Below, piece after piece: positions 1-64,000 of a stretch of 64,000 nucleotides of DNA. The notes beneath the pieces were generated by a model, which was not told the origin of the DNA, made no database searches, and was given only the letters and a program-made list of their open reading frames with translations. Position numbers and translations under genes: made by a program. Each line of letters opens with the position of its first letter. Within the stretch, counting starts at the first letter, position 1. The stretch spans positions 3,475,821-3,539,820 of the forward strand of contig NC_022997.1 of the NCBI RefSeq assembly GCF_000503895.1, read 5' to 3'. This stretch comes from Hyphomicrobium nitrativorans NL23. GTDB lineage: Bacteria > Pseudomonadota > Alphaproteobacteria > Rhizobiales > Hyphomicrobiaceae.

Positions 1-84
1 GCCATCGCGGTGATGCCCATTCCGGATCACGGTCTCGGGGAAGCGATCAACGACCGGCTTCGGCGCGCGGCCGCGCCTCGCTAG
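1..84 (+). CDS. 3' end of an unidentified gene
   Basis: The first 27 codons of the window are open in frame 1 and end at TAG (82-84). The peptide reads AIAVMPIPDHGLGEAINDRL and then RRAAAPR. The C-terminus is Arg/Ala-rich. Only the tail is present, so no family can be assigned. It is called coding because the next 300 bases hold a repeat element and no competing gene. The reading frame is inferred from the open frame alone. Confidence 0.4.
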   Translation, partial: AIAVMPIPDHGLGEAINDRLRRAAAPR

Positions 85-103
85 ACGGGGCTGCGCCTCG
101 CTT

Positions 104-396
104 TAGGCTCCAAACCCAATCAGGATGGCATCACGACGCGAGGGCTTTTGTTCGTCTGGCAGGAGCGAGGTCGCAGCAAACCTCTATGGTTTGCAAGACC
201 TTGCGACGTGCTGGAAGCACGCCTCCGGCATGAACCAGACGGGCAAAAGAGCCGCGCGGCTCCGCCGTGAGACAAGATTGGCCGATGGCGGCGTCGAAAC
301 GCTCGACCGATGCGTAGGCATCGCTCTTCGCGCTTCTCCTGGCCCTCGGCCAATCTTGTCTCATCGTGACGCCATCCTGATTGGGTTTGGAGCCTA
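104..396. repeat. 293-bp element bounded by 33-bp inverted repeats
   Basis: Arms at 104-136 and 364-396 are perfect reverse complements except for one base (A at 130 against G at 370 on the paired strand). A second inverted pair lies inside: 269-285 and 346-362, 17 bp and exact. The inner right arm abuts the outer right arm. No ORF resembling a transposase is inside. The right arm supplies the TAG stop (394-396) of the leftward gene next to it. The structure fits a non-autonomous palindromic intergenic element or a MITE relic. No target-site duplication was recognised. Confidence 0.7.
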
Positions 397-885
397 GCAC
401 TGAGACCGGCAGCTCAGACGGCATCGTTGACGGGCGGCGGTGCATTGCGAGGCGCTGAGGCCCGCGCACGACACCGACTGGCACTGGCTGCCACAGCGGC
501 CGATGCAGTCGCGCCCGATCGTGGATGGGCGTGCGACGCCGGGGCTGATCTCGCCGGGCGCGGACGGAAGGCGAGGTCCGGGCTCCACGCGCGGAGCGGG
601 CAGGAACTGCGGGCGCGGCGTGATCCGAGTTGGGGGTGCGGGGCGCGGATTGGGGCGAATTCCAGGGACGATGGGATCGCGGACCGATTGGGCTTCGGCG
701 GGAGCGGACGTCGCAACTCCAAGCGTGGCGACGCCGGCAACGGCCGCGAGCCCGCATAGAATCACTGGAACGATATGCCTGAGATGACCGGCTCTTTGCC
801 GAAGGCGGCCAAAGCCTGTAAAGGGATCGAAATGAAAGATGGCATAAAATATGCGATCTGTTCTTTCGCGAAACCGTCCGTCCAT
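394..885 (-). CDS. Secreted Pro-rich protein with C-terminal Cys cluster
   Basis: The ATG at 885-883 is preceded by a good GGAGG about six bases upstream, so this start is preferred over the longer open frame from 960. The protein has about 163 residues. A charged N-terminus is followed by a hydrophobic stretch (VPVILCGLAAVAGVATLGVA) and an Ala-x-Ala-like end (APAEAQS), which suggests a Sec signal peptide. The mature part is Pro/Arg-rich. The last 45 residues hold eight Cys with spacing such as CIGRCGSQC and CRLSCRSQC, so disulphides in the periplasm or outside the cell are likely. Function is unknown. The stop codon lies inside the right arm of the inverted-repeat element. The start codon overlaps that of the divergent FAD gene. 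Confidence 0.65.
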   Translation of the reverse strand: MDGRFRERTDRIFYAIFHFDPFTGFGRLRQRAGHLRHIVPVILCGLAAVAGVATLGVATSAPAEAQSVRDPIVPGIRPNPRPAPPTRITPRPQFLPAPRVEPGPRLPSAPGEISPGVARPSTIGRDCIGRCGSQCQSVSCAGLSASQCTAARQRCRLSCRSQC

Positions 886-2314
886 GTCGTCCTCCGTTCG
901 CCCCGCATCAAGCGATTTTCTTTCCCGCCTGACGGCCATCGTCGGAGCCGACAACGCCATTGCGGACCCGGCAGAGCAAGCGCCCTACCTTAGCGAATGG
1001 CGCGACCTTTATATGGGCCGCACACCGCTCATCGTTAAGCCCGCCTCTACGGACGAGGTTTCGCGCGTGTTGGCGCTTGCTAATGCCGAGGGCGTCGGCA
1101 TCGTCCCGCAGGGCGGCAACACCGGCCTCGTCGGCGGGCAGATCCCGCGCGAGACCGGCTGCGACATCGTGCTGTCGCTGAAGCGTATGCGGCGCATTCG
1201 AGCCATCGATCCCGCCGGCACGGCGATGACGGTCGACGCCGGACTCACGCTCGCGGACGTGCAGGATGCCGCGCGCAAGGCCGGACGGATGTTTCCGCTC
1301 GGGCTCGCCTCCGAGGGCAGCGCCACCATCGGCGGCAATCTCGCGACCAACGCAGGCGGGCATCAGGTGCTGGCGTACGGCCCGACGCGATCTCTCGTCT
1401 ACGGGCTCGAAGTGGTGCTCGCGGACGGACAGGTGTGGGACGGGCTTCGGACGCTCAAAAAGGACAACACAGGCTACGATCTGCGCGACCTGTTCGTCGG
1501 ATCGGAAGGCACGCTCGGCGTCATCACGGCAGCGACGCTGAAGCTCTTTCCGGAACCGGACGAGCGGACGACGGCGTTCGTCTCGCTGCCGAGCCTCGAC
1601 GCCCTGCTCCCATTTTTCCAGCTTGCGGAACGCCGTGCCGGGGCGGCGCTCACCGCGTTCGAGTTCATGTGCGATCTCATCGTTTCGTTCGTCGTACAGC
1701 ACATCCCAGGCACGCGCCATCCGCTCGCGGACGACGCCCCGTGGTTCGTATTGCTGGAGCTTTCGGGCGCGGAGGGCAGCACGGCGACGCCGATGGAACG
1801 GCTTCTCGGAGAGGCCAGCGAGGCGGGGCTCGTGAGCGATGCCGTTGTCGCGCAGTCGCTGACCCAGGCCGAGGTGCTGTGGAAGATCAGGGAAGCCGCG
1901 TCGGAAGCGCAGAAGGGCGAGGGCGGCTCCATCAAGCACGACATCTCGGTGCCGATCGCGCGCGTGCCGGAGTTGCTTGTGAAAGCGGGGGAGGCCGTTC
2001 AGCGCGTTTGCCCCGGTGCGCGTCCGGTTCCCTTCGGGCATTTCGGCGATGGCAACGTGCATTACAACGTTTCGCAGCCGACCGGCATGGCGCGCGCCGA
2101 CTACCTCGCGCTCTGGGATGCGATGGCGCACGCCGTGCACGACGTTACCGTCTCGCTCGGCGGATCGATCTCTGCCGAACACGGCATCGGCCGTCTCAAA
2201 GCGGCGGAGCTTGTGCGTGTGAAGAGCCCCGTCGAGATCGAACTCATGCGCCGCCTCAAGACAGCACTCGATCCCAAAGGCATTCTCAATCCGGGGAAGT
2301 TGCTTGCGCCGTAA
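884..2314 (+). CDS. FAD-linked oxidase, D-2-hydroxyacid dehydrogenase (GlcD family)
   Basis: This is a 476-residue flavoprotein of the GlcD/D-lactate/D-2-hydroxyglutarate dehydrogenase family. The N-terminal PCMH-type FAD domain shows the pyrophosphate loop PQGGNTGLVGG at about residue 75 and GSEGTLGVITAATLKLFP near residue 205. The C-terminal FAD-oxidase domain has GHFGDGNVH near residue 385, the metal/substrate His motif, and SAEHGIG near residue 430. Members oxidise D-2-hydroxyacids to 2-oxoacids and pass electrons to a quinone or ETF. The exact substrate cannot be read from sequence. Length is typical. Start 884 is chosen over the in-frame ATG at 851 because homology-like sequence begins after it, but neither has a strong ribosome binding site. 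Confidence 0.9.
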   Translation: MSSSVRPASSDFLSRLTAIVGADNAIADPAEQAPYLSEWRDLYMGRTPLIVKPASTDEVSRVLALANAEGVGIVPQGGNTGLVGGQIPRETGCDIVLSLKRMRRIRAIDPAGTAMTVDAGLTLADVQDAARKAGRMFPLGLASEGSATIGGNLATNAGGHQVLAYGPTRSLVYGLEVVLADGQVWDGLRTLKKDNTGYDLRDLFVGSEGTLGVITAATLKLFPEPDERTTAFVSLPSLDALLPFFQLAERRAGAALTAFEFMCDLIVSFVVQHIPGTRHPLADDAPWFVLLELSGAEGSTATPMERLLGEASEAGLVSDAVVAQSLTQAEVLWKIREAASEAQKGEGGSIKHDISVPIARVPELLVKAGEAVQRVCPGARPVPFGHFGDGNVHYNVSQPTGMARADYLALWDAMAHAVHDVTVSLGGSISAEHGIGRLKAAELVRVKSPVEIELMRRLKTALDPKGILNPGKLLAP

Positions 2315-2366
2315 GCGGCAGAGCCGACATCGCAGCCGCCGTCTCGTTTAAGCGTAAACAAGCACG

Positions 2367-2389
2367 TCCGGGGGATGCTATCCCCCGGG
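2367..2389. terminator. Hairpin between convergent genes
   Basis: A perfect 9-bp stem (CCGGGGGAT / ATCCCCCGG) with a GCT loop lies between the FAD oxidase and the leftward gene after it. It has no clear T-tract. It probably terminates transcription from both sides. Confidence 0.5.
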
Positions 2390-2422
2390 TCCATGCCTGC
2401 GGTTGCGCGGAAAACGCCTTCG

Positions 2423-2785
2423 CTATCTTTTTCTGGCTGCGCGCATCAGCCGGCACGGGCGCGCCTCGACCGAACAACTGATAGTGCCGCTGCCACGCGA
2501 GCAACTTTGTGCGCGCCCGGCCGCGTTTCTAAAGCTCGCCCACGCGCTGCCGTACTCGAAATCGGTGAAGCTCTGCCAAGATGCGATCGCTTCCCGCTGG
2601 GCGGCGGCCTGCGTCGCGCCGGTGCCGTTCCCGTAGTGCGTGTGATCGGTCATGCACATCTTGTTACCGACGCGAGCTTGCGAATGCATGTTCGAAAACC
2701 CTGTCTCGTATGCGATCGACGGCGCAAAACTCGCGCCCAACACGACCGCTGCAAAACCGAAGCGGAAATAAGCGCCGGTCTTCAT
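2423..2785 (-). CDS. Small secreted protein of unknown function
   Basis: 120 residues with ATG at 2785 preceded by GGGAGG. The N-terminal stretch (TGAYFRFGFAAVVLGASFAP then SIAYE) is a plausible Sec signal peptide. The mature part contains about four Cys (for example KMCMTDH and CSRGSGTISC) and a central Gln/Ala-rich helix (GATQAAAQREAIASWQSF). The 'AxxxAxxxWxxxxxxxYG' pattern recalls small periplasmic proteins common in Rhizobiales whose role is unknown. It stands alone between the FAD oxidase and the regulator pair. Confidence 0.7.
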   Translation of the reverse strand: MKTGAYFRFGFAAVVLGASFAPSIAYETGFSNMHSQARVGNKMCMTDHTHYGNGTGATQAAAQREAIASWQSFTDFEYGSAWASFRNAAGRAQSCSRGSGTISCSVEARPCRLMRAARKR

Positions 2786-2931
2786 TTTCGAGCCTCCCTG
2801 GTGCCCACTGAAGCAGTGTAGATGTTCTCATTTCTGACAGATTCAGGCACGGCGCTCGACGGTCTCCCGCCGAAAAACCTCGGCGCGAGGTAAAGACATC
2901 ACACCTCTGACTTGGAGCAGTGGCGAATCAC

Positions 2932-3528
2932 TCACTCGATGTTGAGCGCCATGCTCATACGCACCAAATCGGCAATCGAACGGGCGTTCATTTTCGTCAT
3001 CACCCACGTGCGGTGGATCTCCACGGTCCGCGGACTGATGCCAAGCTCCTGGCCGATTTCCTTATTGGACAACCCCCGAATCAGAAGCCGCATCGTATCG
3101 CGCTGCCGCTCGGAGAGGGACTCGTAACGGCTGCGGAGGTCCTCGCGTTCGAGCCGCTCCTTGAGCGAGCTCTCGGAGGCTACCAGCGCGTTGCGGACGC
3201 TCGCCACGAAACGGTCGTTGTTGAACGGCTTCTCGACGAAATCGAAGGCGCCGAGCTTGATCGCCTGCACGGCCAGTTCGACATCGCCATGGCCGGTGAG
3301 CAGCAAGACCGGCCGCGGATCGCCCTGCGTCTGCAACGTGCGCAGGAGATCGAGGCCCGAGACCTCCGGCATCCTGACATCGCTCACGATGCAGCCCGGC
3401 TCGAACTCGGCAGCAAGGAACTGCTCGGCCCCTTCGTAGCAGCGTACCGCGAGGCCATGCGTTTCGAGCAGCATGGAAACGGCATCGCGCACGGACGCCT
3501 CATCGTCGATGACGCTTACTGTTTTCAC
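2932..3528 (-). CDS. FixJ/NarL-family response regulator
   Basis: 198 residues. The receiver domain covers residues 1-120: acidic pair DDE at 8-10, phosphoacceptor Asp50 in IVSDVRMP, TGHGD, and Lys in VEKPF. A LuxR-type helix-turn-helix covers about 135-190 (LSERQRDTMRLLIRGLSNKE, then SPRTVEIHR). It is a DNA-binding output partner of the adjacent histidine kinase: the two genes overlap by 29 bases, kinase first. Candidate binding sites are the three TACGTA-like boxes upstream of the kinase. Confidence 0.93.
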   Translation of the reverse strand: MKTVSVIDDEASVRDAVSMLLETHGLAVRCYEGAEQFLAAEFEPGCIVSDVRMPEVSGLDLLRTLQTQGDPRPVLLLTGHGDVELAVQAIKLGAFDFVEKPFNNDRFVASVRNALVASESSLKERLEREDLRSRYESLSERQRDTMRLLIRGLSNKEIGQELGISPRTVEIHRTWVMTKMNARSIADLVRMSMALNIE

Positions 3529-5131
3529 GCTCGGCCTCCTTTTCCATCGGCAGCCTCAGCACGACGCGCGCGCCGCGCGGCGATGTCGCAATGGCGAGCC
3601 CGCCGCCATGCGCCTCGGCTATGGAACGGGCCACGGCAAGGCCGAGGCCCGATCCTTCGGGTTTGGTCGTCGTGAACGGCGTCGGCTCGTTCACGTCGTA
3701 TCCTGGCGGGAAGCCGGGCCCGTCGTCCCGGACTTCGATCAAGACGTCGTGCTCCGGCGACAACGCGACTTTTGCCTCGATGGTCCCCCCGCGGCCGACG
3801 CCCAGCATGGCCTCTGCCGCGTTGACGATCAAATTGTGCGTCGCTTGCTGAAGTTGAACCCCGTCCGCGCGAATAATCGGGAATCCCGGCGCGATCGCGA
3901 ACGAGAGGCGAATGCCCTTCTTCGCCAGATCCTCGCCCAAAAGGGTTTCCAGCTCCTCCAGCTTAGCGGCGAGATCGACGCTATTTTTCGAGAGCGTCCC
4001 CTTTTTCAGAAGCTCGCGAATGCCGCGCAGAACTTCGGTTGCTCGTTCGCTTTCGGCGTGGATCTTGCCGACCGCCCGCTTGGCGAGATCGAGATTGCCC
4101 TCCTCCATCGCCTTCGACGCTATGCCGGAATACGCGGTAAGCGCGGTCAGCGGCTGGTTGATCTCGTGAGCGATGGTGGCTGCGACCTCACCGGCGGAGC
4201 GCACACGCAAGGCGCGATTGATCGCGGCCTGCTGGTCGCGCAGGCGCGCGGCGGCGTCCTCCCGCTCGGCGACAATGGTGCCGACGATGAGGCCCGTAAC
4301 CGCGAGCGCCGTCATCAAAACCTGCAGCGCGCCGAGGCCGGGATCGGGTCCGAAACGGATTTCGGCGCCGATGATCAGGCCGAGCTGGATAAAGAGCAGC
4401 GCGACCGACGAACCGGGCGGACCATAGCTCAGTGCGATCCAGAGCAACGGGATGAAGAGCAGATAGAAGAGCTGGAACGCGGTGGCCTCCCGATAGCCGA
4501 AGACGATGGCCAACATCAGGAAAAGGGTGAGAAACTGGACCACGGCCAATGGACCCACCGTGGGCCAAGGACGGTACGTCACCGCCAACAGCACGAGCGG
4601 CGCGATGACGAGGATGCCGATGACATCGCCCAGCGCCGCACGCCAGGCGACCGCGATCACCTCAGTCTGAAAGATCGTCCCAGTACTTAGAAGGATCAGG
4701 ACGTAAAGAGTTGCAGCGACCGTCGCTCCGGCTGCGGCCACACCGCTCAACGTCAGCGCGTCGCGCACGTAGCGAAATCTGGGGTCGAAGGCCGTAATAC
4801 GCTGCAGGACAAGCCCGGCCACGAGGTAGGTGCCTCCCAGCGCGAGCGACAGGACCAGCTCCAGGCCCACACCAAGCGCCGAGCCGCGAACGATGGCATC
4901 CGCCAGAAACGGGGCGATCAGGACGAAGGGAGCGTAAAACCATCCTCCGAGAAAAATCACCGCGATACTCAAGCCGGGAGGCGGGTTCCAGGGCGTGATC
5001 CCGAGCCCGCGATAGGGCTTCACGAAACTCACGTAGTCGAGCGCCACGTACGCCGCGAGGAAGGCCACGCCGATGAGAAGCCTTTGATAAATGCGGGCGT
5101 CCATCATCGGATCTGCCGAATTTCCCTTCAT
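3500..5131 (-). CDS. MASE1-domain sensor histidine kinase
   Basis: About 543 residues from the ATG at 5131; longer open frame exists to 5182. The first 290 residues form eight or more hydrophobic segments of the MASE1 membrane sensor type (for example LVLSLALGGTYLVAGLVL). A short coiled stretch leads to the HisKA box TIAHEINQPLTAL (phospho-His near residue 320). The ATPase domain follows: N box HNLIVNAAEAM, G1 DDGPGF and G2 GSGLGLAVAR. It autophosphorylates in response to an unknown membrane or intracellular signal and passes the phosphate to the FixJ-type regulator encoded by the overlapping downstream gene. The start is uncertain because no strong ribosome binding site precedes any candidate. 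Confidence 0.92.
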   Translation of the reverse strand: MKGNSADPMMDARIYQRLLIGVAFLAAYVALDYVSFVKPYRGLGITPWNPPPGLSIAVIFLGGWFYAPFVLIAPFLADAIVRGSALGVGLELVLSLALGGTYLVAGLVLQRITAFDPRFRYVRDALTLSGVAAAGATVAATLYVLILLSTGTIFQTEVIAVAWRAALGDVIGILVIAPLVLLAVTYRPWPTVGPLAVVQFLTLFLMLAIVFGYREATAFQLFYLLFIPLLWIALSYGPPGSSVALLFIQLGLIIGAEIRFGPDPGLGALQVLMTALAVTGLIVGTIVAEREDAAARLRDQQAAINRALRVRSAGEVAATIAHEINQPLTALTAYSGIASKAMEEGNLDLAKRAVGKIHAESERATEVLRGIRELLKKGTLSKNSVDLAAKLEELETLLGEDLAKKGIRLSFAIAPGFPIIRADGVQLQQATHNLIVNAAEAMLGVGRGGTIEAKVALSPEHDVLIEVRDDGPGFPPGYDVNEPTPFTTTKPEGSGLGLAVARSIAEAHGGGLAIATSPRGARVVLRLPMEKEAERENSKRHRR

Positions 5132-5446
5132 TTTTTTGCCCGCACGCAGGCAAGAATCCTGTTGCCGTCCCTTAGAGCACAAACGTCGCCTGAGGATCGC
5201 ATTGCGGGCGCCGGTGTCGCACCGATCCGCTATGATTTCACCAACTCATTGTAATGAAAAGATTATTGTTGACGTGTCTCCAAACGGAACAGCGCACGTC
5301 TCTTCCCGCCCGCCAGATCTCCACACGAATACGTAAAAATACCTACGTGGAGTATCTACGTACTCTTGCCAATTGCTGCCCAGGGGCCAAACCCCCCAAG
5401 TTCCTCGTCACCAACTTAGGCATTAACCTATTCAACGGAGGAACCG
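5132..5446. other. Intergenic region between kinase and micro-gene
   Basis: Contains the TACGTA boxes listed separately and a short AT-rich patch near 5250-5275 (AATGAAAAGATTATTGTTGA) that could hold the kinase promoter. No RNA gene or further ORF is supported. Confidence 0.5.
5330..5362. promoter_or_regulatory. Three TACGTA-type boxes, candidate operator
   Basis: TACGTA at 5330-5335, TACGTG at 5344-5349 and TACGTA at 5357-5362 lie 14 and 13 bases apart. The middle box sits in a partial dyad (ATAC-N9-GTAT). The array lies between the kinase start and the rightward micro-gene. It may be the site where the LuxR-type regulator controls both directions; that is inference from position and symmetry. 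Confidence 0.4.
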
Positions 5447-5653
5447 ATGAATCACGCTCCCCTTGAGGCCGTGCCCGACCATCGCCTGCCTTCGGCCCAA
5501 TCCCAAGGTTTTGCCCACGTCATGGTGGTGCCGTTCTCCGATCCCTATTCCACGGGACCGCTCACGGCCTCGGCCGATCTGGTCCCGCCGGCCCGGCCGC
5601 ACGGCCTTCGTCGCGCGTCCATCGCGGGTTGCCCCGAGCCTGCCGCCGGTTAA
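5447..5653 (+). CDS. 68-residue hypothetical protein
   Basis: The ATG is preceded by CGGAGGA at a good distance, which is the main reason to accept this frame. The product is Pro/Ala-rich with no membrane segment or Cys. No family was recognised. It is followed after 18 bases by a second micro-gene with its own ribosome binding site, so the two are probably cotranscribed from the TACGTA-box region. Confidence 0.5.
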   Translation: MNHAPLEAVPDHRLPSAQSQGFAHVMVVPFSDPYSTGPLTASADLVPPARPHGLRRASIAGCPEPAAG

Positions 5654-5671
5654 GGTAGGAGACGCCGAACG

Positions 5672-5752
5672 ATGCCTCGCGGAGTTAAGCTGTTCGATCT
5701 CGCTCTCGTCGCGTCCGCCGTTGTGATCTTGTCGTTCGGATTTATATCCTGA
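5672..5752 (+). CDS. 26-residue single-span membrane peptide
   Basis: ATG at 5672 follows TAGGAGA with an 11-13 base spacing. The peptide starts MPRGVK, a positively charged head, and continues as one hydrophobic helix (LFDLALVASAVVILSFGFIS) to the stop at 5750. The positive-inside head with a 19-20 residue span is the signature of real bacterial membrane micropeptides. A GC hairpin lies 14 bases after the stop. Function is unknown. It lies in the regulon-like space next to the kinase/regulator pair. Confidence 0.45.
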   Translation: MPRGVKLFDLALVASAVVILSFGFIS

Positions 5753-5765
5753 GACGAACAGGGTT

Positions 5766-5784
5766 GGAGGCCCTCCGGGCCTCC
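5766..5784 (+). terminator. GC-rich hairpin after the micro-genes
   Basis: Stem GGAGGCCC / GGGCCTCC with loop TCC. No T-run follows, so termination efficiency is uncertain. Confidence 0.45.
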
Positions 5785-6185
5785 CCGTTGAGCTTGAGAT
5801 TAAAAGGATAACGGTGGTGCTCGATGGGGCCGGACAGGTAGACTTTTTCCTGGACCACGCTCTCGAAATGCGCCCCGCACGTCCGGGCACCGAGCCCACT
5901 CCCCCCTCTCTGCTCCGACCGCCTCCTTCCGTTTGGAGCGAGCTTTCACGCGCTTCTCCTGCTGGTGAAGACTGCGGGCGCACCCGCGCGTCCCCTTCCT
6001 ACGCGCCTCCCTGATCGGACCTGGAACCGTTCCGATTTTAGTGGAATCGCAGAACGGCCCTGAGCGGCCGCGCCTTCCCACTTTTTGCGAACGTCTCGTG
6101 ACGGTCGTCGCCCGACAGGGCATTCGCCTGAAGGCCGAAGACGCCTTCGATCACCACCCCATATGCTTGCAGGGAGAACAGGCCA
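5785..6185. other. Intergenic region before the methyltransferase
   Basis: About 400 bases without a supported gene. The open frames here on the minus strand are low-complexity Arg/Gly-rich translations with no ribosome binding site. The leader immediately before 6186 contains AGGGAGA. Confidence 0.4.
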
Positions 6186-7148
6186 ATGGAGCATACGAAC
6201 AACGTCAAGCATTTCGGAAACGGCGCCGGTGTGCGGACCGCCAACAGCGCCAAGGCGTGCTTCGACAGCATCTATTCGCATCCGGACCCGCGGGAGTATT
6301 ATCGCGTTCTCGGTGGCCTCAACTACGTCATCCCGGACTTGGCCAAAGGCATCTTCCGTAACTTGATCGCGGCGCTGGAAGATCTCAAAGGACGGCCGAT
6401 CAAGGTTCTCGATATCGGATGCAGCTACGGCAACAACGCCGCACTGATCCGTTTTCCCTTGGAATTCGCCTCGCTCCAGCAACGCTACATGGATCTTCAG
6501 AACGCGGAAATCTCCACCCGCGAACTGATCGCGCTGGATCGCCATTTCTACGCGTCCTGGCCGAAACACGACGTCGAGATCGTCGGATGCGACGTGTCGC
6601 AGCCCGCCATCGACTTCGCGCGCACGGTCGGCCTCATCGATGCCGGCGTGACGCAAAATCTTGAGCAGGAGGACCTCTCCCAGGCCAGCCGGGATGCGTT
6701 GCGCGGTGTCGATCTCATCATCTCGACAGGCGCCATCGGCTACGTCACGGAGCGCACGCTGTCACGCGTGCTCGACGCGATCGGCGAGCCCAGGCCCTGG
6801 ATCGCGTCGTTCGTGCTTCGCATGTTCCCTTACGACCGCTTCGCCAGCCTCCTCGATCAGCACGGACACGTGACCGAAAAGCTCAGCGGCGTCACGTTCG
6901 TGCAGCGGCGCTTCCAATCGGAGGAGGAGTTCCGCAAAGTTCTTCATCAGCTCGAAGCGCTCGGCATCGACAGCCGGAACAAGGAAGCGGAGGGGCTCTT
7001 CCACTCGGAGTTCTACCTGTCGCGGCCTTCGGGCGATTGCACCGAGCATCCCATCGAGGATCTCGCGTCCGTCAGCTCGGGGATTTGCCTGCCCTACGGG
7101 CGGCGTTTCCGGCTCGGAGAGGACAGCGTCGTGCGCTTCTCGCCCTGA
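6186..7148 (+). CDS. Class I SAM-dependent methyltransferase
   Basis: 320 residues; ATG preceded by AGGGAGA. Motif I of the Rossmann methyltransferase fold is VLDIGCSYGNNAAL at residues 74-87, and a second acidic strand end is seen at EIVGCDVSQPAIDFA. The long N-terminal segment (residues 1-70) and the C-terminal 100 residues do not match a well-known subfamily. The substrate is unknown. It is monocistronic, with the SGNH/OpgC operon converging on it from the right. Confidence 0.8.
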   Translation: MEHTNNVKHFGNGAGVRTANSAKACFDSIYSHPDPREYYRVLGGLNYVIPDLAKGIFRNLIAALEDLKGRPIKVLDIGCSYGNNAALIRFPLEFASLQQRYMDLQNAEISTRELIALDRHFYASWPKHDVEIVGCDVSQPAIDFARTVGLIDAGVTQNLEQEDLSQASRDALRGVDLIISTGAIGYVTERTLSRVLDAIGEPRPWIASFVLRMFPYDRFASLLDQHGHVTEKLSGVTFVQRRFQSEEEFRKVLHQLEALGIDSRNKEAEGLFHSEFYLSRPSGDCTEHPIEDLASVSSGICLPYGRRFRLGEDSVVRFSP

Positions 7149-7203
7149 CCGACGCAGCTCGTGCCGCTGCCACACGCGGCGGCGCGGGCTCTTCCCGGCA
7201 CTC

Positions 7204-8064
7204 TTATCGTGTCAAACCGCCGTCTGCCTTTGCTGCCACGTTTACGCCGGCGACGATCGCGTCGGCCGTGTATTCGGCCGCGCATCGGTAGCCCATGTCC
7301 GAAAGGCGAAAGCGATCCGCGGTGAGATGCGACCAGGACGGGTGCGTGCGCGCGAGATCCGCCATTGCATCGTAGCGGTTGACGCGCAGGACGTGTTTTT
7401 CGCTCGCCACCGCCGCCACGCGATCCACGATGCCGGTATATCCTTCGTCGTCCGATAAGCGCGCCACGTATTGAGGATCGACGAGCACGACGTCGATCTT
7501 ATGGCTGGCGAGCCAGCCCAGTGTCTCGCGGAGACGGTCGGCGAAGCCATCGGCATCGAGCCGAGCTACCGCATCGTTGGTTCCGACCTGCCAGACGAGC
7601 AGGTCCGGCCTCAGCCGGGTCACCTCCGCCTTGAGGCGCTCGGCCGCGTCGCCGGCGACGGCACCTTCCTGCGTGCGCGCAATGATCTCGACGTCAACGC
7701 CGCTCGCTTCAAGGTCGCGTTCGAGTTCGCTCGGATAGCTGGCGATCGGGGACGAGGTGTCGGCTGAAAGCACCGACGATGGGCCCAGCGAGACAATGCG
7801 GGCCGGTCTTTGTTCCATGAGCGCCCGACGCACGGAAGGAAGCGGCGCGTGGCCTTCGAACGGAGCGCTCGCGACGCGACATTGCGCCGAGAGCGCACGC
7901 GCCTCCACCACAACACCGTCGATCCTCAAAGGCGCAGGGCCGTGCGAGATCGCGGATGGCGCCGCTTGCCTTTCGGGCGTCGCCCTGTCGGTACCGAAAT
8001 GAAAGCCGAGCGCGATTGCAAATCCGCTTGCTAGGAGGACGAGGGCTGCAATTCGGCGATCCAT
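7204..8064 (-). CDS. SGNH/GDSL-type hydrolase-like protein, catalytic His replaced
   Basis: 286 residues with an N-terminal hydrophobic signal anchor (LVLLASGFAIALGFHFG), so periplasmic. The fold motifs are block I IVSLGPSSVLSA (nucleophile Ser near 96) and block III WQVGTNDA (Asn163). At block V, where the family has Asp-x-x-His, the sequence is DRFRLSD (250-256), with Arg in place of His. The start overlaps the end of the OpgC-like gene by 34 bases, so the two are translated together. A role in acyl transfer or removal on a periplasmic glycan is inferred from that pairing. The missing His suggests a binding role or a rearranged active site. Confidence 0.8.
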   Translation of the reverse strand: MDRRIAALVLLASGFAIALGFHFGTDRATPERQAAPSAISHGPAPLRIDGVVVEARALSAQCRVASAPFEGHAPLPSVRRALMEQRPARIVSLGPSSVLSADTSSPIASYPSELERDLEASGVDVEIIARTQEGAVAGDAAERLKAEVTRLRPDLLVWQVGTNDAVARLDADGFADRLRETLGWLASHKIDVVLVDPQYVARLSDDEGYTGIVDRVAAVASEKHVLRVNRYDAMADLARTHPSWSHLTADRFRLSDMGYRCAAEYTADAIVAGVNVAAKADGGLTR

Positions 8065-9116
8065 GCCGTCACTCTCAATACCACGAGCCCAACAATCACG
8101 ATCCCCGTATCAAACAGAAAGCCCGGCTCGCCGACGTAACGCGCGATCTGTCCGGCAAGCGCGAGCAACGAGGCCATACAGAACACGATAAGCGAGTTGC
8201 GGCCCAAGCTGCTGAAGTAACGCACCATGGGAGCCGTCGAGCGAGCGAGTATAGGAAACAGAGGATAGAACGCAATCGCGACGGCCACGATGTTCAAGAT
8301 GCGGACGGGCGAGAGAAATTGCTTATCGAAAAGAAAGAAAAAGCGCGGATGGGGAACGGCCATCGGATCTGGGCGATAGTCCATCCAAACGATACCCGTC
8401 CCCATCGCGACGACAACCAGAGACACCGGCCATAGGCGCGAGACAACGGACCGCCACTGACTGGGATGCGTTTGTTGCAGCGTGATGACGGCAAAGCCGA
8501 GCACGACGAGAACTTGCCAGGAGAGAGGATTGAAGAACCACGCGCCTTGGGCGGGCCAGCTCGGCAGTTGGAGCTGCCACGTGAGTGTTGCAGCATAGAG
8601 CGCAAAGGACGCGGCGAGGGCGGCCGCGAGCGAACGGCGCGCAATGACGACGAACACGAGCGCCAACAGCAAGAGGACAACATAGAGCGGCAGAATGTTG
8701 AAATAGCCGATCTGGTAGGTGAGGAGCACCAGCCCGATAGAGGCGCGCGCCGTGTCGGAAAATACCGGCCCCGCGCCGTGCCACTCGATCAGCAGCGGAT
8801 CGTTGAACGCAATGGCTCCGGCCGCAAGCATCGCGATGGCGACGGAGATGATAACGATCTGCGCCTGCCAGATCTCGAATGCGCGCGAGAGGAGGCGCAC
8901 GATCACCTGCTGCAACGGTTTCGTACCGGCCTTGCCGCCCGCGACGAACGCAAGCGAGCAGCCGGCGAGGAACACGAAAAGCTCCGCCGCGTCCGAAATG
9001 GCATAATCGCGAAGCGTCAGGTGCGAATAGACCATGCCCGGGACATGGTTGATGAAAATCATCACCAGCGCGACACCCCGCCAGAAATCAATCGCATTGG
9101 GCGCCCGCATCCCCAC
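8031..9116 (-). CDS. OpgC-type membrane acyltransferase
   Basis: 361 residues with about ten hydrophobic helices. The N-terminus has IDFWRGVALVMIFINHVPG with DAAELFVFLAGCSLAF, the pattern of the OpgC branch of acyltransferase family 3 (FWRG and the helix-2 motif). OpgC transfers succinyl groups to osmoregulated periplasmic glucans in the inner membrane. Here no opgG/opgH lies nearby, so the acceptor is open. It is the first gene of a two-gene operon with the SGNH protein. Confidence 0.85.
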   Translation of the reverse strand: MGMRAPNAIDFWRGVALVMIFINHVPGMVYSHLTLRDYAISDAAELFVFLAGCSLAFVAGGKAGTKPLQQVIVRLLSRAFEIWQAQIVIISVAIAMLAAGAIAFNDPLLIEWHGAGPVFSDTARASIGLVLLTYQIGYFNILPLYVVLLLLALVFVVIARRSLAAALAASFALYAATLTWQLQLPSWPAQGAWFFNPLSWQVLVVLGFAVITLQQTHPSQWRSVVSRLWPVSLVVVAMGTGIVWMDYRPDPMAVPHPRFFFLFDKQFLSPVRILNIVAVAIAFYPLFPILARSTAPMVRYFSSLGRNSLIVFCMASLLALAGQIARYVGEPGFLFDTGIVIVGLVVLRVTAWIAELQPSSS

Positions 9117-9354
9117 TCCCGACCTATGAATTTTCCCCGATCCCCTGGGCGTTTAAGCGCATATTCGTGTGGCCACACAAGCGCGTCTCGACGGCGTTTT
9201 TGACGCGGCCTTGTCTTTTTCGATGTCCGTGACCAGGGGGCAGGCAGTTTGCCCGATCGATAAGCGATCTCTGGTGAAGGCCGCCGACGTTTGGGCGATA
9301 TATTTCGCCCGCGCGGCCTTGAGGTCGGGGTTGGTCTTCCTATCTACGCCTCGT

Positions 9355-11094
9355 TCAGGACAAGTGGCTTGGAGACCCTCGATGATCGACCCGACACGGC
9401 TTCTCGATCTGGTGTTGAATGGAACCGGCGGGTCGGATCCCGCGCAAAGCTCCGGCTCGGTGCCGGTGGCGGGCCGGGGCGTGACGTCCGCGGCGGAGGG
9501 GGCGCAAGGCGGGGATCTCCTCTCGCAAGCCAAGGACTTCCTCCGCAACCAAGGCGGAGGCCTCGCGGGAGGCGCGGCAGCGGGTGCGCTCGCCACGTTG
9601 CTGCTCGGCTCCAAATCCAGCCGCGAGTTGGCGGGCGATGCGCTCAAGCTCGGCGCGGCCGCAGCGCTCGGCGGGCTCGCCTACAAGGCCTATTCGAATT
9701 ATCGCGACGGCAAGCCTCTGATCGGCACGCGGGCTGCGGAGTTTCTGCAAGCGGCCCGCACGGGCGCGACTTTGCCCGGCGCGCCTGCCGAAGACGCTCA
9801 TGCGCTGCTGCTCTTGCGGGCGATGATCGCGGCAGCCTTGTCGGACGGGCTCATCGACGCACAAGAGCGCCAGCAGATTCTTGGGCGGCTTTCGGCTCTT
9901 GGCGTATCCGGCGAGGAGCAGCAGTTCCTGGAGCGTGAGATCGCGCAGCCCTGGTCGCCGCAGCAGTTTGCCGCCGCCACCGCTACGCCCGAAATGCGAA
10001 GCGAAGTCTATCTCGCCTCGTCGATCGCCATCGAAGCCGATACGCCGGCAGAGACGGCCTATCTCCGTTATCTTGCAGCAACGCTCGGTCTCGAAGATGC
10101 GCTGGTTCAGCACCTCGAAGCGGCGGTGACGTCCGCAAAGGACGGCAAGACGCTCGCCTGATGCGGGTTCGTCAGAGGTCATCCTGTGCGCGGACAGGAA
10201 CCACCCCACCTCCGGCTCAAGTACGTAGACTGTGAGGTCCGGCCGCTCGCGCGCCAATCGTATCGCGAGCGGCCGTGCCATAGCCTCGTGCGCCTTATGC
10301 CGCTCTTCGCTCCACACGCTTTGCGAAGGATCCTCACTGTCGAGCGACGCGTTGTATGCCTCCGCCCAATCGTTGAGGTCGCGCGTCAGTTCCTCCGAGA
10401 GGCCCATCTCTTCGGGCGCAATGTCGCCGTATAGATCCTGATCCAACGCCCAGAGCGGGTGGGTGAAGTAGTCCGTCATGACCTTGATGGCTTTCGCTTC
10501 CGAAAGCGGGCGTGGCGGTTCACCGTTCGCACCACTGAACAGGGGCGCATCGAACGGCGACGCGGCAGCGCTGCCGGCACTTGGCATCCCGCCCATCCAA
10601 AGGACGTAGACCACGTGCGCCACGACCATCGTGGCGGGTATCACGACGACCGGCCAAGACACCTCCGCGATGCCCGCGAGGCGGCCAGTTGCGGCCGCCC
10701 ATACGACGACGGCCGTGGCGAGAAGATAAATGACGAACGCATTGAACGTTTGGCGGCGGCCCGTCTCGTCCGGCGGTTCCTCGACATCGAAGTATCTCGG
10801 CGCGGCATAGAAGAGATAGACGGCTTGGCCGATCGAGGACGCGAGGAAGGCCCACACGGCCACATCGAGCAAAAACAGCAACGCGGCGCCGCCGATCATC
10901 ACAAGAACGGATGCGCAAACGAGCCAGTAGCCCTTGAGAAGATCCGCACGCGGCGGCAGCTTTCCGCCAATGGCGGCAATGGCCCGGTCGATCAAAAGCG
11001 CCATCAGGCTGGCGCGCGCGGCGACATAGGCTGCGAAAACGTAGAACGCGCCGACAAAGCGCAGCAGCAGGTCGATCGCGTCCATTGTCCCCAC
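9355..11094 (-). CDS. Membrane protein with long antisense C-terminal extension
   Basis: The open frame has 579 codons. Residues 1-175 contain about four to five membrane helices (for example LVCASVLVMIGGAALLFLLD and VVVIPATMVVAHVVYVLWMG). Residues 190-310 form a soluble domain (VMTDYFTHPLWALDQDLYGD; SEERHKAHEAMARPLAIRLA; YVLEPEVGWFLSA). From about residue 311 the frame is antisense to the DUF533 gene and becomes Arg/Gly-rich without family character. The likely real protein is about 310-320 residues and the stop has been lost or shifted. Function is unknown. Confidence 0.5.
   Translation of the reverse strand: MGTMDAIDLLLRFVGAFYVFAAYVAARASLMALLIDRAIAAIGGKLPPRADLLKGYWLVCASVLVMIGGAALLFLLDVAVWAFLASSIGQAVYLFYAAPRYFDVEEPPDETGRRQTFNAFVIYLLATAVVVWAAATGRLAGIAEVSWPVVVIPATMVVAHVVYVLWMGGMPSAGSAAASPFDAPLFSGANGEPPRPLSEAKAIKVMTDYFTHPLWALDQDLYGDIAPEEMGLSEELTRDLNDWAEAYNASLDSEDPSQSVWSEERHKAHEAMARPLAIRLARERPDLTVYVLEPEVGWFLSAHRMTSDEPASGERLAVLCGRHRRFEVLNQRIFETERCCKITEIGRLCRRIGFDGDRRGEIDFASHFGRSGGGGKLLRRPGLRDLTLQELLLLAGYAKSRKPPKNLLALLCVDEPVRQGCRDHRPQEQQRMSVFGRRAGQSRARAGRLQKLRSPRADQRLAVAIIRIGLVGEPAERCGRAELERIARQLAAGFGAEQQRGERTRCRASREASALVAEEVLGLREEIPALRPLRRGRHAPARHRHRAGALRGIRPAGSIQHQIEKPCRVDHRGSPSHLS
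9381..10161 (+). CDS. DUF533 / TerB-like membrane-associated protein
   Basis: 259 residues from the ATG at 9381 (MIDPTRLLDLVLNG). The open frame runs back to 9169 but the upstream part lacks family-like sequence. A Gly/Ala-rich segment (residues 50-110, GLAGGAAAGALATLLLGS) precedes an acidic alpha-helical TerB-like C-terminal domain (AMIAAALSDGLIDAQERQQI; SSIAIEADTPAETAYL). This matches the DUF533 family (E. coli YebE), inner-membrane or periplasmic proteins of unknown role. The complementary strand is fully open across this gene. Confidence 0.85.
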
Positions 11095-11285
11095 GTCCGG
11101 CTTTCTTCGCCGGGCGATCCCACTCCCGCGCGGCTGCGATCCGCCCTAACGAAGGAGCGGACGAATTTCATCGCACGACGCGCGTGCGATGGCCAGCCTA
11201 CGGAAGACTTTCTGCGATCAGCCGGCGCGAACAGGCTTGAGAGACACGAGCTGGGACAAGAGCCGATTTAGGATCTGCGATACGA

Positions 11286-11435
11286 TCAGCCCGGCGACTG
11301 AGAATAAAAGAAGACATAGACAACGGCGGCCACGACGAGCGCGATCAAAAGCGACCGCGTGAGCACACGATAGTTCATCCGTTGGGGCGTCGCCTGACGC
11401 GAATCGGTCGGATCGATGTTCTTGCGGTCATCCAT
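11286..11435 (-). CDS. 49-residue single-span membrane protein
   Basis: The start ATG at 11435 follows TGGAGGA, which fixes it inside a longer open frame. The N-terminal 28 residues are polar (MDDRKNIDPTDSRQATPQR). The rest is one hydrophobic helix (SLLIALVVAAVVYVFFYS). It is a small inner-membrane protein of unknown role. Confidence 0.6.
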   Translation of the reverse strand: MDDRKNIDPTDSRQATPQRMNYRVLTRSLLIALVVAAVVYVFFYSQSPG

Positions 11436-11682
11436 GCTTCGTCCTCCACGTCCGTTCGTTTCGGAACGCCGGGGGATCGCGATAGTTCCGGCATTTGCTC
11501 TCCGCGAGGAAAAATGGATGCGAATAAGATCGCATGATTTCAATTCGTTACCCTGAACGAGCGGGTTTTGTCTCGGCCTTGCGCGAAGGGAGAGGCGCTG
11601 CCGTCTGCTGCCGCGATTAGGAAATTTTTCACCCTCTTTGCCGAATGTCGGTCGCGGATGGCTCTTGCAGACGGACGCGATC

Positions 11683-12048
11683 ATGGACTTCTGGAAAACA
11701 CTGGTCTCGACACTCTCTCGGGATCAGGCGCCCGAAAAGCGAAAGACGGATCGCCAATCGCTGGAACCTGCGCAGTTTCGTCGTAGTCCGCGCATGAGAG
11801 AGGGCTTCCTTTGGGCCAACGGCCTCATCATGCCGCGCCCCTGCACGATCCGCGATCTTTCCCCTCTCACGGCCGAGATCGTGCTTTGGCACGACGACAT
11901 CAAGCCCGCGCTCCTCAGAGGGCCGCTCAAGCTCTACTCCAGCGCCGACCGGCGTGAAGCGGACTGCACCCTCGCGGGCCGTCGCGACAACATCCTGTCG
12001 CTGAAGCTGCAAAGCGCGTTTCACGCGCCGTCGCGGGCTTACCCGTAA
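11683..12048 (+). CDS. PilZ-like domain protein
   Basis: About 121 residues from the ATG at 11683. The spacing of the RKTDRQ motif, CTIRDLSPLTAEIVLW and LKLYSSADRREADCTLAGRR resembles the short PilZ proteins of alphaproteobacteria, which bind c-di-GMP through RxxxR and D/NxSxxG. The second motif is degenerate (DLSPLT), so ligand binding is uncertain. It converges on the next gene with only 24 bases between the stops. Confidence 0.5.
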   Translation: MDFWKTLVSTLSRDQAPEKRKTDRQSLEPAQFRRSPRMREGFLWANGLIMPRPCTIRDLSPLTAEIVLWHDDIKPALLRGPLKLYSSADRREADCTLAGRRDNILSLKLQSAFHAPSRAYP

Positions 12049-12072
12049 CCCTATTGCTTCGCCTCCGCACCG

Positions 12073-12933
12073 TCAGGGGGGCGTGACGGCACGTTTGCGC
12101 CCCGACAGAAGCGGGCGACCCACATAGCCATCCAACTCGCCGCGCCACCACAATCGTATCGGCTCGACAAGGCTGACGCGGCGCGTGCTGCTTTCCGGAT
12201 CGCGATAGCGCGGATGGTATCGCCACAGCCGCCACGCATAGAGATAGCGCAAGCGAAGAAGCCGGAAACCTTCCGTGATCGGGCGTACGAACGGCAACCG
12301 CCTCATCGCGGACACGGTCGAGCGATGGGTGCTTCCGAACGTTTTCCAATACCAGCTTCCGAAGACGGCATCCGCGACCCGGACCCAAAGTTTTCGCACG
12401 ACCGGAACGAGGAACGCGATCGGAAAGACGACCAGGAAGACGTGCAAATAGATCTGGCTGGCGATCAGCCCGACCACGACGAGCAGTTTCACGACGAGCG
12501 GAAGGTTCTGCCATTTCTCGCGGACGATCTTGATGGCCGTCTGCAGTTTTCCGCGCCAGCCACGCGCTTTGCCGACGGTGCTGTCGCTGACGATGACGCT
12601 GGCCGCGTATCCGAGCCCAACGCCGGTGAAAACCGTCGTCAGGCGCGAGAGACGGCGCCAGCCCACGCCGCGCGCCAACATCTGGCCCAGGCTGCCGGCA
12701 ACACGGATGATGCCGTTCGCCGCGACGACCAGACCGTTCCAGATAAACCGTCCTGCGGCGCCAAGCGCGTCCTGGCCGGTCAGTGCGTAGATCGCAACGA
12801 AAGCAACGACGACGAGCAGCGCGAACGTCGCGTACCAGCCTTTGCCTTTGCGCGCTTCCTCTTCCACAGCCCCTCCCCGCGCCGCGCGTCTTACACGTTC
12901 GCCGGCTACTCGGGAGTTTACTTGCCGCGACAC
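12073..12933 (-). CDS. Membrane protein of unknown function
   Basis: 286 residues. Hydrophobic segments lie at about 34-52 (ATFALLVVVAFVAIYALTG), 65-85, 98-112 and 150-185 (LLVVVGLIASQIYLHVFLVV). The C-terminal 90 residues are strongly basic and aromatic (RLLRLRYLYAWRLWRYHPRY). No motif points to an activity. It is not in an obvious operon. Confidence 0.65.
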   Translation of the reverse strand: MSRQVNSRVAGERVRRAARGGAVEEEARKGKGWYATFALLVVVAFVAIYALTGQDALGAAGRFIWNGLVVAANGIIRVAGSLGQMLARGVGWRRLSRLTTVFTGVGLGYAASVIVSDSTVGKARGWRGKLQTAIKIVREKWQNLPLVVKLLVVVGLIASQIYLHVFLVVFPIAFLVPVVRKLWVRVADAVFGSWYWKTFGSTHRSTVSAMRRLPFVRPITEGFRLLRLRYLYAWRLWRYHPRYRDPESSTRRVSLVEPIRLWWRGELDGYVGRPLLSGRKRAVTPP

Positions 12934-13005
12934 GGGAAAACGAGTTGCATCGACGCGCAGGCTTAGCCCCGACCAGAGAACCCCGCGCCCAGCAGCTTAT
13001 CCAAG

Positions 13006-13250
13006 CCCCGATGACGCCGACAAGCGGATCAATCCATGCCCATCCAAACAGGCTTGCCGCCAGCAAAAAAGGAAGATCGCGCGTGCGGCCGTTAGCGCAT
13101 CGGGCGTCACGCAAGCAAACGCGGCGCGACGATTGCCGTCGGCGTGATGCGGATGCGCATGTGCAGGGGAGGCCACATGCCTCCGAGCATCGCCTGGATG
13201 GTGGGCATGATCATGGCAGAGCAACCAGGCGCTTACGAGGTTTACGACAA
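13006..13250 (-). pseudogene. Relic of a dmeF-type CDF metal exporter
   Basis: About 245 bases are closely similar at nucleotide level to the middle of the intact DmeF-type gene at 20113-21042. The translation includes GLVVNLVSAWLLCHDHAHHP and HPHHADGNRRAAFACV, then shifts frame; LLAASLFGWAWIDPLVGVIG continues in another frame. The zinc-site Asp/His region is damaged. N- and C-terminal parts are absent. It is the remnant of a duplication or of a second transferred copy. Confidence 0.8.
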
Positions 13251-13344
13251 GGCCCAACGCTCGGATCGGCTGGATCGGCCGTTCAACACGGAAGGCTTTG
13301 CTTGCCGAGCACGCCCCATCTCTCGGGAGGGCGTGGCCGTCCGT

Positions 13345-16266
13345 TTAGAAGCGAACGCCAATCTTAGCCGATAGACCGTGCTCGTCCGCATCTGACGCCA
13401 GTTGCCCATGGTACGCCACGCCGAAGGTGACATCGTCCGCAAGCACGGCGTCGATCCCGGCTTCGATCACGGCCGCGTTCGCGGCGAGCGGCGTGCCCAG
13501 CACTGTGAAAGGTCCGGCATCGACCGCAGCGTGCGTGGCCGAAGGGGCGATGTCGCCAAACGCATGCCGCCAGCCGACGAGACCCCGGGCCGTCACAACC
13601 GTGGCTCCGGCCCACACCACGGCCTCGGCGCGCAGGCCTATCGTCGTGAAGGTGGTATCGTGGGTCTCGCTTGCTGTGGAGAGAGCGGCCGCTCCGCCGG
13701 TCTCCGCATAGCTGTCGCGGCGCAGATTGACATGCGCGAGATTTGCGAACGGTTCAAGGAACGACGCGCGCGTGCCAAGCCGGTAGCCCAGTTCGCCGAA
13801 GGCTTGGAAGGTGCCAGAATCGTAGCTTGCTTCGATCTGCTCGTTGAAGCCGGGGAACGCCACCGTACGGTCCGTCTCGACCTCGTGCCACGTATAGGCG
13901 AGCCCCGCGCGGAGCGCGAGCGCGCTCCACATGCGTCCGGCGTAGAGGCCGAGATGATAGTTGTCGCTTTCGCCGGACGACGCACGCGCACGCGAGTTGA
14001 AGTCCGTACGGCTAAAGCCGCCGAACAGGCCAGCCCGGGCGCTCGCGATGTCGCCGTCCAGACCGAAGAGCACACCTCCGTTGCGCGTCGAAAGGCTTGC
14101 GGCGTTTCCGTCGCCATCGTGCTCGCCCCATGATCCGAACGCCGTCGACCATGCGACGAGGCCCTGTGGCGGGCGCGATGTCTGCACGTCTCCACGCGTG
14201 CCGCGGCCCGGCCCACCAAGGCTATAGGCCGGCGTCATGGCAGCCGTATTGGTTGTCGCGGACGACGTGCCGCCTCCGAATGCAGCCCGCAGGCGGTCGT
14301 TCATCGCGTTACGAACAAAATGGCTGTTCTGCATGAGGGCGGTGAGCGCCGACGCATGGATCTCTCCGGAGAGCGCATCGAACGCCGCTCGCGCGTCGGT
14401 TTCGTCGGTCATGATGGCGATAAGATCCCAGATCGGATGGCCTGCGCCCAGTTGGTCGAAGGCGTTCGCCGCTGCGTTCTGGTTTGGCGTTTCGGCCGCG
14501 GACGCGAAATCGATGTCGTTGCGAAGGAGAGTCAGCAAAACGCCGTCGGCACGGTATTCGATGTCGTGATCGAGAAAAAGCAGGCTGTGAACTACGGATG
14601 CGAACTCGCCCGTCCGCGAGGCGGCGCTTATCAGGGTGAAGGGTCCGTTGATAGGACTCCAGCTTCCGGCCGTGGCTGGAGACAGATCGAGTTCGAGAGT
14701 TGCGCCCGCGATGTCGGCGGCGCCCGTGACATTCAGCCGGTCCGTTTCCGAGGGCGTGCCCTCGACCACGAACGTGCCGCGCAGCACGTAGTTGCCATCT
14801 ATGGTCTGCGTACCGATCGAATTCCCCGGAGCGTGGAAGCCTCCAGCGGCAACCGTGACGAGGCTGCCGGCGCCGCTGCCGATGGTGCCGATGCCGCCCA
14901 GTCCCGCACCGGCCGAGACATTGAGCGATCCGCCGAGTGTGCCGCCCGTCGCATTGCCGACGTTGAACGTTCCGCCGGACACCGTGGTCAGTCCGGAGAA
15001 CGCAGACCCGTCTCCGGTGTATGTCGTGGCGCCGCTCGCGTGCGCGATCGCGCCGCTCCCCGAAATGGCCACGCCGAACGCGTAGCCGGTGTCGGTGTGG
15101 TTGAAGGCCAATGTGCCGGTACCTGCCCCGAAACTGATCGCGGAAGCGGCGAGCGTACCCGAGGCAGTGGCTGCGTCGCCCAAGGCCGCGCCGATCGCGA
15201 GTGTGCCCGTCGAGCCCGCGATGGAAGCGATCGTGACGCTGGCTGCGGAAACGTGCCCTCCTTGCGAAACCGTTAGATTGCCCCGGCCCAAGCGGCCAAC
15301 AGTCAGATCCGTACTGTTGTCCCAACGCGAGCCCGATCCAGTGACCTCAACCTCGCCGATGCCCGGAGAATCGTCGCCGATGATTCCGATATTCGTTACA
15401 ACGACGCCGCCTTCGTCGACGTTCATGGTTCCATGTCCGAAATCGCCAATTTTCATTTCGGTCGTGTTCTGCCATCTGGACCCAACGCCGGATACGATTA
15501 TTGAGCCGACGCTGTCATCCTCGTTCGCGATAAGCGCAAATTGACTGGTTAGAACGCCACCGTCGGCAATGACGAGATGACCCGCGCCATACCGACCAAC
15601 TATCAGATCAGTGATGATCGTTACCGTGCTACCCGGCCCATCGACCCTTACGAAGCCCCGCGTATCATCGTCATCTGCGATGTCCAGAGCATAGGCCCGA
15701 ACGCTGCCTCCATTCTCGACGCGTATCTCGCCGCCGTTGAAGGCGACTGTGATTCGGTCGCTGCTGATCCAAGCGGCGCCTTGGCCGGCGACTGTTACGA
15801 TGCCTTGATAGGGTGCATCCGAACCTACAGCGACAGCTTCTGTCCGCAGCGTACCATCGGGCCCCACCGTCAGTACCCCCTCGCCCTCCCAACCTACTGT
15901 GAGGAAATCAACGTTCCACGCCGCGCCGAGCCCTTGAATCGTCACGCTGCCCGATGCGCCTGCCGCGCGCCCCAGGATTCCGTATTCACTGTGCACTTGG
16001 GCGTTTCCGATAATCGACATCGTGCCGTCAGCGACCTCGCCTACGATGAGATCGATACCGTCGGGCACGTTCCATACCGGCGACTGAGCGCCAGCCGGCG
16101 TGACGTCGCCTGTCACGATGACCTGCGCCGATGCGCGATCAGGGGTCGCGTAGGCCGCGAGGCACGTCACTACAGCCGTGCCTAGGCGCAGGCTCCGAAG
16201 AAATCGTTGGCCATCTAAAACGGATGCCGAGCTGCCAGCAGGCCGTTGTTTGATTTTCGTGGCCAT
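13345..16266 (-). CDS. Autotransporter with T5SS/PEP-CTERM-type repeats
   Basis: About 973 residues from the ATG at 16266, preceded by AAGGGGAAG. The signal peptide runs to about residue 48 (LGTAVVTCLAAYATPDRASA). Residues 50-350 hold six tandem modules of about 50 residues of the pattern W-N-x-x-x-D/E-L-x-V-G-x-x-G-x-G-x-L-x-V-x-x-G-G-x-V (for example DLTVGRLGRGNLTVSQGG), matching the T5SS/PEP-CTERM-associated repeat. A passenger linker follows. The last 280 residues form an autotransporter beta-barrel ending in the outer-membrane signature GLSAKIGVRF with terminal Phe. Surface-exposed beta-helix, probably adhesin-like. Confidence 0.9.
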   Translation of the reverse strand: MATKIKQRPAGSSASVLDGQRFLRSLRLGTAVVTCLAAYATPDRASAQVIVTGDVTPAGAQSPVWNVPDGIDLIVGEVADGTMSIIGNAQVHSEYGILGRAAGASGSVTIQGLGAAWNVDFLTVGWEGEGVLTVGPDGTLRTEAVAVGSDAPYQGIVTVAGQGAAWISSDRITVAFNGGEIRVENGGSVRAYALDIADDDDTRGFVRVDGPGSTVTIITDLIVGRYGAGHLVIADGGVLTSQFALIANEDDSVGSIIVSGVGSRWQNTTEMKIGDFGHGTMNVDEGGVVVTNIGIIGDDSPGIGEVEVTGSGSRWDNSTDLTVGRLGRGNLTVSQGGHVSAASVTIASIAGSTGTLAIGAALGDAATASGTLAASAISFGAGTGTLAFNHTDTGYAFGVAISGSGAIAHASGATTYTGDGSAFSGLTTVSGGTFNVGNATGGTLGGSLNVSAGAGLGGIGTIGSGAGSLVTVAAGGFHAPGNSIGTQTIDGNYVLRGTFVVEGTPSETDRLNVTGAADIAGATLELDLSPATAGSWSPINGPFTLISAASRTGEFASVVHSLLFLDHDIEYRADGVLLTLLRNDIDFASAAETPNQNAAANAFDQLGAGHPIWDLIAIMTDETDARAAFDALSGEIHASALTALMQNSHFVRNAMNDRLRAAFGGGTSSATTNTAAMTPAYSLGGPGRGTRGDVQTSRPPQGLVAWSTAFGSWGEHDGDGNAASLSTRNGGVLFGLDGDIASARAGLFGGFSRTDFNSRARASSGESDNYHLGLYAGRMWSALALRAGLAYTWHEVETDRTVAFPGFNEQIEASYDSGTFQAFGELGYRLGTRASFLEPFANLAHVNLRRDSYAETGGAAALSTASETHDTTFTTIGLRAEAVVWAGATVVTARGLVGWRHAFGDIAPSATHAAVDAGPFTVLGTPLAANAAVIEAGIDAVLADDVTFGVAYHGQLASDADEHGLSAKIGVRF

Positions 16267-16414
16267 GTCTTCCCCTTCGCACTCTCGAAGCCGCCGCTTG
16301 CCGAAAAACGGCGCACACGTCCCGGCTAACAAAAATTGCGAGAAGGGGTTTGCTCGCTTTTGATATTGGCGCGAAAAATTCGTACGTCCGGCGGTATTTG
16401 ATCGGCGACTGTTG

Positions 16415-17275
16415 CTATTCTATCGGCAACAGGATCGTGAACCTGCGCTGCTGGGGGTTCTGGCGATGGCGCGGCACATAATGCAATTCGACCGCGGGAT
16501 CGTCGGTGGCGTGATATCCGCTTCGCGGGAGCCACGTGCGGCAGAGAAGATCGTAGCTCCCTGGAATGGAGTCCGGCGGCCCGACGTGATCGAGACAGGC
16601 ATAAAGACCAGCCCTGGTTGTCGTAATGTTCAGCCCGAGATTTTCTGAAGAAGCGCGATCTCGCCAATCCTGCGGAACCGTAATCGCGCAATCGTACCTC
16701 GTCTGATGCTCGGGAGTGACGTCAGGATCGTCGTGCAGCAATCCGAGGTAGACGGCGGACGCGGGATAGAGCTGCGCTGGCGGCAATTGCTCAAGGAATC
16801 TCTCCCAGTACTGCGGGATCGAAGAGATGTCCCCGATAAACCGCCTGGAAAGAACCAAGAAGCTTTCGACCTCCCGAACCGATATTTCGAACGCGCCGAT
16901 CGTGTCGCAATGGCATCGCTGCTGCCGCCTAAAGGCCTTTCGATATTCCAACGGGGTCACGCCGAACCGATCTCGAAACGCGCGCGTAAAGGCCGCTTGG
17001 CTTGCATAGCCCCGTAAATGGCCGATCGATCGGGACGGCTGATCGGACCATTGAAGCTGAAGCGCTGCCGAATCGAGGCGAATCCGGCGCAGATAACCGG
17101 CGGGCGTTTCTCCGCTCTCGGACACAAACAGGCGATGGAAGTGGTGGAGCGATAAACCGAGCATCTTTGCGATGTCCTCGATCCGCAGGTCTTCGCTCAT
17201 CCTCTCTTCGAGCATGAGCATGGCTTTCGCGATACGCGGGTCCATGGCCGCCTGAGATTTGCATTGCTCGGTCAT
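16415..17275 (-). CDS. AraC-family regulator with GyrI-like ligand domain
   Basis: 286 residues. The DNA-binding domain is N-terminal (residues 12-115): first helix-turn-helix LRIEDIAKMLGLSLHHFHRL, second SIGHLRGYASQAAFTRAFRD. A GyrI-like small-molecule domain covers about 120-286 (FEISVREVESFLVLSRRFIG). This order is that of Rob/YtfJ-like regulators that sense hydrophobic compounds. The neighbours on both sides are unrelated, so the target is not evident. Confidence 0.9.
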   Translation of the reverse strand: MTEQCKSQAAMDPRIAKAMLMLEERMSEDLRIEDIAKMLGLSLHHFHRLFVSESGETPAGYLRRIRLDSAALQLQWSDQPSRSIGHLRGYASQAAFTRAFRDRFGVTPLEYRKAFRRQQRCHCDTIGAFEISVREVESFLVLSRRFIGDISSIPQYWERFLEQLPPAQLYPASAVYLGLLHDDPDVTPEHQTRYDCAITVPQDWRDRASSENLGLNITTTRAGLYACLDHVGPPDSIPGSYDLLCRTWLPRSGYHATDDPAVELHYVPRHRQNPQQRRFTILLPIE

Positions 17276-17336
17276 CGCAAGTAAGAGCCTCAGTGACGTT
17301 GTGGCGTAGCGCCGTTACCGAGCGCCAGGGCGCGAG

Positions 17337-18074
17337 ATGAAAGTATGCCGGAGCCGCCCCGTGAGCGACCAGTCAGATCCTTCATCCTGGGATGATCCCG
17401 CCCGTCCCCAATCGGCACGACGCGCGCGGTCGGTGCGCATGTTCCTCGTCTATCTGTCATGGATTGCAGTGTTTATAGTGATCTCTGCGCTGCCTTACAT
17501 TCTTTTCGACGGCGATTTCGGCCGGATCGCAGAAGAGACGATCACCGATGACCGATCACGATTGGCTATAGCAGCCATCGGCATCGTTCTGCTCGTCGCC
17601 GATCTCTTTCTCGTGATCCCGTCCGGGCTGATCATCGCGCTGCTCAGCAATCTGCTCGGAACGGCCACCGGCGTGATCATCGGGGCCGCGGGGCTGAGCC
17701 TTGCGTGTGTGCTGGGATATTGGATCGGCAAGACTGTGGGCCGCGATTTCTCCAACGATGAAGGCGAGCAACGGGATTTCGGCTACGTCTCGGATCTCCT
17801 CGCTCGCCATGGCCTCATCGTCGTCGCCGCTTGCCGCCCGATCCCGGTCCTGGGCGAGCTGTCGGTCATCGCATCCGGTGCGATAGGGCTTTCGTTTGCA
17901 AAAGTTTTTGGGGTGTCGACCCTCGCCAACATCGGTGTGTCGTCGCTTTATGCGTCGATCGGTGTTTCGGGGCCAGGCGGGGCGGAAGGCGTTGCGCTGG
18001 TGGTTGCCGCGTCGCTGGCGTTGCCAGCGCTTACGATGGTCCTCGCGCGGCTTATCGCTGGTGAAAGAAAATGA
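17337..18074 (+). CDS. TVP38/TMEM64-family membrane protein
   Basis: About 245 residues with the first membrane helix near residue 35 (MFLVYLSWIAVFIVISALPY). The DedA/SNARE-associated core is present: PSGLIIALLSNLLGTATGVI, then GAAGLSLACVLGYWIGKTVG, and RPIPVLGELSVIASGAIGLS. These proteins are thought to act in lipid scrambling or transport across the inner membrane. The true start may be ATG codons later than 17337; the first 30 residues are polar and low in conservation. Confidence 0.75.
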   Translation: MKVCRSRPVSDQSDPSSWDDPARPQSARRARSVRMFLVYLSWIAVFIVISALPYILFDGDFGRIAEETITDDRSRLAIAAIGIVLLVADLFLVIPSGLIIALLSNLLGTATGVIIGAAGLSLACVLGYWIGKTVGRDFSNDEGEQRDFGYVSDLLARHGLIVVAACRPIPVLGELSVIASGAIGLSFAKVFGVSTLANIGVSSLYASIGVSGPGGAEGVALVVAASLALPALTMVLARLIAGERK

Positions 18075-18456
18075 TTTCGGAGTGTACCACGCGCTTCACA
18101 GCGCTGCCCTGAGGTCGATACTTGCCGAGACGCACGTCCGACCCGCCAACCTAGAGTCGCTCTGACTTAGATGGAATCGCGTGCTGCGCCCCCTCACCTT
18201 GTCCCTCTCCCCAGCCATGCGAAGCATGGCTCCGCCATGACGCGCCGGGTGAGGGGGAGGCATCGTTTCCATCATAAACGTAAAGCCTCTCGCCGAACCT
18301 GATGGTGGCCGCAGGCAAACGGACTCACCGCGGAAGCGGCCACCTCCTCTTCGTGTCGGCATTGCGCCATGGCTTCCAACGTGACGCAAATCACCTGTTT
18401 GCCGACACCACCATCGCTCTCCCGCGCGGGGAAATACCGCTGCCTTATCGATGTAT
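18075..18456. other. Intergenic region with REP-like palindrome
   Basis: No gene is supported in these 380 bases. The inverted repeat at 18189-18257 is described separately. Confidence 0.5.
18189..18257. repeat. REP-like inverted repeat with inner hairpin
   Basis: Outer 10-bp arms CCCCCTCACC / GGTGAGGGGG at 18189-18198 and 18248-18257 enclose a perfect hairpin GCCATGC-GAA-GCATGGC (18214-18230). Elements with this CCCTCACC...GGTGAGGG frame are common dispersed intergenic repeats in proteobacteria. Only one copy is in the window. Confidence 0.55.
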
Positions 18457-19461
18457 CTATCGCGGCGTGGGAAGCTCGACAGTCTGGTCCACAACGTCGA
18501 TCGCCACCTTACCTCGAAGTCCACGGGAGCCCCCGCCTTCGAGCAGTTCATGCGCTTCGCCCATGCGAGCCAAGGGAAGCACCGCGCCGATCACCGGCTT
18601 GATCAGGCCGCGTTCGACAAGGTTTGTCAGCGCATCGAGTTTGCCCCGGTTCTGGCGGGTGAATACGAAATGGTAGGCGGCGTTCTTTCCCCAAGCCTCG
18701 ATCAGGTTCTGCGGTTGCGCGATGTCGACGATGCTGACCACCCGTCCGGCATCCGCGAGAGCCAGCGGGCTTCTCGCCAGGGTATCGCCGCCGATGGTAT
18801 CGAAGACGACGTTTACCCCTTGCCCCCGAGTCAGGTCCGCCACGGCTGAGACATAGTCATCGGAGGTGTGGTCGATGACCTCGTCCGCTCCGAGCGAACG
18901 TACGAAGTCATGGTTGCTGCCGCGCGCCGTCGTGATGACCCGCGCACCCATCGCCTTGGCAAGCTGAATCGCTATCGTACCCACACCGCCCGCGCCACCA
19001 TGGATCAGAACGGTCTCGTGAACGGCAAGCTGGGCGCGGCTCACCAAAGCTTCCCAGACCGTGCCGCCAACCAGCGTCAGACTGGCGGCCTCCAGGTGGT
19101 TGATGTTGCGCGGCTTGCGAGCGACGAGCTCGACGTCGGCCACGTGCTGCTCCGCGTATGAGCCGGGGCCGCCGAAGATTTTGGGCGTGTAGTAAACCTC
19201 GTCGCCTATGTCGACCTCGGTGACATTCGCCCCCCTCTCTTCCACGACGCCGGAAATGTCGTGACCGGTGATGGCGGGGAGCGGCACGTAGTCGGCGTAG
19301 TCGCCACGACGGATCTGATAGTCCAGAGGATTGATGGCGGTGGCGTGGACGCGCACCCGGACCTGCCGAGGTCCGACAGCCGGTACGGCAACATCGCGCA
19401 ACTCGAAAGCGTCGAAGCCACCGAATTTGCTGAGGACGATCGCTTTCATTGAGTTGGTCAT
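18457..19461 (-). CDS. Zinc-independent quinone oxidoreductase (MDR superfamily)
   Basis: About 334 residues from the ATG at 19461, preceded by AAAGGTGAG. GroES-like N-terminal domain ([33 protein letters not shown]) and a Rossmann domain with the NADPH loop [15 protein letters not shown] near residue 150. Zinc-binding Cys residues are missing, as in quinone oxidoreductases. It likely reduces quinones or enals in the cytoplasm. It is divergent from an HxlR-type regulator with a shared 100-bp promoter region, the usual arrangement for electrophile-responsive control. Confidence 0.88.
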
Positions 19462-19483
19462 GATCTCACCTTTTCTCAATCCA

Positions 19484-19558
19484 TGTATTGGTAAGATCTA
19501 GATAGCGCGTATATGTTGTTTCGGTAATACGCACAAAAATTACACTAAGTGCACAAAA
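19484..19558. promoter_or_regulatory. Shared promoter/operator of the oxidoreductase and HxlR genes
   Basis: GCACAAAA occurs twice as a direct repeat at 19531-19538 and 19551-19558, 20 bases apart, close to the HxlR start. GTATTGG at about 19484 faces CGGTAATAC near 19522 as a partial inverted repeat. The AT-rich spacer contains GTATATG. HxlR proteins typically bind such paired sites in divergent promoters; the assignment is inference. Confidence 0.35.
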
Positions 19559-19568
19559 GGATACTGCC

Positions 19569-19934
19569 ATGGTCAAGCGGCGCCATACCAGTTTGGATAG
19601 CAATCCCGGCTGTGCGGTAGAGGCCGCGATCAGCCTGATCGATGGAAAGTGGAAAAGCGTTGCGCTTTGGTATCTTCACGAAAGAGGCGAGGTTCGCTTC
19701 AACGAGTTGATGCGCTTGATGTCTGGGGTCACGCAGCGGACGCTGACCAATCAATTGCGGGAATTGGAAGCCGACGGACTGATCAATCGCGTCGTCTACG
19801 CTCAGGTGCCACCCAAGGTCGAATACAGCTTGTCCGATCGGGGCCGGACATTCATCCCGATCCTTCTCTCCCTCTCAGCTTGGGGGGAAGCCAATATGGA
19901 CCTGTTCCAGAAATCTGAGACAGCAGCTCAGTGA
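19569..19934 (+). CDS. HxlR-family transcriptional regulator
   Basis: 121 residues. HxlR winged helix: NPGCAVEAAISLIDGKWKSV, RFNELMRLMSGVTQRTLTNQ, LRELEADGLINRVVYAQVPP and the wing VEYSLSDRGRTF. The conserved Cys15 in NPGC is the usual redox/electrophile sensor. It probably represses or activates the divergent oxidoreductase gene. Confidence 0.92.
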   Translation: MVKRRHTSLDSNPGCAVEAAISLIDGKWKSVALWYLHERGEVRFNELMRLMSGVTQRTLTNQLRELEADGLINRVVYAQVPPKVEYSLSDRGRTFIPILLSLSAWGEANMDLFQKSETAAQ

Positions 19935-20010
19935 TCCATCGACAAGCTGTAAGTCACGTGCGCGATGCCAATGCGCGCGCCCGCCCGAGGGCGCATGCCA
20001 TGGTGGCCGA

Positions 20011-20112
20011 ATATGGCTGCCGCCCTGCTTGTCCGGCCTCAATCCCATCGATCCGGCGTTCTCGAAGCTAAAGACGCTGCTGCGCACGGCCGCCGAGCGG
20101 CCGGAGAGGTAC
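20011..20112 (+). pseudogene. C-terminal relic of an IS630-type transposase
   Basis: The translation LPPCLSGLNPIDPAFSKLKT, then LLRTAAER, matches the family pattern LPPYSPDLNPIEQ-FAKLK near the last catalytic acidic residue of IS630 transposases. The conserved Glu after NPI is Asp here. The upstream part and the ends of the element were not found. It abuts the stop codon of the CDF exporter. Confidence 0.7.
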
Positions 20113-21042
20113 TTAACCGCACTGCTGCACTTCGACCGTAATATGCGACAAGCCTCGAATCTTCTCCAATCGGGATCGGTACTCGGAAACAGGCTGCGGA
20201 GTGTGGGACACGATTGAAACGATTGCGCCGAGGTGACCGGGACCGAGTTGCCAAAGGTGCAGATCAACGACACGGTCGTCTCCCCGCTCGATCTCGGTGC
20301 GTACAGCGCGCGCAATCTCGTCGCTCGGCATCGCGTCAAGCAGAACCGAAGCCGTGGCGCGGATGAGAGCAAACGACCATACCGCGATGAGAGCGGCCCC
20401 GATGACGCCGACAAGCGGATCGATCCATGCCCATCCAAACAGGCTTGCCGCCAGCAAAGCGAAGATCGCGAGGGCGGACGTCAGCGCATCGGCGATCACG
20501 TGAGCGAATGCGGCGCGACGATTTCCGTCGGCGTGATGCGGATGGGAGTGCACATGTCCCTCGGCATCGCCAGGATGGTGGGCATGATCATGGCCGAGCA
20601 ACCATGCGCTGGCGAGGTTCACGACTAAGCCGACGACCGCCACCAGCATAGCTTCAGCATAGTGGATCTCTACCGGATCGAGAAAGCGACCGAACGCCTG
20701 ATACGCGATGCCTATTGCGGCCAGCGCAAGCAGAACCGCGCTCGTATACCCTGCCAGCTCGCCGAATTTGCCAGTGCCGAACGAATAGCGCGGATTGCCC
20801 GCTTGGTGCCGTGCGAACGCGTAGGCTAAGCCGCTGATCGAAAGGGCGGCGGCATGTGTTCCCATATGCCATCCGTCGGCCGTCAAGGCGACGCTGCCAA
20901 ACATGCTGCCGGCAACGATCTCCGCCACCATCGTGACGGTCGTGAGCGCAACCACCAACCATACGCGGCGCTCGTTGCCGTGGTGTTCTGAGCCGAGAAA
21001 GACGTGCGAATGACGCCAGAGGTCGAGCGAATGGGTGTGCAA
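20113..21042 (-). CDS. dmeF: CDF-family metal exporter, DmeF type
   Basis: About 309 residues from a TTG start at 21042, chosen because GGGAGG lies 8 bases upstream and the protein then begins with the family-like His-rich HTHSLDLWRHSHVFLG. Six membrane helices are seen. The metal-site motifs are ADGWHMGTHAAA in helix 2 and HVIADALTSALA in helix 5. A His-rich cytoplasmic loop (HDHAHHPGDAEGHVHSHPHH) lies between. A cytoplasmic C-terminal domain follows. DmeF proteins export Co2+ and Ni2+ by proton antiport. No dmeR regulator is adjacent. A broken paralogous fragment lies at 13006-13250. Confidence 0.88.
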   Translation of the reverse strand: MHTHSLDLWRHSHVFLGSEHHGNERRVWLVVALTTVTMVAEIVAGSMFGSVALTADGWHMGTHAAALSISGLAYAFARHQAGNPRYSFGTGKFGELAGYTSAVLLALAAIGIAYQAFGRFLDPVEIHYAEAMLVAVVGLVVNLASAWLLGHDHAHHPGDAEGHVHSHPHHADGNRRAAFAHVIADALTSALAIFALLAASLFGWAWIDPLVGVIGAALIAVWSFALIRATASVLLDAMPSDEIARAVRTEIERGDDRVVDLHLWQLGPGHLGAIVSIVSHTPQPVSEYRSRLEKIRGLSHITVEVQQCG

Positions 21043-21061
21043 AACAAGGACCTCCCGTGAC

Positions 21062-22258
21062 TCAAATCTTCGACTGGACGATGTCCTGAGAGACAAGGAT
21101 CTCAGACTGTACGGCATTCAAAAAATAGCGGGAGAGCCAATCGCGCGGCATATGCCGCAGGATGAAATTTCGCACGTGAAACGATAGCGGTGTCGCAGGG
21201 ATGAAGAGAGAGCCCATCTTGCGGCTTCTCTCCTGCAGCTTGAGAATGGAAGGGCGAAGCCGCTGATCGTGACGGGCGAGCGCGTCGGCGAGCGGGCGCT
21301 CGGCGAGTTCCTGCGCCAAGATCGAAGCCGACGCGATCGACATGCCGGCTCCCTGTCCCGAGATCAGCGTCAAGCAGTGGGCGGCATCTCCGAGCAACAC
21401 CACCCGCCCCTTCGACCAGGACGGCATGTCGACCATCGTCAGATTGTCGATTAGCGGCACCGGGCCGCGCTCGGCAACTTCCAAAATCCGCCGGGCGCTC
21501 GGATGTGTGTTGCGCGAGACGTGGTGCAGCATTTCCCAGCGCGCCTCGGGAGGAACCAAGCCGGTCTCCTCGGTTCGCCAGACATGCAGCGCGGCGAGAC
21601 GCCCGTCGTGGAGCGTATAGTATTCGGCGACGTGCCCCGGCTCCGTGTAGGAGAGGAAGTCGCTGCCGAGGCCAATCACGTCCTCAAGATCATAGGTGGC
21701 GAAGCGATAGCCGAGCTCTTTGAAGAAAGCCTCGTCGGGTCCGAAGCAGGTTCTCCTCATCCAGGATCTGAGCCCATCCGCGCCGATCACAAGATCACCG
21801 GCCATCTCCGTGCCGTCCGCGAGGCGCAGAGCGATTTCCTCGCCTCCGTCGTCGATGCTCTCGACGACCGCGCCGAACCGGATATCGAGATCGGCCGGCA
21901 ACGCGTCCCGAAGCGCTTGGACAAGATCTGTGCGGCGAAGCGCGACATAGGAAAGATCCTTGAGGACCTCGCGATAGCGCAGACGCAGGAGCTCACGTCC
22001 TTTGCGGTCGCGATAGATGTTCTCGTTGACGGTGCAGGCGGCGGCATCGAGTTGAGGTCCGATCCCCATGCGCTGCGCGATCTCGAACCCTGGCCCGGAA
22101 AGGCCCAGCATGTGGCCGGCGCTGCGCAGGTCCGGCGCGCGCTCGATGAGCACCGGGTGCCAACCGATTTTTTTCAACCACCAGGCGGCAGAAAGGCCCG
22201 CAACGCCAGCTCCGACGATCAAGGCTTTCTTTTGCACGTCATGCTCCGTGATTGACAT
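21062..22258 (-). CDS. FAD-dependent aromatic-hydroxylase-type monooxygenase
   Basis: About 398 residues. Group A flavin monooxygenase: N-terminal dinucleotide motif [22 protein letters not shown] motif [14 protein letters not shown] near residue 155, and GD motif [20 protein letters not shown] near 290. It resembles TetX/UbiH-type enzymes and uses NAD(P)H and O2 to hydroxylate or oxidise a substrate. Its start overlaps the MFS gene end by about 20 bases, so it belongs to the TonB-receptor/MFS operon. A role in modifying or opening an imported siderophore is inferred from that context only. Confidence 0.88.
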
Positions 22259-23489
22259 TCGCAATGCGTCGCGTCAGTTGGACGGCGGCGAGTGCGACAG
22301 CGGCTGCGATCGCGCCTGCGAGGCCGAACACCGCCGAATAGCCGAGCGATGCCGCCAGCACGCCGCCGGCAAGCCCGGAGATGGTTGCCGTCGTTGCGTC
22401 GGCGCATTGAAACAGCGTGAAATCGACACCGGCCTGGCGGGGCGAAGACGCTCCCATCAGCAGCGCATAGAGCGCCACGAAGCCGATCGCCATGGCAGTG
22501 GTCAGGGCGAGGAGAGCGGCGACCAGAACCGGAAGAGACGGCGCGACGACGAAGCTCACGAGAAACAAAGCGCCGAGGGCCAGCACGTCCAGGCCGAGTG
22601 CGGCGATGGCAGCGAGGCGGGCGCCGAGCCAGTGGACGAGTGCGCCGCCGACAACCGTTCCCGCCAGCCCCGCCGTCAGAGAGGCCGTCCCGTTGAGGAT
22701 GCCTACGACGCCGAGATCGACACCCCGGTCGATCAGGAACGGTCCGGTAAGGCTCGCGGCCACGCGAGGACCAATCCCGCCAATCAGGACGAGCAGGATC
22801 CCGATCCGGACCTCGGGCCGCACGAGCGCGAACCGGAGCGAAGGGATGTGCGGTGCGTGGGCTCGGGCCGTCCTCCGATCGCGTGCAAGAAGAACGAACG
22901 GGAGGCTCAGGATCACCAGGCTCGCGGCGAGCCACAGAGTTGCCTTCGGAAATCCGACGTGCGCCACGCCCCACAGATAGGCACCTCCCCCCAGCATGAA
23001 GCCCAGGTAGGAGCCGCCAACCTGGGCGGTGTTTCCCCAACCGCGCCGGTTCTCGGCAAGCTGGTCGACGGCAAATCCGTCGCAGGCGATATCGATCGTC
23101 GCCGCCGCTGCCGCGGCAACCAGAAGAACCGCCAAGAGCATCGGAAAATCGCTCAGCGGAACAATCGCGAGGGATAGCAGCGCCACCGTGACGACGATCT
23201 GCCCCACAGCGACAATCGCACGCGACCCATTGGGCGATCCGATCCGGAAGCGCTCGATCCACGGCGCCCAAAGGAACTTCAGCGCCCACGGCAGCAAGCC
23301 GAGCGAGAGCAGGCCGATCTGCTCAAGAGGCAGCCCGGCATGGCGCAGGATCGCGGGAAGCGATTGAAACGTCAGGCCCGATACCAGGCTCTGCGCCACA
23401 TAGATCCCGCCGATGGCGAGGAAGATGCGAGGGAAGCTCAGGACCTTCGCTTCATCGTCGCGTCCGACATCGGTAATAGCCATACTCAA
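22239..23489 (-). CDS. MFS transporter, RhtX/FptX/YbtX type
   Basis: 416 residues with 12 hydrophobic helices. The N-terminus [20 protein letters not shown] and [19 protein letters not shown], plus helix 10 [19 protein letters not shown], are typical of the AmpG-like siderophore permeases (RhtX for rhizobactin, FptX for pyochelin). It carries a ferric siderophore across the inner membrane. The ATG overlaps the TonB-receptor stop (ATGA, 4 bases), so translation is coupled. Confidence 0.88.
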
Positions 23490-25609
23490 TACTTCGCCGT
23501 GAGCGATACGCCGACAAGACGGCCTTCGCTCGGGATGCTGAGATGCATTCCGCCAGTCTCGAAGCTGTACTCGCGGTAGATCTCATCGGAGATGTTGTCG
23601 ACGAAGAGCTTCGCCGTGACCCCGTTATCCCACGCGAGTTCGAGCCCGGCGTCATAGATGGCGAACGCTTCCTGGGACAGCGCGTTGGCCTCGTCGAAAT
23701 AGCTGCGGCTCGCATAGCGGACGTTGCCCATCAGCGCGAGCCGGCCACCGAACACGCTTTGATCGAAGGCGTAGCGGGCATTCATCGTTGCCGTGACGTC
23801 CGGTGCGTACGGTACGCGGTTGCCGGTGTAATCGTTGCCGGATCCGGCATCGACGAAGTCGGTGAATTTCGAGCGGCCGAAGTTTGCGGTCGTCAAGACC
23901 GTGAAATTCCGTGTCGGACGCCAAGTTGCCTCGATCTCGACGCCGGTGCTTTCCGCCTCGCCCGCGTTCTTGATCGTCTGCAAGCCGACCGGGCCAACGT
24001 AGATCTGCTTGTCCTCCGAGACGATGTGATACACCGCTGCCGCCACATCTAGCGTGCGGAAAAGGCGGGTGCTGAACCCGACCTCATAGTTCCAGGCCGT
24101 CTCAGGGTCGTAGGGATCGAACTCGACCGGATTGAAGGGGTTGCTGACCGCGTGCTGGAAGCCGCCGGGCTTGTAGCCCTCCGCGACCAGCGCATAAACA
24201 CGGGTCAGGTCGTCGACCTGATAAGCGAGCGAGACCTTGGGCTGCACCGCAGAGAACGTCTCGCTGTCGCGATGCGCGATAAACGCAGCGGGAAGGCTGT
24301 AGTCGATCGTCGATTTATCTTGCGACACACGCACGCCGGCCGTGAGATCCAGCGCGTGTGTCATGTGCCAGGTCAACTCGCCAAATCCTGCGAGGCTGTC
24401 CGTGCCGATCTCGTTGCGATCAGTCGACGGCCCTTCGCGCGTGAAATCGCTGTTGCGAAGATAGAAGCCCGCCACGCCCGTGAGCGGCCCCGACCCCGTG
24501 TAGGCAAGGCGTATCTCCTGCGAGAACGCCTCCTCGCTTTCAGGGAACGGGAAGCCGAACGTGTCGCGCTCAAGGTCGACGTTCTGGTAGGCGGAAATAC
24601 TTGTGAACGTGAAGCCGTCGCCGAGCCGGTAGTTCCACGATGCGGAGGCCGTATCGATCTCTCGTCTCATAAATCCCTGCGGGATCGGAATATCGAAATC
24701 GCGCTGTTTGAGAAGCGCATCGCGGATATAGGTCTCCTCCTTCGATTCCAGATCCTCACGGGCGATGGTTAGCGTCGCGTCAAACCGCCCATGCGATGGG
24801 GCGTAGCGCAAGCTCGCCCGGCCGCTCCACAGATCGGCCGTGTCGATATCTTTCCTGCCTGTCAGGATATCGTCGATCTCGCCTGTATCGACGCCGCGCT
24901 TCAGGCCCCAGTCGAGGAACAGCGCATCCCTCGCGAGCACCGCCGTCCCGGTCGTGACGACGGACCGTTCGAGATTCGCGACCGTCCCCGTAACGGTCGC
25001 GGTGTTCTGGCGCGCCTTGCGCGTGACGATATTGATGACGCCGCCGAACGCATTGGCGCCATAGAGCACGCCCTGCGGACCACGCAAAAATTCTACGCGC
25101 TCGACATCCACGAGATCCTGCGTGAAAGCGGCCGCAGCCTGGGGAACGCCGTCGATCAGGATCTGCACCGACGGATTGTAGGAATCGGTGGACGAAATTC
25201 CGCGAACCGTGAAGTTCGTATAGGCGCGGTTCCCGCGCGAGCGGATCGTAAGGCCGGGAAACACCTTTTCGAGATCCGCAACCTTCTCGACGCCCGCATC
25301 CTTCAGCTCGGCAGCGCTGCGCACCGAGACGTTGGCCTCGGCCGTACCGGCCGTTTGTCCGCTCCCATCCCCCGCACTCGCGTCGCCGAGTCCGGCGTCC
25401 GCTCCGGCGCTTGTCGAAGCCCCCGATGCCGTGGAACCAGCAGCAGCTCGCACGGGCCCGGCTCGCTGCACGCGCTTGTTTGCCGTTGTCACTTCGAGCG
25501 GCGGCAACTCGACAACGCCGGGGGCCTCGACCGCTGCGTCCTGGGCATGCGCGGAGCACGCTCCCCAAACGACACCCGCTACGAGAACAAGCTTGCATCT
25601 TAAGAACAT
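23486..25609 (-). CDS. TonB-dependent siderophore receptor (cassette 1)
   Basis: About 707 residues from the ATG at 25609, with signal peptide [21 protein letters not shown] long Ala/Gly linker precedes the plug domain ([40 protein letters not shown]). A 22-strand barrel follows and ends in [14 protein letters not shown] with an aromatic terminus. It imports a ferric siderophore across the outer membrane with TonB energy. The gene starts an operon with the MFS permease and flavin monooxygenase and is divergent from an AraC regulator. An earlier TTG at 25660 is possible but less likely. Confidence 0.93.
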
Positions 25610-25730
25610 TTCTAAATTCCGGTCCGAGTTGCCATTTGACGCCGATTGTTTACTGTTCAAGTCAACATCACGTCTAACGGTGTCGGACTCAAAATTGACG
25701 GAATCCGTTCAGCGACCATGGAGCGTCCGA

Positions 25731-26690
25731 ATGGACACACTCGATTCTTTCGTCAGTCTCGATATGGCGTGCCAAGCTCCGATCGAGATGCCGCCGACTT
25801 CCACGACGCAAGTCCTGCAGACACTTATTCGCCCCGAGCTGCGCTCTACGGACATGAGCGTGTCCACGATCGTGGGGACGCTGGGCGACGACATCACATT
25901 CGACGCCTCCGGTCCGGCAGCATTCTCGATCACGCTCGTGGTAGAAGGTTCGGGCTATACTCTTTTAGATGGCTGCGAACGGCTCGATGTCACGAGCGGC
26001 AAGGCGATCTTCTTCTGGAGTGACGGCCTCATCAGCGGTCGAGATCATATCCGGGGCGGCAATCCGATCGAGACTGTCGAAATCCGTTTCCATCCCGACT
26101 ATCTCAGCCGCACCGTGGGTTCGATGACCGACGCAATCCGCAACGCGTTCGCCGTCGACCGCAGCGACCCGGGCCGCAATGCGTTTCTGCTTGCCATTCC
26201 GCTGTCCGCCGAGTTGCTCGATGTCGCGCGGTCGATCCTCGGCTGTGCCATCCAAGAGAAGAAACTGCGCGAGATCTTCATGCGTGGCAAAGCACTCGAA
26301 GTGCTCGCCGTCACACTGGAATTGCTCAGCCGAACGTCGCCTGCCGCAACACGACTGTCTTCGAGGGAACGAGAGAAACTCGAAGAGGCACGCCGCCTTA
26401 TCGAGCTGTCGTTCGCAGAACCCTGGACCATCGGCAGGCTCGCCGGCGCGGTGGGCCTGAGCGAAACCAAACTCAAACTGGGTTTCCGAGAGGTGATCGG
26501 CAGGCCCGTACGGGCATATCTGCGCGACGTGCGCATGGACAATGCCGAGCGGATGCTCGGTGACGGCCGATCCGTTACCGAGGCCGCTCTGGAATGCGGC
26601 TATGGCAACCTCAGCCATTTCAGCAAAGCCTTCCTGCGCCGCAAGGGCGTCGCGCCGCACAGCCTCACGCTGCAACGCCGACGCGGCTAG
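25731..26690 (+). CDS. AraC-family regulator of the siderophore cassette 1
   Basis: About 319 residues from the ATG at 25731 (MDTLDSFVSLDMA); the open frame reaches further upstream but that part is antisense to the receptor. The N-terminal ligand domain covers residues 1-210. The C-terminal double helix-turn-helix includes PWTIGRLAGAVGLSETKLKL and SVTEAALECGYGNLSHFSKA. It is PchR/YbtA-like: such regulators bind the ferric siderophore and activate the receptor operon. The shared intergenic region is 121 bp. Confidence 0.92.
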   Translation: MDTLDSFVSLDMACQAPIEMPPTSTTQVLQTLIRPELRSTDMSVSTIVGTLGDDITFDASGPAAFSITLVVEGSGYTLLDGCERLDVTSGKAIFFWSDGLISGRDHIRGGNPIETVEIRFHPDYLSRTVGSMTDAIRNAFAVDRSDPGRNAFLLAIPLSAELLDVARSILGCAIQEKKLREIFMRGKALEVLAVTLELLSRTSPAATRLSSREREKLEEARRLIELSFAEPWTIGRLAGAVGLSETKLKLGFREVIGRPVRAYLRDVRMDNAERMLGDGRSVTEAALECGYGNLSHFSKAFLRRKGVAPHSLTLQRRRG

Positions 26691-26737
26691 CTCACGCGCC
26701 GATCGTTCGCCCCAGAAAGCGAACGAATACGATCCAA

Positions 26738-28045
26738 TCAGGAGTGAACCTGCTCGACGCGTCTTTCGGGGAGCAGCTCAGCTGGATTGCAGATCGACCT
26801 CAGACGGCGCAGGGCTCCGAATATCCACGCCATGGCCATTATCCCGATCACGGGCGTAACGATGAACAAGGCGAGGAAACCGAATTTACCGGCGATCTGC
26901 CCGGCCACGGCCGCGGCCATCATGCCGACGATCGTCTCCGCGCATTGAAGGACGGTGAAATCGGTGCCGGCTTGCCTGACCGACGACCACTGCATGAGGA
27001 TAGTGAAGAACGCTACGTAGGCGCCGAACGACCCGATGCCGACAGCGCAAGAGATCGCAAGCGCCGTCCCGAACGTGGTATGCATGGAGCGGGCGGGAAT
27101 CACCCAAAGCAGCAGCGCCACAACGCCAAGCGTCCCGAGGAGGACCGCAACGCGAGGAGCGCCGAAGCGCGCCGCAAGCAAGCTGCCGATGGCAGCGCCG
27201 CACACCGGGATAACGGTCAGTGACAGTCCGTTGAGTAACCCGATGTCCACGAGCGACATCCCAGCATCGACGAGGAACGGGCCGATCATGGCACCCGTCA
27301 TCGCGTGGGCGAAATGGAACAGCGCGGCGATGGAGAGCATCAGCATCGCGCCGGGACGGCGCAACAGATTGCGGATCGAGGGCTGTTCGACGCGCGTGTC
27401 GGCGCTGTCCCTCGCGGGCCGCGGCGTTTCGCTCACCAGCAACGTGACGGCGAGGCTCGCCAAGACGAACAAACCGAGCAGCGTGAAGCTGCCGCTCCAG
27501 CCAGCGCTTTCGAACAGGATAACCGTCAGGCTGCCGCCGATCATCATGCCAACGGAGAAGGCGCCAATCTGTAACCCGTTGGCCCAGACCAGTGCGCGCC
27601 CCCGCAATGTCTCGACCGCCAGACCGTCGGTGGCGATGTCCTGCGTTGCGCCAATCAGATTGATGACCGTTAGCCCGACGACAATCGGCCAGATCCCGTC
27701 ACGGGCCTGATCGAAGGTGGCCGCGACCAGGAAATAGACCGCCGCTGTGAGCGCCTGAGCCGGGATGATCCAGCTCCTGCGGCGCCCGAGACGGCGCCCG
27801 CCCGTGCGGTCGACAAACGGAGCCCAGACGAACTTGACCGCCCACGGTAACGCCACGAAGGCCAACAGGCCGATCGCCTCGGGCGAGTAGCCGAGCGTGC
27901 GGAAAATTGCCGGAAGTGCAATGAAGGCGAGCCCCATCGGGAGCCCTTGGGCCGCATAGAGCGTGCCAAGCAGCAGGAGGATTGGGCCGTCTCGTTCGCG
28001 CTTTGCTTCTTCGTCCACGGCAGGTTCGTCCGTCACGTTGGTCAT
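26738..28045 (-). CDS. MFS transporter, YbtX/RhtX type (cassette 2)
   Basis: About 435 residues from the ATG at 28045, which overlaps the ABC gene stop (ATGA). Twelve helices. Family-like stretches are YAAQGLPMGLAFIALPAIFR, ALPWAVKFVWAPFVDRTGGR and SSVRQAGTDFTVLQCAETI. It is similar in type to the MFS gene of cassette 1. Last gene of the receptor-ABC-ABC-MFS operon. Confidence 0.88.
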   Translation of the reverse strand: MTNVTDEPAVDEEAKRERDGPILLLLGTLYAAQGLPMGLAFIALPAIFRTLGYSPEAIGLLAFVALPWAVKFVWAPFVDRTGGRRLGRRRSWIIPAQALTAAVYFLVAATFDQARDGIWPIVVGLTVINLIGATQDIATDGLAVETLRGRALVWANGLQIGAFSVGMMIGGSLTVILFESAGWSGSFTLLGLFVLASLAVTLLVSETPRPARDSADTRVEQPSIRNLLRRPGAMLMLSIAALFHFAHAMTGAMIGPFLVDAGMSLVDIGLLNGLSLTVIPVCGAAIGSLLAARFGAPRVAVLLGTLGVVALLLWVIPARSMHTTFGTALAISCAVGIGSFGAYVAFFTILMQWSSVRQAGTDFTVLQCAETIVGMMAAAVAGQIAGKFGFLALFIVTPVIGIMAMAWIFGALRRLRSICNPAELLPERRVEQVHS

Positions 28046-29787
28046 CGTACGCTCCATCCGGCAGCACGCGCCTGCGCATTCCAGAGCCGCGCATAGAGCC
28101 CTCCGTCCTCAAGCAAGCGCTCGTGCCGGCCGCTTTCGACGATCCGGCCCCGATCGAGGACGACGATGCAGTCCGCACCGGCAATCGTGCGCAGGCGGTG
28201 CGCCACGACGATCAGCGTGCGTCCGCGCGCAAGCACCGCGAAAGCCCGCTGAAGCGCGAGCTCCGTTATGGGATCGATGGCCGACGTCGCCTCGTCGAGC
28301 ACGATGATCGGGGCGTTCTTCAGGAGGGCGCGTGCGATAGCGACGCGCTGGCGCTCGCCGCCCGACAGCGTGCGCCCGCCGTCGCCGACGATGGTGTCGA
28401 GGCCGTCCGCCAGCGCCGCGACGAGTTCGTCAAGGCGGGCGGCCGCCACGACCTCTCGGAGGCGGGCGTCGCTCGCCGAGGGATCGCCAAGCAGAATGTT
28501 TGCGCGGAGCGTGTCGCGGAACAGGTGCACATCCTGGCCGACAAACGCAATCGCGGCCTGCAACGCCGACGGATCCAGGTCGCGGATGTCGCAGCCGTCG
28601 AGCGTGATACGCCCGGATGTCACGTCGAAGAAGCGGAGGATCAACGCGGCAATCGTAGATTTTCCGGCGCCACTGGCGCCAACGATGGCCGTCGTCGTTC
28701 CCGGCGGAACGATGAAACTGATATCCGCAAGCGTTTGCACAGCGGTCTCGTCGGCACCGTAGCCGAACGACACACTCTCGAAGGCGAGCTCCAGGTGCTG
28801 CGTGCGGCCGAGGGCGTTCGCACCGCCCAATACCGGCTCTGCGAGGAAACGATCAAGCTCGCGTGCCGCGCGCTCCGCCGTACCGATCAGGGCGCCTTGC
28901 GCAAGGGCCGCGGAGAATGCGCCGATGCTCGCGAGCACGAGCAGAATGGTGGGAACAGCCGATTTCGGAACGGCTCCTTCTCCGTAGGCGAGAAGTGCCG
29001 CCAAAGCGATCAAGGCCAGCGGCACGCCCATGTCCAACACGCTGCGGCCAGCCGCGCTCACCGCAGAGAGCGGCGGCGTGCCCCCGATCATGGTGTCACG
29101 CATGTCCGCGGCGGCCGCACGGTAGGTCTCAAGCGCGGCCCCCGTGCGGCCGAAGGAACGAAAGACAGCGATACCTTCGGCATATTCGCCGATGCGCTGG
29201 TTTCCCTCAGCCACGTCGGCCACCCGTCGCCGTACCATGCGCCTGAGCAGGTGCCCCGCCCATGCGAGGGCCGGAATTGACAGCGCCGCCGCTCCGGCTG
29301 CGGCGAGGCCCACGGGCAGATTGAACGCGATAGCCGCGATGAGAAGCGCGACGCCGGAAACTATGCCGGCCAGCATCAGGCTGGCGGCAATTGTCGAGGC
29401 CTCGTAGATCCAGCGCGCGTCGTCGGTCAGCAGATTGGCGAGACGTGCCGGCGTCCAGCGGCTTAGAATGCCGAGCGGAACACGTCGCATGTGCTCCGCG
29501 ACGCGCTCGCGGACGCTCAACGTCACAGCACCGCCGCCACGGAACAGGTTGAGCCACGCAACGCGAACCAGAACGATCCGGAACAGGGTGGCCAAAACGA
29601 TGGCGGCGCCATAGGGCCATATGTCCGCCGGCGTCGCATCGGCGCGCGTAAGCACCACCAGGGCAAGGCCGGCGATAATCATCGGCGCTGCCGTCATCGC
29701 GCCTTCCAGGAAAACGGCCGCCGTTCCGGCGAGGTAGCGCCCGCGATACCCGACGAGATGAGAGCCGATGAACGCAAACAACCTCAT
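28042..29787 (-). CDS. ABC transporter, fused permease-ATPase (YbtQ/IrtB-like)
   Basis: About 581 residues from the ATG at 29787, whose A overlaps the stop of the upstream ABC gene (ATGA). Residues 1-300 are the six-helix exporter-type membrane domain. The ATPase domain shows Walker A GASGAGKST, the Q-loop in AFVGQDVHLF, signature LSGGERQRVAIARALL, Walker B IIVLDEATSAID and the H-loop in VVAHRL. Together with the upstream subunit it forms a heterodimer. In Yersinia (YbtPQ) and mycobacteria (IrtAB) such exporter-fold pairs import ferric siderophores. Confidence 0.9.
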   Translation of the reverse strand: MRLFAFIGSHLVGYRGRYLAGTAAVFLEGAMTAAPMIIAGLALVVLTRADATPADIWPYGAAIVLATLFRIVLVRVAWLNLFRGGGAVTLSVRERVAEHMRRVPLGILSRWTPARLANLLTDDARWIYEASTIAASLMLAGIVSGVALLIAAIAFNLPVGLAAAGAAALSIPALAWAGHLLRRMVRRRVADVAEGNQRIGEYAEGIAVFRSFGRTGAALETYRAAAADMRDTMIGGTPPLSAVSAAGRSVLDMGVPLALIALAALLAYGEGAVPKSAVPTILLVLASIGAFSAALAQGALIGTAERAARELDRFLAEPVLGGANALGRTQHLELAFESVSFGYGADETAVQTLADISFIVPPGTTTAIVGASGAGKSTIAALILRFFDVTSGRITLDGCDIRDLDPSALQAAIAFVGQDVHLFRDTLRANILLGDPSASDARLREVVAAARLDELVAALADGLDTIVGDGGRTLSGGERQRVAIARALLKNAPIIVLDEATSAIDPITELALQRAFAVLARGRTLIVVAHRLRTIAGADCIVVLDRGRIVESGRHERLLEDGGLYARLWNAQARAAGWSVR

Positions 29788-31595
29788 TGCGCAGCCTCCC
29801 TCGGCCCATGGGCCAGATGCCGCGTCTTCTCCTGCGCGCGCCACATGCGTGCGTAAAGGCCACCTAAGCCGAGCAGCGCCTCGTGGGAACCACGCTCGGC
29901 GATACGTCCACGGTCGAGCACGACGATCTCGTCTACGTGGGTGATCGTGTACAGGCGATGGGCGATGACAATCAGGGTCTTGCCGCGTGCCGCCTCCGCG
30001 ACGGCCTCCTGAACCAGCGCCTCGTTCTCCGCGTCGGCGAAGGATGTCGCCTCGTCAAGGATCAGGATCGGCGCGTTCTTGAGGATGGCCCGCGCGATCG
30101 ATATCCGCTGACGCTCGCCGCCCGAGAGGCCGTACCCGCGTTCGCCGACGTGTGTCCGAAAACCTTGCGGCAGGCGGTCGATAAAGACGTCGGCGCGCGC
30201 AGCCTTCGCGGCCGCTCTGACCTCTTCGTCGGTCGCATCGATGCGCCCGAGCCTGATGTTTTCCGCGATGGTGCCGCCGAACAGGAAAACATCCTGGAAG
30301 ACGATGCCGATGTGCGCATGCAGGCGGTCCGATGCGCAATCCTGGACACGCGTTCCGCCGATTGAGACCGTGCCCGAAGCGGCATCATGAAACCGCGCGA
30401 CGAGCTTGGCGATCGTGGACTTGCCGGAGCCGCTCGGCCCGACCAGTGCCACGCTCTTTCCAGGCGCGACGCTGAACGACACGTCGTCGATGACACACCG
30501 TGTTCCGTAGGAGAAGCTCACCCTGTCGAAGGTGACCGAGCTATCCGAAATGGCCTTTCCCGGAGACGGCTCGGCCAACAGCTCGGCGCGGCGCAAGGCC
30601 TCGATCCGCTCAAGGATCTGCGCCTGCCGGCCGACGCGATGGGCGATGCCCTGGATGGCGGCAAAGAGGTCGTTCATGCCCGCCGCCACGAACAGGAACG
30701 CCGCGAGCGTCGAAAACGGGATCAAGCCACCCGCCACCATCAGGAGGCCGGCGGGACCGACGAAAAGCAGGTGACTAGACAGAATAACCTGCGCCGTTGT
30801 GCCGGGCACGACGGCGGCGCGGATCCACTCGTCGGATAATCGCACCTCGTCGCGGAATACGGACTTGGCTCGCCTCACGGCTTGTCCGTCCTGGTTGAAG
30901 GCGCGCACCGTCGTGAGCCCGTCGGCCATTTCGGTCGCGGCCTCGTTGAGCCGGGCCATCAGCGCGAAGTGGCGACGCGTCGCAGTTTCACTCTGCGCCA
31001 TCAGGCGCCCCATGAGCGCAATGCCAAGGACGGTCGGCAGCAGTGCCAGTATCCCCAGCCTCCAGTCGATGAGCAGCATGATGGCGAAAGCGACCACCGG
31101 CGTCACCACGGCCGCGCTGGTCTCGGGCACGAGATGGGCTATCCCGTCCTCAAGCGAGTCGATGTCGGTCAGCAGCGTGCTGCGGATCTGTCCTTTTGAC
31201 CGGCCATCGAAGAAGCCGAGCGGCACGCGCGCGAGCCGCTCGGCAATCGCGATCCTGAGATCGTAGAGACACGAGAACGCGACGATGTGCGACGACGCAG
31301 TCGAGACACCGAACAGCGCGTGGCGCAAGACGACGGCAGCAGCCGCGGCGAGGCCCGCGGCTAGAATGTTGCGCCAATCCGGCACTGGCCCAAGAAGCTC
31401 GACCACTGCGTACGCGACCGCCAGATGTGGAGCGAGCGCGAGGGCAGCGGACGCAACCCCTGTTGCGATGGAGAGCGCCAGCAGGCCCGGATAGGTCCGC
31501 ATCAGACGCAGCAGCGCCGCGAACACAGCGCCGACCGAGCCCTCCGAAGCGGCCACGCCGGCGACCCTTTCCGTATTCCGTTCCAAACTTGTCAC
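29784..31595 (-). CDS. ABC transporter, fused permease-ATPase (YbtP/IrtA-like)
   Basis: 603 residues. The exporter-type membrane domain spans residues 30-320 and includes PLGFFDGRSKGQIRSTLLTD, a coupling-helix region. The ATPase domain has Walker A GPSGSGKST, Q-loop GIVFQDVFLF, signature LSGGERQRISIARAIL, Walker B ILILDEATSFAD and H-loop VIAHRL. The catalytic Glu is present in both subunits. It is partner of the gene at 28042-29787 and lies 16 bases after the TonB receptor. Confidence 0.9.
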   Translation of the reverse strand: MTSLERNTERVAGVAASEGSVGAVFAALLRLMRTYPGLLALSIATGVASAALALAPHLAVAYAVVELLGPVPDWRNILAAGLAAAAAVVLRHALFGVSTASSHIVAFSCLYDLRIAIAERLARVPLGFFDGRSKGQIRSTLLTDIDSLEDGIAHLVPETSAAVVTPVVAFAIMLLIDWRLGILALLPTVLGIALMGRLMAQSETATRRHFALMARLNEAATEMADGLTTVRAFNQDGQAVRRAKSVFRDEVRLSDEWIRAAVVPGTTAQVILSSHLLFVGPAGLLMVAGGLIPFSTLAAFLFVAAGMNDLFAAIQGIAHRVGRQAQILERIEALRRAELLAEPSPGKAISDSSVTFDRVSFSYGTRCVIDDVSFSVAPGKSVALVGPSGSGKSTIAKLVARFHDAASGTVSIGGTRVQDCASDRLHAHIGIVFQDVFLFGGTIAENIRLGRIDATDEEVRAAAKAARADVFIDRLPQGFRTHVGERGYGLSGGERQRISIARAILKNAPILILDEATSFADAENEALVQEAVAEAARGKTLIVIAHRLYTITHVDEIVVLDRGRIAERGSHEALLGLGGLYARMWRAQEKTRHLAHGPREAAQ

Positions 31596-31611
31596 CGTGC
31601 AGCGCTGGCGT

Positions 31612-33768
31612 TCAGAACTTGACGCCGACCGTCACACCGATCAGGCGGGACGGTCCTGCCGCTGCGACCTCAGTCGAAAGGCCGGCCATTCCACCAAAGT
31701 CTCGATAGCCAAACGTGCGGTAGTCTTGGTCGAACAGGTTCTTGGCGAACAGCGCAGCGGAGAACCGTTCGTTCTCGATGCCGAGGCGCGCGTTGACGAG
31801 GCCGTAGCCCTCCTGCTTTAGGATGTTTTCCGGATCGAAGTAGTGCGTGCCGGTGTAGACGTAGTCGATGTGCGCCACGCCGTAGAGCCCGAATGCGCCG
31901 ACCGGCCAGCGGTACTGCCCCGACAGCCCCGCCATCATTTCCGGCGTATTGATCAGCTTATGTCCGTCGAAGCTCGCGCCCGAAGCGGAGAGGTAGTCGT
32001 CGTATTCGCCGTGCGTCACGCCGACGAAGCCCGAGAATTCGAGTCCAGAAACGGGCCGCCAGCTCGCCTCGATCTCGAAGCCCCTGCTCTGGGCCGCGCC
32101 GGCGTTGGTCGTTTCGATGATGCCCGGAGCAATCATCTGCTTGATCTGCATGTCGGTCCAATCGATGTAGAACGCGGCGGCATTGAAGGTAAGCGACCGC
32201 TGCATCCACTCACTTTTGAATCCGACCTCGTAGCTCCACAGGTACTCCGTGTCGTACGCCGCGTCCGTCGATCCGATACGGTCGAAGCCGCCTGAGCGCG
32301 CGCCCCGCGTCGCGGACGCGTAGACCAGCCGGTCAGGGTCGAAGCGATAGGCGACGGCGAACTTAGGCGTGACGAGCGTGAAGGACTCGTCGCCCGCAAA
32401 GCCGTAGCTCGATTCCCAGTCGTGTTGCTCCTCCGAGACGCGCACGCCCGCCGTCAGTTCGAGCCCGCGCGTCACGTTGAGCGTGCCTTCTCCGTACGCC
32501 GCGATCTCGCGGCGCTCGTAGTCGGACTCGAGCAGGCTCGCGCCTCCGAACGCCGGAACATCGAACTGGTAATCGAAATCGTGCCGCTCGGTGAGATAGA
32601 GCGCGCCTGCGAGCCAGCGGAATGCCGACCCCTCGCCACCGGCAAGGCGCAACTCCTGGCTGAATTGCCGGCCGGCCTCGTCGGTGATGGCGCGACCGCC
32701 GCCCATGGCGGCAAGATTCCAGTTGTAGCCGAGATCCTGGTTGGACTTCACGTCGTAGTCCCGCGCAGCGGTAATCGACGTGAGCACGATGCCACCGAAG
32801 TCATAGCTGACATTCGCGCTTACCGACCGCGTGTCGCGCACGTCCTCGTTTGGCGGGATGAGGTCGGCAACGCGGCGCTTGTAGTCGTCGAACGGCATGT
32901 AGGCATAGCCGCCCGCGTCGACGTGCTCGATGGAACCTCTGATGGTGGCCGTAAAAGCCCGGGTCGGGGAGAAGCGCAGGCTGCCCGAGCCGACGTAGCT
33001 CTCAAGATCGTCGATGCTGCCGTTGAAGTTCGCGTAGTCGGTGAAACCGTCGCGCGTCACGTATTCGAAGAAGGCGCGCCCCGTTACGGTATCGCCAATG
33101 AGCGGCCCGCTGAGGACGGCCGATCCGCCGCGCTGGCCGTTGTTGCCGATCGTTCCGGTGATTTCACCTTCCGGCTCCAACGTCGGCGCGCGCGAGGTGA
33201 TGTTTATCACGCCGCCGAGCGCGTTATGTCCGAAGAGCGTGCCTTGCGGTCCCCGCAGCAGTTCGACGCTCTGTGCGTCGCCCAGGCTGCGGTTGAACTC
33301 CGCGTTGCTGATCTGGACGCCATCGACGTAGATGCCGATCGGGCTGTTGAAGTAGTTGTCGGCGATCGTGTTGCCGACGCCGCGGACGGTGTTGATCGTG
33401 AAGCGCGGTGCGCCAATGCTTGAGAATCGGATGTTCGGAGCGAGACGCGTCGCTTCCTCAAGGGAGGAGACGCCGCTGTCGTCGATCTTGCGGCGCGAGA
33501 CGACGGTTGCCGCGGCGGGTGCGGACTGGGCCTTGTTCACCGCGGCCAGCCCCGTGTTGTCGTCCACGATCGCCGCCGGTTGTGCGCCGACGTCGAGATC
33601 CAGAGCGCCGCTCGCTGCCGCTTGCTCCGGTGCCTGCACCTGAATCGACGGCAGGTCGACGCCGTTGTCGGCGCTCTGCTGCGCCGTTGCCGTCAGCGAC
33701 AGCGCTCCGCTCCCGCCGATGAAAAGCGCCGATACGAGCGCGACGCGCGCTGGCTTACGTTCGAACAT
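31612..33768 (-). CDS. TonB-dependent siderophore receptor (cassette 2)
   Basis: 718 residues; ATG preceded by GGGGGAC. Signal peptide LVSALFIGGSGALSLTATAQ. Plug domain shows SVELLRGPQGTLFGHNALGG and INITSRAPTLEPEGEITGTI. The barrel ends GPSRLIGVTVGVKF with terminal Phe. Outer-membrane import of a ferric siderophore. First gene of the operon with two ABC subunits and an MFS permease, the FyuA-YbtPQX content. Confidence 0.93.
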   Translation of the reverse strand: MFERKPARVALVSALFIGGSGALSLTATAQQSADNGVDLPSIQVQAPEQAAASGALDLDVGAQPAAIVDDNTGLAAVNKAQSAPAAATVVSRRKIDDSGVSSLEEATRLAPNIRFSSIGAPRFTINTVRGVGNTIADNYFNSPIGIYVDGVQISNAEFNRSLGDAQSVELLRGPQGTLFGHNALGGVINITSRAPTLEPEGEITGTIGNNGQRGGSAVLSGPLIGDTVTGRAFFEYVTRDGFTDYANFNGSIDDLESYVGSGSLRFSPTRAFTATIRGSIEHVDAGGYAYMPFDDYKRRVADLIPPNEDVRDTRSVSANVSYDFGGIVLTSITAARDYDVKSNQDLGYNWNLAAMGGGRAITDEAGRQFSQELRLAGGEGSAFRWLAGALYLTERHDFDYQFDVPAFGGASLLESDYERREIAAYGEGTLNVTRGLELTAGVRVSEEQHDWESSYGFAGDESFTLVTPKFAVAYRFDPDRLVYASATRGARSGGFDRIGSTDAAYDTEYLWSYEVGFKSEWMQRSLTFNAAAFYIDWTDMQIKQMIAPGIIETTNAGAAQSRGFEIEASWRPVSGLEFSGFVGVTHGEYDDYLSASGASFDGHKLINTPEMMAGLSGQYRWPVGAFGLYGVAHIDYVYTGTHYFDPENILKQEGYGLVNARLGIENERFSAALFAKNLFDQDYRTFGYRDFGGMAGLSTEVAAAGPSRLIGVTVGVKF

Positions 33769-33918
33769 TGACGTCCCCCAAAACCGGATAATCTCAGGAG
33801 GAACCTACGTTTTCGAATAGCGACGAGACCATCGCGGAGGTGTTAGAGATCGGCCAAAGTTTGTTCGACTGGCGCCGATTTGGACGCATGCGCGCGGCGA
33901 AAAGGCGCGTGAGGGAGC

Positions 33919-34842
33919 CTACCGGCAGCGCGAGATCTCGCCGGGCGTCATCCCGAAGCGACGGCGAAAGAGCGTCGAGAAATGCGCTCGGCTGTAGCCA
34001 GCACTATAGGCAGCCTGCGAAACGGTCATATGTCCCTCACGTAGCGCGACGAAGGCGTGGTCCAGGCGGCGCTCCTGCACGAACTCGAAGATCGACTGCG
34101 TGAACAGGCGTCGGAAGCCAGCGGTCATGGCACTCGTGCTCATGCCGATGCGCCGTGCCAGTTCCTCAAGCGACGGCGGCGACTGAAGCTCGCTGATCAA
34201 GATATTGCGGGCTTCCATGAGGCGACGCCCCGTAGCGCCGCGTGGGCAACTCACGCATTGCTGCGCGCCGCTGTCGTTGCCCTGGAACTGATCAACCATG
34301 GCCACCAGCAGTTCAAGCGACTTTGCCTCCAAATAGAGCCCGCGCAACGAACCTTCATGCCGGCATTCCACGATTTGACGCGCAATCGCATGAACGTCCG
34401 TGCCGACCGGCGACTTGTAGAAGTTCGGGATGGCGCCCTTTCGCTGGCGGGACATCGTGGCGGCATCGCAGAACGCATCCAGCTCGCTGCACGTGCCGCG
34501 CATAACCTCCGGAACATTGACGAAGATCGTATGCAGATCCTGCGCTTCCGGCACGATGTGGCGCATGGGAACCGAGGACGTATCAAGCCACGCAAAGCTG
34601 TCTAGGCTCGCCAGATAGTCACAGGTGGTGCCATCGGTATCGACGACAACAGCTCCCTGAAGGACGACGCCGAACCACATGCCGCCGCCTTCCTCGTGCG
34701 TCCATTCGCACGGGGCGTCGAACTGTGTGCGGCCGCTGAGCATAACGAGGCCGCTATCGCACTGGGCGAGTTCAAAATGACAAGACGCTTCAGCGGGCAG
34801 CTGGACTAACTCTCCGCGGCCCAAATGCTGCACTTCCGCCAT
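33919..34842 (-). CDS. AraC-family regulator of siderophore cassette 2 (YbtA-like)
   Basis: About 307 residues from the ATG at 34842. N-terminal ligand domain, then the double helix-turn-helix SPPSLEELARRIGMSTSAMT and MTVSQAAYSAGYSRAHFSTL, ending FRRRFGMTPGEISRCR. It precedes the receptor operon in the same direction, 150 bases away. In Yersinia, YbtA activates fyuA and the ybt operons in response to the ferric siderophore. A RirA-type iron box lies just upstream of this gene. Confidence 0.92.
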   Translation of the reverse strand: MAEVQHLGRGELVQLPAEASCHFELAQCDSGLVMLSGRTQFDAPCEWTHEEGGGMWFGVVLQGAVVVDTDGTTCDYLASLDSFAWLDTSSVPMRHIVPEAQDLHTIFVNVPEVMRGTCSELDAFCDAATMSRQRKGAIPNFYKSPVGTDVHAIARQIVECRHEGSLRGLYLEAKSLELLVAMVDQFQGNDSGAQQCVSCPRGATGRRLMEARNILISELQSPPSLEELARRIGMSTSAMTAGFRRLFTQSIFEFVQERRLDHAFVALREGHMTVSQAAYSAGYSRAHFSTLFRRRFGMTPGEISRCR

Positions 34843-35346
34843 GCAAAAACCGATCAATACCTCATAGAAACTGCAGGCTAGTTATAACCTTGACTAAAAA
34901 AGTCAAGAAATAAGGTGTCGCGCGCCTCCTGGTTCAAGGATTGGGCACTCTCAATCGCCAAGCGTTCCGTGCCAGGCAAGGGGAGATCGCCTCACGCCCG
35001 CGCGCTCTCAATCATCCATCTGGTGGTGGCTGCACCTGCGCGGGTTATGTGCACGCCTCTGGCCCCGCTCGGCTCTCGCCAACCGCACACCGGAAGAGTT
35101 CCGCGAGCACCATCCGGCTCTTGCCGTGACGAACGATCAGGTCCAGAAATTTAGCCCAGGACTCACCCTCTGACTGGATGAGAGAAGGGGCTCAGATCAG
35201 GCACACAACACAGAGAACGGCACAACCCCCATGTGTGGGACCACGTCCGACCCACAGTTTCCCTCAACTTTTTTCGAGGGACTGTAAGATTGTGGTAGCT
35301 ATTGGATTTTTGGGGGAGGACGGACTTTCGCTAAGTCCTTGATAAA
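34843..35346. other. Intergenic region between AraC gene and island
   Basis: Holds the iron box at 34891-34905. The remainder has no supported gene; short frames are without ribosome binding sites. A run TTTTTCGAGGGACTGTAAGATTG near 35270 is AT-rich. Confidence 0.5.
34891..34905. promoter_or_regulatory. RirA-type iron-responsive operator (TGA-N9-TCA)
   Basis: TGACTAAAAAAGTCA matches the rhizobial IRO consensus TGA-N9-TCA exactly and is extended to a dyad CTTGAC-N7-GTCAAG (34889-34907). It lies about 50 bases upstream of the AraC start. RirA is the iron-sulphur iron repressor of Rhizobiales. This fits repression of the uptake cassette when iron is sufficient. Confidence 0.6.
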
Positions 35347-35392
35347 TTGGTCGGAGCGAGAGGATTTGAACCTCCGACCCCCAGTCCCCCAG
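35347..35392 (-). repeat. attL: displaced 3' half of tRNA-Pro
   Basis: 46 bases identical to 58740-58786 except for one extra C in the right copy (58777). It covers the CCA end, acceptor 3' strand, T-arm, variable region and anticodon loop of tRNA-Pro. It is the left boundary of the genomic island. Confidence 0.9.
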
Positions 35393-35493
35393 TAATATCA
35401 ATTACTTATGTCGTCTTTTCTGAGATGAAATATCAACCCCTTGCGTGCTCTTAGCTGAGTCAACATCTGAGCCTGGACAGGTCGAAAGTCTGC

Positions 35494-35520
35494 TCTCGCA
35501 TACCGAGCGCATACCAAATC
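35494..35520. promoter_or_regulatory. Left candidate arm-type integrase site
   Basis: CGCATACC occurs twice, 11 bases apart, inside a 27-base stretch that matches 58648-58674 with four differences in the same orientation. The two copies would flank the core site in the circular form. Confidence 0.5.
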
Positions 35521-35596
35521 TGACCCTTCGATCTTCAGGTGATGGACAGGCCAACGGGCTCGCAAGGGTGAACCGTTTCGTGGTCCCGGCGTAGGT

Positions 35597-35639
35597 CTGA
35601 ATCACATACCAGTGGTTCTACCACTCCATTAAGCCACTG
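35597..35639 (-). pseudogene. tRNA-His-like 5' half relic
   Basis: On the minus strand the sequence has GTGGCTTAATGGAGTGG, GGTAGAACC and CTGGTATGTGATTCAG. This resembles the acceptor 5' strand, D-arm and GUG anticodon arm of tRNA-His. The downstream part does not form a normal T-arm or acceptor 3' strand, so it is not a functional tRNA. Confidence 0.3.
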
Positions 35640-35702
35640 AAATATAATGTTATTCTAGTGCGGCCTAGGATGCTTCAACCTCCTTTCAGGGGAGTATTCC
35701 TT

Positions 35703-37013
35703 ATGGCCATCTCTGCCCACAACTCTACTCACAACAAATCCTCCAACATTACCAATAGGTTAATCCTCTCCAGAATCAAAGAAGCTACGACGACCGGAAG
35801 GGCCATTGCCATCTGGGACGGCGAGCTTAGGGGTTTCGGCGCTCGTATCTCGCCAACAGGGCGTGTCACTTGGATCGCAAGCAAGGCCATCGGCAGGGGC
35901 AAAGGAAGCACACAGCGCGTTGTCGTAGGCCACTATCCGGGAATGCCTCTTGATCAAGCTCGTATAGAGGCAGGACAGGTCATTGCGCGGTTGGCCAAGG
36001 GTGAGGATGTCATCTCGCAGGTGAAGCAGGCCAAGGTTGCAAAGATCGAAAGCCGTCAGTGCCCGACAGTCAAAGAAGCTGTTGCCGATTACCTTGATGG
36101 CCGGAAGCATAACCCCAAGCTAACACCCGGATCGCGATACGAGACCGAGGTGGCCGGGCTGTTCCATCGTCAATACGTCCCCGAGCTAGGTGCATCAACG
36201 CGCCTCAACGCAGTGATAAAGGCGGACATCAAGGCCATGCTCAAGAAGCGCAACGATGCCGGGCACTATGGTGCAGCCCGCTTTCTCATGGCGTCTCTGC
36301 GTCCATTCTTCGATTGGTGCATCCATGAGGACTACATCTCTACCAATCCATGCGCCGACCTCAAAGCACCGCCACCGCCAAGACGACTGCACAAGCTCAA
36401 TACCCAGGAGATCGTCACTCTATGGTCGGCATCATCGTGCGCGTCTGACACTTTCCCAATAATCGGCGCGTACTGGCGGCTGCTGCTCATGCTCTTGCAA
36501 CGTCGCTGTGAGGTCGGCGGCCTTCGCTGGCGGGAAGTTGATCTTGACCGGGCTGAGTGGATCATCCCCGGCTCACGAACAAAGAATAAGCGGGAGCATC
36601 TAGTCCCCCTCCCGAGGCAGGCTGTGGCCGAGCTACAGGCTCTAGGTCCAAAAAGCGGTGAATCTGATTTCATCTTTGGTCGGTTCGGCACCTCCCCACT
36701 CAGCGGGTTCTCCCAAGCGAAGGAGGAGATAGACGCGGTGATGCTTGCCAGGGCGACAGAGATTAATGCCGTCGTACGTCCGTGGCGCATCCATGATCTC
36801 AGGCGCACTGGGGCGAGCCTCATGTCTGGAATTAAGGTCCAAGGCCGGACGATGCCCCCACACATCATCGAAGCGGTGTTGAACCACACGCCGGGCACAC
36901 TCGAAGGCACCTATCAAGTCTGGTATTTGCACAAGTATGCTGACGATAAACGTGAAGCACTACAAGCATGGGCTGATCATTTGGATAGGGTGGTTGCCGC
37001 CTCGAATAGTTGA
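35703..37013 (+). CDS. P4-type tyrosine integrase
   Basis: 436 residues from the ATG at 35703, preceded by AGGGGAGT. The N-terminal DUF4102-type arm-binding domain covers about 35-125 (GELRGFGARISPTGRVTWIA). A SAM-like core-binding domain covers 125-225. The catalytic domain carries the Arg in LQRRCEVGGLRW (near 268), Lys in TKNKREHLVPL, HDLRRTG (364-370), His in LNHTPG and Tyr in GTYQVWY (near 404). It sits 310 bases from attL and directs recombination in the tRNA-Pro 3' half. Confidence 0.95.
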   Translation: MAISAHNSTHNKSSNITNRLILSRIKEATTTGRAIAIWDGELRGFGARISPTGRVTWIASKAIGRGKGSTQRVVVGHYPGMPLDQARIEAGQVIARLAKGEDVISQVKQAKVAKIESRQCPTVKEAVADYLDGRKHNPKLTPGSRYETEVAGLFHRQYVPELGASTRLNAVIKADIKAMLKKRNDAGHYGAARFLMASLRPFFDWCIHEDYISTNPCADLKAPPPPRRLHKLNTQEIVTLWSASSCASDTFPIIGAYWRLLLMLLQRRCEVGGLRWREVDLDRAEWIIPGSRTKNKREHLVPLPRQAVAELQALGPKSGESDFIFGRFGTSPLSGFSQAKEEIDAVMLARATEINAVVRPWRIHDLRRTGASLMSGIKVQGRTMPPHIIEAVLNHTPGTLEGTYQVWYLHKYADDKREALQAWADHLDRVVAASNS

Positions 37014-37969
37014 ATAGAGCCATTTTGCTTTTCTCCAGCTTGTAGGATTGGAGGAGGCGCTTTAAATATTTTCAAATTGACAAACCCGGACATTTCGGTT
37101 ATTTATAATAGCGCTCATAATTCTCTTTGGAGAGTTTTTGGCGGCTAGTTTTTAGGGTAACACGCGGCCCTTAATGTGCGCGTGGGCATGCTGCGGAAAT
37201 AGCTCGCAAAACCGCTTCGTTGCGGATAGCAAAGTATTGCCTACTGGCATGCTGAAACTCTAATCCTGATCCACCATGGGGCAGGTGCGGCTAACGCCGT
37301 TCATGCATGGTCATAGCTGACCCTTGAAGCGGGGGCCACGGTCGCCTGTATGTCAGCAAGCTAACCGTCTCCAAGAGTAGTCGGCGATCTACGGCTGAGC
37401 AGCATCCGCGATGGATGTACGTATCTGTGTGTCTGTCGATCCGTCGGGCGCTCGGCACGAGTGAAAGAGCGTGGACGCCTTGGGATTATGGCCTGGGCCA
37501 GCGCGCTAGACACAAGGCATAAATCATAATCCAGGTAACCCCTGATGCTCATGGCATCCAGCCCTGCGATCCTGCCCCCATATCGATGACTTTTGGGATG
37601 GTACCAAAGAAAAGGCAAAGGGACTCTTGGCGCTATAGTAGCTTTGCAGCCTTTTATGCCTAGCCGTCACTCAGATAATCCGTCAAAAACACACACCATT
37701 ATTGCTTGTCTCAAGCGAATTGATTCACAATCAAGACGCTGAAAGATCATAGCTATCACAGCAGCCCCCCGCTCAATCTGGCAGTGAAGAGGCACCGCCC
37801 CTCCTTCTCCTGCTTGGCAGATTTCTGTCGCATATTTTTGAGTCCAGATCCGTCTCTGGTTTCCATATCCAAACTAGCCGTAGCGGCTCAACGTGAAGCA
37901 AAGCCCGGACCGGCTTACGGCTCGGTGCAAAGAGCCATTTTGTTTTTATCCAACCATAGGTAGAAGGAG
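37014..37969. other. 950-base stretch without a supported gene
   Basis: Direct repeats AGAGCCATTTTG-(C/T)TTTT-(C/A)TCCA at 37016-37037 and 37931-37952 bracket the stretch. The open frame at 37361-37618 (minus) lacks a ribosome binding site and protein-like composition. The region is AT-rich near 37060-37130. It may have lost a gene. Confidence 0.5.
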
Positions 37970-38566
37970 ATGAAGAAAGTAAAGATGCCACCTATTGCGG
38001 GGCTCTTCACGGAACCTCGTAAACGCCCCCCTAAAGGCAGAGAGCCTTACTTTGAAGCTATTGAGGGCGTTATGTGCGCTCTCGTTCCTCTCGGAAAAGA
38101 AGGCAAGCAAGGACGAGCCATAATCGAAACAGACGATTGGGATCGTTACCTTGCCAACGACTATTCCCCGCGCCTCCGTCTCAATAGCAGCAGAAACGTC
38201 GTGACCGGGCACCGTCAAAGCGCCCGCGGCCGAAGCTGCGACACGACTGTCGCCCGGATCATCTTGCGCAGTGAAGCAAAGAAGGGCCACCGCGTCAGAT
38301 ACGTCAACAGCGACCGGAAAGACCTGCGTCGTAAGAACCTAGAATTGGTGCGAGGTAAGGGCGGAGACGCTTTGCGCCCTAACATGCCCGATCCGCGCAC
38401 AGGCCGCAGAGAGGTGCATCCTGCGTTCATACCCAACAAGGAACAGGCGGATCAACGCAAGGACCTGTTCCATGCGGGAGGCGTTGCGGTCTCAAAGATG
38501 GGCCTTCCCCCGAACGGCTTAGAGTGGACTGCGGAAAACATCGCGGAGAAGTACGATTGGAAATGA
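37970..38566 (+). CDS. HNH/AP2-like hypothetical protein
   Basis: 198 residues, ATG preceded by AGAAGGAG. The centre (VARIILRSEAKKGHRVRYVN then SDRKDLRRKNLELV) has the layout of phage-type HNH endonucleases with an AP2-like region, where the usual DH-I-N-G-D is followed by NRRxNLR. Here the catalytic His is not present (VRYVNSD), so nuclease activity is doubtful. It may bind DNA. First gene after the integrase region. Confidence 0.6.
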   Translation: MKKVKMPPIAGLFTEPRKRPPKGREPYFEAIEGVMCALVPLGKEGKQGRAIIETDDWDRYLANDYSPRLRLNSSRNVVTGHRQSARGRSCDTTVARIILRSEAKKGHRVRYVNSDRKDLRRKNLELVRGKGGDALRPNMPDPRTGRREVHPAFIPNKEQADQRKDLFHAGGVAVSKMGLPPNGLEWTAENIAEKYDWK

Positions 38567-38586
38567 AAGGAAGTGACGATTAGAAA

Positions 38587-38871
38587 ATGCTACAAGAAAA
38601 TATTGATAGTGAAGCAGAGAGCTACCCAAGTAGTCAGTTCCCACACGTTTCCAGCCACAGAGAGCGCGACGACGCTTATCGATATGTGGCTGCCTCCCTC
38701 ACCGACAAGTGGCGTATCGCGTCTTGCCATGACGGCATGCAATGGATTGTCCAATACCGATCCACCAAGGATCAGTGGCGATCCAAGAACTTCTTTGCTC
38801 GCGCATTCCACGCTAAGGATTGGGTTTGCAGATATTTCGAACCGGACGCGTGTCAGACCGCCCATGATTGA
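38587..38871 (+). CDS. Small conserved island protein
   Basis: 94 residues; GGAAGTGA upstream. The core WRIASCHDGMQWIVQYRSTK, followed by a Trp-Arg-Ser-Lys-Phe stretch, has the pattern of small proteins common in alphaproteobacterial integrative elements (KWRIIVCRDGIQWIL type). Function is unknown. It lies 21 bases after the HNH-like gene and is probably cotranscribed. Confidence 0.55.
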   Translation: MLQENIDSEAESYPSSQFPHVSSHRERDDAYRYVAASLTDKWRIASCHDGMQWIVQYRSTKDQWRSKNFFARAFHAKDWVCRYFEPDACQTAHD

Positions 38872-39179
38872 ACCGAGACACATCCGTATACATGAAGCTG
38901 AGTGGCTCCAAACACCCTTACACCGGCCACTTAGGAGAGGCGTACAGAGGTCTTCTTGGTTGGCAGACAACGAGAAGCCTTTGGAACTGTCCGAGAGTCT
39001 CAGGCCACGTCAAGCTGACGGAACGCTTAGCCGAGTTAGCGGTCATGAGACCGTCGGCGACGAGGTGAGCAACTGGGTTGTGCAGCTCCGTCCGCACTTC
39101 ACTGTTGAGCGGACGAACCGTCGACTTGCCACACTGGACTGGAAGCGGACGTAAGCTCTCTGCATTCCGCGCCAGAATG

Positions 39180-42100
39180 TCAATGCAGCAGGTCGAACGC
39201 GATCGGGCCCTTGCGGTTGAAGCGCACTTTGAACGATACGGTATCGCCGGAGCGCAGCGAGTTCCACATCAGCGGCGGGGTATTGTCGGCATGCGTGAAA
39301 ATGCGGGCCGGGTAGGCTGCCGACTGAACAAAGGCTATGGTGGCTTTGAGCGAGGCGATGGTGCCGGTGTAACAGCCCAACCGTTTGGTGATGATGGTGT
39401 CGCGCGCAGGCGCGCGCTGGCGGAAGTGGGACGGGGCTAGCCGGTCTATCTGGACGAACACCTGCTGGGCCTCGTGCGCTGATCCGGTAAGGAACAGGTA
39501 CTGGGCGTGTAGGTAGCGTGCTTCGTAGTTGTGGTCGTTGCTGGCGTAGCTCTTGGCGAGGTGCTGCTGGATGGCGAGATGGCGGTCGGGCTCGTTGGCG
39601 AGCAGGTACTTCGCCATCTCAAGGTGTGCCATGCGATCGTCGGGGTTGCGCTCGAGGGCTGAGCGTAACACTTCGCCGGAGCGGGCGGGCTCGTGGTGTT
39701 CGTCATAATACTGAGCCAGCCGGATCGCCACGCCGGAGCCGCGCGGTCCGGCCTTCCAAGCTTTCTCGAGCGCGGCCACGGTCCGCTTGTGCTGGGAGAG
39801 GATATCGCGCAGGCGCGCCTCGGCCTTGTGCGGCTCGCTGTCGTCGGGGAACAGCTGCTGGAACTGCGCCAGCTGTTTCTCGGCATCCTTGATCTTGTCT
39901 TGGAAGAAGGCGAGGTCACGCTCGTTCGGGGGATCGGCGAGGGCCTGCGCAAGGTCGGCAATTTCATCTATGGTGATGTTGACACGAGTGGACAGTACAT
40001 AGGCGTCCCGGTCGGCGCGCATTTCCGACAGGCGCTCGCGCGCTAGACGCCGGTATTGCTCCTTGGCGAGCGGCGATGTGGCAAGGTTGGCCCGCTTGCG
40101 GCAGATGAGGGCGTGCGTGTGCTTAATGGGCTTGGCATCGGGACCAAGCAACAGGGCTTCGCGCACCAGGCGGTCGGATTCATCGAGCGAGCCCTGCGGG
40201 TGGTTGAGCTCGAAGATTGCCCATTGCTGATAGAGGAAAGCGCGATCAGGCGCGGCTTCAAGCGCCGCCCGATAAATCGTGCGCCCCGCTTCGGGTGAGG
40301 CAAGGTCGTCGGCGAGTTTGCGGCCACGGGTGATCTCGTCGAGCGCACGCGCGTCCGAGCTATAGCCAATATCGAGCGCACCGACGATTCGTGCCAGCTG
40401 TTCGGCGCGCTCCTCGTCGCTGGCGCAGGCTTGTTGGAACACGAGCTTAGCGATGTGGGAGTGGCGGGCGATGTAGTGCCAGTCGCCAGTATAGTGGTCG
40501 ACGTCATTGAGCACCACGTTCTCCAGGGGCACCAGGAAATTCTGCTGGTAGTCGGCAAAGCGGATGCCCGAGATGCGCGATATGGTGCCGGCGCGAGCGA
40601 CTACGCCGTACTGGTGCAAGGTGCAGATATCGAGGTAGAGCTGGCGCGCCTGCTCGGGGACTATGCCGAGGTATTCCTCGTGCACGATCTTCTCGAAGGG
40701 CTTGCCGAGGGTGGTTTCGTGCAGCGCCACCAGCAGCTGACTCTCGGCACGATCGGTGAAAGCTCGCACCTGCGCGTCGCGCTGCTGGCCCGCCAGCAGA
40801 CCAAGTGCGTTGTGGCGTGTCAGCAGGTCGAGCAGTGCCTCGATCTCGGCCCCGGTGAGGATCGGAATGGCCATGTCGTTAGGCATGCCTGATTGTTGCA
40901 GGCTTTCGCAGTAGACATTCCATTCGTTCAAGCGCTCGGCTCCGATCAGCGTGAGGGGGAGACCCTTCAGCTTAGCGGTGGTGATGAGGCTGTGCAGCAC
41001 ATCGACGCGCAGTGCGAGCTTGTCTACGAACAGAAACAGCCGCTTGCCGCTCAAGCGGTGCAACTCGGCGAGCGTGTCGAAGGAGATGGCGCCGCTGTCG
41101 TTGAGCCATAGCACGAGCGCGTCATAGTCGGCGGCGGCCTCCCACGCAGCGCGCTTTAAGACGATGGTCTTGCCGGAACCGGCCGGCCCAGTCACTACGT
41201 AGAAGTCGAGCTCTGGGCCGGCAGGGGGATCGAGCACGGCATCAAGCACGATGTTGTCGACGATGCGGCGGGGAAAATCGAGGCGCTGCGCGATCGCACC
41301 CCAGCCCGTATCGAAGCCCTGGTAGAAGCGCTGTGGATCCTGCGCCGCGAGCGGCATCTGCGGGTGCACCAGCGTCAGATCCCGCTCGAGCGCGGTGGCG
41401 AGCGCGGCCGGCGTTGGCTGGTTGGTCTTGAAGTGGCGCCGCACCGGTTCGGTGACCGTGCTCGGTGTCGGCGCGAGCGCGCGCGCCGCCGGTGGGATTT
41501 CGCGGTCGAGCGCCTGCATGAACTCGTTGAAGGTGGCCTTGATAATGTGCACGTTGCGGCTCGCCCAGAACTGCACCTCGAAGTCGGTCGCCTTTGGCGT
41601 GACGATGTAATAGGCGGGGCGCTTGATGCCGTCTGCGGCGAGATCATAGATCAGGTTGCGGATATGCGGATCCGCAAGCTGGTAGCCGACGAACACGAAG
41701 GCGCTTTCAAAAGCCCAACTGCGCAGCCGGTCATAGAGGCGCGTGCGGTGGCGCTCGTACTGGCTGTAATGCTCGGGTGAGAGTACCAGCGGCACGTCCT
41801 TGTCGTGCAGGTGGTTCAAGCAGCCGTGCAGCTTGAGGAACATCAACGGCGCCGCGTCCCGCTGCAGCCGCTCTTCCACCGGTTCGCTGTCCTTCACGAA
41901 CGGCACTAGCGTTTGCAGCCGGTCGCGCGCCGAATAGGCCTTGTCGACCAGTAGGTCGTAGTTAGTGGTCGCAAGCCCGCGCCAGCGAAAACCCGGCAGA
42001 AGCTTGTGTGCTGGCGACGGCTGGAACGCGTCTAGCTGCGTGCGAACGAACTCGAAAACCGTTGCTTGGCCGTGCACCTGGATCGCCATCTCGGCCAGCA

Positions 42101-42311
42101 CGGTGAGATCGTAGTCCTCCATCGGATTGTTGAAGAAGCGTATACCGAGCTGCGCACGCAGCTCCTTGGCCGACGGGCCATGACGGCCGTGCGTATCGAG
42201 AGCATCCATGGAGGCGCCGGCGCCAAGGAAAAGCACGACATGCTGGCTGCGCACCGATTGCTGCAGCGCTGCCGGCAGATCGACCCGTGGAGGAGCGAGC
42301 GTTGTGGTCAT
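39180..42311 (-). CDS. SIR2-STAND-TPR protein with C-terminal cold-shock-like domain
   Basis: About 1043 residues from the ATG at 42311; the frame upstream is not protein-like. Residues 20-270 are SIR2-like: LFLGAGASMDAL near 30, ATTNYDLLVDKAY, LKLHGCLNHL near 158, and FVGYQLADPHIRNL near 208. A P-loop NTPase follows: Walker A VTGPAGSGKTIVLK near 375 and Walker B RLFLFVDKL near 425. Residues 690-960 are TPR-like helical repeats. The last 70 residues (GTIASLKATIAFVQ; ARIFTHADNTPPLMWNSLRS; GDTVSFKVRFNRKGPIAFDL) resemble a cold-shock/OB fold. SIR2-STAND proteins (AVAST type V) deplete NAD+ on sensing phage. The OB-type end could be a nucleic-acid sensor (inference). Confidence 0.85.
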   Translation of the reverse strand: MTTTLAPPRVDLPAALQQSVRSQHVVLFLGAGASMDALDTHGRHGPSAKELRAQLGIRFFNNPMEDYDLTVLAEMAIQVHGQATVFEFVRTQLDAFQPSPAHKLLPGFRWRGLATTNYDLLVDKAYSARDRLQTLVPFVKDSEPVEERLQRDAAPLMFLKLHGCLNHLHDKDVPLVLSPEHYSQYERHRTRLYDRLRSWAFESAFVFVGYQLADPHIRNLIYDLAADGIKRPAYYIVTPKATDFEVQFWASRNVHIIKATFNEFMQALDREIPPAARALAPTPSTVTEPVRRHFKTNQPTPAALATALERDLTLVHPQMPLAAQDPQRFYQGFDTGWGAIAQRLDFPRRIVDNIVLDAVLDPPAGPELDFYVVTGPAGSGKTIVLKRAAWEAAADYDALVLWLNDSGAISFDTLAELHRLSGKRLFLFVDKLALRVDVLHSLITTAKLKGLPLTLIGAERLNEWNVYCESLQQSGMPNDMAIPILTGAEIEALLDLLTRHNALGLLAGQQRDAQVRAFTDRAESQLLVALHETTLGKPFEKIVHEEYLGIVPEQARQLYLDICTLHQYGVVARAGTISRISGIRFADYQQNFLVPLENVVLNDVDHYTGDWHYIARHSHIAKLVFQQACASDEERAEQLARIVGALDIGYSSDARALDEITRGRKLADDLASPEAGRTIYRAALEAAPDRAFLYQQWAIFELNHPQGSLDESDRLVREALLLGPDAKPIKHTHALICRKRANLATSPLAKEQYRRLARERLSEMRADRDAYVLSTRVNITIDEIADLAQALADPPNERDLAFFQDKIKDAEKQLAQFQQLFPDDSEPHKAEARLRDILSQHKRTVAALEKAWKAGPRGSGVAIRLAQYYDEHHEPARSGEVLRSALERNPDDRMAHLEMAKYLLANEPDRHLAIQQHLAKSYASNDHNYEARYLHAQYLFLTGSAHEAQQVFVQIDRLAPSHFRQRAPARDTIITKRLGCYTGTIASLKATIAFVQSAAYPARIFTHADNTPPLMWNSLRSGDTVSFKVRFNRKGPIAFDLLH

Positions 42312-42680
42312 GCAATGACTGGCTGAAAGAGTGTGATGTGAGCACAAGCCTAGTGTATCGCGCCGCAAATGGAAAGGACGGCCGCGACCGGAACGGCAAC
42401 TGTCCACCACCTCTTTCCGGCGCGAGCGGCAAGCGCTAGAGCGGCGCGTTTCTGCGGTGCATTGCGCGCCTACCGGCCAAAAACATCGGCACGCAATGGC
42501 CGCGCTACTACCCAAAGCAGAACTATGTTCGGTCACGTCCCCGAGCAAGCGCAGTCGCGCGCAACTTCCGACATTGGGACCGACCGTTGTACAAGGTGGC
42601 GGCACGCCTGCTATGGAAAAAATAGCACCAGACTCCGCCATGTCTAGAGTACCAACACACTTCGCCCACGGGGGGTTCTT
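42312..42680. other. Divergent promoter region of the SIR2 and TIR-like genes
   Basis: About 370 bases without a supported gene. The start of the TIR-like gene is preceded by GGGGGGT. No clear repeats or dyads were found. Confidence 0.4.
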
Positions 42681-43916
42681 TTGAAAGTCTTCTATTCTTG
42701 GCAGAGCGACCTGCCGGGCGCCACGCATCGCCATTTGATCCGCAGCGCATTGGACCGGGCCATCACCGAAGTGTCCAACGAGCCCGACCTTGAAGAGGCT
42801 GATCGTCCCGAGATGGACGAAGCCACCAAGGGCGAACCGGGCATGGTCGATATTGCCGCGACCGTGTTGAAAAAGATTGGAGAGTGTAGGGCCTTCGTGG
42901 CGGACCTGACGCCGGTATGCGAAGCGCCCAACGGCAAAAAGATGCCGAACTCCAACGTTGTCTTCGAGTTGGGCTACGCCTATGCCAAGCCGGGTCAAGG
43001 CGCCATCATCGCCATCGTGAACAAAGCCAAGTACAAGCCCGACGACTTGCCGTTCGACCTGCGCGGCAAGCGAGTCATGAGCTACAAGCTTGCCGACAAC
43101 GCAACGCCAGCGGAAAAGAAGTCCGCGCTTGATGGGTTAACTCGCGGGCTGACCGATGCCCTGAGGCTCATCGTTACCAACGCCAGAGATGTAAAGGCTG
43201 CCACGACGGAAATTGAAGGGGTAGAAGCCGATCCCTCCAACCCCTCCATCTGGAAGGGTGGCCGCAGGTTCGACTTCACCATCCCCTACCTGAATGAGGA
43301 TGTGGTTCACATTATTGACAGCCACCAGCGGTCTTTCGTCCGCATTATACCCGCGCCGTGGAAGGTTCCTAACATAACTGAGGTGGCTAGCCTGGCTAAC
43401 GACCTATGGCCCTCTACGTCTGGCGGCACTGGCAGCGGAAACTACGGCGCTGTAGAGTTCGGCTACGTCAAGCTGTGGTACGCAGGCAAGAGGGATGACG
43501 GCCAATACATCGCCAAGAATGTCGCTGCATTCCACGAGGCCAGCGGCGAATGGTGGTTTATCGATGGTTCGTCGGTCATCGAATATCAAAACGAGACCTT
43601 CTTCGACCCCATCAAGACCTTCGCGGAGTGGCAACGGTCCATCCGGAACGCCAATGCTAACCTCGATAGGCTCGGCGCCCCACCTCTGAGGAAGGTTATC
43701 GTCGGTGTAGTGGGCACGCAGAATGCCATGTGGGCGGGCAGGCCCGAGAAAAAGTTTCGCAAACCGTCGATGGAGCACTCAGCGCAGAACGCTCAATGGA
43801 CCGCGGTTGACGAGATGGTCTTCCTGAAGGACGCTTACAACATCGTCCGCAATGGCTTCGCCATGGAGCCGTTGGACCAAGTGAAGTTTGATAAGCTGCT
43901 AGACAAGCTCGTGTGA
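42681..43916 (+). CDS. TIR-like nucleotide-binding protein
   Basis: 411 residues from a TTG start at 42681. The N-terminal 150 residues have the Rossmann-like pattern of TIR-related effectors: VFYSWQSDLPGATHRHLIRS at the start, ECRAFVADLTPVC for the third strand, and MPNSNVVFELGYAYA, where Glu97 is in the position of the TIR catalytic Glu. The C-terminal 230 residues are not recognised and may be the sensing domain. TIR domains hydrolyse NAD+ or make signal nucleotides. It is divergent from the SIR2-STAND gene and may be an independent defence gene. Confidence 0.75.
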   Translation: MKVFYSWQSDLPGATHRHLIRSALDRAITEVSNEPDLEEADRPEMDEATKGEPGMVDIAATVLKKIGECRAFVADLTPVCEAPNGKKMPNSNVVFELGYAYAKPGQGAIIAIVNKAKYKPDDLPFDLRGKRVMSYKLADNATPAEKKSALDGLTRGLTDALRLIVTNARDVKAATTEIEGVEADPSNPSIWKGGRRFDFTIPYLNEDVVHIIDSHQRSFVRIIPAPWKVPNITEVASLANDLWPSTSGGTGSGNYGAVEFGYVKLWYAGKRDDGQYIAKNVAAFHEASGEWWFIDGSSVIEYQNETFFDPIKTFAEWQRSIRNANANLDRLGAPPLRKVIVGVVGTQNAMWAGRPEKKFRKPSMEHSAQNAQWTAVDEMVFLKDAYNIVRNGFAMEPLDQVKFDKLLDKLV

Positions 43917-43985
43917 GCTGGCACCGATTCCAAACTCTTCTGCACCTGCCAAGCGACATACGCCGTAACTAGCAAGCGGCTATCC

Positions 43986-44101
43986 TCCCATTCATTTACA
44001 AGCTCAAACGGGCTAATCTGGAAGACGAGATGCGAGAGGGCGCATCGCAGTTCGTAGCGGAATACAAGCGGGCTAGCCGAAAGAATGCAAATCCCCGGTA
44101 G
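43986..44101 (+). pseudogene. Possible 3' remnant of a lost gene
   Basis: An open frame after an in-frame stop encodes AILPFIYKLKRANLEDEMRE then GASQFVAEYKRASRKNANPR. It is charged and protein-like but has no usable start near its beginning. The ATG at 44030 would leave 23 residues. It could be a truncated tail. Confidence 0.3.
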
Positions 44102-44111
44102 GTAGATTGTT

Positions 44112-44654
44112 TCAGATCTTGGCTAGAGCTTGCTTCAATTGCGTGTCAACGTTGCCCTCAGACACGGTCAAATGCACAACATCCCCGGTCCGAAGTCTTT
44201 CAATCACGCTTGGCAATAGAAGGCCTTCAGTCTCTTTAGGGGTGACCAGAAGCAAACGCGCTGCTCCATGCACATCGGCGAGGTATTGTTCAATAGCAGC
44301 ATGTGTCAGACTCTCTGGCGTAAGCTTCGCTTCTAAAACGACATGCTTGTCGCCCCGCGTAATCACAAAATCTGCGTTGTTTCCTCGGTGAAGTTCACCT
44401 GACTTCAGGATCCTTTCAAGGGAATCCTTGATCATCTGTTCGAACTCAAGCGCATCGGTGATCCTCTTTGCTATCTCGACGGCATCATCTGAGGACCGGA
44501 CACTGATGGTTTCTTTTCGACCATCTGGCTTAGAAACGATCAATTCGCGAAGCACTTTGTCTGCAAAAGCCCTCGATGTAATCCAAGAGACTAAAAGGCC
44601 TGCTGTCGTCGCGACAACCCCTGCAAGAAATGACAGCGTAAAACTTGCCTCCAT
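44112..44654 (-). CDS. Membrane-anchored PD-(D/E)XK nuclease-like protein
   Basis: About 180 residues from the ATG at 44654, preceded by GAAGGAGAAGG. One membrane helix at residues 5-25 (LSFLAGVVATTAGLLVSWI). A cytoplasmic domain follows with EFEQMIKDSLERIL, then NADFVITRGDKHVVLEAK: Asp...Glu-x-Lys with the spacing of a restriction-endonuclease-like fold. The helix TPESLTHAAIEQYLADV follows it. The start shares one base with the stop of the upstream membrane gene, so the two are coupled. Probably a membrane-tethered nuclease; substrate unknown. Confidence 0.6.
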   Translation of the reverse strand: MEASFTLSFLAGVVATTAGLLVSWITSRAFADKVLRELIVSKPDGRKETISVRSSDDAVEIAKRITDALEFEQMIKDSLERILKSGELHRGNNADFVITRGDKHVVLEAKLTPESLTHAAIEQYLADVHGAARLLLVTPKETEGLLLPSVIERLRTGDVVHLTVSEGNVDTQLKQALAKI

Positions 44655-45046
44655 CACACCTTCTCCTTCACAAATACGAAGGCCAGACACGACGCGTATA
44701 CGACAATACCGATTAGAAGATGATCATTGATCCAAAGGTGAGCTGATTGCGGGAACTTAATCGAGACATAGCAGGCCGCACACCAGGCGAACAAGAAGAG
44801 CAGCAAAGTCATCCATACTATGGAAGTCAGGATATGATCCGCTTTTGAGACCGCTATGACGTCTGGCCGATTTCGAATCTTGACGTTGATAATCTTCGGA
44901 CGGACTAGCGGCGGAAGGAACGAGACACCGGCGGCGGCCAGCGCAGGGCCCGTGAACTCAAAAGTATTAACCGACATGATAGTGCGAAGGCCCCACTCAA
45001 ACAGGAGCAGGATCAACGGGAAAACACAGACGAAAGCAGTGTACAT
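44654..45046 (-). CDS. Four-helix membrane protein coupled to the nuclease-like gene
   Basis: 130 residues. Helices at about 2-20 (YTAFVCVFPLILLLFEWGL), 32-47, 73-93 (ILTSIVWMTLLLFLFAWCA) and 108-125. No enzymatic motif. The stop codon overlaps the start of the nuclease-like gene. It may form the membrane part or sensor of a two-component nuclease system. Confidence 0.55.
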   Translation of the reverse strand: MYTAFVCVFPLILLLFEWGLRTIMSVNTFEFTGPALAAAGVSFLPPLVRPKIINVKIRNRPDVIAVSKADHILTSIVWMTLLLFLFAWCAACYVSIKFPQSAHLWINDHLLIGIVVYASCLAFVFVKEKV

Positions 45047-45711
45047 ATCGCCCCCCCACCGCGCGTAAGTATCGTATATCTCTTCGAATTCCTCATCCGG
45101 ATTCGATCACAACGAGCAACAAAAACTTACCGCAACCAACCCTGCCGCGAAAGCCATAAGTGCCTTTGGGGGATACGGCGGTTCACAGGGGAGCTTACGG
45201 GTCTGTGTCTGTAGTAGATGGCAGTGACTGAGCTTCACACTGAGCCCTTGTGGCCCAAAAATATGATCTGCGATAGGAGGTGGAACATACGCGCTGCGAG
45301 TCTCGCCGCCAGTACATCCGCTTTCATCAACAGCAATTCTCAAACGTCCGCTCAGCGTCTACGAGCGGAGTTCCAGACAAAGCGACATTTGGAAGGGCCT
45401 TGGGCGCCCCCGATGTCCGCAATTGGGACGCAACGTATTAGGTAGGTTGCTCGGCCGAGAAAGCTGACCTGTACGATTGCATGCGAACGGCGAATAGGGC
45501 CTCAAGTCCGATGTCAGCTTAGATCTTCTATGCAGACATTCCCCGCGCGCTCGTCGCCTTCGTCATTGCGGTACAGGATCACACCAAACGAGTTCCACGC
45601 CTGGCAGGAGGTGTGGTCTCGTGGATAAGGGGGAAATGTCCTTGCCTTTTCAGCCGCGATTGGGATCTCGTTTCCTGCAGGCCGTCGAAGCGGGAAAGCC
45701 CAAACGCGCTC
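45047..45711. other. Intergenic region before the HEAT-repeat gene
   Basis: No gene is supported in these 660 bases. The minus-strand frame at 45107-45343 starts with TTG, lacks a ribosome binding site and is not convincing. The frame of the following gene is open back to 45613. Confidence 0.4.
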
Positions 45712-48300
45712 ATGAGAACAGATAAGCGGATCCAGGAAGCGGTAGAGGCTGGCCAGAAGAACCAGAGGACAATGCTTCTTGTCCGCAACTGGTGTTCGCA
45801 TATGAAGGTTCGGCGCATGGGAGGCGTCGGGCTGATCGAAATGCAGACCAGACTGCCTATTGGTCACCACTCCTTGGAGTGCCCACATGCCGCCGCCGCC
45901 GGGATGGCCACTTGGGATTTGGCTGATGCCGCAGTCGATTTCTATGACCGCAACTGCGCGGGATGCTCGCACCGAAAGCCGGTCGGCTTTCCCAATATCT
46001 TCGAACTTGTAGCGGCGCGAGACAAGGCGAAGGCGGAAAAAGAAGAGGAGGCCAAGGCCTATCAGGAAAAGGTCGCCTCGGAACTAGCTCGCCGTGATGC
46101 AGCCCGTGAGGCAATTCGCCAAGAATTAAGCCCTGTCCAGGCGACGGTGCTCGATCAACTCCGGGAGCTGGACCACAATCCAACCTCAGAACGCGTTACT
46201 CAACTGGTGGAAACCGCCAAGGTAGCACCCGAGCACTTCACAGCCTCCGTACAGGACCATTTGATGGAGCTGCTCGACATAGGCGGGTGGTACCGCAGCG
46301 AAGCGTGCCTTGGGGTTCTTGAGGCCCTTGGCGCTCCTGCAGACAAACTATGCAACGCCGCCCTCAAAGCACTCGGGGCACACGACGCGGTTCACGAGGC
46401 GGCCGCTCTGGTTTTGAAGCATGCCGCTGCAGCGGATGAGAAGTTGATCGCAAAGGCATTGTCATCGCTCATTGGCCTGGCAAATCCCAAACCCTGTCCG
46501 ATCATGGGAGGCCGCCAGCAAGTTGACCCTCGGCCCCTTCAAGTGCTGTTCCGCCATCACCCCAAGGCAGTTAAGGAAGGCATCGAGCGCATCTTGGATA
46601 GCAACTCGGCCTACCGTGTTGAAACGGCAGCACGAGGGATTGAGGCTATCTCAGAGAGCGATCCCGCGTTTGCAGTGGGATTTGCGACGACGCTGGTTTC
46701 CAAACTCGTTCGTGCCAATCACTTACTACAAGATCTTGATGAACGAGATTTTGAGCAGACCGGCGTCATCCGTAAAGCGATTGCCGCGGCATTCGCTTAC
46801 AGTCCCGATGAAGTCGACAAGATCATTCAAGGATTTGTAGTCGGCGCAGACGACGATGGGCGCGCTGCAATTGTAAGCATCTACAATGCGGTCTTTCGAG
46901 ACTTACAATTTGGCAGAGGCCGCTTCGGTGCGGAGAAAGTACCGCCCACGAACGCACACGCCCTCGCATTCAAACGCCTCATCTGGGCAGCGACATCAAT
47001 GCAAGGTACGGAAACTTTGCAAGCCCTCCAGAGCGCGCTCCATGGAGAGCTCTACGATCTAGCGCCCCTGGCGACACAGGAGATCGATAGTCTCTTGGGC
47101 GCCTCCGCATTGCTGGACGACAAGCTGAACACAAAAACCTCGCCGCTTCTCACAGGGATTCAGGATCCTGTGCCGCAGGAATTGGCGGAGCTGGAACAAT
47201 GGAACCGGCAAGGCACTCTTAGCGGGCTCCAGGAAACATTCGTGCGTTGGGCCTGCCAAGCAGCGCGCGCCGGCGGCATGCCTGCCGTTGAGACGGTGCT
47301 TGCTTTCTTCCGGCAGCTTCCGGAAGACCGCGAAAATCTGCGTGCGGCCTTCATCGGCAACATGCACAAAATGATAAGCGGGAATGAAACGCTCAACGCG
47401 ATTCTGCCGGATTTTTATAGCGCATTGGTGGGCGGGTCCCAGCTATGTCGGTCTTCGGCTGCCTCTGCCCTTGGTGAATTCGCGGGCCGCCGTCACAACG
47501 ACCTTCCTGATCTTGTGTATGAGGCTTTTGTTCCCCTCCTGACAGATCCTTTTGTCATTGTTCACCAAGCCGCAGTTAGGGCTCTTGAGCGGTTCACCTT
47601 GCCGGAGGCGCTTGCTCCCCAGGCGCGCAACGCGCTTGTCGTTTTAGTCATGACCTATGCGCAAAGCCGCTCAAACGATCGGTTTCTCCTCGATTGCCTT
47701 GAGCTTCTATGCGGTCGTTATGAACCAGGTCCGGAACTTGAGCCACAATTGGCCAGCACTGTTCTCGCGCTGCTCAAGCGCGCAAAGCCCTCAGAGGTGT
47801 CACGGGACATCCGCTTCTGGGGGAGACGCCTGCGCAACCACGCGCGCTTTGGAGACCTCCTGCTGCACCTTCTTCAAGACCGAGAGGCAATCGGATACCA
47901 CGCGGACAATCTCTATTCGGAACTGAAAAAACTGCCTCACCATGTCATTCAAGCCAATCTCAATGCCATTGAGCGCTTCGGGCTCTTGGGTAACCAAGTT
48001 ATCCGAGGACGTTCTGGCTTTATCGTTGGTTTGCTTTCAGAGGCCGGAGCTGGGGAGAAGGTCCTCAATGTTGCCCGCGCTGCCTATGCCGCAATTGAAG
48101 ACACGGCTTGGAATAAGCCTGCAAAACTTGACGCTGAACTCAGAATGATTGCGTGTGAGTATGAACACGCCATCGCATCTGGTGACAGCGCGGGCCTCGC
48201 TGGAGTTGGCCAGCGATGGCGGAGAGCCCACAAGGAACGTGAGGTCGACCTTGCGACGCACAAGCAGCGGAGAGATCCTCTCCGAGGTCTACTCGGCTAG
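45712..48300 (+). CDS. Zn-cluster and HEAT-repeat protein
   Basis: About 862 residues from the ATG at 45712; the frame is open back to 45613. The N-terminus carries a conserved-looking cysteine cluster: RNWCSH (C28), HHSLECPHA (C57), and FYDRNCAGCSHRK (C82, C85), which fits a zinc site. A charged coiled coil follows (residues 100-140, AKAEKEEEAKAYQEKVASEL). The rest, to about residue 830, is alpha-helical HEAT-type repeat (for example SEACLGVLEALGAPADKLCN, HQAAVRALERFTLPEALAPQ). No catalytic motif. The end overlaps the next gene. It is likely the scaffold or sensor of a nuclease system. Confidence 0.75.
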   Translation: MRTDKRIQEAVEAGQKNQRTMLLVRNWCSHMKVRRMGGVGLIEMQTRLPIGHHSLECPHAAAAGMATWDLADAAVDFYDRNCAGCSHRKPVGFPNIFELVAARDKAKAEKEEEAKAYQEKVASELARRDAAREAIRQELSPVQATVLDQLRELDHNPTSERVTQLVETAKVAPEHFTASVQDHLMELLDIGGWYRSEACLGVLEALGAPADKLCNAALKALGAHDAVHEAAALVLKHAAAADEKLIAKALSSLIGLANPKPCPIMGGRQQVDPRPLQVLFRHHPKAVKEGIERILDSNSAYRVETAARGIEAISESDPAFAVGFATTLVSKLVRANHLLQDLDERDFEQTGVIRKAIAAAFAYSPDEVDKIIQGFVVGADDDGRAAIVSIYNAVFRDLQFGRGRFGAEKVPPTNAHALAFKRLIWAATSMQGTETLQALQSALHGELYDLAPLATQEIDSLLGASALLDDKLNTKTSPLLTGIQDPVPQELAELEQWNRQGTLSGLQETFVRWACQAARAGGMPAVETVLAFFRQLPEDRENLRAAFIGNMHKMISGNETLNAILPDFYSALVGGSQLCRSSAASALGEFAGRRHNDLPDLVYEAFVPLLTDPFVIVHQAAVRALERFTLPEALAPQARNALVVLVMTYAQSRSNDRFLLDCLELLCGRYEPGPELEPQLASTVLALLKRAKPSEVSRDIRFWGRRLRNHARFGDLLLHLLQDREAIGYHADNLYSELKKLPHHVIQANLNAIERFGLLGNQVIRGRSGFIVGLLSEAGAGEKVLNVARAAYAAIEDTAWNKPAKLDAELRMIACEYEHAIASGDSAGLAGVGQRWRRAHKEREVDLATHKQRRDPLRGLLG

Positions 48301-49708
48301 AATCGAGGCCGTGGAAGCATTGACCGCCGCAGAGGCGGCACCTTCGGCTGCCAATGTTACGGCACTGACTTCGGCAGCTGACGCTCTGACCAAAGCTTCC
48401 GCACGATATGGAAGCGCGCCGACAGGCGACATCTACCACGCGTTCGCAAAACTTATGGAAATCGCAGGCTTGCTTGGTGAGTGGCAACTCGCTGTCCTGA
48501 ATGCAGCTCCTGAGGCCGACCGTTTTCTTCGTGCTGCCAAGGAACGTGCCCAGGCTATGAAGGGTGAGTCGGTCCCGCCCTTGTTAGAGCAACTGCCAGA
48601 CTTGGTCGAAGCAATCTCAACTACTGCACAGGCCAAGGCCTTCGTTGCCCAACTCGCCAAGGTGCCTCTTCCGATTGGCCTATACCATGTGGCACCTGAG
48701 GAACCGAGAGAGCGGCACACAAAGCACGATCCGGATACCGAATCCGCGAAAGCGAAGCTGGCTGTGGCGTTTCTGGAGTTCACCGTCGATGGTCGCCCCT
48801 TGGCGGATGTGCACTACATGGCTCCCATGCAAATCCATGATCTGGATGTCACCGTCAGGGTTTCTCGTTGGCCAGAGAAGGCCGAGCGGCTGGTGTTGCG
48901 TCCTGTGAGCGTCGTGAGTGCCTCGTTTTACCAACTTCCAACCTTTGAATTTCTGGCACCTTCGGGTGATGGGCCCTTCAAGTTCCAGGATCATAAGCAC
49001 GCCACCCTGACGATGGCTCAATCCATTCTCGCCCGGCCTCTCGAATTCAAATACACAGCGGAGTTTGAACCTCGAGGAACAGAACAGCCAGTCGAAGTCG
49101 TTGGGCAGCGGACATTGCGGTTAGAAGCCATTGACTGGGAGCGCAACCCTCAGACCGGGTACACGAGCATCGATCGCAAACTTATTCAGATCCGAGACCA
49201 ATTGAGGGGTATGGCTGGCGTTCCCGAGGACGATATAGCGGAAGCACTGAAGATTGCCGTGTCTCTGGGCAAGCTTGCTGGCCAAGCTGTGCAAGACAAT
49301 CGCTTTCCTCAGCCGCTGAAGGAGAAGGATTTCCAGACAGAAACCCTTCGGCATCTGCGGTCCGAACCTTCCGTCGGTTCAACCCTTCAGGAACATCCTC
49401 GAGCCGGAGGAGGCATCACCGACCTATCCTTTAAGGGGCTGCCTATCGAGCTGAAGGCTGAAACTGACAAGACGCTTCAACTGCAAGACTGCCAAGGCTA
49501 TGTGGAGCAATCCCAAGCTTATGCCGTCGCTAATGGTCGGCGGTTAGGAATCCTATGTGTTCTTGACACTTCCCCGAAGAAGGCCCCACCGTTCCCTGCA
49601 GAGGAAGGCATAGGACTCCTATTCAGGAATCAGAATGATCGTCGTGTCCCCATAATCACCCTGCTGATTCAGGGGAATCTAACCAAACCAAGTCAGTTTT
49701 CCGTGTAG
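48161..49708 (+). CDS. PD-(D/E)XK nuclease protein paired with the HEAT gene
   Basis: About 515 residues; the start is uncertain (TTG 48149, ATG 48161, GTG 48239 or TTG 48251, the last with GTGAGG upstream). The frame overlaps the HEAT gene. N-terminal 130 residues are helical. The middle (PLADVHYMAPMQIHDLDVTV; FKYTAEFEPRG) looks like a beta-sandwich. The C-terminal domain has a full nuclease set: Glu in DFQTETLRHLR near 393, Asp in GGGITDLSFKG near 420, Glu-x-Lys in LPIELKAE near 430, and Gln in YVEQSQAYA. This is the Mrr/Hjc-type order. It probably cleaves DNA. Confidence 0.75.
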   Translation: MNTPSHLVTARASLELASDGGEPTRNVRSTLRRTSSGEILSEVYSARIEAVEALTAAEAAPSAANVTALTSAADALTKASARYGSAPTGDIYHAFAKLMEIAGLLGEWQLAVLNAAPEADRFLRAAKERAQAMKGESVPPLLEQLPDLVEAISTTAQAKAFVAQLAKVPLPIGLYHVAPEEPRERHTKHDPDTESAKAKLAVAFLEFTVDGRPLADVHYMAPMQIHDLDVTVRVSRWPEKAERLVLRPVSVVSASFYQLPTFEFLAPSGDGPFKFQDHKHATLTMAQSILARPLEFKYTAEFEPRGTEQPVEVVGQRTLRLEAIDWERNPQTGYTSIDRKLIQIRDQLRGMAGVPEDDIAEALKIAVSLGKLAGQAVQDNRFPQPLKEKDFQTETLRHLRSEPSVGSTLQEHPRAGGGITDLSFKGLPIELKAETDKTLQLQDCQGYVEQSQAYAVANGRRLGILCVLDTSPKKAPPFPAEEGIGLLFRNQNDRRVPIITLLIQGNLTKPSQFSV

Positions 49709-49865
49709 GTGCGCGGGAGCGGGGGCGAAGCTCCTCTGGCGCTGCGGGCAAATGAGTGCACTCAGGCCCTATCTCATCCACCACTGCCCTGTTGCATCCC
49801 CCAATCTTGCAGGGCGATCTCGAATCGTCGCTGATCACCTTCTTCTTTATCTCGGGAGAAGGTCG

Positions 49866-51086
49866 ATGCCCCAAGAAAGCAACACGTTTCGCTGTATCTA
49901 CTGCGGAAGGGAAAAACCCGCCGTCGCCCGATCCTACGAGCATATTTGGCCGGATACCTTTGGAGGTGGAGCCTCTCCGGATTGGTTCAAGACGAACGAT
50001 TGCTGCGGGGAGCCACGCAAGCCGAAGCAATGCAATCACCTGATGGGCCAGTTCGTCGATGCCGAGGTCGCGCGCACGCCCTTTGGAACCAAGTGGCGAC
50101 TCAGCGCCGAGATGCCATTCCTCGACACTGAGCGTCCGCAAGCGTTGCCGTTGGTTTTCATGGGTTGTCAGACGGAGAACCCTTCGGCCGACGAGATATG
50201 CGAGAATTGGCTCGGGTCTCGCGGCGAGGCCGTCTATTGCATTCATCGGATCGACCGGGACGATTTCAAGACCTATGCCGGCGGGGATCCGATCCGGCGC
50301 AAAATGAATGACCCCGGTCGGGTGTACTTTGGGCTCACCAAGCTCAATGCCTACTGGCTGTTGGTGGCAGTTCTCTCGGTCAAGAAGAAGTTTCCCGGCG
50401 CGGAAATCCGGCTGCTAACCGCCGTCGATGATCCTCAAATCGCTCAGCTCCTTTCGCCCGAGACATCGCAATCCATCGCCGAGCGTCATTACCTCCTGCC
50501 CCGTTGGCGTAAACAAACCCAACACCTGAATCAGACCTGGAATCTGGACTATGGCAACCGCTTTCTCTGCAAGCTCGCAGTCGGATTTGGTCACGCGTTT
50601 TTCGGACCCGCATTCGCGGAGCGGCCGCACGAGAGAACCCTTCGCGAGGGCCTTTGGCGCCGTCCCGGAAACTCCACAGAGCCACTCAGGATAAAAGGCA
50701 AAGCGTTCTTTGAACCTGGTGATTCCGGCTTGAGCAAGCTGCTCACTAACGCCGCGGCGTTCACGCTTGTGTTCTCACGGACACCGGAAGGCGCGTGGGT
50801 ATCTACTTTTATGCCGGACGGTATTTTTGCAAGCTGCATGATCTTGCCGGCGTCGGAAATGCTCCCTTCCGACTTCTTCAAGACATTCACCGATTGCTTC
50901 ACCGTGCTCTTGTACCCGGCTCTCAACCAGTTCGTGGGGCCGTTGCCCCTTCAGGCCTACATCGAGCACCGGACTGGCGCGCGCACTGTCCAAGCGCTTG
51001 GTGAGATCGAGCAGCGGCAGAAGACGATCTCGCAGATCGAAGCGGAAGTGGCAAAGTTCAACATCGCTGGCAGTGAGGCCGCATAA
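49866..51086 (+). CDS. HNH endonuclease-domain protein
   Basis: 406 residues; the ATG at 49866 is preceded by GAGAAGG, so the longer open frame is rejected. The N-terminal HNH domain has FRCIYCGRE (C10, C13), SYEHIWPDTFGG (His26), and KPKQCNHLMG (C56, N57). The zinc ribbon HNH of the 'CxxC...EH...CN' class is intact. The remaining 320 residues are not recognised. It follows the PD-(D/E)XK gene by 157 bases in the same direction. Confidence 0.75.
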   Translation: MPQESNTFRCIYCGREKPAVARSYEHIWPDTFGGGASPDWFKTNDCCGEPRKPKQCNHLMGQFVDAEVARTPFGTKWRLSAEMPFLDTERPQALPLVFMGCQTENPSADEICENWLGSRGEAVYCIHRIDRDDFKTYAGGDPIRRKMNDPGRVYFGLTKLNAYWLLVAVLSVKKKFPGAEIRLLTAVDDPQIAQLLSPETSQSIAERHYLLPRWRKQTQHLNQTWNLDYGNRFLCKLAVGFGHAFFGPAFAERPHERTLREGLWRRPGNSTEPLRIKGKAFFEPGDSGLSKLLTNAAAFTLVFSRTPEGAWVSTFMPDGIFASCMILPASEMLPSDFFKTFTDCFTVLLYPALNQFVGPLPLQAYIEHRTGARTVQALGEIEQRQKTISQIEAEVAKFNIAGSEAA

Positions 51087-51391
51087 GAGGGCGTTCCACT
51101 GCGAGTCTGCGCGACCCTTCAGGCGATGATCGGCGCGCTGACCGGACAAGCGCGAAGCCTGCTGAGCGTAGCACAAGGCATTTGAGAGATTGAATACGGA
51201 GTCAGTTTCCGGCGTCAACCAGCAGGCTTGCGCGATCAGTTCCAGCTCACTCGAGCGCTCCCTACCACTGAATTGAGATAGTTCGATCGGGCTTGATGGC
51301 AACGTTGTCCCAATGGGGTAATTTCCTGGACCACAGTTGGAAAGAGCGCGTTCCGAAGCCCGACGTTTGAACGACTTGCCGCGAGGATGTC
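51087..51391. other. Intergenic region between HNH and HEPN genes
   Basis: No supported gene. A promoter for the HEPN pair may lie here; no clear box was found. Confidence 0.4.
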
Positions 51392-52516
51392 TTGACCTGG
51401 ATTTGTATTGCTGTGCTGCCCAACATTCGCCTCGAAAATTCGATCGAGGGCGGGCAGATTGCCATGGCTTCTGCGGAGGATGGACGCGTCGGAGCAGCCG
51501 TGAAGCAACATCCGCTGCTCGGAGACTTTCTGTCGCGGTTCTACGACACGCACAACAACCCCATCACACCGAGCGTGCTCCTCTGGAATGCCGCGACTGA
51601 GTCCGACCTCCCGCGGTTCGATGCCATATGCAATTTCCGCGACGTGGCTGCCGTGTCTCACGTGCTTTTCGCTAGAGCCAGCGCGATGATCGCTAGCAAC
51701 CCACCCGCAGCACAGTGGATGGACTATTTCAGCATCTTCCCCTGGATGCTGACGCGCGATCACAAGTACATCGCGTGTAATACCCCTGCCATCCGTGGCT
51801 TGCATGATGTCAGTCGCTTCCGCGGGCAAATGTTACCGGAGCTCGTAGATCGCTCGCTTAGCGCGCGGGACTTTGATCAACCGCTTTTCGACGCCCTCAT
51901 CCAGAAATGGAATGAGGTCCATCTGTTTGGTGCCGACACCCACGCCCATACGGCGCTCTTTCGTTCGCTTAATATGGCCTTTCGCGCTGGCGCAATTCCT
52001 GGTGGGATGGATGCGACTACCTATGACTACGGCCGGTCGTTGGCCCTTTGGGTGTCGGCCTTTGAGATCTTGGCGCACCCCGGCGGAAATGGTAAAGCCG
52101 ATCTTCTCAAGGTCTATGAACTTCTCGAAAAGGCCCCTTACGAAATCAGGAAGGTCTCCAACGCCGTATATGCCGCCTATTACAATCGCAATAGGAAAAC
52201 ATCGCCAAAAAGAAACCTCGCTTGCTTGTTGTATGGCGAGATCTATCAAGCGCGTAACGATTTCCTGCACGGGAACCCGTTGCCGCCGGATAGGCTCCTC
52301 GTCAATGATACTGGCCGTCACCTGCTGAATTACGCTCCGCCGCTTTTCCGCGTGGCTCTAACTGCGACGCTCGACATAAGGTGGACGAAGCAGCGTCCGT
52401 CGATTGCGGATGTGGACGCAACCGGGCAGTGGATCTCCGATCAGATCGACTTCCTGGATCCCCAACGTGTGGCGGAACGGGCCTTAGCAACCAGTCTTGA
52501 TCCGGTGACAGCATGA
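51392..52516 (+). CDS. HEPN (ApeA-like) domain protein, candidate RNase
   Basis: 374 residues from a TTG start preceded by GAGGATG; the N-terminus WICIAVLPNIRLENSIEGGQ has a conserved look that supports this start over the ATG at 51464. The C-terminal region holds the HEPN catalytic signature Arg-x4-His in YQARNDFLHGNPL (Arg288, His293), preceded by helix LACLLYGEIYQA. HEPN RNases act in toxin-antitoxin, CRISPR and abortive-infection systems. The stop is one base before the next ATG, so both genes are translated together. Confidence 0.7.
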   Translation: MTWICIAVLPNIRLENSIEGGQIAMASAEDGRVGAAVKQHPLLGDFLSRFYDTHNNPITPSVLLWNAATESDLPRFDAICNFRDVAAVSHVLFARASAMIASNPPAAQWMDYFSIFPWMLTRDHKYIACNTPAIRGLHDVSRFRGQMLPELVDRSLSARDFDQPLFDALIQKWNEVHLFGADTHAHTALFRSLNMAFRAGAIPGGMDATTYDYGRSLALWVSAFEILAHPGGNGKADLLKVYELLEKAPYEIRKVSNAVYAAYYNRNRKTSPKRNLACLLYGEIYQARNDFLHGNPLPPDRLLVNDTGRHLLNYAPPLFRVALTATLDIRWTKQRPSIADVDATGQWISDQIDFLDPQRVAERALATSLDPVTA

Positions 52517-52517
52517 T

Positions 52518-54437
52518 ATGAAGCGCAATATTTGCATAACAACCACCGATCAGATCAATCTCTCGAACATCCTCATACCCGCGAACGTCCTTGCGCATAG
52601 CATAGAGCGCGCGTTTAACGAGGCTGACGCCGTGACTGGATTTGGAGGGTTTCCGACGTACATATCGCACGACTGGACGCGACCAATCGGATGGAACATT
52701 CCGCTAGGGCTACACTTGGCGGCAGGCATCGCGAGACAAATCGGTGAATTGTGGTGGCCCGAAACTTCCGATGAGAAAGCGGCATGTCAGGACGCTCAAA
52801 CAGCGTTTTTAGAGCGTCTACGCGTCGAGAAAGCAGCACAGTATGGGACGGATTTGCTCGCGAGAGTGGGAACAGACGGGGCGAACGCATCTATCGTGTA
52901 TGTGTCTGGGGGTGCCGCACTATATCGCCCGGACCTCGCACGAACCCTCTATCCTCACCTATTTGAAGTAGGTACCGATACAGTCGATAAGGATGGCTTG
53001 GTCGATTATCGATACCTTCGCAGTCGATACCCCGAGATGCGGCCCGGCATCTTCCACGATCCCGAGAAAGACGTGGTGCTTTTCGCCCATCCATATCTGC
53101 GTCGCAGTCTCTCCCGTCTCAACGTGCTCAACAATGACCTGCTCACGAGACTCGCTGCTTTGGCCGAAAGTGAACTATCAGTCACGCTTCGCCTAAGGCT
53201 CGATCCCGATATCGTGGGTTATCCTGACACCAGGGCAGCATTAGAGCTAGAGTTCTGGCGCGGCCCCAAGTTCACGGACGACATCGGCAAAATCCCAGCC
53301 GGTGTCACCGAACACAAGGCATCGGATCGCCTTAAAGAGTTCGAGGGTATCGATCGTACCCAATTCTGGTGGAAGACAGAGGACGAGCACAAACGAACGT
53401 TTGAAGCCGAGGAGATCCGCGACACGCCCAGCTTGGGTGTTTCAAACGACTACTATGGCTGTCGCTACATGCATTCTGAGTTCGGCACTCGCGAAGAGAC
53501 GATTACACACTTTGACGGTGCGATCCGAGGGTACGACACAGAAGCCTTCGTAACGCGTATCGATCAATCCATTGACCGAGCTGGGAAGCGAGCTGACTAC
53601 ACAAAGCTCTTCAGAGTGGACGGCGGGCTAACTGTGGAACTCTGGAAAGAGTTAGTCTCCGACTATTTCCGTGGCAACACGCTGGTCCCGGAATACTTTG
53701 GTTCACCACCCCAACGTGACGAGACGAATAGAGCGCAGCCACGCGCGGCGCCGGTGTCAGAAACGACGGGGCAACTAATGATCGGCTACTTAGATCGAAC
53801 GGCAATCACAGCAAGTGATTGTACGGCGCTCATATCCTTTGATCTGGTAGCGCAAGACGATGGGCCCGCACAGTTTCGCGTCTTTGAGGCACTGCCACCC
53901 GGCATAGCGGAGGCATTTTCGAGCTTCAGTGAGTACACCAACGGCGCCCAGATTGAGTACGGTGATCGGCTGGCGAACCTACCTGTGCTCGTATTCGGGC
54001 AGGCCAACGAGGCGACACAGGAATTCTCTCACTGGTGCGCTTGTATCCCGCGCGTCCTCTCGAAAGAGCGAGAGAACCTGGACTTGGCGGCGGCGGCATT
54101 TATGTGGCCTCGCGAGCGCTATTGGGTGATGCTTTCCCTTTGCGGGGATATCGTTTGGCTGATCGATGCGCTAGGCCAGTTGCCTACGGTGGTTCGCACT
54201 CAAGAGCCCCCATCGGTTTGGGTGCAGGACCTGAAGGCCAAACTAGCTAGTGGCGCACAAAGCAACGGCAAGATCGCTGATATCGACGATGTTCGTTGGC
54301 CGGGCTTTCTGAAGCTTCGGCGAACCCAGAGCACGGCATCATTCCGTGTCCCCTCTGGTCATCCCGCGTTCGACTTCTTGAACAAAAAGGCAGCGGGTCC
54401 AAGCGGTGGAGACCGAGAGCCGCGAACGGAGGGCTGA
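52518..54437 (+). CDS. 639-residue protein coupled to the HEPN gene
   Basis: No family was recognised. The start ATG lies one base after the HEPN stop. The sequence is soluble, acidic and aromatic, with no membrane helix or signal. Segments that may be conserved include VSGGAALYRPDLARTLYPHL, DPEKDVVLFAHPYLRRSLSR and TEHKASDRLKEFEGIDRTQF. No P-loop or nuclease motif was found. It may be the sensor or regulator of the HEPN protein; that is inference from coupling. Confidence 0.65.
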   Translation: MKRNICITTTDQINLSNILIPANVLAHSIERAFNEADAVTGFGGFPTYISHDWTRPIGWNIPLGLHLAAGIARQIGELWWPETSDEKAACQDAQTAFLERLRVEKAAQYGTDLLARVGTDGANASIVYVSGGAALYRPDLARTLYPHLFEVGTDTVDKDGLVDYRYLRSRYPEMRPGIFHDPEKDVVLFAHPYLRRSLSRLNVLNNDLLTRLAALAESELSVTLRLRLDPDIVGYPDTRAALELEFWRGPKFTDDIGKIPAGVTEHKASDRLKEFEGIDRTQFWWKTEDEHKRTFEAEEIRDTPSLGVSNDYYGCRYMHSEFGTREETITHFDGAIRGYDTEAFVTRIDQSIDRAGKRADYTKLFRVDGGLTVELWKELVSDYFRGNTLVPEYFGSPPQRDETNRAQPRAAPVSETTGQLMIGYLDRTAITASDCTALISFDLVAQDDGPAQFRVFEALPPGIAEAFSSFSEYTNGAQIEYGDRLANLPVLVFGQANEATQEFSHWCACIPRVLSKERENLDLAAAAFMWPRERYWVMLSLCGDIVWLIDALGQLPTVVRTQEPPSVWVQDLKAKLASGAQSNGKIADIDDVRWPGFLKLRRTQSTASFRVPSGHPAFDFLNKKAAGPSGGDREPRTEG

Positions 54438-55029
54438 AGTTTTGCCGGTGCAATAAAATTGAGTTGGAAAACGCTCAACCACTCTGCCTCTACCAGAGAT
54501 CACGCGCATATCACGCTTCTCCAAGCCTGGTTCAACCTTCCGCTTCAGCTCTCAGGATAGGGCCGCACCAACCTCGAATGCCTGATCGGTCATGCCGTGC
54601 ATCCATGCCTCATACTCATCCTCTCGGGTTAGTAGCACCGTGAGGTACTTTGGCTTCGAGGTCTATGAGGCGATTGAGATCCACGAGAAGATCTGGATTC
54701 GATCGGCAGACGCGATGCCTCTCAGAGCGGACACAGTCGGCGTCGGGAGGCGCGGCGCCGATTGCGCCTCTCGCGGCGGCAGCTAATGGGACGAAGCGCC
54801 TTGCGGAGTCCTAGTCGCTGAAGCCTTCTCAGCAACCACTGGCCGCAAGCGGCCAATCCGATCCGATTGGTGCCCGTTGGTTCACAACGGCTCCCGCCCT
54901 CACGGATTGGGCGACGTTTGGCTGCTTGTGCGCAGCAGAACTCGCTCTCACGGGTTGGTCTGTGCGCGCTTCCTCTGCCAGTCAGGAACGGCCGAATCTT
55001 TGTAGCCGCAATAATTGGAGATAATTTTC
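54438..55029. other. 590-base stretch without a supported gene
   Basis: Contains a hairpin TGGCCGC-AA-GCGGCCA at 54840-54855, which may terminate the HEPN operon, and ATCCGATCCGATTGG next to it. Short frames here lack ribosome binding sites. Confidence 0.45.
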
Positions 55030-56904
55030 ATGAAAACATTTGAAAGAATAGAGCGCGAACGGCTGGAGGTGCAGCTGAGTGAGCGTCTCGATTGGGACTC
55101 GTGGTTTCCTCATACCGAGAAGAAACCGCCAACAACAGGATCATTCGCCGACCGAACACTAGCCGATCTCCGTAAGTCATTTTCCACATACGGTCATCGT
55201 CCGGCTGTTAGCATGTGGACTGCCATTGAAGACATTGTACGCACTATTGCTGAGATGGCAAACGGCAACGCGAAACCGATGTTCTATGTCTCTGCACTTG
55301 ATCCTGGTGTCGGCAAGACACAAGCGATAGTGCATTCGGTCCGCAATCTAGATGCTGATGTTGGAGTACTGATTTGCCTTTCTCGTATCGAAGAGGTCGG
55401 ATCACTCGTCAAGGAAATGGGGCTGGGTGATGGCTCCTACGGCGTATTGGTCAGCGAGAACAGCCAAGCGAGATTGAAGAAGGAGGGTATCCGTCTGGGC
55501 AACCCAGATCACAATGAGGCCCGCGTTCTCTTCACGACACAGCAAATGGTTGATAGCCGTTTGCACAACGTAGATGTCTTTCGAGTGCTCGATGAGTTTT
55601 TCTATCGCCACGAGCCTCGCGCGGTTCGTATCTGGGACGAGTCGATGCTGCCCGGCGAAGCGCTCACCCTCAATCTTGATCGCATCGGCAAACTGCTAGA
55701 GATGGTTCGCAAGGTTGATGGACGGCTAGCCGACCGACTCCTCGATTTGATAGCTGCCGTCAACGGTCACCCCAACGGATCAACGTACCAGATACCGGAT
55801 TTTGAGGCTGAGCATAGCAAGGCATTGCGATGGCTATCTCGAAACAAGAACGAGGTAGATAAGAAGAGCAAGGAGAGTGCTAGCACGCTACGTCTGCTCT
55901 CTGGAAAGCCCGTCAGAATCACACACGATGCGAAGGGCAAGACTGTCCTAACGTATCGAGAGAGCCTGCCTAATGACTTCGCTCCCGTTCTGATCTGCGA
56001 TGCAAGCGCACGTGTTCGCAAGACGTACGCGCTATGGGAGGTGCACCGAAAAAACCTCCTGACGCTCGCTAGGGCAGCTAAGAGCTATAAGAACCTTCGC
56101 ATCCATGTCTGGGATACAGGAGGCGGAAAGAGCGCTTGGAGTGACAAGAAGGCCAAACTGAATGATCTCATCGATGGAATCGTTCAAACGATAAAGACCA
56201 AGCCCAATGAGGAATGGCTGATCGTGCTCCATCAAGAAGATGGATGGAACATCCCCGATCTCGCCTTAGAGATCACTTCGCTCCTGCCTGACACCGTCCG
56301 AAAGCCCTCGTTCATCACGTGGGGTGATCATCACGCAACAAACAAGTACGTTGAAATCAAGAACGTGATCCTCGCTGGTACGCTGTTTTTCCAGCCTTCG
56401 GACTACGAAGCCCGGTATAGGCTGTGCGCCGCAAAGCCAGTGAATGTTCCAATCGGGGATGATGACCTAGATGACTTGAAGTTGGGCGAATACGCTCATG
56501 TAATCCTGCAAGCACTCTGCCGTGGATCGGTTCGCAAGTGCGCCGAGAACTGTTGCGGTCCGATGGACGCCTACATCATCGCTTCTGCGAACACCCAGAT
56601 TCCCAAGATACTGCCCGACGTCTTTCCTGATTGCGAGATTGTCCGGTGGCAACCTGTGGCACAGCCACTAAGCGGTCATGTCAAGCTGGCCGTTGAAGCC
56701 ATAGATGAGTACTTCGCTGGTTCTACGGACTTAAATCACAGACTGTCATTCTCCGAGCACCGCAAGATGCTTGGAGTCAGCCCGCAGATGCATAAGAACC
56801 GCATCCGTGACCACTTTGTATTTCAGGATGAGATGGCGAAGCGCGGGATTGTTGAGTGGGGGAAGGGAGCGAGGATGACCCATTTCCTCAAACTCGTCTT
56901 TTAG
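55030..56904 (+). CDS. Helicase-like P-loop ATPase, possibly element replication
   Basis: About 624 residues from the ATG at 55030, with GGAGATAATTTTC upstream; the earlier start at 55015 is less likely. Walker A DPGVGKTQAIV near residue 92 and a DE-box VRIWDESMLPGEALT near 202 suggest a superfamily 2-type motor. SFITWGDHHATNKYVEIKNV, VLICDASARV and HVILQALCRGSVRKCAENCC lie where helicase motifs III, V and VI would be. The C-terminus (HRKMLGVSPQMHKNRIRDHF) looks like a helix-turn-helix. Base composition is clearly more AT-rich than the flanks. A replication or mobilisation role is inferred. Confidence 0.6.
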   Translation: MKTFERIERERLEVQLSERLDWDSWFPHTEKKPPTTGSFADRTLADLRKSFSTYGHRPAVSMWTAIEDIVRTIAEMANGNAKPMFYVSALDPGVGKTQAIVHSVRNLDADVGVLICLSRIEEVGSLVKEMGLGDGSYGVLVSENSQARLKKEGIRLGNPDHNEARVLFTTQQMVDSRLHNVDVFRVLDEFFYRHEPRAVRIWDESMLPGEALTLNLDRIGKLLEMVRKVDGRLADRLLDLIAAVNGHPNGSTYQIPDFEAEHSKALRWLSRNKNEVDKKSKESASTLRLLSGKPVRITHDAKGKTVLTYRESLPNDFAPVLICDASARVRKTYALWEVHRKNLLTLARAAKSYKNLRIHVWDTGGGKSAWSDKKAKLNDLIDGIVQTIKTKPNEEWLIVLHQEDGWNIPDLALEITSLLPDTVRKPSFITWGDHHATNKYVEIKNVILAGTLFFQPSDYEARYRLCAAKPVNVPIGDDDLDDLKLGEYAHVILQALCRGSVRKCAENCCGPMDAYIIASANTQIPKILPDVFPDCEIVRWQPVAQPLSGHVKLAVEAIDEYFAGSTDLNHRLSFSEHRKMLGVSPQMHKNRIRDHFVFQDEMAKRGIVEWGKGARMTHFLKLVF

Positions 56905-57318
56905 ATTTTGCGGCGTAAAGGTGGACCTGCGGTGCAAGTGAAGAGAAGTGATAGACACAAAAAAGAAGGGTAAAGAAGGGCCCGTTAGGGAGCAGTGCGA
57001 GCGAAGCGAGCACCGGGTAAAGAAACAAAAGAGAAGATAACTTGTATATCAAAACCCTTAAGAGCCTTCCTAAGGGTCGTGGTATACAAAGTGACGTTTT
57101 AAGCTGCAAATCCTCTCACACAGACAAGGACGAGGCTCCGGGAGCGAGGGGCATCCAGCCCCGAGCGTGAGGGTGCCGAGGTCTTGTCTGTGTCATAGAG
57201 TTTTGTCTCGACCTTCGGTCTCTGTCAGAAGCAGCTCCCACACCGTGACGACAAGGAAAGATGACTAAGACCGGAGAGCAAAGGAAGCTCTCTGGCGTCT
57301 CGTAGCTGAGTGCAGACG
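56905..57318. other. Intergenic region with structured element
   Basis: About 410 bases. The first half is AT-rich (AAAAAAGAAGGGTAAAGAAG). The second half contains the long hairpin at 57118-57193. No gene is supported. Confidence 0.5.
57118..57193. ncRNA. Candidate branched hairpin, possible ncRNA or origin
   Basis: Arms ACACAGACAAG (57118-57128) and CTTGTCTGTGT (57183-57193) pair over 11 bp. Inside lies a perfect hairpin GGGGC-ATCCA-GCCCC (57148-57162), with GGCTCC/GGAGC next to it. The whole forms a multi-branch structure of 76 bases. It could be an RNA, a terminator or an origin-associated structure; sequence alone does not decide. Confidence 0.35.
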
Positions 57319-57936
57319 CTAGCCCCAGACGCGACTTGCAAGTTTGGCCAGCTTCCCCGTTCGCGACCCTAAGCTCGCGCTGTCGTGAAGGATCAGAGGC
57401 GATGCGACGTTGTCTTGAGGCACCGCACACGCCGCAATGTCGAGGATTGTTATTGATAGTTGGGGTACCCGTCCGAGCGCGGCAACAAGGATATCTTGGT
57501 CAACCGCGAAAGGCGTAGCCTCATTGCAAGCCTTCATCCACTCCGTGACCAAGGTGCGAGCGTTCTCGGTTGGCCGCAGAACCATCGTCCCGGATCGAGC
57601 ACCGAAGACAGGCTTACCACTGCGGCGAATCTTGATCTTGGCGTAAAGGCCGATGTCACCTTCGATATCGGCGATAGATGCTAAGTCGTCACGCGTACAT
57701 AGGACGTCGCAGTCCACGTCCAAGAGCAAGATGGTTTTATCGGGGTGGCGCTCCATGGCGTTCCGGACATGGAGGGGCTTCGCGAGCGTATTCGCTTCCC
57801 AGCCACCGGGCCGCTTGTCGACCTTCACGAAATCATGAGGGACACCGAGGGTGTCAAGGCGTTGCTGAAGTGGGGAAACCCACTTCGTATAATCTGGCGT
57901 GTACCAGCCACAGGCCACGAAGTGATCGTGAAACAT
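57319..57936 (-). CDS. GT-A-type glycosyltransferase-like protein
   Basis: 205 residues. It starts MFHDHFVACGWYTPDYTKWV and has the strand-DxD motif ILLLDVDCDVLC near residue 72, followed by ARSGTMVLRPTENAR and VDQDILVAALGR, the pattern of nucleotide-diphospho-sugar transferases. No membrane segment. Acceptor unknown. It may modify a host or phage component. Divergent from the RHH gene. Confidence 0.65.
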   Translation of the reverse strand: MFHDHFVACGWYTPDYTKWVSPLQQRLDTLGVPHDFVKVDKRPGGWEANTLAKPLHVRNAMERHPDKTILLLDVDCDVLCTRDDLASIADIEGDIGLYAKIKIRRSGKPVFGARSGTMVLRPTENARTLVTEWMKACNEATPFAVDQDILVAALGRVPQLSITILDIAACAVPQDNVASPLILHDSASLGSRTGKLAKLASRVWG

Positions 57937-58043
57937 AAGGATGTGTCCTCTCCCTCAGAGACGGGGAAGATACATTGACGATATACATGATACAAATGAT
58001 TTATGCTAAATCGTTGATGCGTATGATGGATTGACCTCATCCT
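57937..58043. promoter_or_regulatory. Divergent promoter region of GT and RHH genes
   Basis: AT-rich spacer containing several GATAC/GATATAC-like words (near 57967, 57979 and 57989) and GCGTATGATGG. Ribbon-helix-helix proteins often bind such short repeats next to their own gene. Assignment is tentative. Confidence 0.3.
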
Positions 58044-58232
58044 ATGACACAGGCGCATAGTGCGCCGATGGATGACGATGTACGACCTTATCAAATCCGG
58101 CTCTCGACCGGCTTCTGGCGGAAGGTTGATGAATGGCGCCGCGTGCAGCCAGACATCCCTACGCGCGCCGAAGCAATCCGCCGCCTTGTTGAGATCGGCT
58201 TGACCACAGAGAAGAATAAATCGAAGCAATAG
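58044..58232 (+). CDS. Ribbon-helix-helix-type small regulator
   Basis: 62 residues. The core PYQIRLSTGFWRKVDEWRRV, followed by PTRAEAIRRLVEIGL, gives one beta strand and two helices in the Arc/MetJ pattern. It probably represses or regulates the neighbouring island genes. Confidence 0.7.
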   Translation: MTQAHSAPMDDDVRPYQIRLSTGFWRKVDEWRRVQPDIPTRAEAIRRLVEIGLTTEKNKSKQ

Positions 58233-58740
58233 CCACTAAGTCTGCTTATGATCCATCTAGGCTGCTGAGAAATCTCTGATCGAGACCAGGATGGTGTTTG
58301 GTCTACTTAGAGCTGGGTCTAGCTTTGGCATAGCCCCTGGCTCCTCTTGTTCTTGCTCGTAGAATCGATCTTCAAAAATTTCTGCGCGATAATCAGAGCG
58401 AGTAATTCCTCCCCCGATAGGGGCGGGCCACCCCCCACACACCCCTTGGTGTTGTCCACCTCTCGGCAAGCTGAACACCGAGATGTGTGTCCATCACTGT
58501 CCGAAGTCGGAGCGTAGCGCAGCCTGGCCAGCGCAAGCACCCGTTAGCCCGCTAGGGCGAGGAGCACGAGCTTGCTCGCTGCGACGAGGGTGCGACCGTC
58601 GTGAGGCGTCAGCCGAGCGACGCACCAGACTGGATGCGAATGAGTGCTTTCGCATACCAAACGCATACTAAATCGTGATATTCTGTGGCTGTCGCCATCA
58701 CAGGCAGACAGCTAAGAACTTGAGATTGCTGTGGGGGTTT
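58233..58740. other. Right end of the island, no gene
   Basis: About 500 bases with GC-rich palindromic text near 58540-58600 (GCCCGCTAGGGCGAGGAGCA) and the right arm site at 58648-58674. Open frames on the minus strand are not convincing. Confidence 0.5.
58648..58674. promoter_or_regulatory. Right candidate arm-type integrase site
   Basis: Two CGCATAC(C/T) words 11 bases apart. Direct-repeat partner of 35494-35520 with four differences in 27 bases, 66 bases from attR. Confidence 0.5.
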
Positions 58741-58819
58741 TGGTCGGAGCGAGAGGATTTGAACCTCCGACCCCCACGTCCCCCAGACTGGTGCGCTAAC
58801 CAGGCTGCGCTACGCTCCG
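58741..58819 (-). tRNA. tRNA-Pro(GGG), rebuilt by island insertion
   Basis: 79 bases including encoded CCA. Acceptor CGGAGCG / CGCTCCG pairs, D-arm GCGCAGCCTGGTTAGCGC, anticodon loop CTGGGGG with GGG at 58784-58782, T-arm GGAGG-TTCAAAT-CCTCT. After the loop the strand reads ACGTGG, where the displaced left copy reads ACTGG. That leaves one extra base (G on the tRNA strand, C58777 on +) opposite CCAGT in the anticodon stem. The 3' half is the attR core. It may be a bulged but working tRNA. Confidence 0.85.
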
Positions 58820-58880
58820 ACTTCGGCCCCCCTTATGTCCGGCATCGCGGCTTTGGTCAATGTCTCGTTCGCGTTTCGCG

Positions 58881-59612
58881 TCAACGTGCAGCCTCGCCCT
58901 CGGCAATCCATGTGGCGAGAGCGGCGACCCGGTCGGGGAGATGGCGCACCAGGGGCAGCAAACGCCCAGGTGGCAGAGCGACGGCAGCGAAAAGGCCGGG
59001 CGTCATCGTCAAATCATGGGCGACGACCGCGGAGGTGCCCGCAGCCACTGCGAGGCCGTCGGCCCCTTCCGGGACGCGGCGCGGCCTCAGCCGCTCAAGG
59101 ATGGGCCCTACGCCGCTCCCCGTGGCTTTCGCGACCGCCTCGATGCGCACCCATGCCCTGAGAAACCGTGTGTCCGGATCGCCCTCCGCCAAGGGTACGC
59201 CAGCGGCCAGCGCGACGGCGGCGCGCTCAATGGGCGCGCGTCGGGCGGCGGGGATTTTAACCTTCCGGGCGTGCTCAAGATCGACGCCGACGGGGCCGAC
59301 ATCCGACAACGCGATCAGAGCCGATGCTGCCGTATGCGCCAAGCTGAAGCTTACGCTCGCGCACGCCAGCGCAGGCTTTCCCGATTCGCTCACGACGAAC
59401 GGCGTGTTCCGAATGTCGGGGCCGCATTTGCGTTCGAGGAGAGCACGAAGCGCGATATGCGCAAGCCGGCGGTTTCGACGCGCGGCCGAATCCGTCATCG
59501 CGGCAAAGCGCGCATTATCGGCATCCGACAAGCGGGGCGTTGCGGATTCCAGCGCGTCGAGCGCACTCGACGCCTTTTCAAGATCGACGAACCAAAGTTC
59601 CGCGTGGGCCAT
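58881..59612 (-). CDS. 4'-phosphopantetheinyl transferase, Sfp type
   Basis: 243 residues. The Mg-binding motif VGVDLE is at 108-113. The second motif is WVRIEAVAKATGSG (154-167), in which the Lys before the conserved Glu is Ile, a variant seen in AcpT-like members. SFSLAHTAASALIALS precedes motif one. It transfers phosphopantetheine from CoA to carrier proteins in the cytoplasm. No polyketide or peptide synthase is in the window. The gene reads towards the tRNA. Confidence 0.85.
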   Translation of the reverse strand: MAHAELWFVDLEKASSALDALESATPRLSDADNARFAAMTDSAARRNRRLAHIALRALLERKCGPDIRNTPFVVSESGKPALACASVSFSLAHTAASALIALSDVGPVGVDLEHARKVKIPAARRAPIERAAVALAAGVPLAEGDPDTRFLRAWVRIEAVAKATGSGVGPILERLRPRRVPEGADGLAVAAGTSAVVAHDLTMTPGLFAAVALPPGRLLPLVRHLPDRVAALATWIAEGEAAR

Positions 59613-59746
59613 CGCCGTTCCGTCGCACCTTTGTCAGCTCAAAGCTACGCCGGACCGGACGCGCTCGAAACGCCGACGCCGGACCATACGAATGCATGGC
59701 CCGGCGTCGCGTAAAGAAAAAAGCGAAACCTGTGCAAGCGTTGTAA

Positions 59747-60304
59747 TCAGGCTCCGACGGCCCGGGCGCGGCGCGGCGCGCGCACCGGCTCGCTTTTCCC
59801 GATCGTCTCAAGCAGCATTGCGCGGCACTCTTCGAGCTCCTTGATGGCGGCTTCGATCGTTGCCAGTTGATCCGTCGCGCTCGTGCGCTGACGGCCACCG
59901 CCACGACGCGTTGCGGCCACGGCCACCGGGCCGCGTCCCGCTGCCGGCACCGGACCGGCAGCCGGTACGTTGGCGGGCAATGCGCGCGCATTTGCAGGTA
60001 GATCGCGGGCAACGGGAACGTTGCGCTCCGTCACCGAGCGGCCTTGCTGCTTGACGAAATCGATGCCCTGCTCGCGCAGAATCTTCTGAACGCCCTTGAT
60101 GGTATAGCCTTCGGCATGCAGCAAATGGCGGATGCCGCGCAGAAGCTCCATATCCTCAGGACGATAATAGCGGCGTCCGCCGCCCCGCTTCATCGGGCGG
60201 ACTTGGGGGAAGCGCGCTTCCCAGAATCTCAAAACATGCTTTTGAACATCCAGCTCATCCGCGACCTCACTGATGGTCCGAAAAGCCTCCGCCGCCTTGC
60301 TCAT
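59747..60304 (-). CDS. MerR-family regulator
   Basis: About 185 residues from the ATG at 60304, preceded by GAGGGGTAG; the longer open frame is rejected. Helix-turn-helix [20 protein letters not shown], then [20 protein letters not shown] and [21 protein letters not shown] Pro/Ala linker precedes a C-terminal coiled coil ([19 protein letters not shown]). No metal-binding Cys pattern. This gene follows ihfA in many Rhizobiales genomes; its targets are unknown. Confidence 0.9.
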
Positions 60305-60740
60305 CGCTACCCCTCGATGCCTTGGCCCAGTCGTTCGATCATCCAGCTTTCGCCGGCTCCTGCATGACCGATGCGCACCGCCCGCCCCACACATTCTCGT
60401 TCGCGGCTGTGGCATTAAAATGCCCGTCTCGCATCTCGCGTCCTTTGCAGAGATGCCAACCGGTTACTCGACGCTTCAGTTAGTTGGGTTGATGATACCG
60501 CCAACACTCGTCTGCGTCTCGATCAATTCGATGAGAAGGCCACAGCTTTTTTTAACGTGCTCAACGCACGCACGAAATTGCGCGTGCGCCTTCTGCACAC
60601 GTCCGGACGATGCAATGGTGGAGAGGAAAAAACGACGCAATCGCGGAGGGTGGACCGTCGTGCTGCTCTCGGTCCCGCACCGCGCTCAAGCGCGGCGCAC
60701 TCAATCGCTTTGTGCTCTGGAAGATAGGAAAAGCGGGCGG
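60305..60740. other. Intergenic region between MerR gene and ihfA
   Basis: About 435 bases. Open plus-strand frames are shadows. A promoter for the MerR gene is expected here but no consensus was seen. Confidence 0.4.
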
Positions 60741-61061
60741 CTACTCGGCGGCTTTCGTGCGGCGCGAGCGGCCGGAGTTGATCCGATCCTTCATGATGTT
60801 GCTCGGGCGGAAGACCAGCACCTTGCGCGGCGTGATCGGAACCTCTTTGCCCGTCTTGGGATTGCGCCCGATGCGTTCGCCCTTCTGGCGAATGCCGAAC
60901 GAGCCGAACGACGATAGCTTCACCTGCTCGCCGCGCGCCAAGCTGTCGGAGATCTCGTTCAAAACCAGCTCAACGAGTTCCTGCGACTCGTTGCGCGGCA
61001 AGCCGACCTTCCGGACCACGGCCTCGGCCAGATCGGCTCTCGTCAGCGTCTTCCCGCTCAT
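60741..61061 (-). CDS. ihfA: Integration host factor alpha subunit
   Basis: 106 residues, ATG preceded by GGGAGG. HU/IHF fold: [40 protein letters not shown], and the DNA-intercalating arm [20 protein letters not shown] with the conserved Pro in RNPKTG. It bends DNA as a heterodimer with IhfB. IHF is a common cofactor of tyrosine integrases, and the island sits next to this locus. Length is typical. Confidence 0.95.
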
Positions 61062-61251
61062 AGGTTTCGCGCCTCCCGTCGCTAGGTATTTTTCCTTATG
61101 CTACCGGGGGTCGCAGGGGCGGTCAATGCCAGAATCGCAACAAGCAACTGAAATCGCACGAGGATTTGGGTAGCCCTGCAATCCTGGTAAAGACGCGTTT
61201 GTCAGAGGCTCGATTTGCTCGGCCTATCGCAGGTTTTTCGGGTTTGCCGGC

Positions 61252-62229
61252 TTACCAGCGCGCCAGCACCGCGCCCCACGTAAATCCGCCTCCCATGGCT
61301 TCCATGAGCACCAGACTGCCTTCGCGCAGGCGATGTTCTTCGAACGCCGTGTTCAGCGCGAGCGGGATCGACGCGGCGGAGGTGTTGCCGTGCCGCCCGA
61401 TGGTCATAACGATCTTTTCGGGCGCGACGCCGAGCTTCTTGGCGATGCCGTCCAGAATGCGAATGTTCGCCTGATGGGGCACGTAAAGGTCGATCTCGTC
61501 GGCGGCGTAACCTGTTGCGACAAGCGTTTCCTCGATGACGCCCGAGATCTTCTGCACGGCGTGGCGGAACACTTCGCGCCCGTTCATCCGCAAGTGCCCG
61601 ACCGTCTTGGTGGAGCCCGGTCCGCCATCGACGTAAAGCTGATCCTCGAAACGGCCGTCGGAACGGATGAGCGTCGAGATAATGCCGCGATCCTCGCGCG
61701 CGCCATGCTGGGGCTGCGCTTCGAGAACGACGGCGCCTGCGCCGTCACCGAACAGCACGCAGGTCGAGCGATCCGTCCAATCCAGAATTCGCGAAAACGT
61801 TTCGGCGCCGATTACGACCGCGCGCTTGGACTGGCCAGCCTTGATGAAGTTGTCGGCAATCGTCAGCGCATAGACGAAACCCGAGCACACGGCCTGGACG
61901 TCGAATGCCGCGCCTTTCTTCACGCCAAGCTCGGATTGAATCTTGACGGCGGTGGCGGGGAACGTGCGGTCGGGCGTTGCGGTCGCGCAGATGACGAGGT
62001 CGATGTCGACGGGATCAATTCCAGCGCGCACCAGAGCCTGGCGGGCCGCTGCCGCGCCCAGCGTCGAGGTCAACTCGTCGTCGCCCGCGATATGGCGCTG
62101 ACGAATGCCGCTTCTCTCGACGATCCACTCGTCGGAGGTGTCAACGATCTTCGACAAATCCGCATTCGTCATCACGCGCTTCGGCAGATGAGCGCCCACA
62201 CCGCGAATGACCGATCGAATGACTGCCAC
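61252..62229 (-). CDS. fabH: 3-oxoacyl-ACP synthase III
   Basis: 325 residues. Catalytic triad: Cys115 in [12 protein letters not shown], His252 in VPHQANIRI, Asn282 in [10 protein letters not shown]. Terminal [13 protein letters not shown] is the family signature. FabH condenses acetyl-CoA with malonyl-ACP to start fatty-acid synthesis. It follows plsX in the same operon after 30 bases. Confidence 0.97.
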
Positions 62230-62259
62230 GAAGTCCTCTTTTCTTCTTTCCGGAGCTTA

Positions 62260-63336
62260 TCAGGACCCAGGTGCGGGAGCGGTTCCCTCCTGCCGGGGAG
62301 CCTCGGAAACGGTGTCGAGGCGATGATGGAAGGTTTCGAGATCGGCCGCGAGGCGCTCGATCAGCCCGCTTACCGACATTTCGTAACCGAGATCGACGGC
62401 GCTCGCAAAGCCGAGGGCGTCGGTGCCGCCGTGACTCTTCACCGCGATGCCGTTGAGACCCAAAAACGTGCCGCCGTTGATGCGACGCGGGTCGATCTTC
62501 TCTTTGAGAACGCGGAAGCCGCCACGCGCCAAGAAGGCCCCCGCCCGGGACAACCACGTCCGCATCATCGCGTCTTTCACGTACTGGCCGATCTGGCGCG
62601 CCGTACCCTCGGCCGTCTTGAGTGCGATGTTTCCGGCAAAGCCTTCGACAACAACCACATCGACCTTCCCCTGGCCGATCTCGTTGCCTTCGATGAAGCC
62701 GCGATAGTCGAGCGGCAGCTCCACCGCCTTCAGAAGCGCGTGCGCCTCCTTGACCTCCTCGGCGCCCTTCACCTCCTCGACGCCCACATTGAGCAGGCTG
62801 GCGGTGGGGCGTTCGACATGAAAGAGTGCGCGCGCCATGGCAGCGCCCATCAGCGTGAAATCGGTGAGCTGGCGGCTCGTGGCGCCGATGTTGGCGCCCA
62901 CGTCGAGCACGATGCACTCGGCGTTGATCGTTGGCCAGAGCGCGGCGATGGCCGGGCGCTCTATTCCCTTCATCGGGCGCAGGATGAGCTTGGCCATGGC
63001 CATGAGCGCGCCGGTGTTGCCGGCGGAGACGGCCGCAGCCGCCTCGCCTGTCCGTACCGCATCGAGCGCGAGCCACATGCTGGAGCCTTTGCCGCGCCGC
63101 AGCGCCTGACTCGGCTTCTCGTTCATGGCCACGACCTGCGTGGTGTGGACGATGCGCGACCGGGCGGCGAGCGCGGGATGGGCTGCGAGAACGGGCGCAA
63201 TACGCGCCTCGTCGCCCACCAGGATGAAGCTCAAGCCCGGATGACGTTCCAGCGAGATCGCGGCCCCGGGAACGATGACCTCGGGACCATGGTCGCCGCC
63301 CATAGCGTCGAGCGCTAATGTTCGTTGCTGTCCCAT
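62260..63336 (-). CDS. plsX: Phosphate acyltransferase
   Basis: 358 residues. [19 protein letters not shown] at the N-terminus is the PlsX hallmark. [36 protein letters not shown] and [17 protein letters not shown] match further conserved blocks. PlsX converts acyl-ACP to acyl-phosphate for glycerolipid synthesis by PlsY. The plsX-fabH order is conserved in bacteria. Confidence 0.97.
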
Positions 63337-63679
63337 CTTGCGCGTTCTGACCTTGTCGGCCGGGCTCCCGTAGCCCGTGGAAAAATGGCGGGACTCGCAT
63401 CGCGGGAATTGCGAACGGGATCAGACGACTTCGTGCCGACCCGATCCACATCCCGACCATGAGCTATGCCGCTCACGTCCCAGACGATCAAGTGCCCGGT
63501 GTGGTCCTGGAAAACCTGTCCCAAACCCCGTGTTCGGACGGACGGGAAAATACCCGTTTGCGCTTGCGAAACAACTTTTTTTCGGAACGCCCCGGTCTCG
63601 TATGGCGACGGGCGGGAAGCCACCGGGGAAACGCTGGCCGCTCAGTGTCTTGGCTCGCGCCTTTTCTCGATGCGTGGGC
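63337..63679. other. Intergenic region between DUF177 gene and plsX
   Basis: About 340 bases. On the minus strand TTGTTT-N16-TATTTT near 63580-63550 is a possible plsX promoter. The frame at 63315-63623 is not protein-like. Confidence 0.4.
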
Positions 63680-64000
63680 TCATGTCTCGCGCTTCAGCTG
63701 GGCGAGTGCGGCAAACGGCCCCTTGTCCTCCTTGATCTTGGGATCGACCCAATCGAATTCGACATCCGGTTTGCGCGGATAGGGATCGAGGGCCGCCGAC
63801 AGAACCTCATAGATCAGGCTCCCGGCGTCGATCCGGTCGTTCTCGATCGGCGCCATATCGGCAATGGAAGAGACCTCACGGTCACCGGCAACGACCGGCT
63901 CGTCTTCGAGCGCAGCCGCGGGGGCGAGCGTGACGGAGAATTCCTCGCGGATATGGGCCGGCACCGGATCGAGGCTCACCACACACGCCTGCGTGACCTC
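63680..64000 (-). CDS. DUF177 (YceD) protein, 3' part
   Basis: The frame is open from the window edge to the stop at 63680 and includes VTQACVVSLDPVPAHIREEF, IDAGSLIYEVLSAALDPYPR and PFAALAQLKRET. This matches the C-terminal half of DUF177 proteins (E. coli YceD), which act in large ribosomal subunit or 23S rRNA processing and lie upstream of plsX. The 5' end is outside the window. Confidence 0.9.
   Translation of the reverse strand, partial: EVTQACVVSLDPVPAHIREEFSVTLAPAAALEDEPVVAGDREVSSIADMAPIENDRIDAGSLIYEVLSAALDPYPRKPDVEFDWVDPKIKEDKGPFAALAQLKRET

Follow-up and report, generated by a model that had tools for sequence, protein, structure and literature searches.

A HEAT-repeat protein and a putative PD-(D/E)XK nuclease encoded together on a genomic island of Hyphomicrobium nitrativorans: a candidate two-gene defence module labelled Olokun

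Introduction

Three consecutive genes of Hyphomicrobium nitrativorans NL23, whose genome is a single contig of 3.65 Mb, raise the question of whether they work as one defence system and whether such a system already has a name. They lie in a part of that contig, 64,000 nucleotides long, which was analysed as a whole and is called the window here. A sequence-only reading had proposed that the first gene encodes a HEAT scaffold with a four-Cys N-terminal cluster, the second a PD-(D/E)XK nuclease and the third an HNH nuclease, and that the three may belong to one unit, in which it recognised no named defence system.

Genes and genomic setting

The three ORFs are present as that reading had placed them, all on the + strand, with the HEAT gene overlapping the nuclease gene and the HNH gene following in the same direction (Table 1). 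The nuclease ORF is open from a TTG at 48149, has an ATG at 48161 and ends at 49708; its start is likely the TTG at 48251, which gives a 50-nt overlap with the HEAT gene and was chosen because the relatives begin there and because the longer version has a pLDDT below 50 over its residues 1-32. The HNH gene likely starts at the ATG that follows GGGAGAAGG, a choice that fits the numbering of its His26 in the sequence-only reading and leaves 157 nt between the nuclease stop and the HNH start.

The genes are carried on an island of 23.4 kb that is bounded by identical 37-bp direct repeats. GC content is lower from ~35 to 58 kb of the window, with a GC-richer break at ~39-43 kb. Other products of the island are a SIR2-nSTAND5-TPR protein and one with a weak likeness to TIR.

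Table 1. Features of the island and of the three genes, in window coordinates
Feature	Position	Strand	Basis
37-bp direct repeat, left end of island (putative attachment site)	35347..35383	.	identical to right repeat
ORF reading as tyrosine-type integrase, adjoining the left repeat	35658..37013	+	by eye
HEAT solenoid preceded by a four-Cys, probably zinc-binding domain; OloA in PADLOC	45712..48300	+	862 aa; OloA E 3.6e-60; Cys conservation; solenoid model
Nuclease protein (helical part, beta-sandwich, then PD-(D/E)XK domain); OloB in PADLOC	48251..49708	+	start inferred
C-terminal PD-(D/E)XK domain of nuclease protein, apparently related to an LmuA family	49298..49705	+	
HNH_5 protein, neighbour outside the conserved module	49866..51086	+	Pfam HNH_5 E = 3.1e-7; ORF open from ATG 49752
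37-bp direct repeat, right end of island, edge of tRNA-Pro	58740..58776	.	identical to left repeat
tRNA-Pro	58741-58819	-	

The HEAT protein

The segment FYDRNCAGC occupies aa 77-85 of the HEAT protein, and the four-Cys N-terminus in which it had been noticed is conserved among the relatives: C57, C82 and C85 are identical in 16/16 rows (window plus 15 relatives), and C28 and H30 in each of the 15 rows in which that position is filled. The four cysteines probably bind zinc. In an AlphaFold2 model built from 16 rows (mean pLDDT 84), a small domain at the N-terminus is followed by a long helix (94-136) and then by a helical solenoid. The best PDB matches of this model in Foldseek are karyopherins, CAND1 and PP2A-A, with low query-normalised TM-scores of 0.13-0.26 among the 50 matches listed. 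When the HEAT profile was compared with PDB sequences, the artificial alphaRep and other repeat proteins came out on top, together with weak, unrelated rows at E 0.2-0.8.

A single-sequence search of genome contigs with the HEAT protein gave no match, nor did a plasmid search with it, and viral contigs scanned with both the HEAT and the nuclease alignments likewise gave none. The four-Cys domain was also sought elsewhere, in 249 genomes, with an alignment of 12 of the 16 HEAT rows; strong matches came only from the window genome and from one other, G459. A match in G547 (E 0.0018) faces a longer ORF of the opposite strand and was taken as chance. Another, in G066 (E 0.002), contains two stops.

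The nuclease protein

The AlphaFold2 model of the nuclease protein (17 rows; pLDDT 79, pTM 0.52) has a helical part, a beta-sandwich at residues 197-317 and a C-terminal alpha/beta domain. The intact E-D-ExK-Q set that had been read after the sandwich is indeed there: E383, D416, E425-x-K427 and Q445 (numbered on the translation of window:48176-49705), which make up the PD-(D/E)XK motif, are identical in 17/17 rows (window plus 16 relatives), and all of them fall in the C-terminal alpha/beta domain of the model. The 50 best rows that Foldseek listed for the whole model hold helical and generic sandwich matches of low TM-score but no nuclease; consequently, the assignment as a nuclease rests on motif and homology. 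The nuclease profile had no match among PDB sequences, and a phage search with the protein had none either. A plasmid search returned one partial match to the C-terminal part, in Rhizobium WSM1274, where the ORFs look broken.

The homology in question is to Lamassu. The LmuA profile PDLC03853 of PADLOC matches the window protein with E 5.6e-12, at the level of the domain only; it matches 6/17 members of the family, and the other 11 are below its reach. HHalign of the nuclease domain against three LmuA sequences gives 93.8% and E 1.7e-7, and the alignment brings the E, the ExK, the Q and a GN..RPS tail into register. Furthermore, a profile of the C-terminal domain, run on 299 genomes, found three proteins outside the family, whose own matches came from the window genome and G459: two LmuA proteins adjoining LmuB and one fragment. 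By sequence comparison, the window domain is thus a relative of the domain that ends the proteins of one LmuA family of Lamassu. A Lamassu review (PMC10586767) places the effector domains of LmuA at the N-terminus and describes the C-terminal domains as variable and possibly used for docking; for this reason, a catalytic role for the C-terminal domain rests on the motif.

Conservation of the pair

One relative pair was first found in G459, and an alignment of the window and G459 nucleases then gave 16 loci, confirmed out of 266 candidate stretches in one genome scan; locus L028 among them is most likely G459 itself. The 16 loci belong to what we take to be alpha-, beta- and gammaproteobacteria. 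At each of the 16 loci, the nuclease gene is immediately preceded by the HEAT gene on the same strand, and in 15 of them the ORFs, with starts as chosen, overlap by 4-65 nt; in L025 a split HEAT ORF abuts the nuclease ORF. L023, like L025, has an interrupted HEAT ORF, and in L031 the first residues of that ORF are absent. Between the HEAT and nuclease proteins, the distance matrices are correlated (r = 0.98, 0/5000 permutations, 14 loci), as linkage alone would also predict. The pair is rare and scattered, being found in 2/398 genomes of a sample of the phylum, window genome included. Any other family is shared by at most 3/17 loci (ORFs of at least 90 aa, BLASTP 1e-8).

This conservation stops short of the third gene. 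That gene does encode an HNH protein, as its Pfam match indicates. In favour of a genuine third component in this lineage only, it lies on the same strand 157 nt downstream, and no promoter-like or terminator-like site is listed at 49709-49865. However, an HNH relative was found near the pair in 0/16 relatives in the DNA examined (which extends only 1.3 kb downstream in L025 and 3.4 kb in L019). HNH relatives that stand apart from the pair are found on four plasmids, the regions of three of which were inspected, and in G070, one of 289 class genomes searched, where the gene stands beside an ORF reading as xseA. A second HNH match in those class genomes, in G115, is weak. A three-gene system is therefore highly improbable; the HNH gene is an unrelated neighbour of the pair, a passenger. 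The proposed unit of three must accordingly be reduced to its first two members, which stay together in 16/16 relatives.

The Olokun label

Olokun was reportedly first described by Millman et al. 2022. PADLOC assigns this name to the first two genes, with OloA matching aa 21-832 of the HEAT protein (203 bits, E 3.6e-60) and OloB matching aa 33-471 of the nuclease protein (172 bits, E 7.3e-51), and its OloB profile matches 17/17 window-type members. The first two genes thus do have a database name, whereas the sequence-only reading, which counted a match to a named system against itself, had recognised none. It may be that PADLOC is simply right and that the pair belongs, as a divergent form, to the named system of two genes; gene order, gene overlap and the combination of a helical-repeat protein with a putative nuclease are common to both types.

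The scores themselves argue otherwise. On E. coli-type pairs, the same profiles give 288-371 bits for OloA (unsplit) and 597-688 bits for OloB in G128, G091 and E. coli; in G349, OloB scores 543 bits and OloA is split. OloB scores thus fall into two groups, ~540-690 versus ~170 bits, plus a weak partial match of 18.5 bits in G241. BLASTP of the window proteins against the G128 and E. coli pairs is at chance level. Profiles of the E. coli type, built from 9 A and 10 B sequences, reach the window family, in either direction, with at best 8.2 bits for A (E 6.7e-4) and 1.2 bits for B, and HHalign between the two types gives 3.4% on the HEAT side and 0.1% on the nuclease side. Once the E. coli proteins are included, the A profile scores 5.7 bits (reversed controls, -0.7), the B profile does no better than its reversed controls, and HHalign stands at 0.9% (HEAT) and 0.1% (nuclease). 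As a check on sensitivity, it was HHalign that linked the window nuclease domain to LmuA.

Ordinary Olokun membership can thus draw on a slight excess of the HEAT side over controls, which may reflect generic repeat similarity, and on the best BLASTP match among all pairs, a nuclease match at E 0.001 between L029 and L040. The window pair and the E. coli-type pair could still be remote kin at a very great distance. Nevertheless, the E. coli-type nuclease profile fits the window family no better than it fits reversed sequences, and the putative motif is N-terminal in the E. coli type, by eye, and C-terminal in the window type; we regard ordinary membership as rather unlikely. The PADLOC Olo profiles probably blend two families, and the name Olokun is doubtful for the window pair, as there is no convincing homology to the E. 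coli type.

The E. coli type is likely the Olokun that was tested experimentally. E. coli-type OloB is present in 14/5426 E. coli genomes; the window type may be absent from E. coli, as judged by one DNA query. Olokun appears among E. coli systems in PMC10121019, which cites its ref. 7 for it. Literature searches on Olokun, OloA/OloB and HEAT plus anti-phage, whose coverage leaves out most subscription papers, yielded no account of the pair among the papers listed.

Function and proposed mechanism

The neighbours of the relatives bear on what the pair does. A scan of nine proteins picked by eye at 6/16 loci, a selection rather than an unbiased count, gave clear matches to Gabija GajA/GajB in L024, DUF4297-HerA in L029 and HEC-06 in L033, a moderate one to PARIS-like AriA/AriB in L023, and weaker defence matches in L027 and L030. 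The pair accordingly adjoins defence genes at some of the relatives, none of which has an HNH relative in the DNA examined. No ATPase or methylase family was matched among the three genes, in agreement with what had been read from the sequence. A housekeeping or mobile-element function, such as DNA processing or maintenance of the island, would suit the position of the pair inside an integrase/tRNA island; the rarity and scatter of the pair, the recognised defence genes that adjoin several loci and the sharing of the nuclease type with Lamassu speak against it, and we consider it distinctly unlikely.

The best explanation, which we hold to be probable, with a confidence lowered slightly because the fold search named no nuclease, is that the pair is a two-gene, ATPase-free anti-phage (or anti-mobile-element) module borne on a mobile island, in which a HEAT/Zn sensor-holder is partnered by an LmuA-type nuclease. 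As to complex formation, zinc, DNA cleavage, trigger and outcome, we infer the following course. The HEAT/Zn protein would sense infection and hold or restrain its partner, and the helical and beta-sandwich parts of the nuclease protein would probably serve either for docking on the HEAT solenoid or for recognition of the trigger. Upon infection, the nuclease would be released or assembled, and its C-terminal PD-(D/E)XK domain would cut DNA, most likely stopping the infected cell.

A bolder version of this explanation is somewhat short of an even chance in our estimate: the pair would be a defence system still without a name of its own, called Olokun in error because the two PADLOC profiles blend unrelated families. 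It would be kin to Lamassu but free of an ATPase, with a HEAT solenoid that carries zinc in place of the SMC sensor and in control of a nuclease of the same kind. If so, censuses that use the PADLOC Olo profiles would count two unrelated systems as one, and neither mechanism could be deduced from the other. In addition, a Lamassu-type nuclease domain under HEAT/zinc control without an ATPase would make possible a simple test of sensing without ATP.

Comparison with known systems

Four known kinds of gene resemble part of the locus. With the HNH_5 endonucleases of alphaproteobacterial plasmids, the likeness is confined to gene 3, which has relatives of 27.5-32.4% identity over 84-85% on four plasmids; none of these carries a match to the HEAT or the nuclease protein. 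The PADLOC profile HEAT_CxxC_PDDEXK (PDLC01150) weakly matches a stretch of HEAT repeats in gene 1 (aa 557-630, E 0.0034), with 71/288 profile positions matched, and the Cys domain of gene 1 lies outside the match.

Lamassu shares a C-terminal nuclease domain akin to that of LmuA family PDLC03853. However, the SMC-like LmuB is absent among the nine window proteins scanned with PADLOC, the partner in the window is instead a HEAT/Zn protein without an ATPase, and the remainder of the window nuclease protein has no LmuA match.

The likeness to Olokun is closer in layout: two overlapping genes, with a helical-repeat protein first and a putative PD-(D/E)XK protein second, both matched by the PADLOC Olo profiles and in A-B order in the window and in 16/16 relatives. 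Neither window protein, however, is convincingly homologous to the E. coli-type pair; the window HEAT protein is 862 aa long with a Cys domain, compared with ~574-606 aa in the E. coli type, and the nuclease domain is C-terminal and of the LmuA type, whereas the putative E. coli-type motif, as judged by eye on a consensus, is N-terminal. The pair is best classed as a separate variant among the HEAT-plus-nuclease systems that are grouped under Olokun in databases.

Other genes of the island and the Olokun profiles

The SIR2_2/nSTAND_NTPase5/TPR gene lies within the same island as the HEAT–nuclease pair (the HEAT and PD-(D/E)XK nuclease genes that PADLOC labels OloA/OloB), and its product is similar to SIR2-STAND defence proteins. 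The gene with the TIR-like match is divergent from it.

Features of the island
Feature	Position	Strand	Match or remark
37-bp repeat, two identical copies	35347-35383 and 58740-58776		bounds of the 23.4-kb island at tRNA-Pro
SIR2_2 + nSTAND_NTPase5 + TPR protein	39183-42311	-	PF13289 1.5e-18, PF25199 4.4e-35
Protein with weak TIR-like match	42681-43916	+	CAP12-PCTIR, E 3e-4, below cut-off
Two neighbouring genes, 374 and 639 aa, 3' of the HNH gene	51392-52516 and 52518-54437	+	
624-aa protein	55030-56904	+	

The two genes 3' of the HNH gene, itself a neighbour of the HEAT–nuclease pair, are possibly another unknown pair. Searches of their products against Pfam and PADLOC to E 1 gave no match, and against NCBIfam the 374-aa product yielded chance-level matches only (E 0.024 and 0.066, far below the cut-off). 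The 624-aa protein had no match in Pfam, PADLOC or NCBIfam to E 1; a GVGKT stretch was read in it by eye.

The PADLOC Olokun profiles, PDLC03925 and PDLC03926, each appear to match two families, the type found in the window and that of E. coli, without convincing kinship. If so, Olokun counts in surveys would be inflated.
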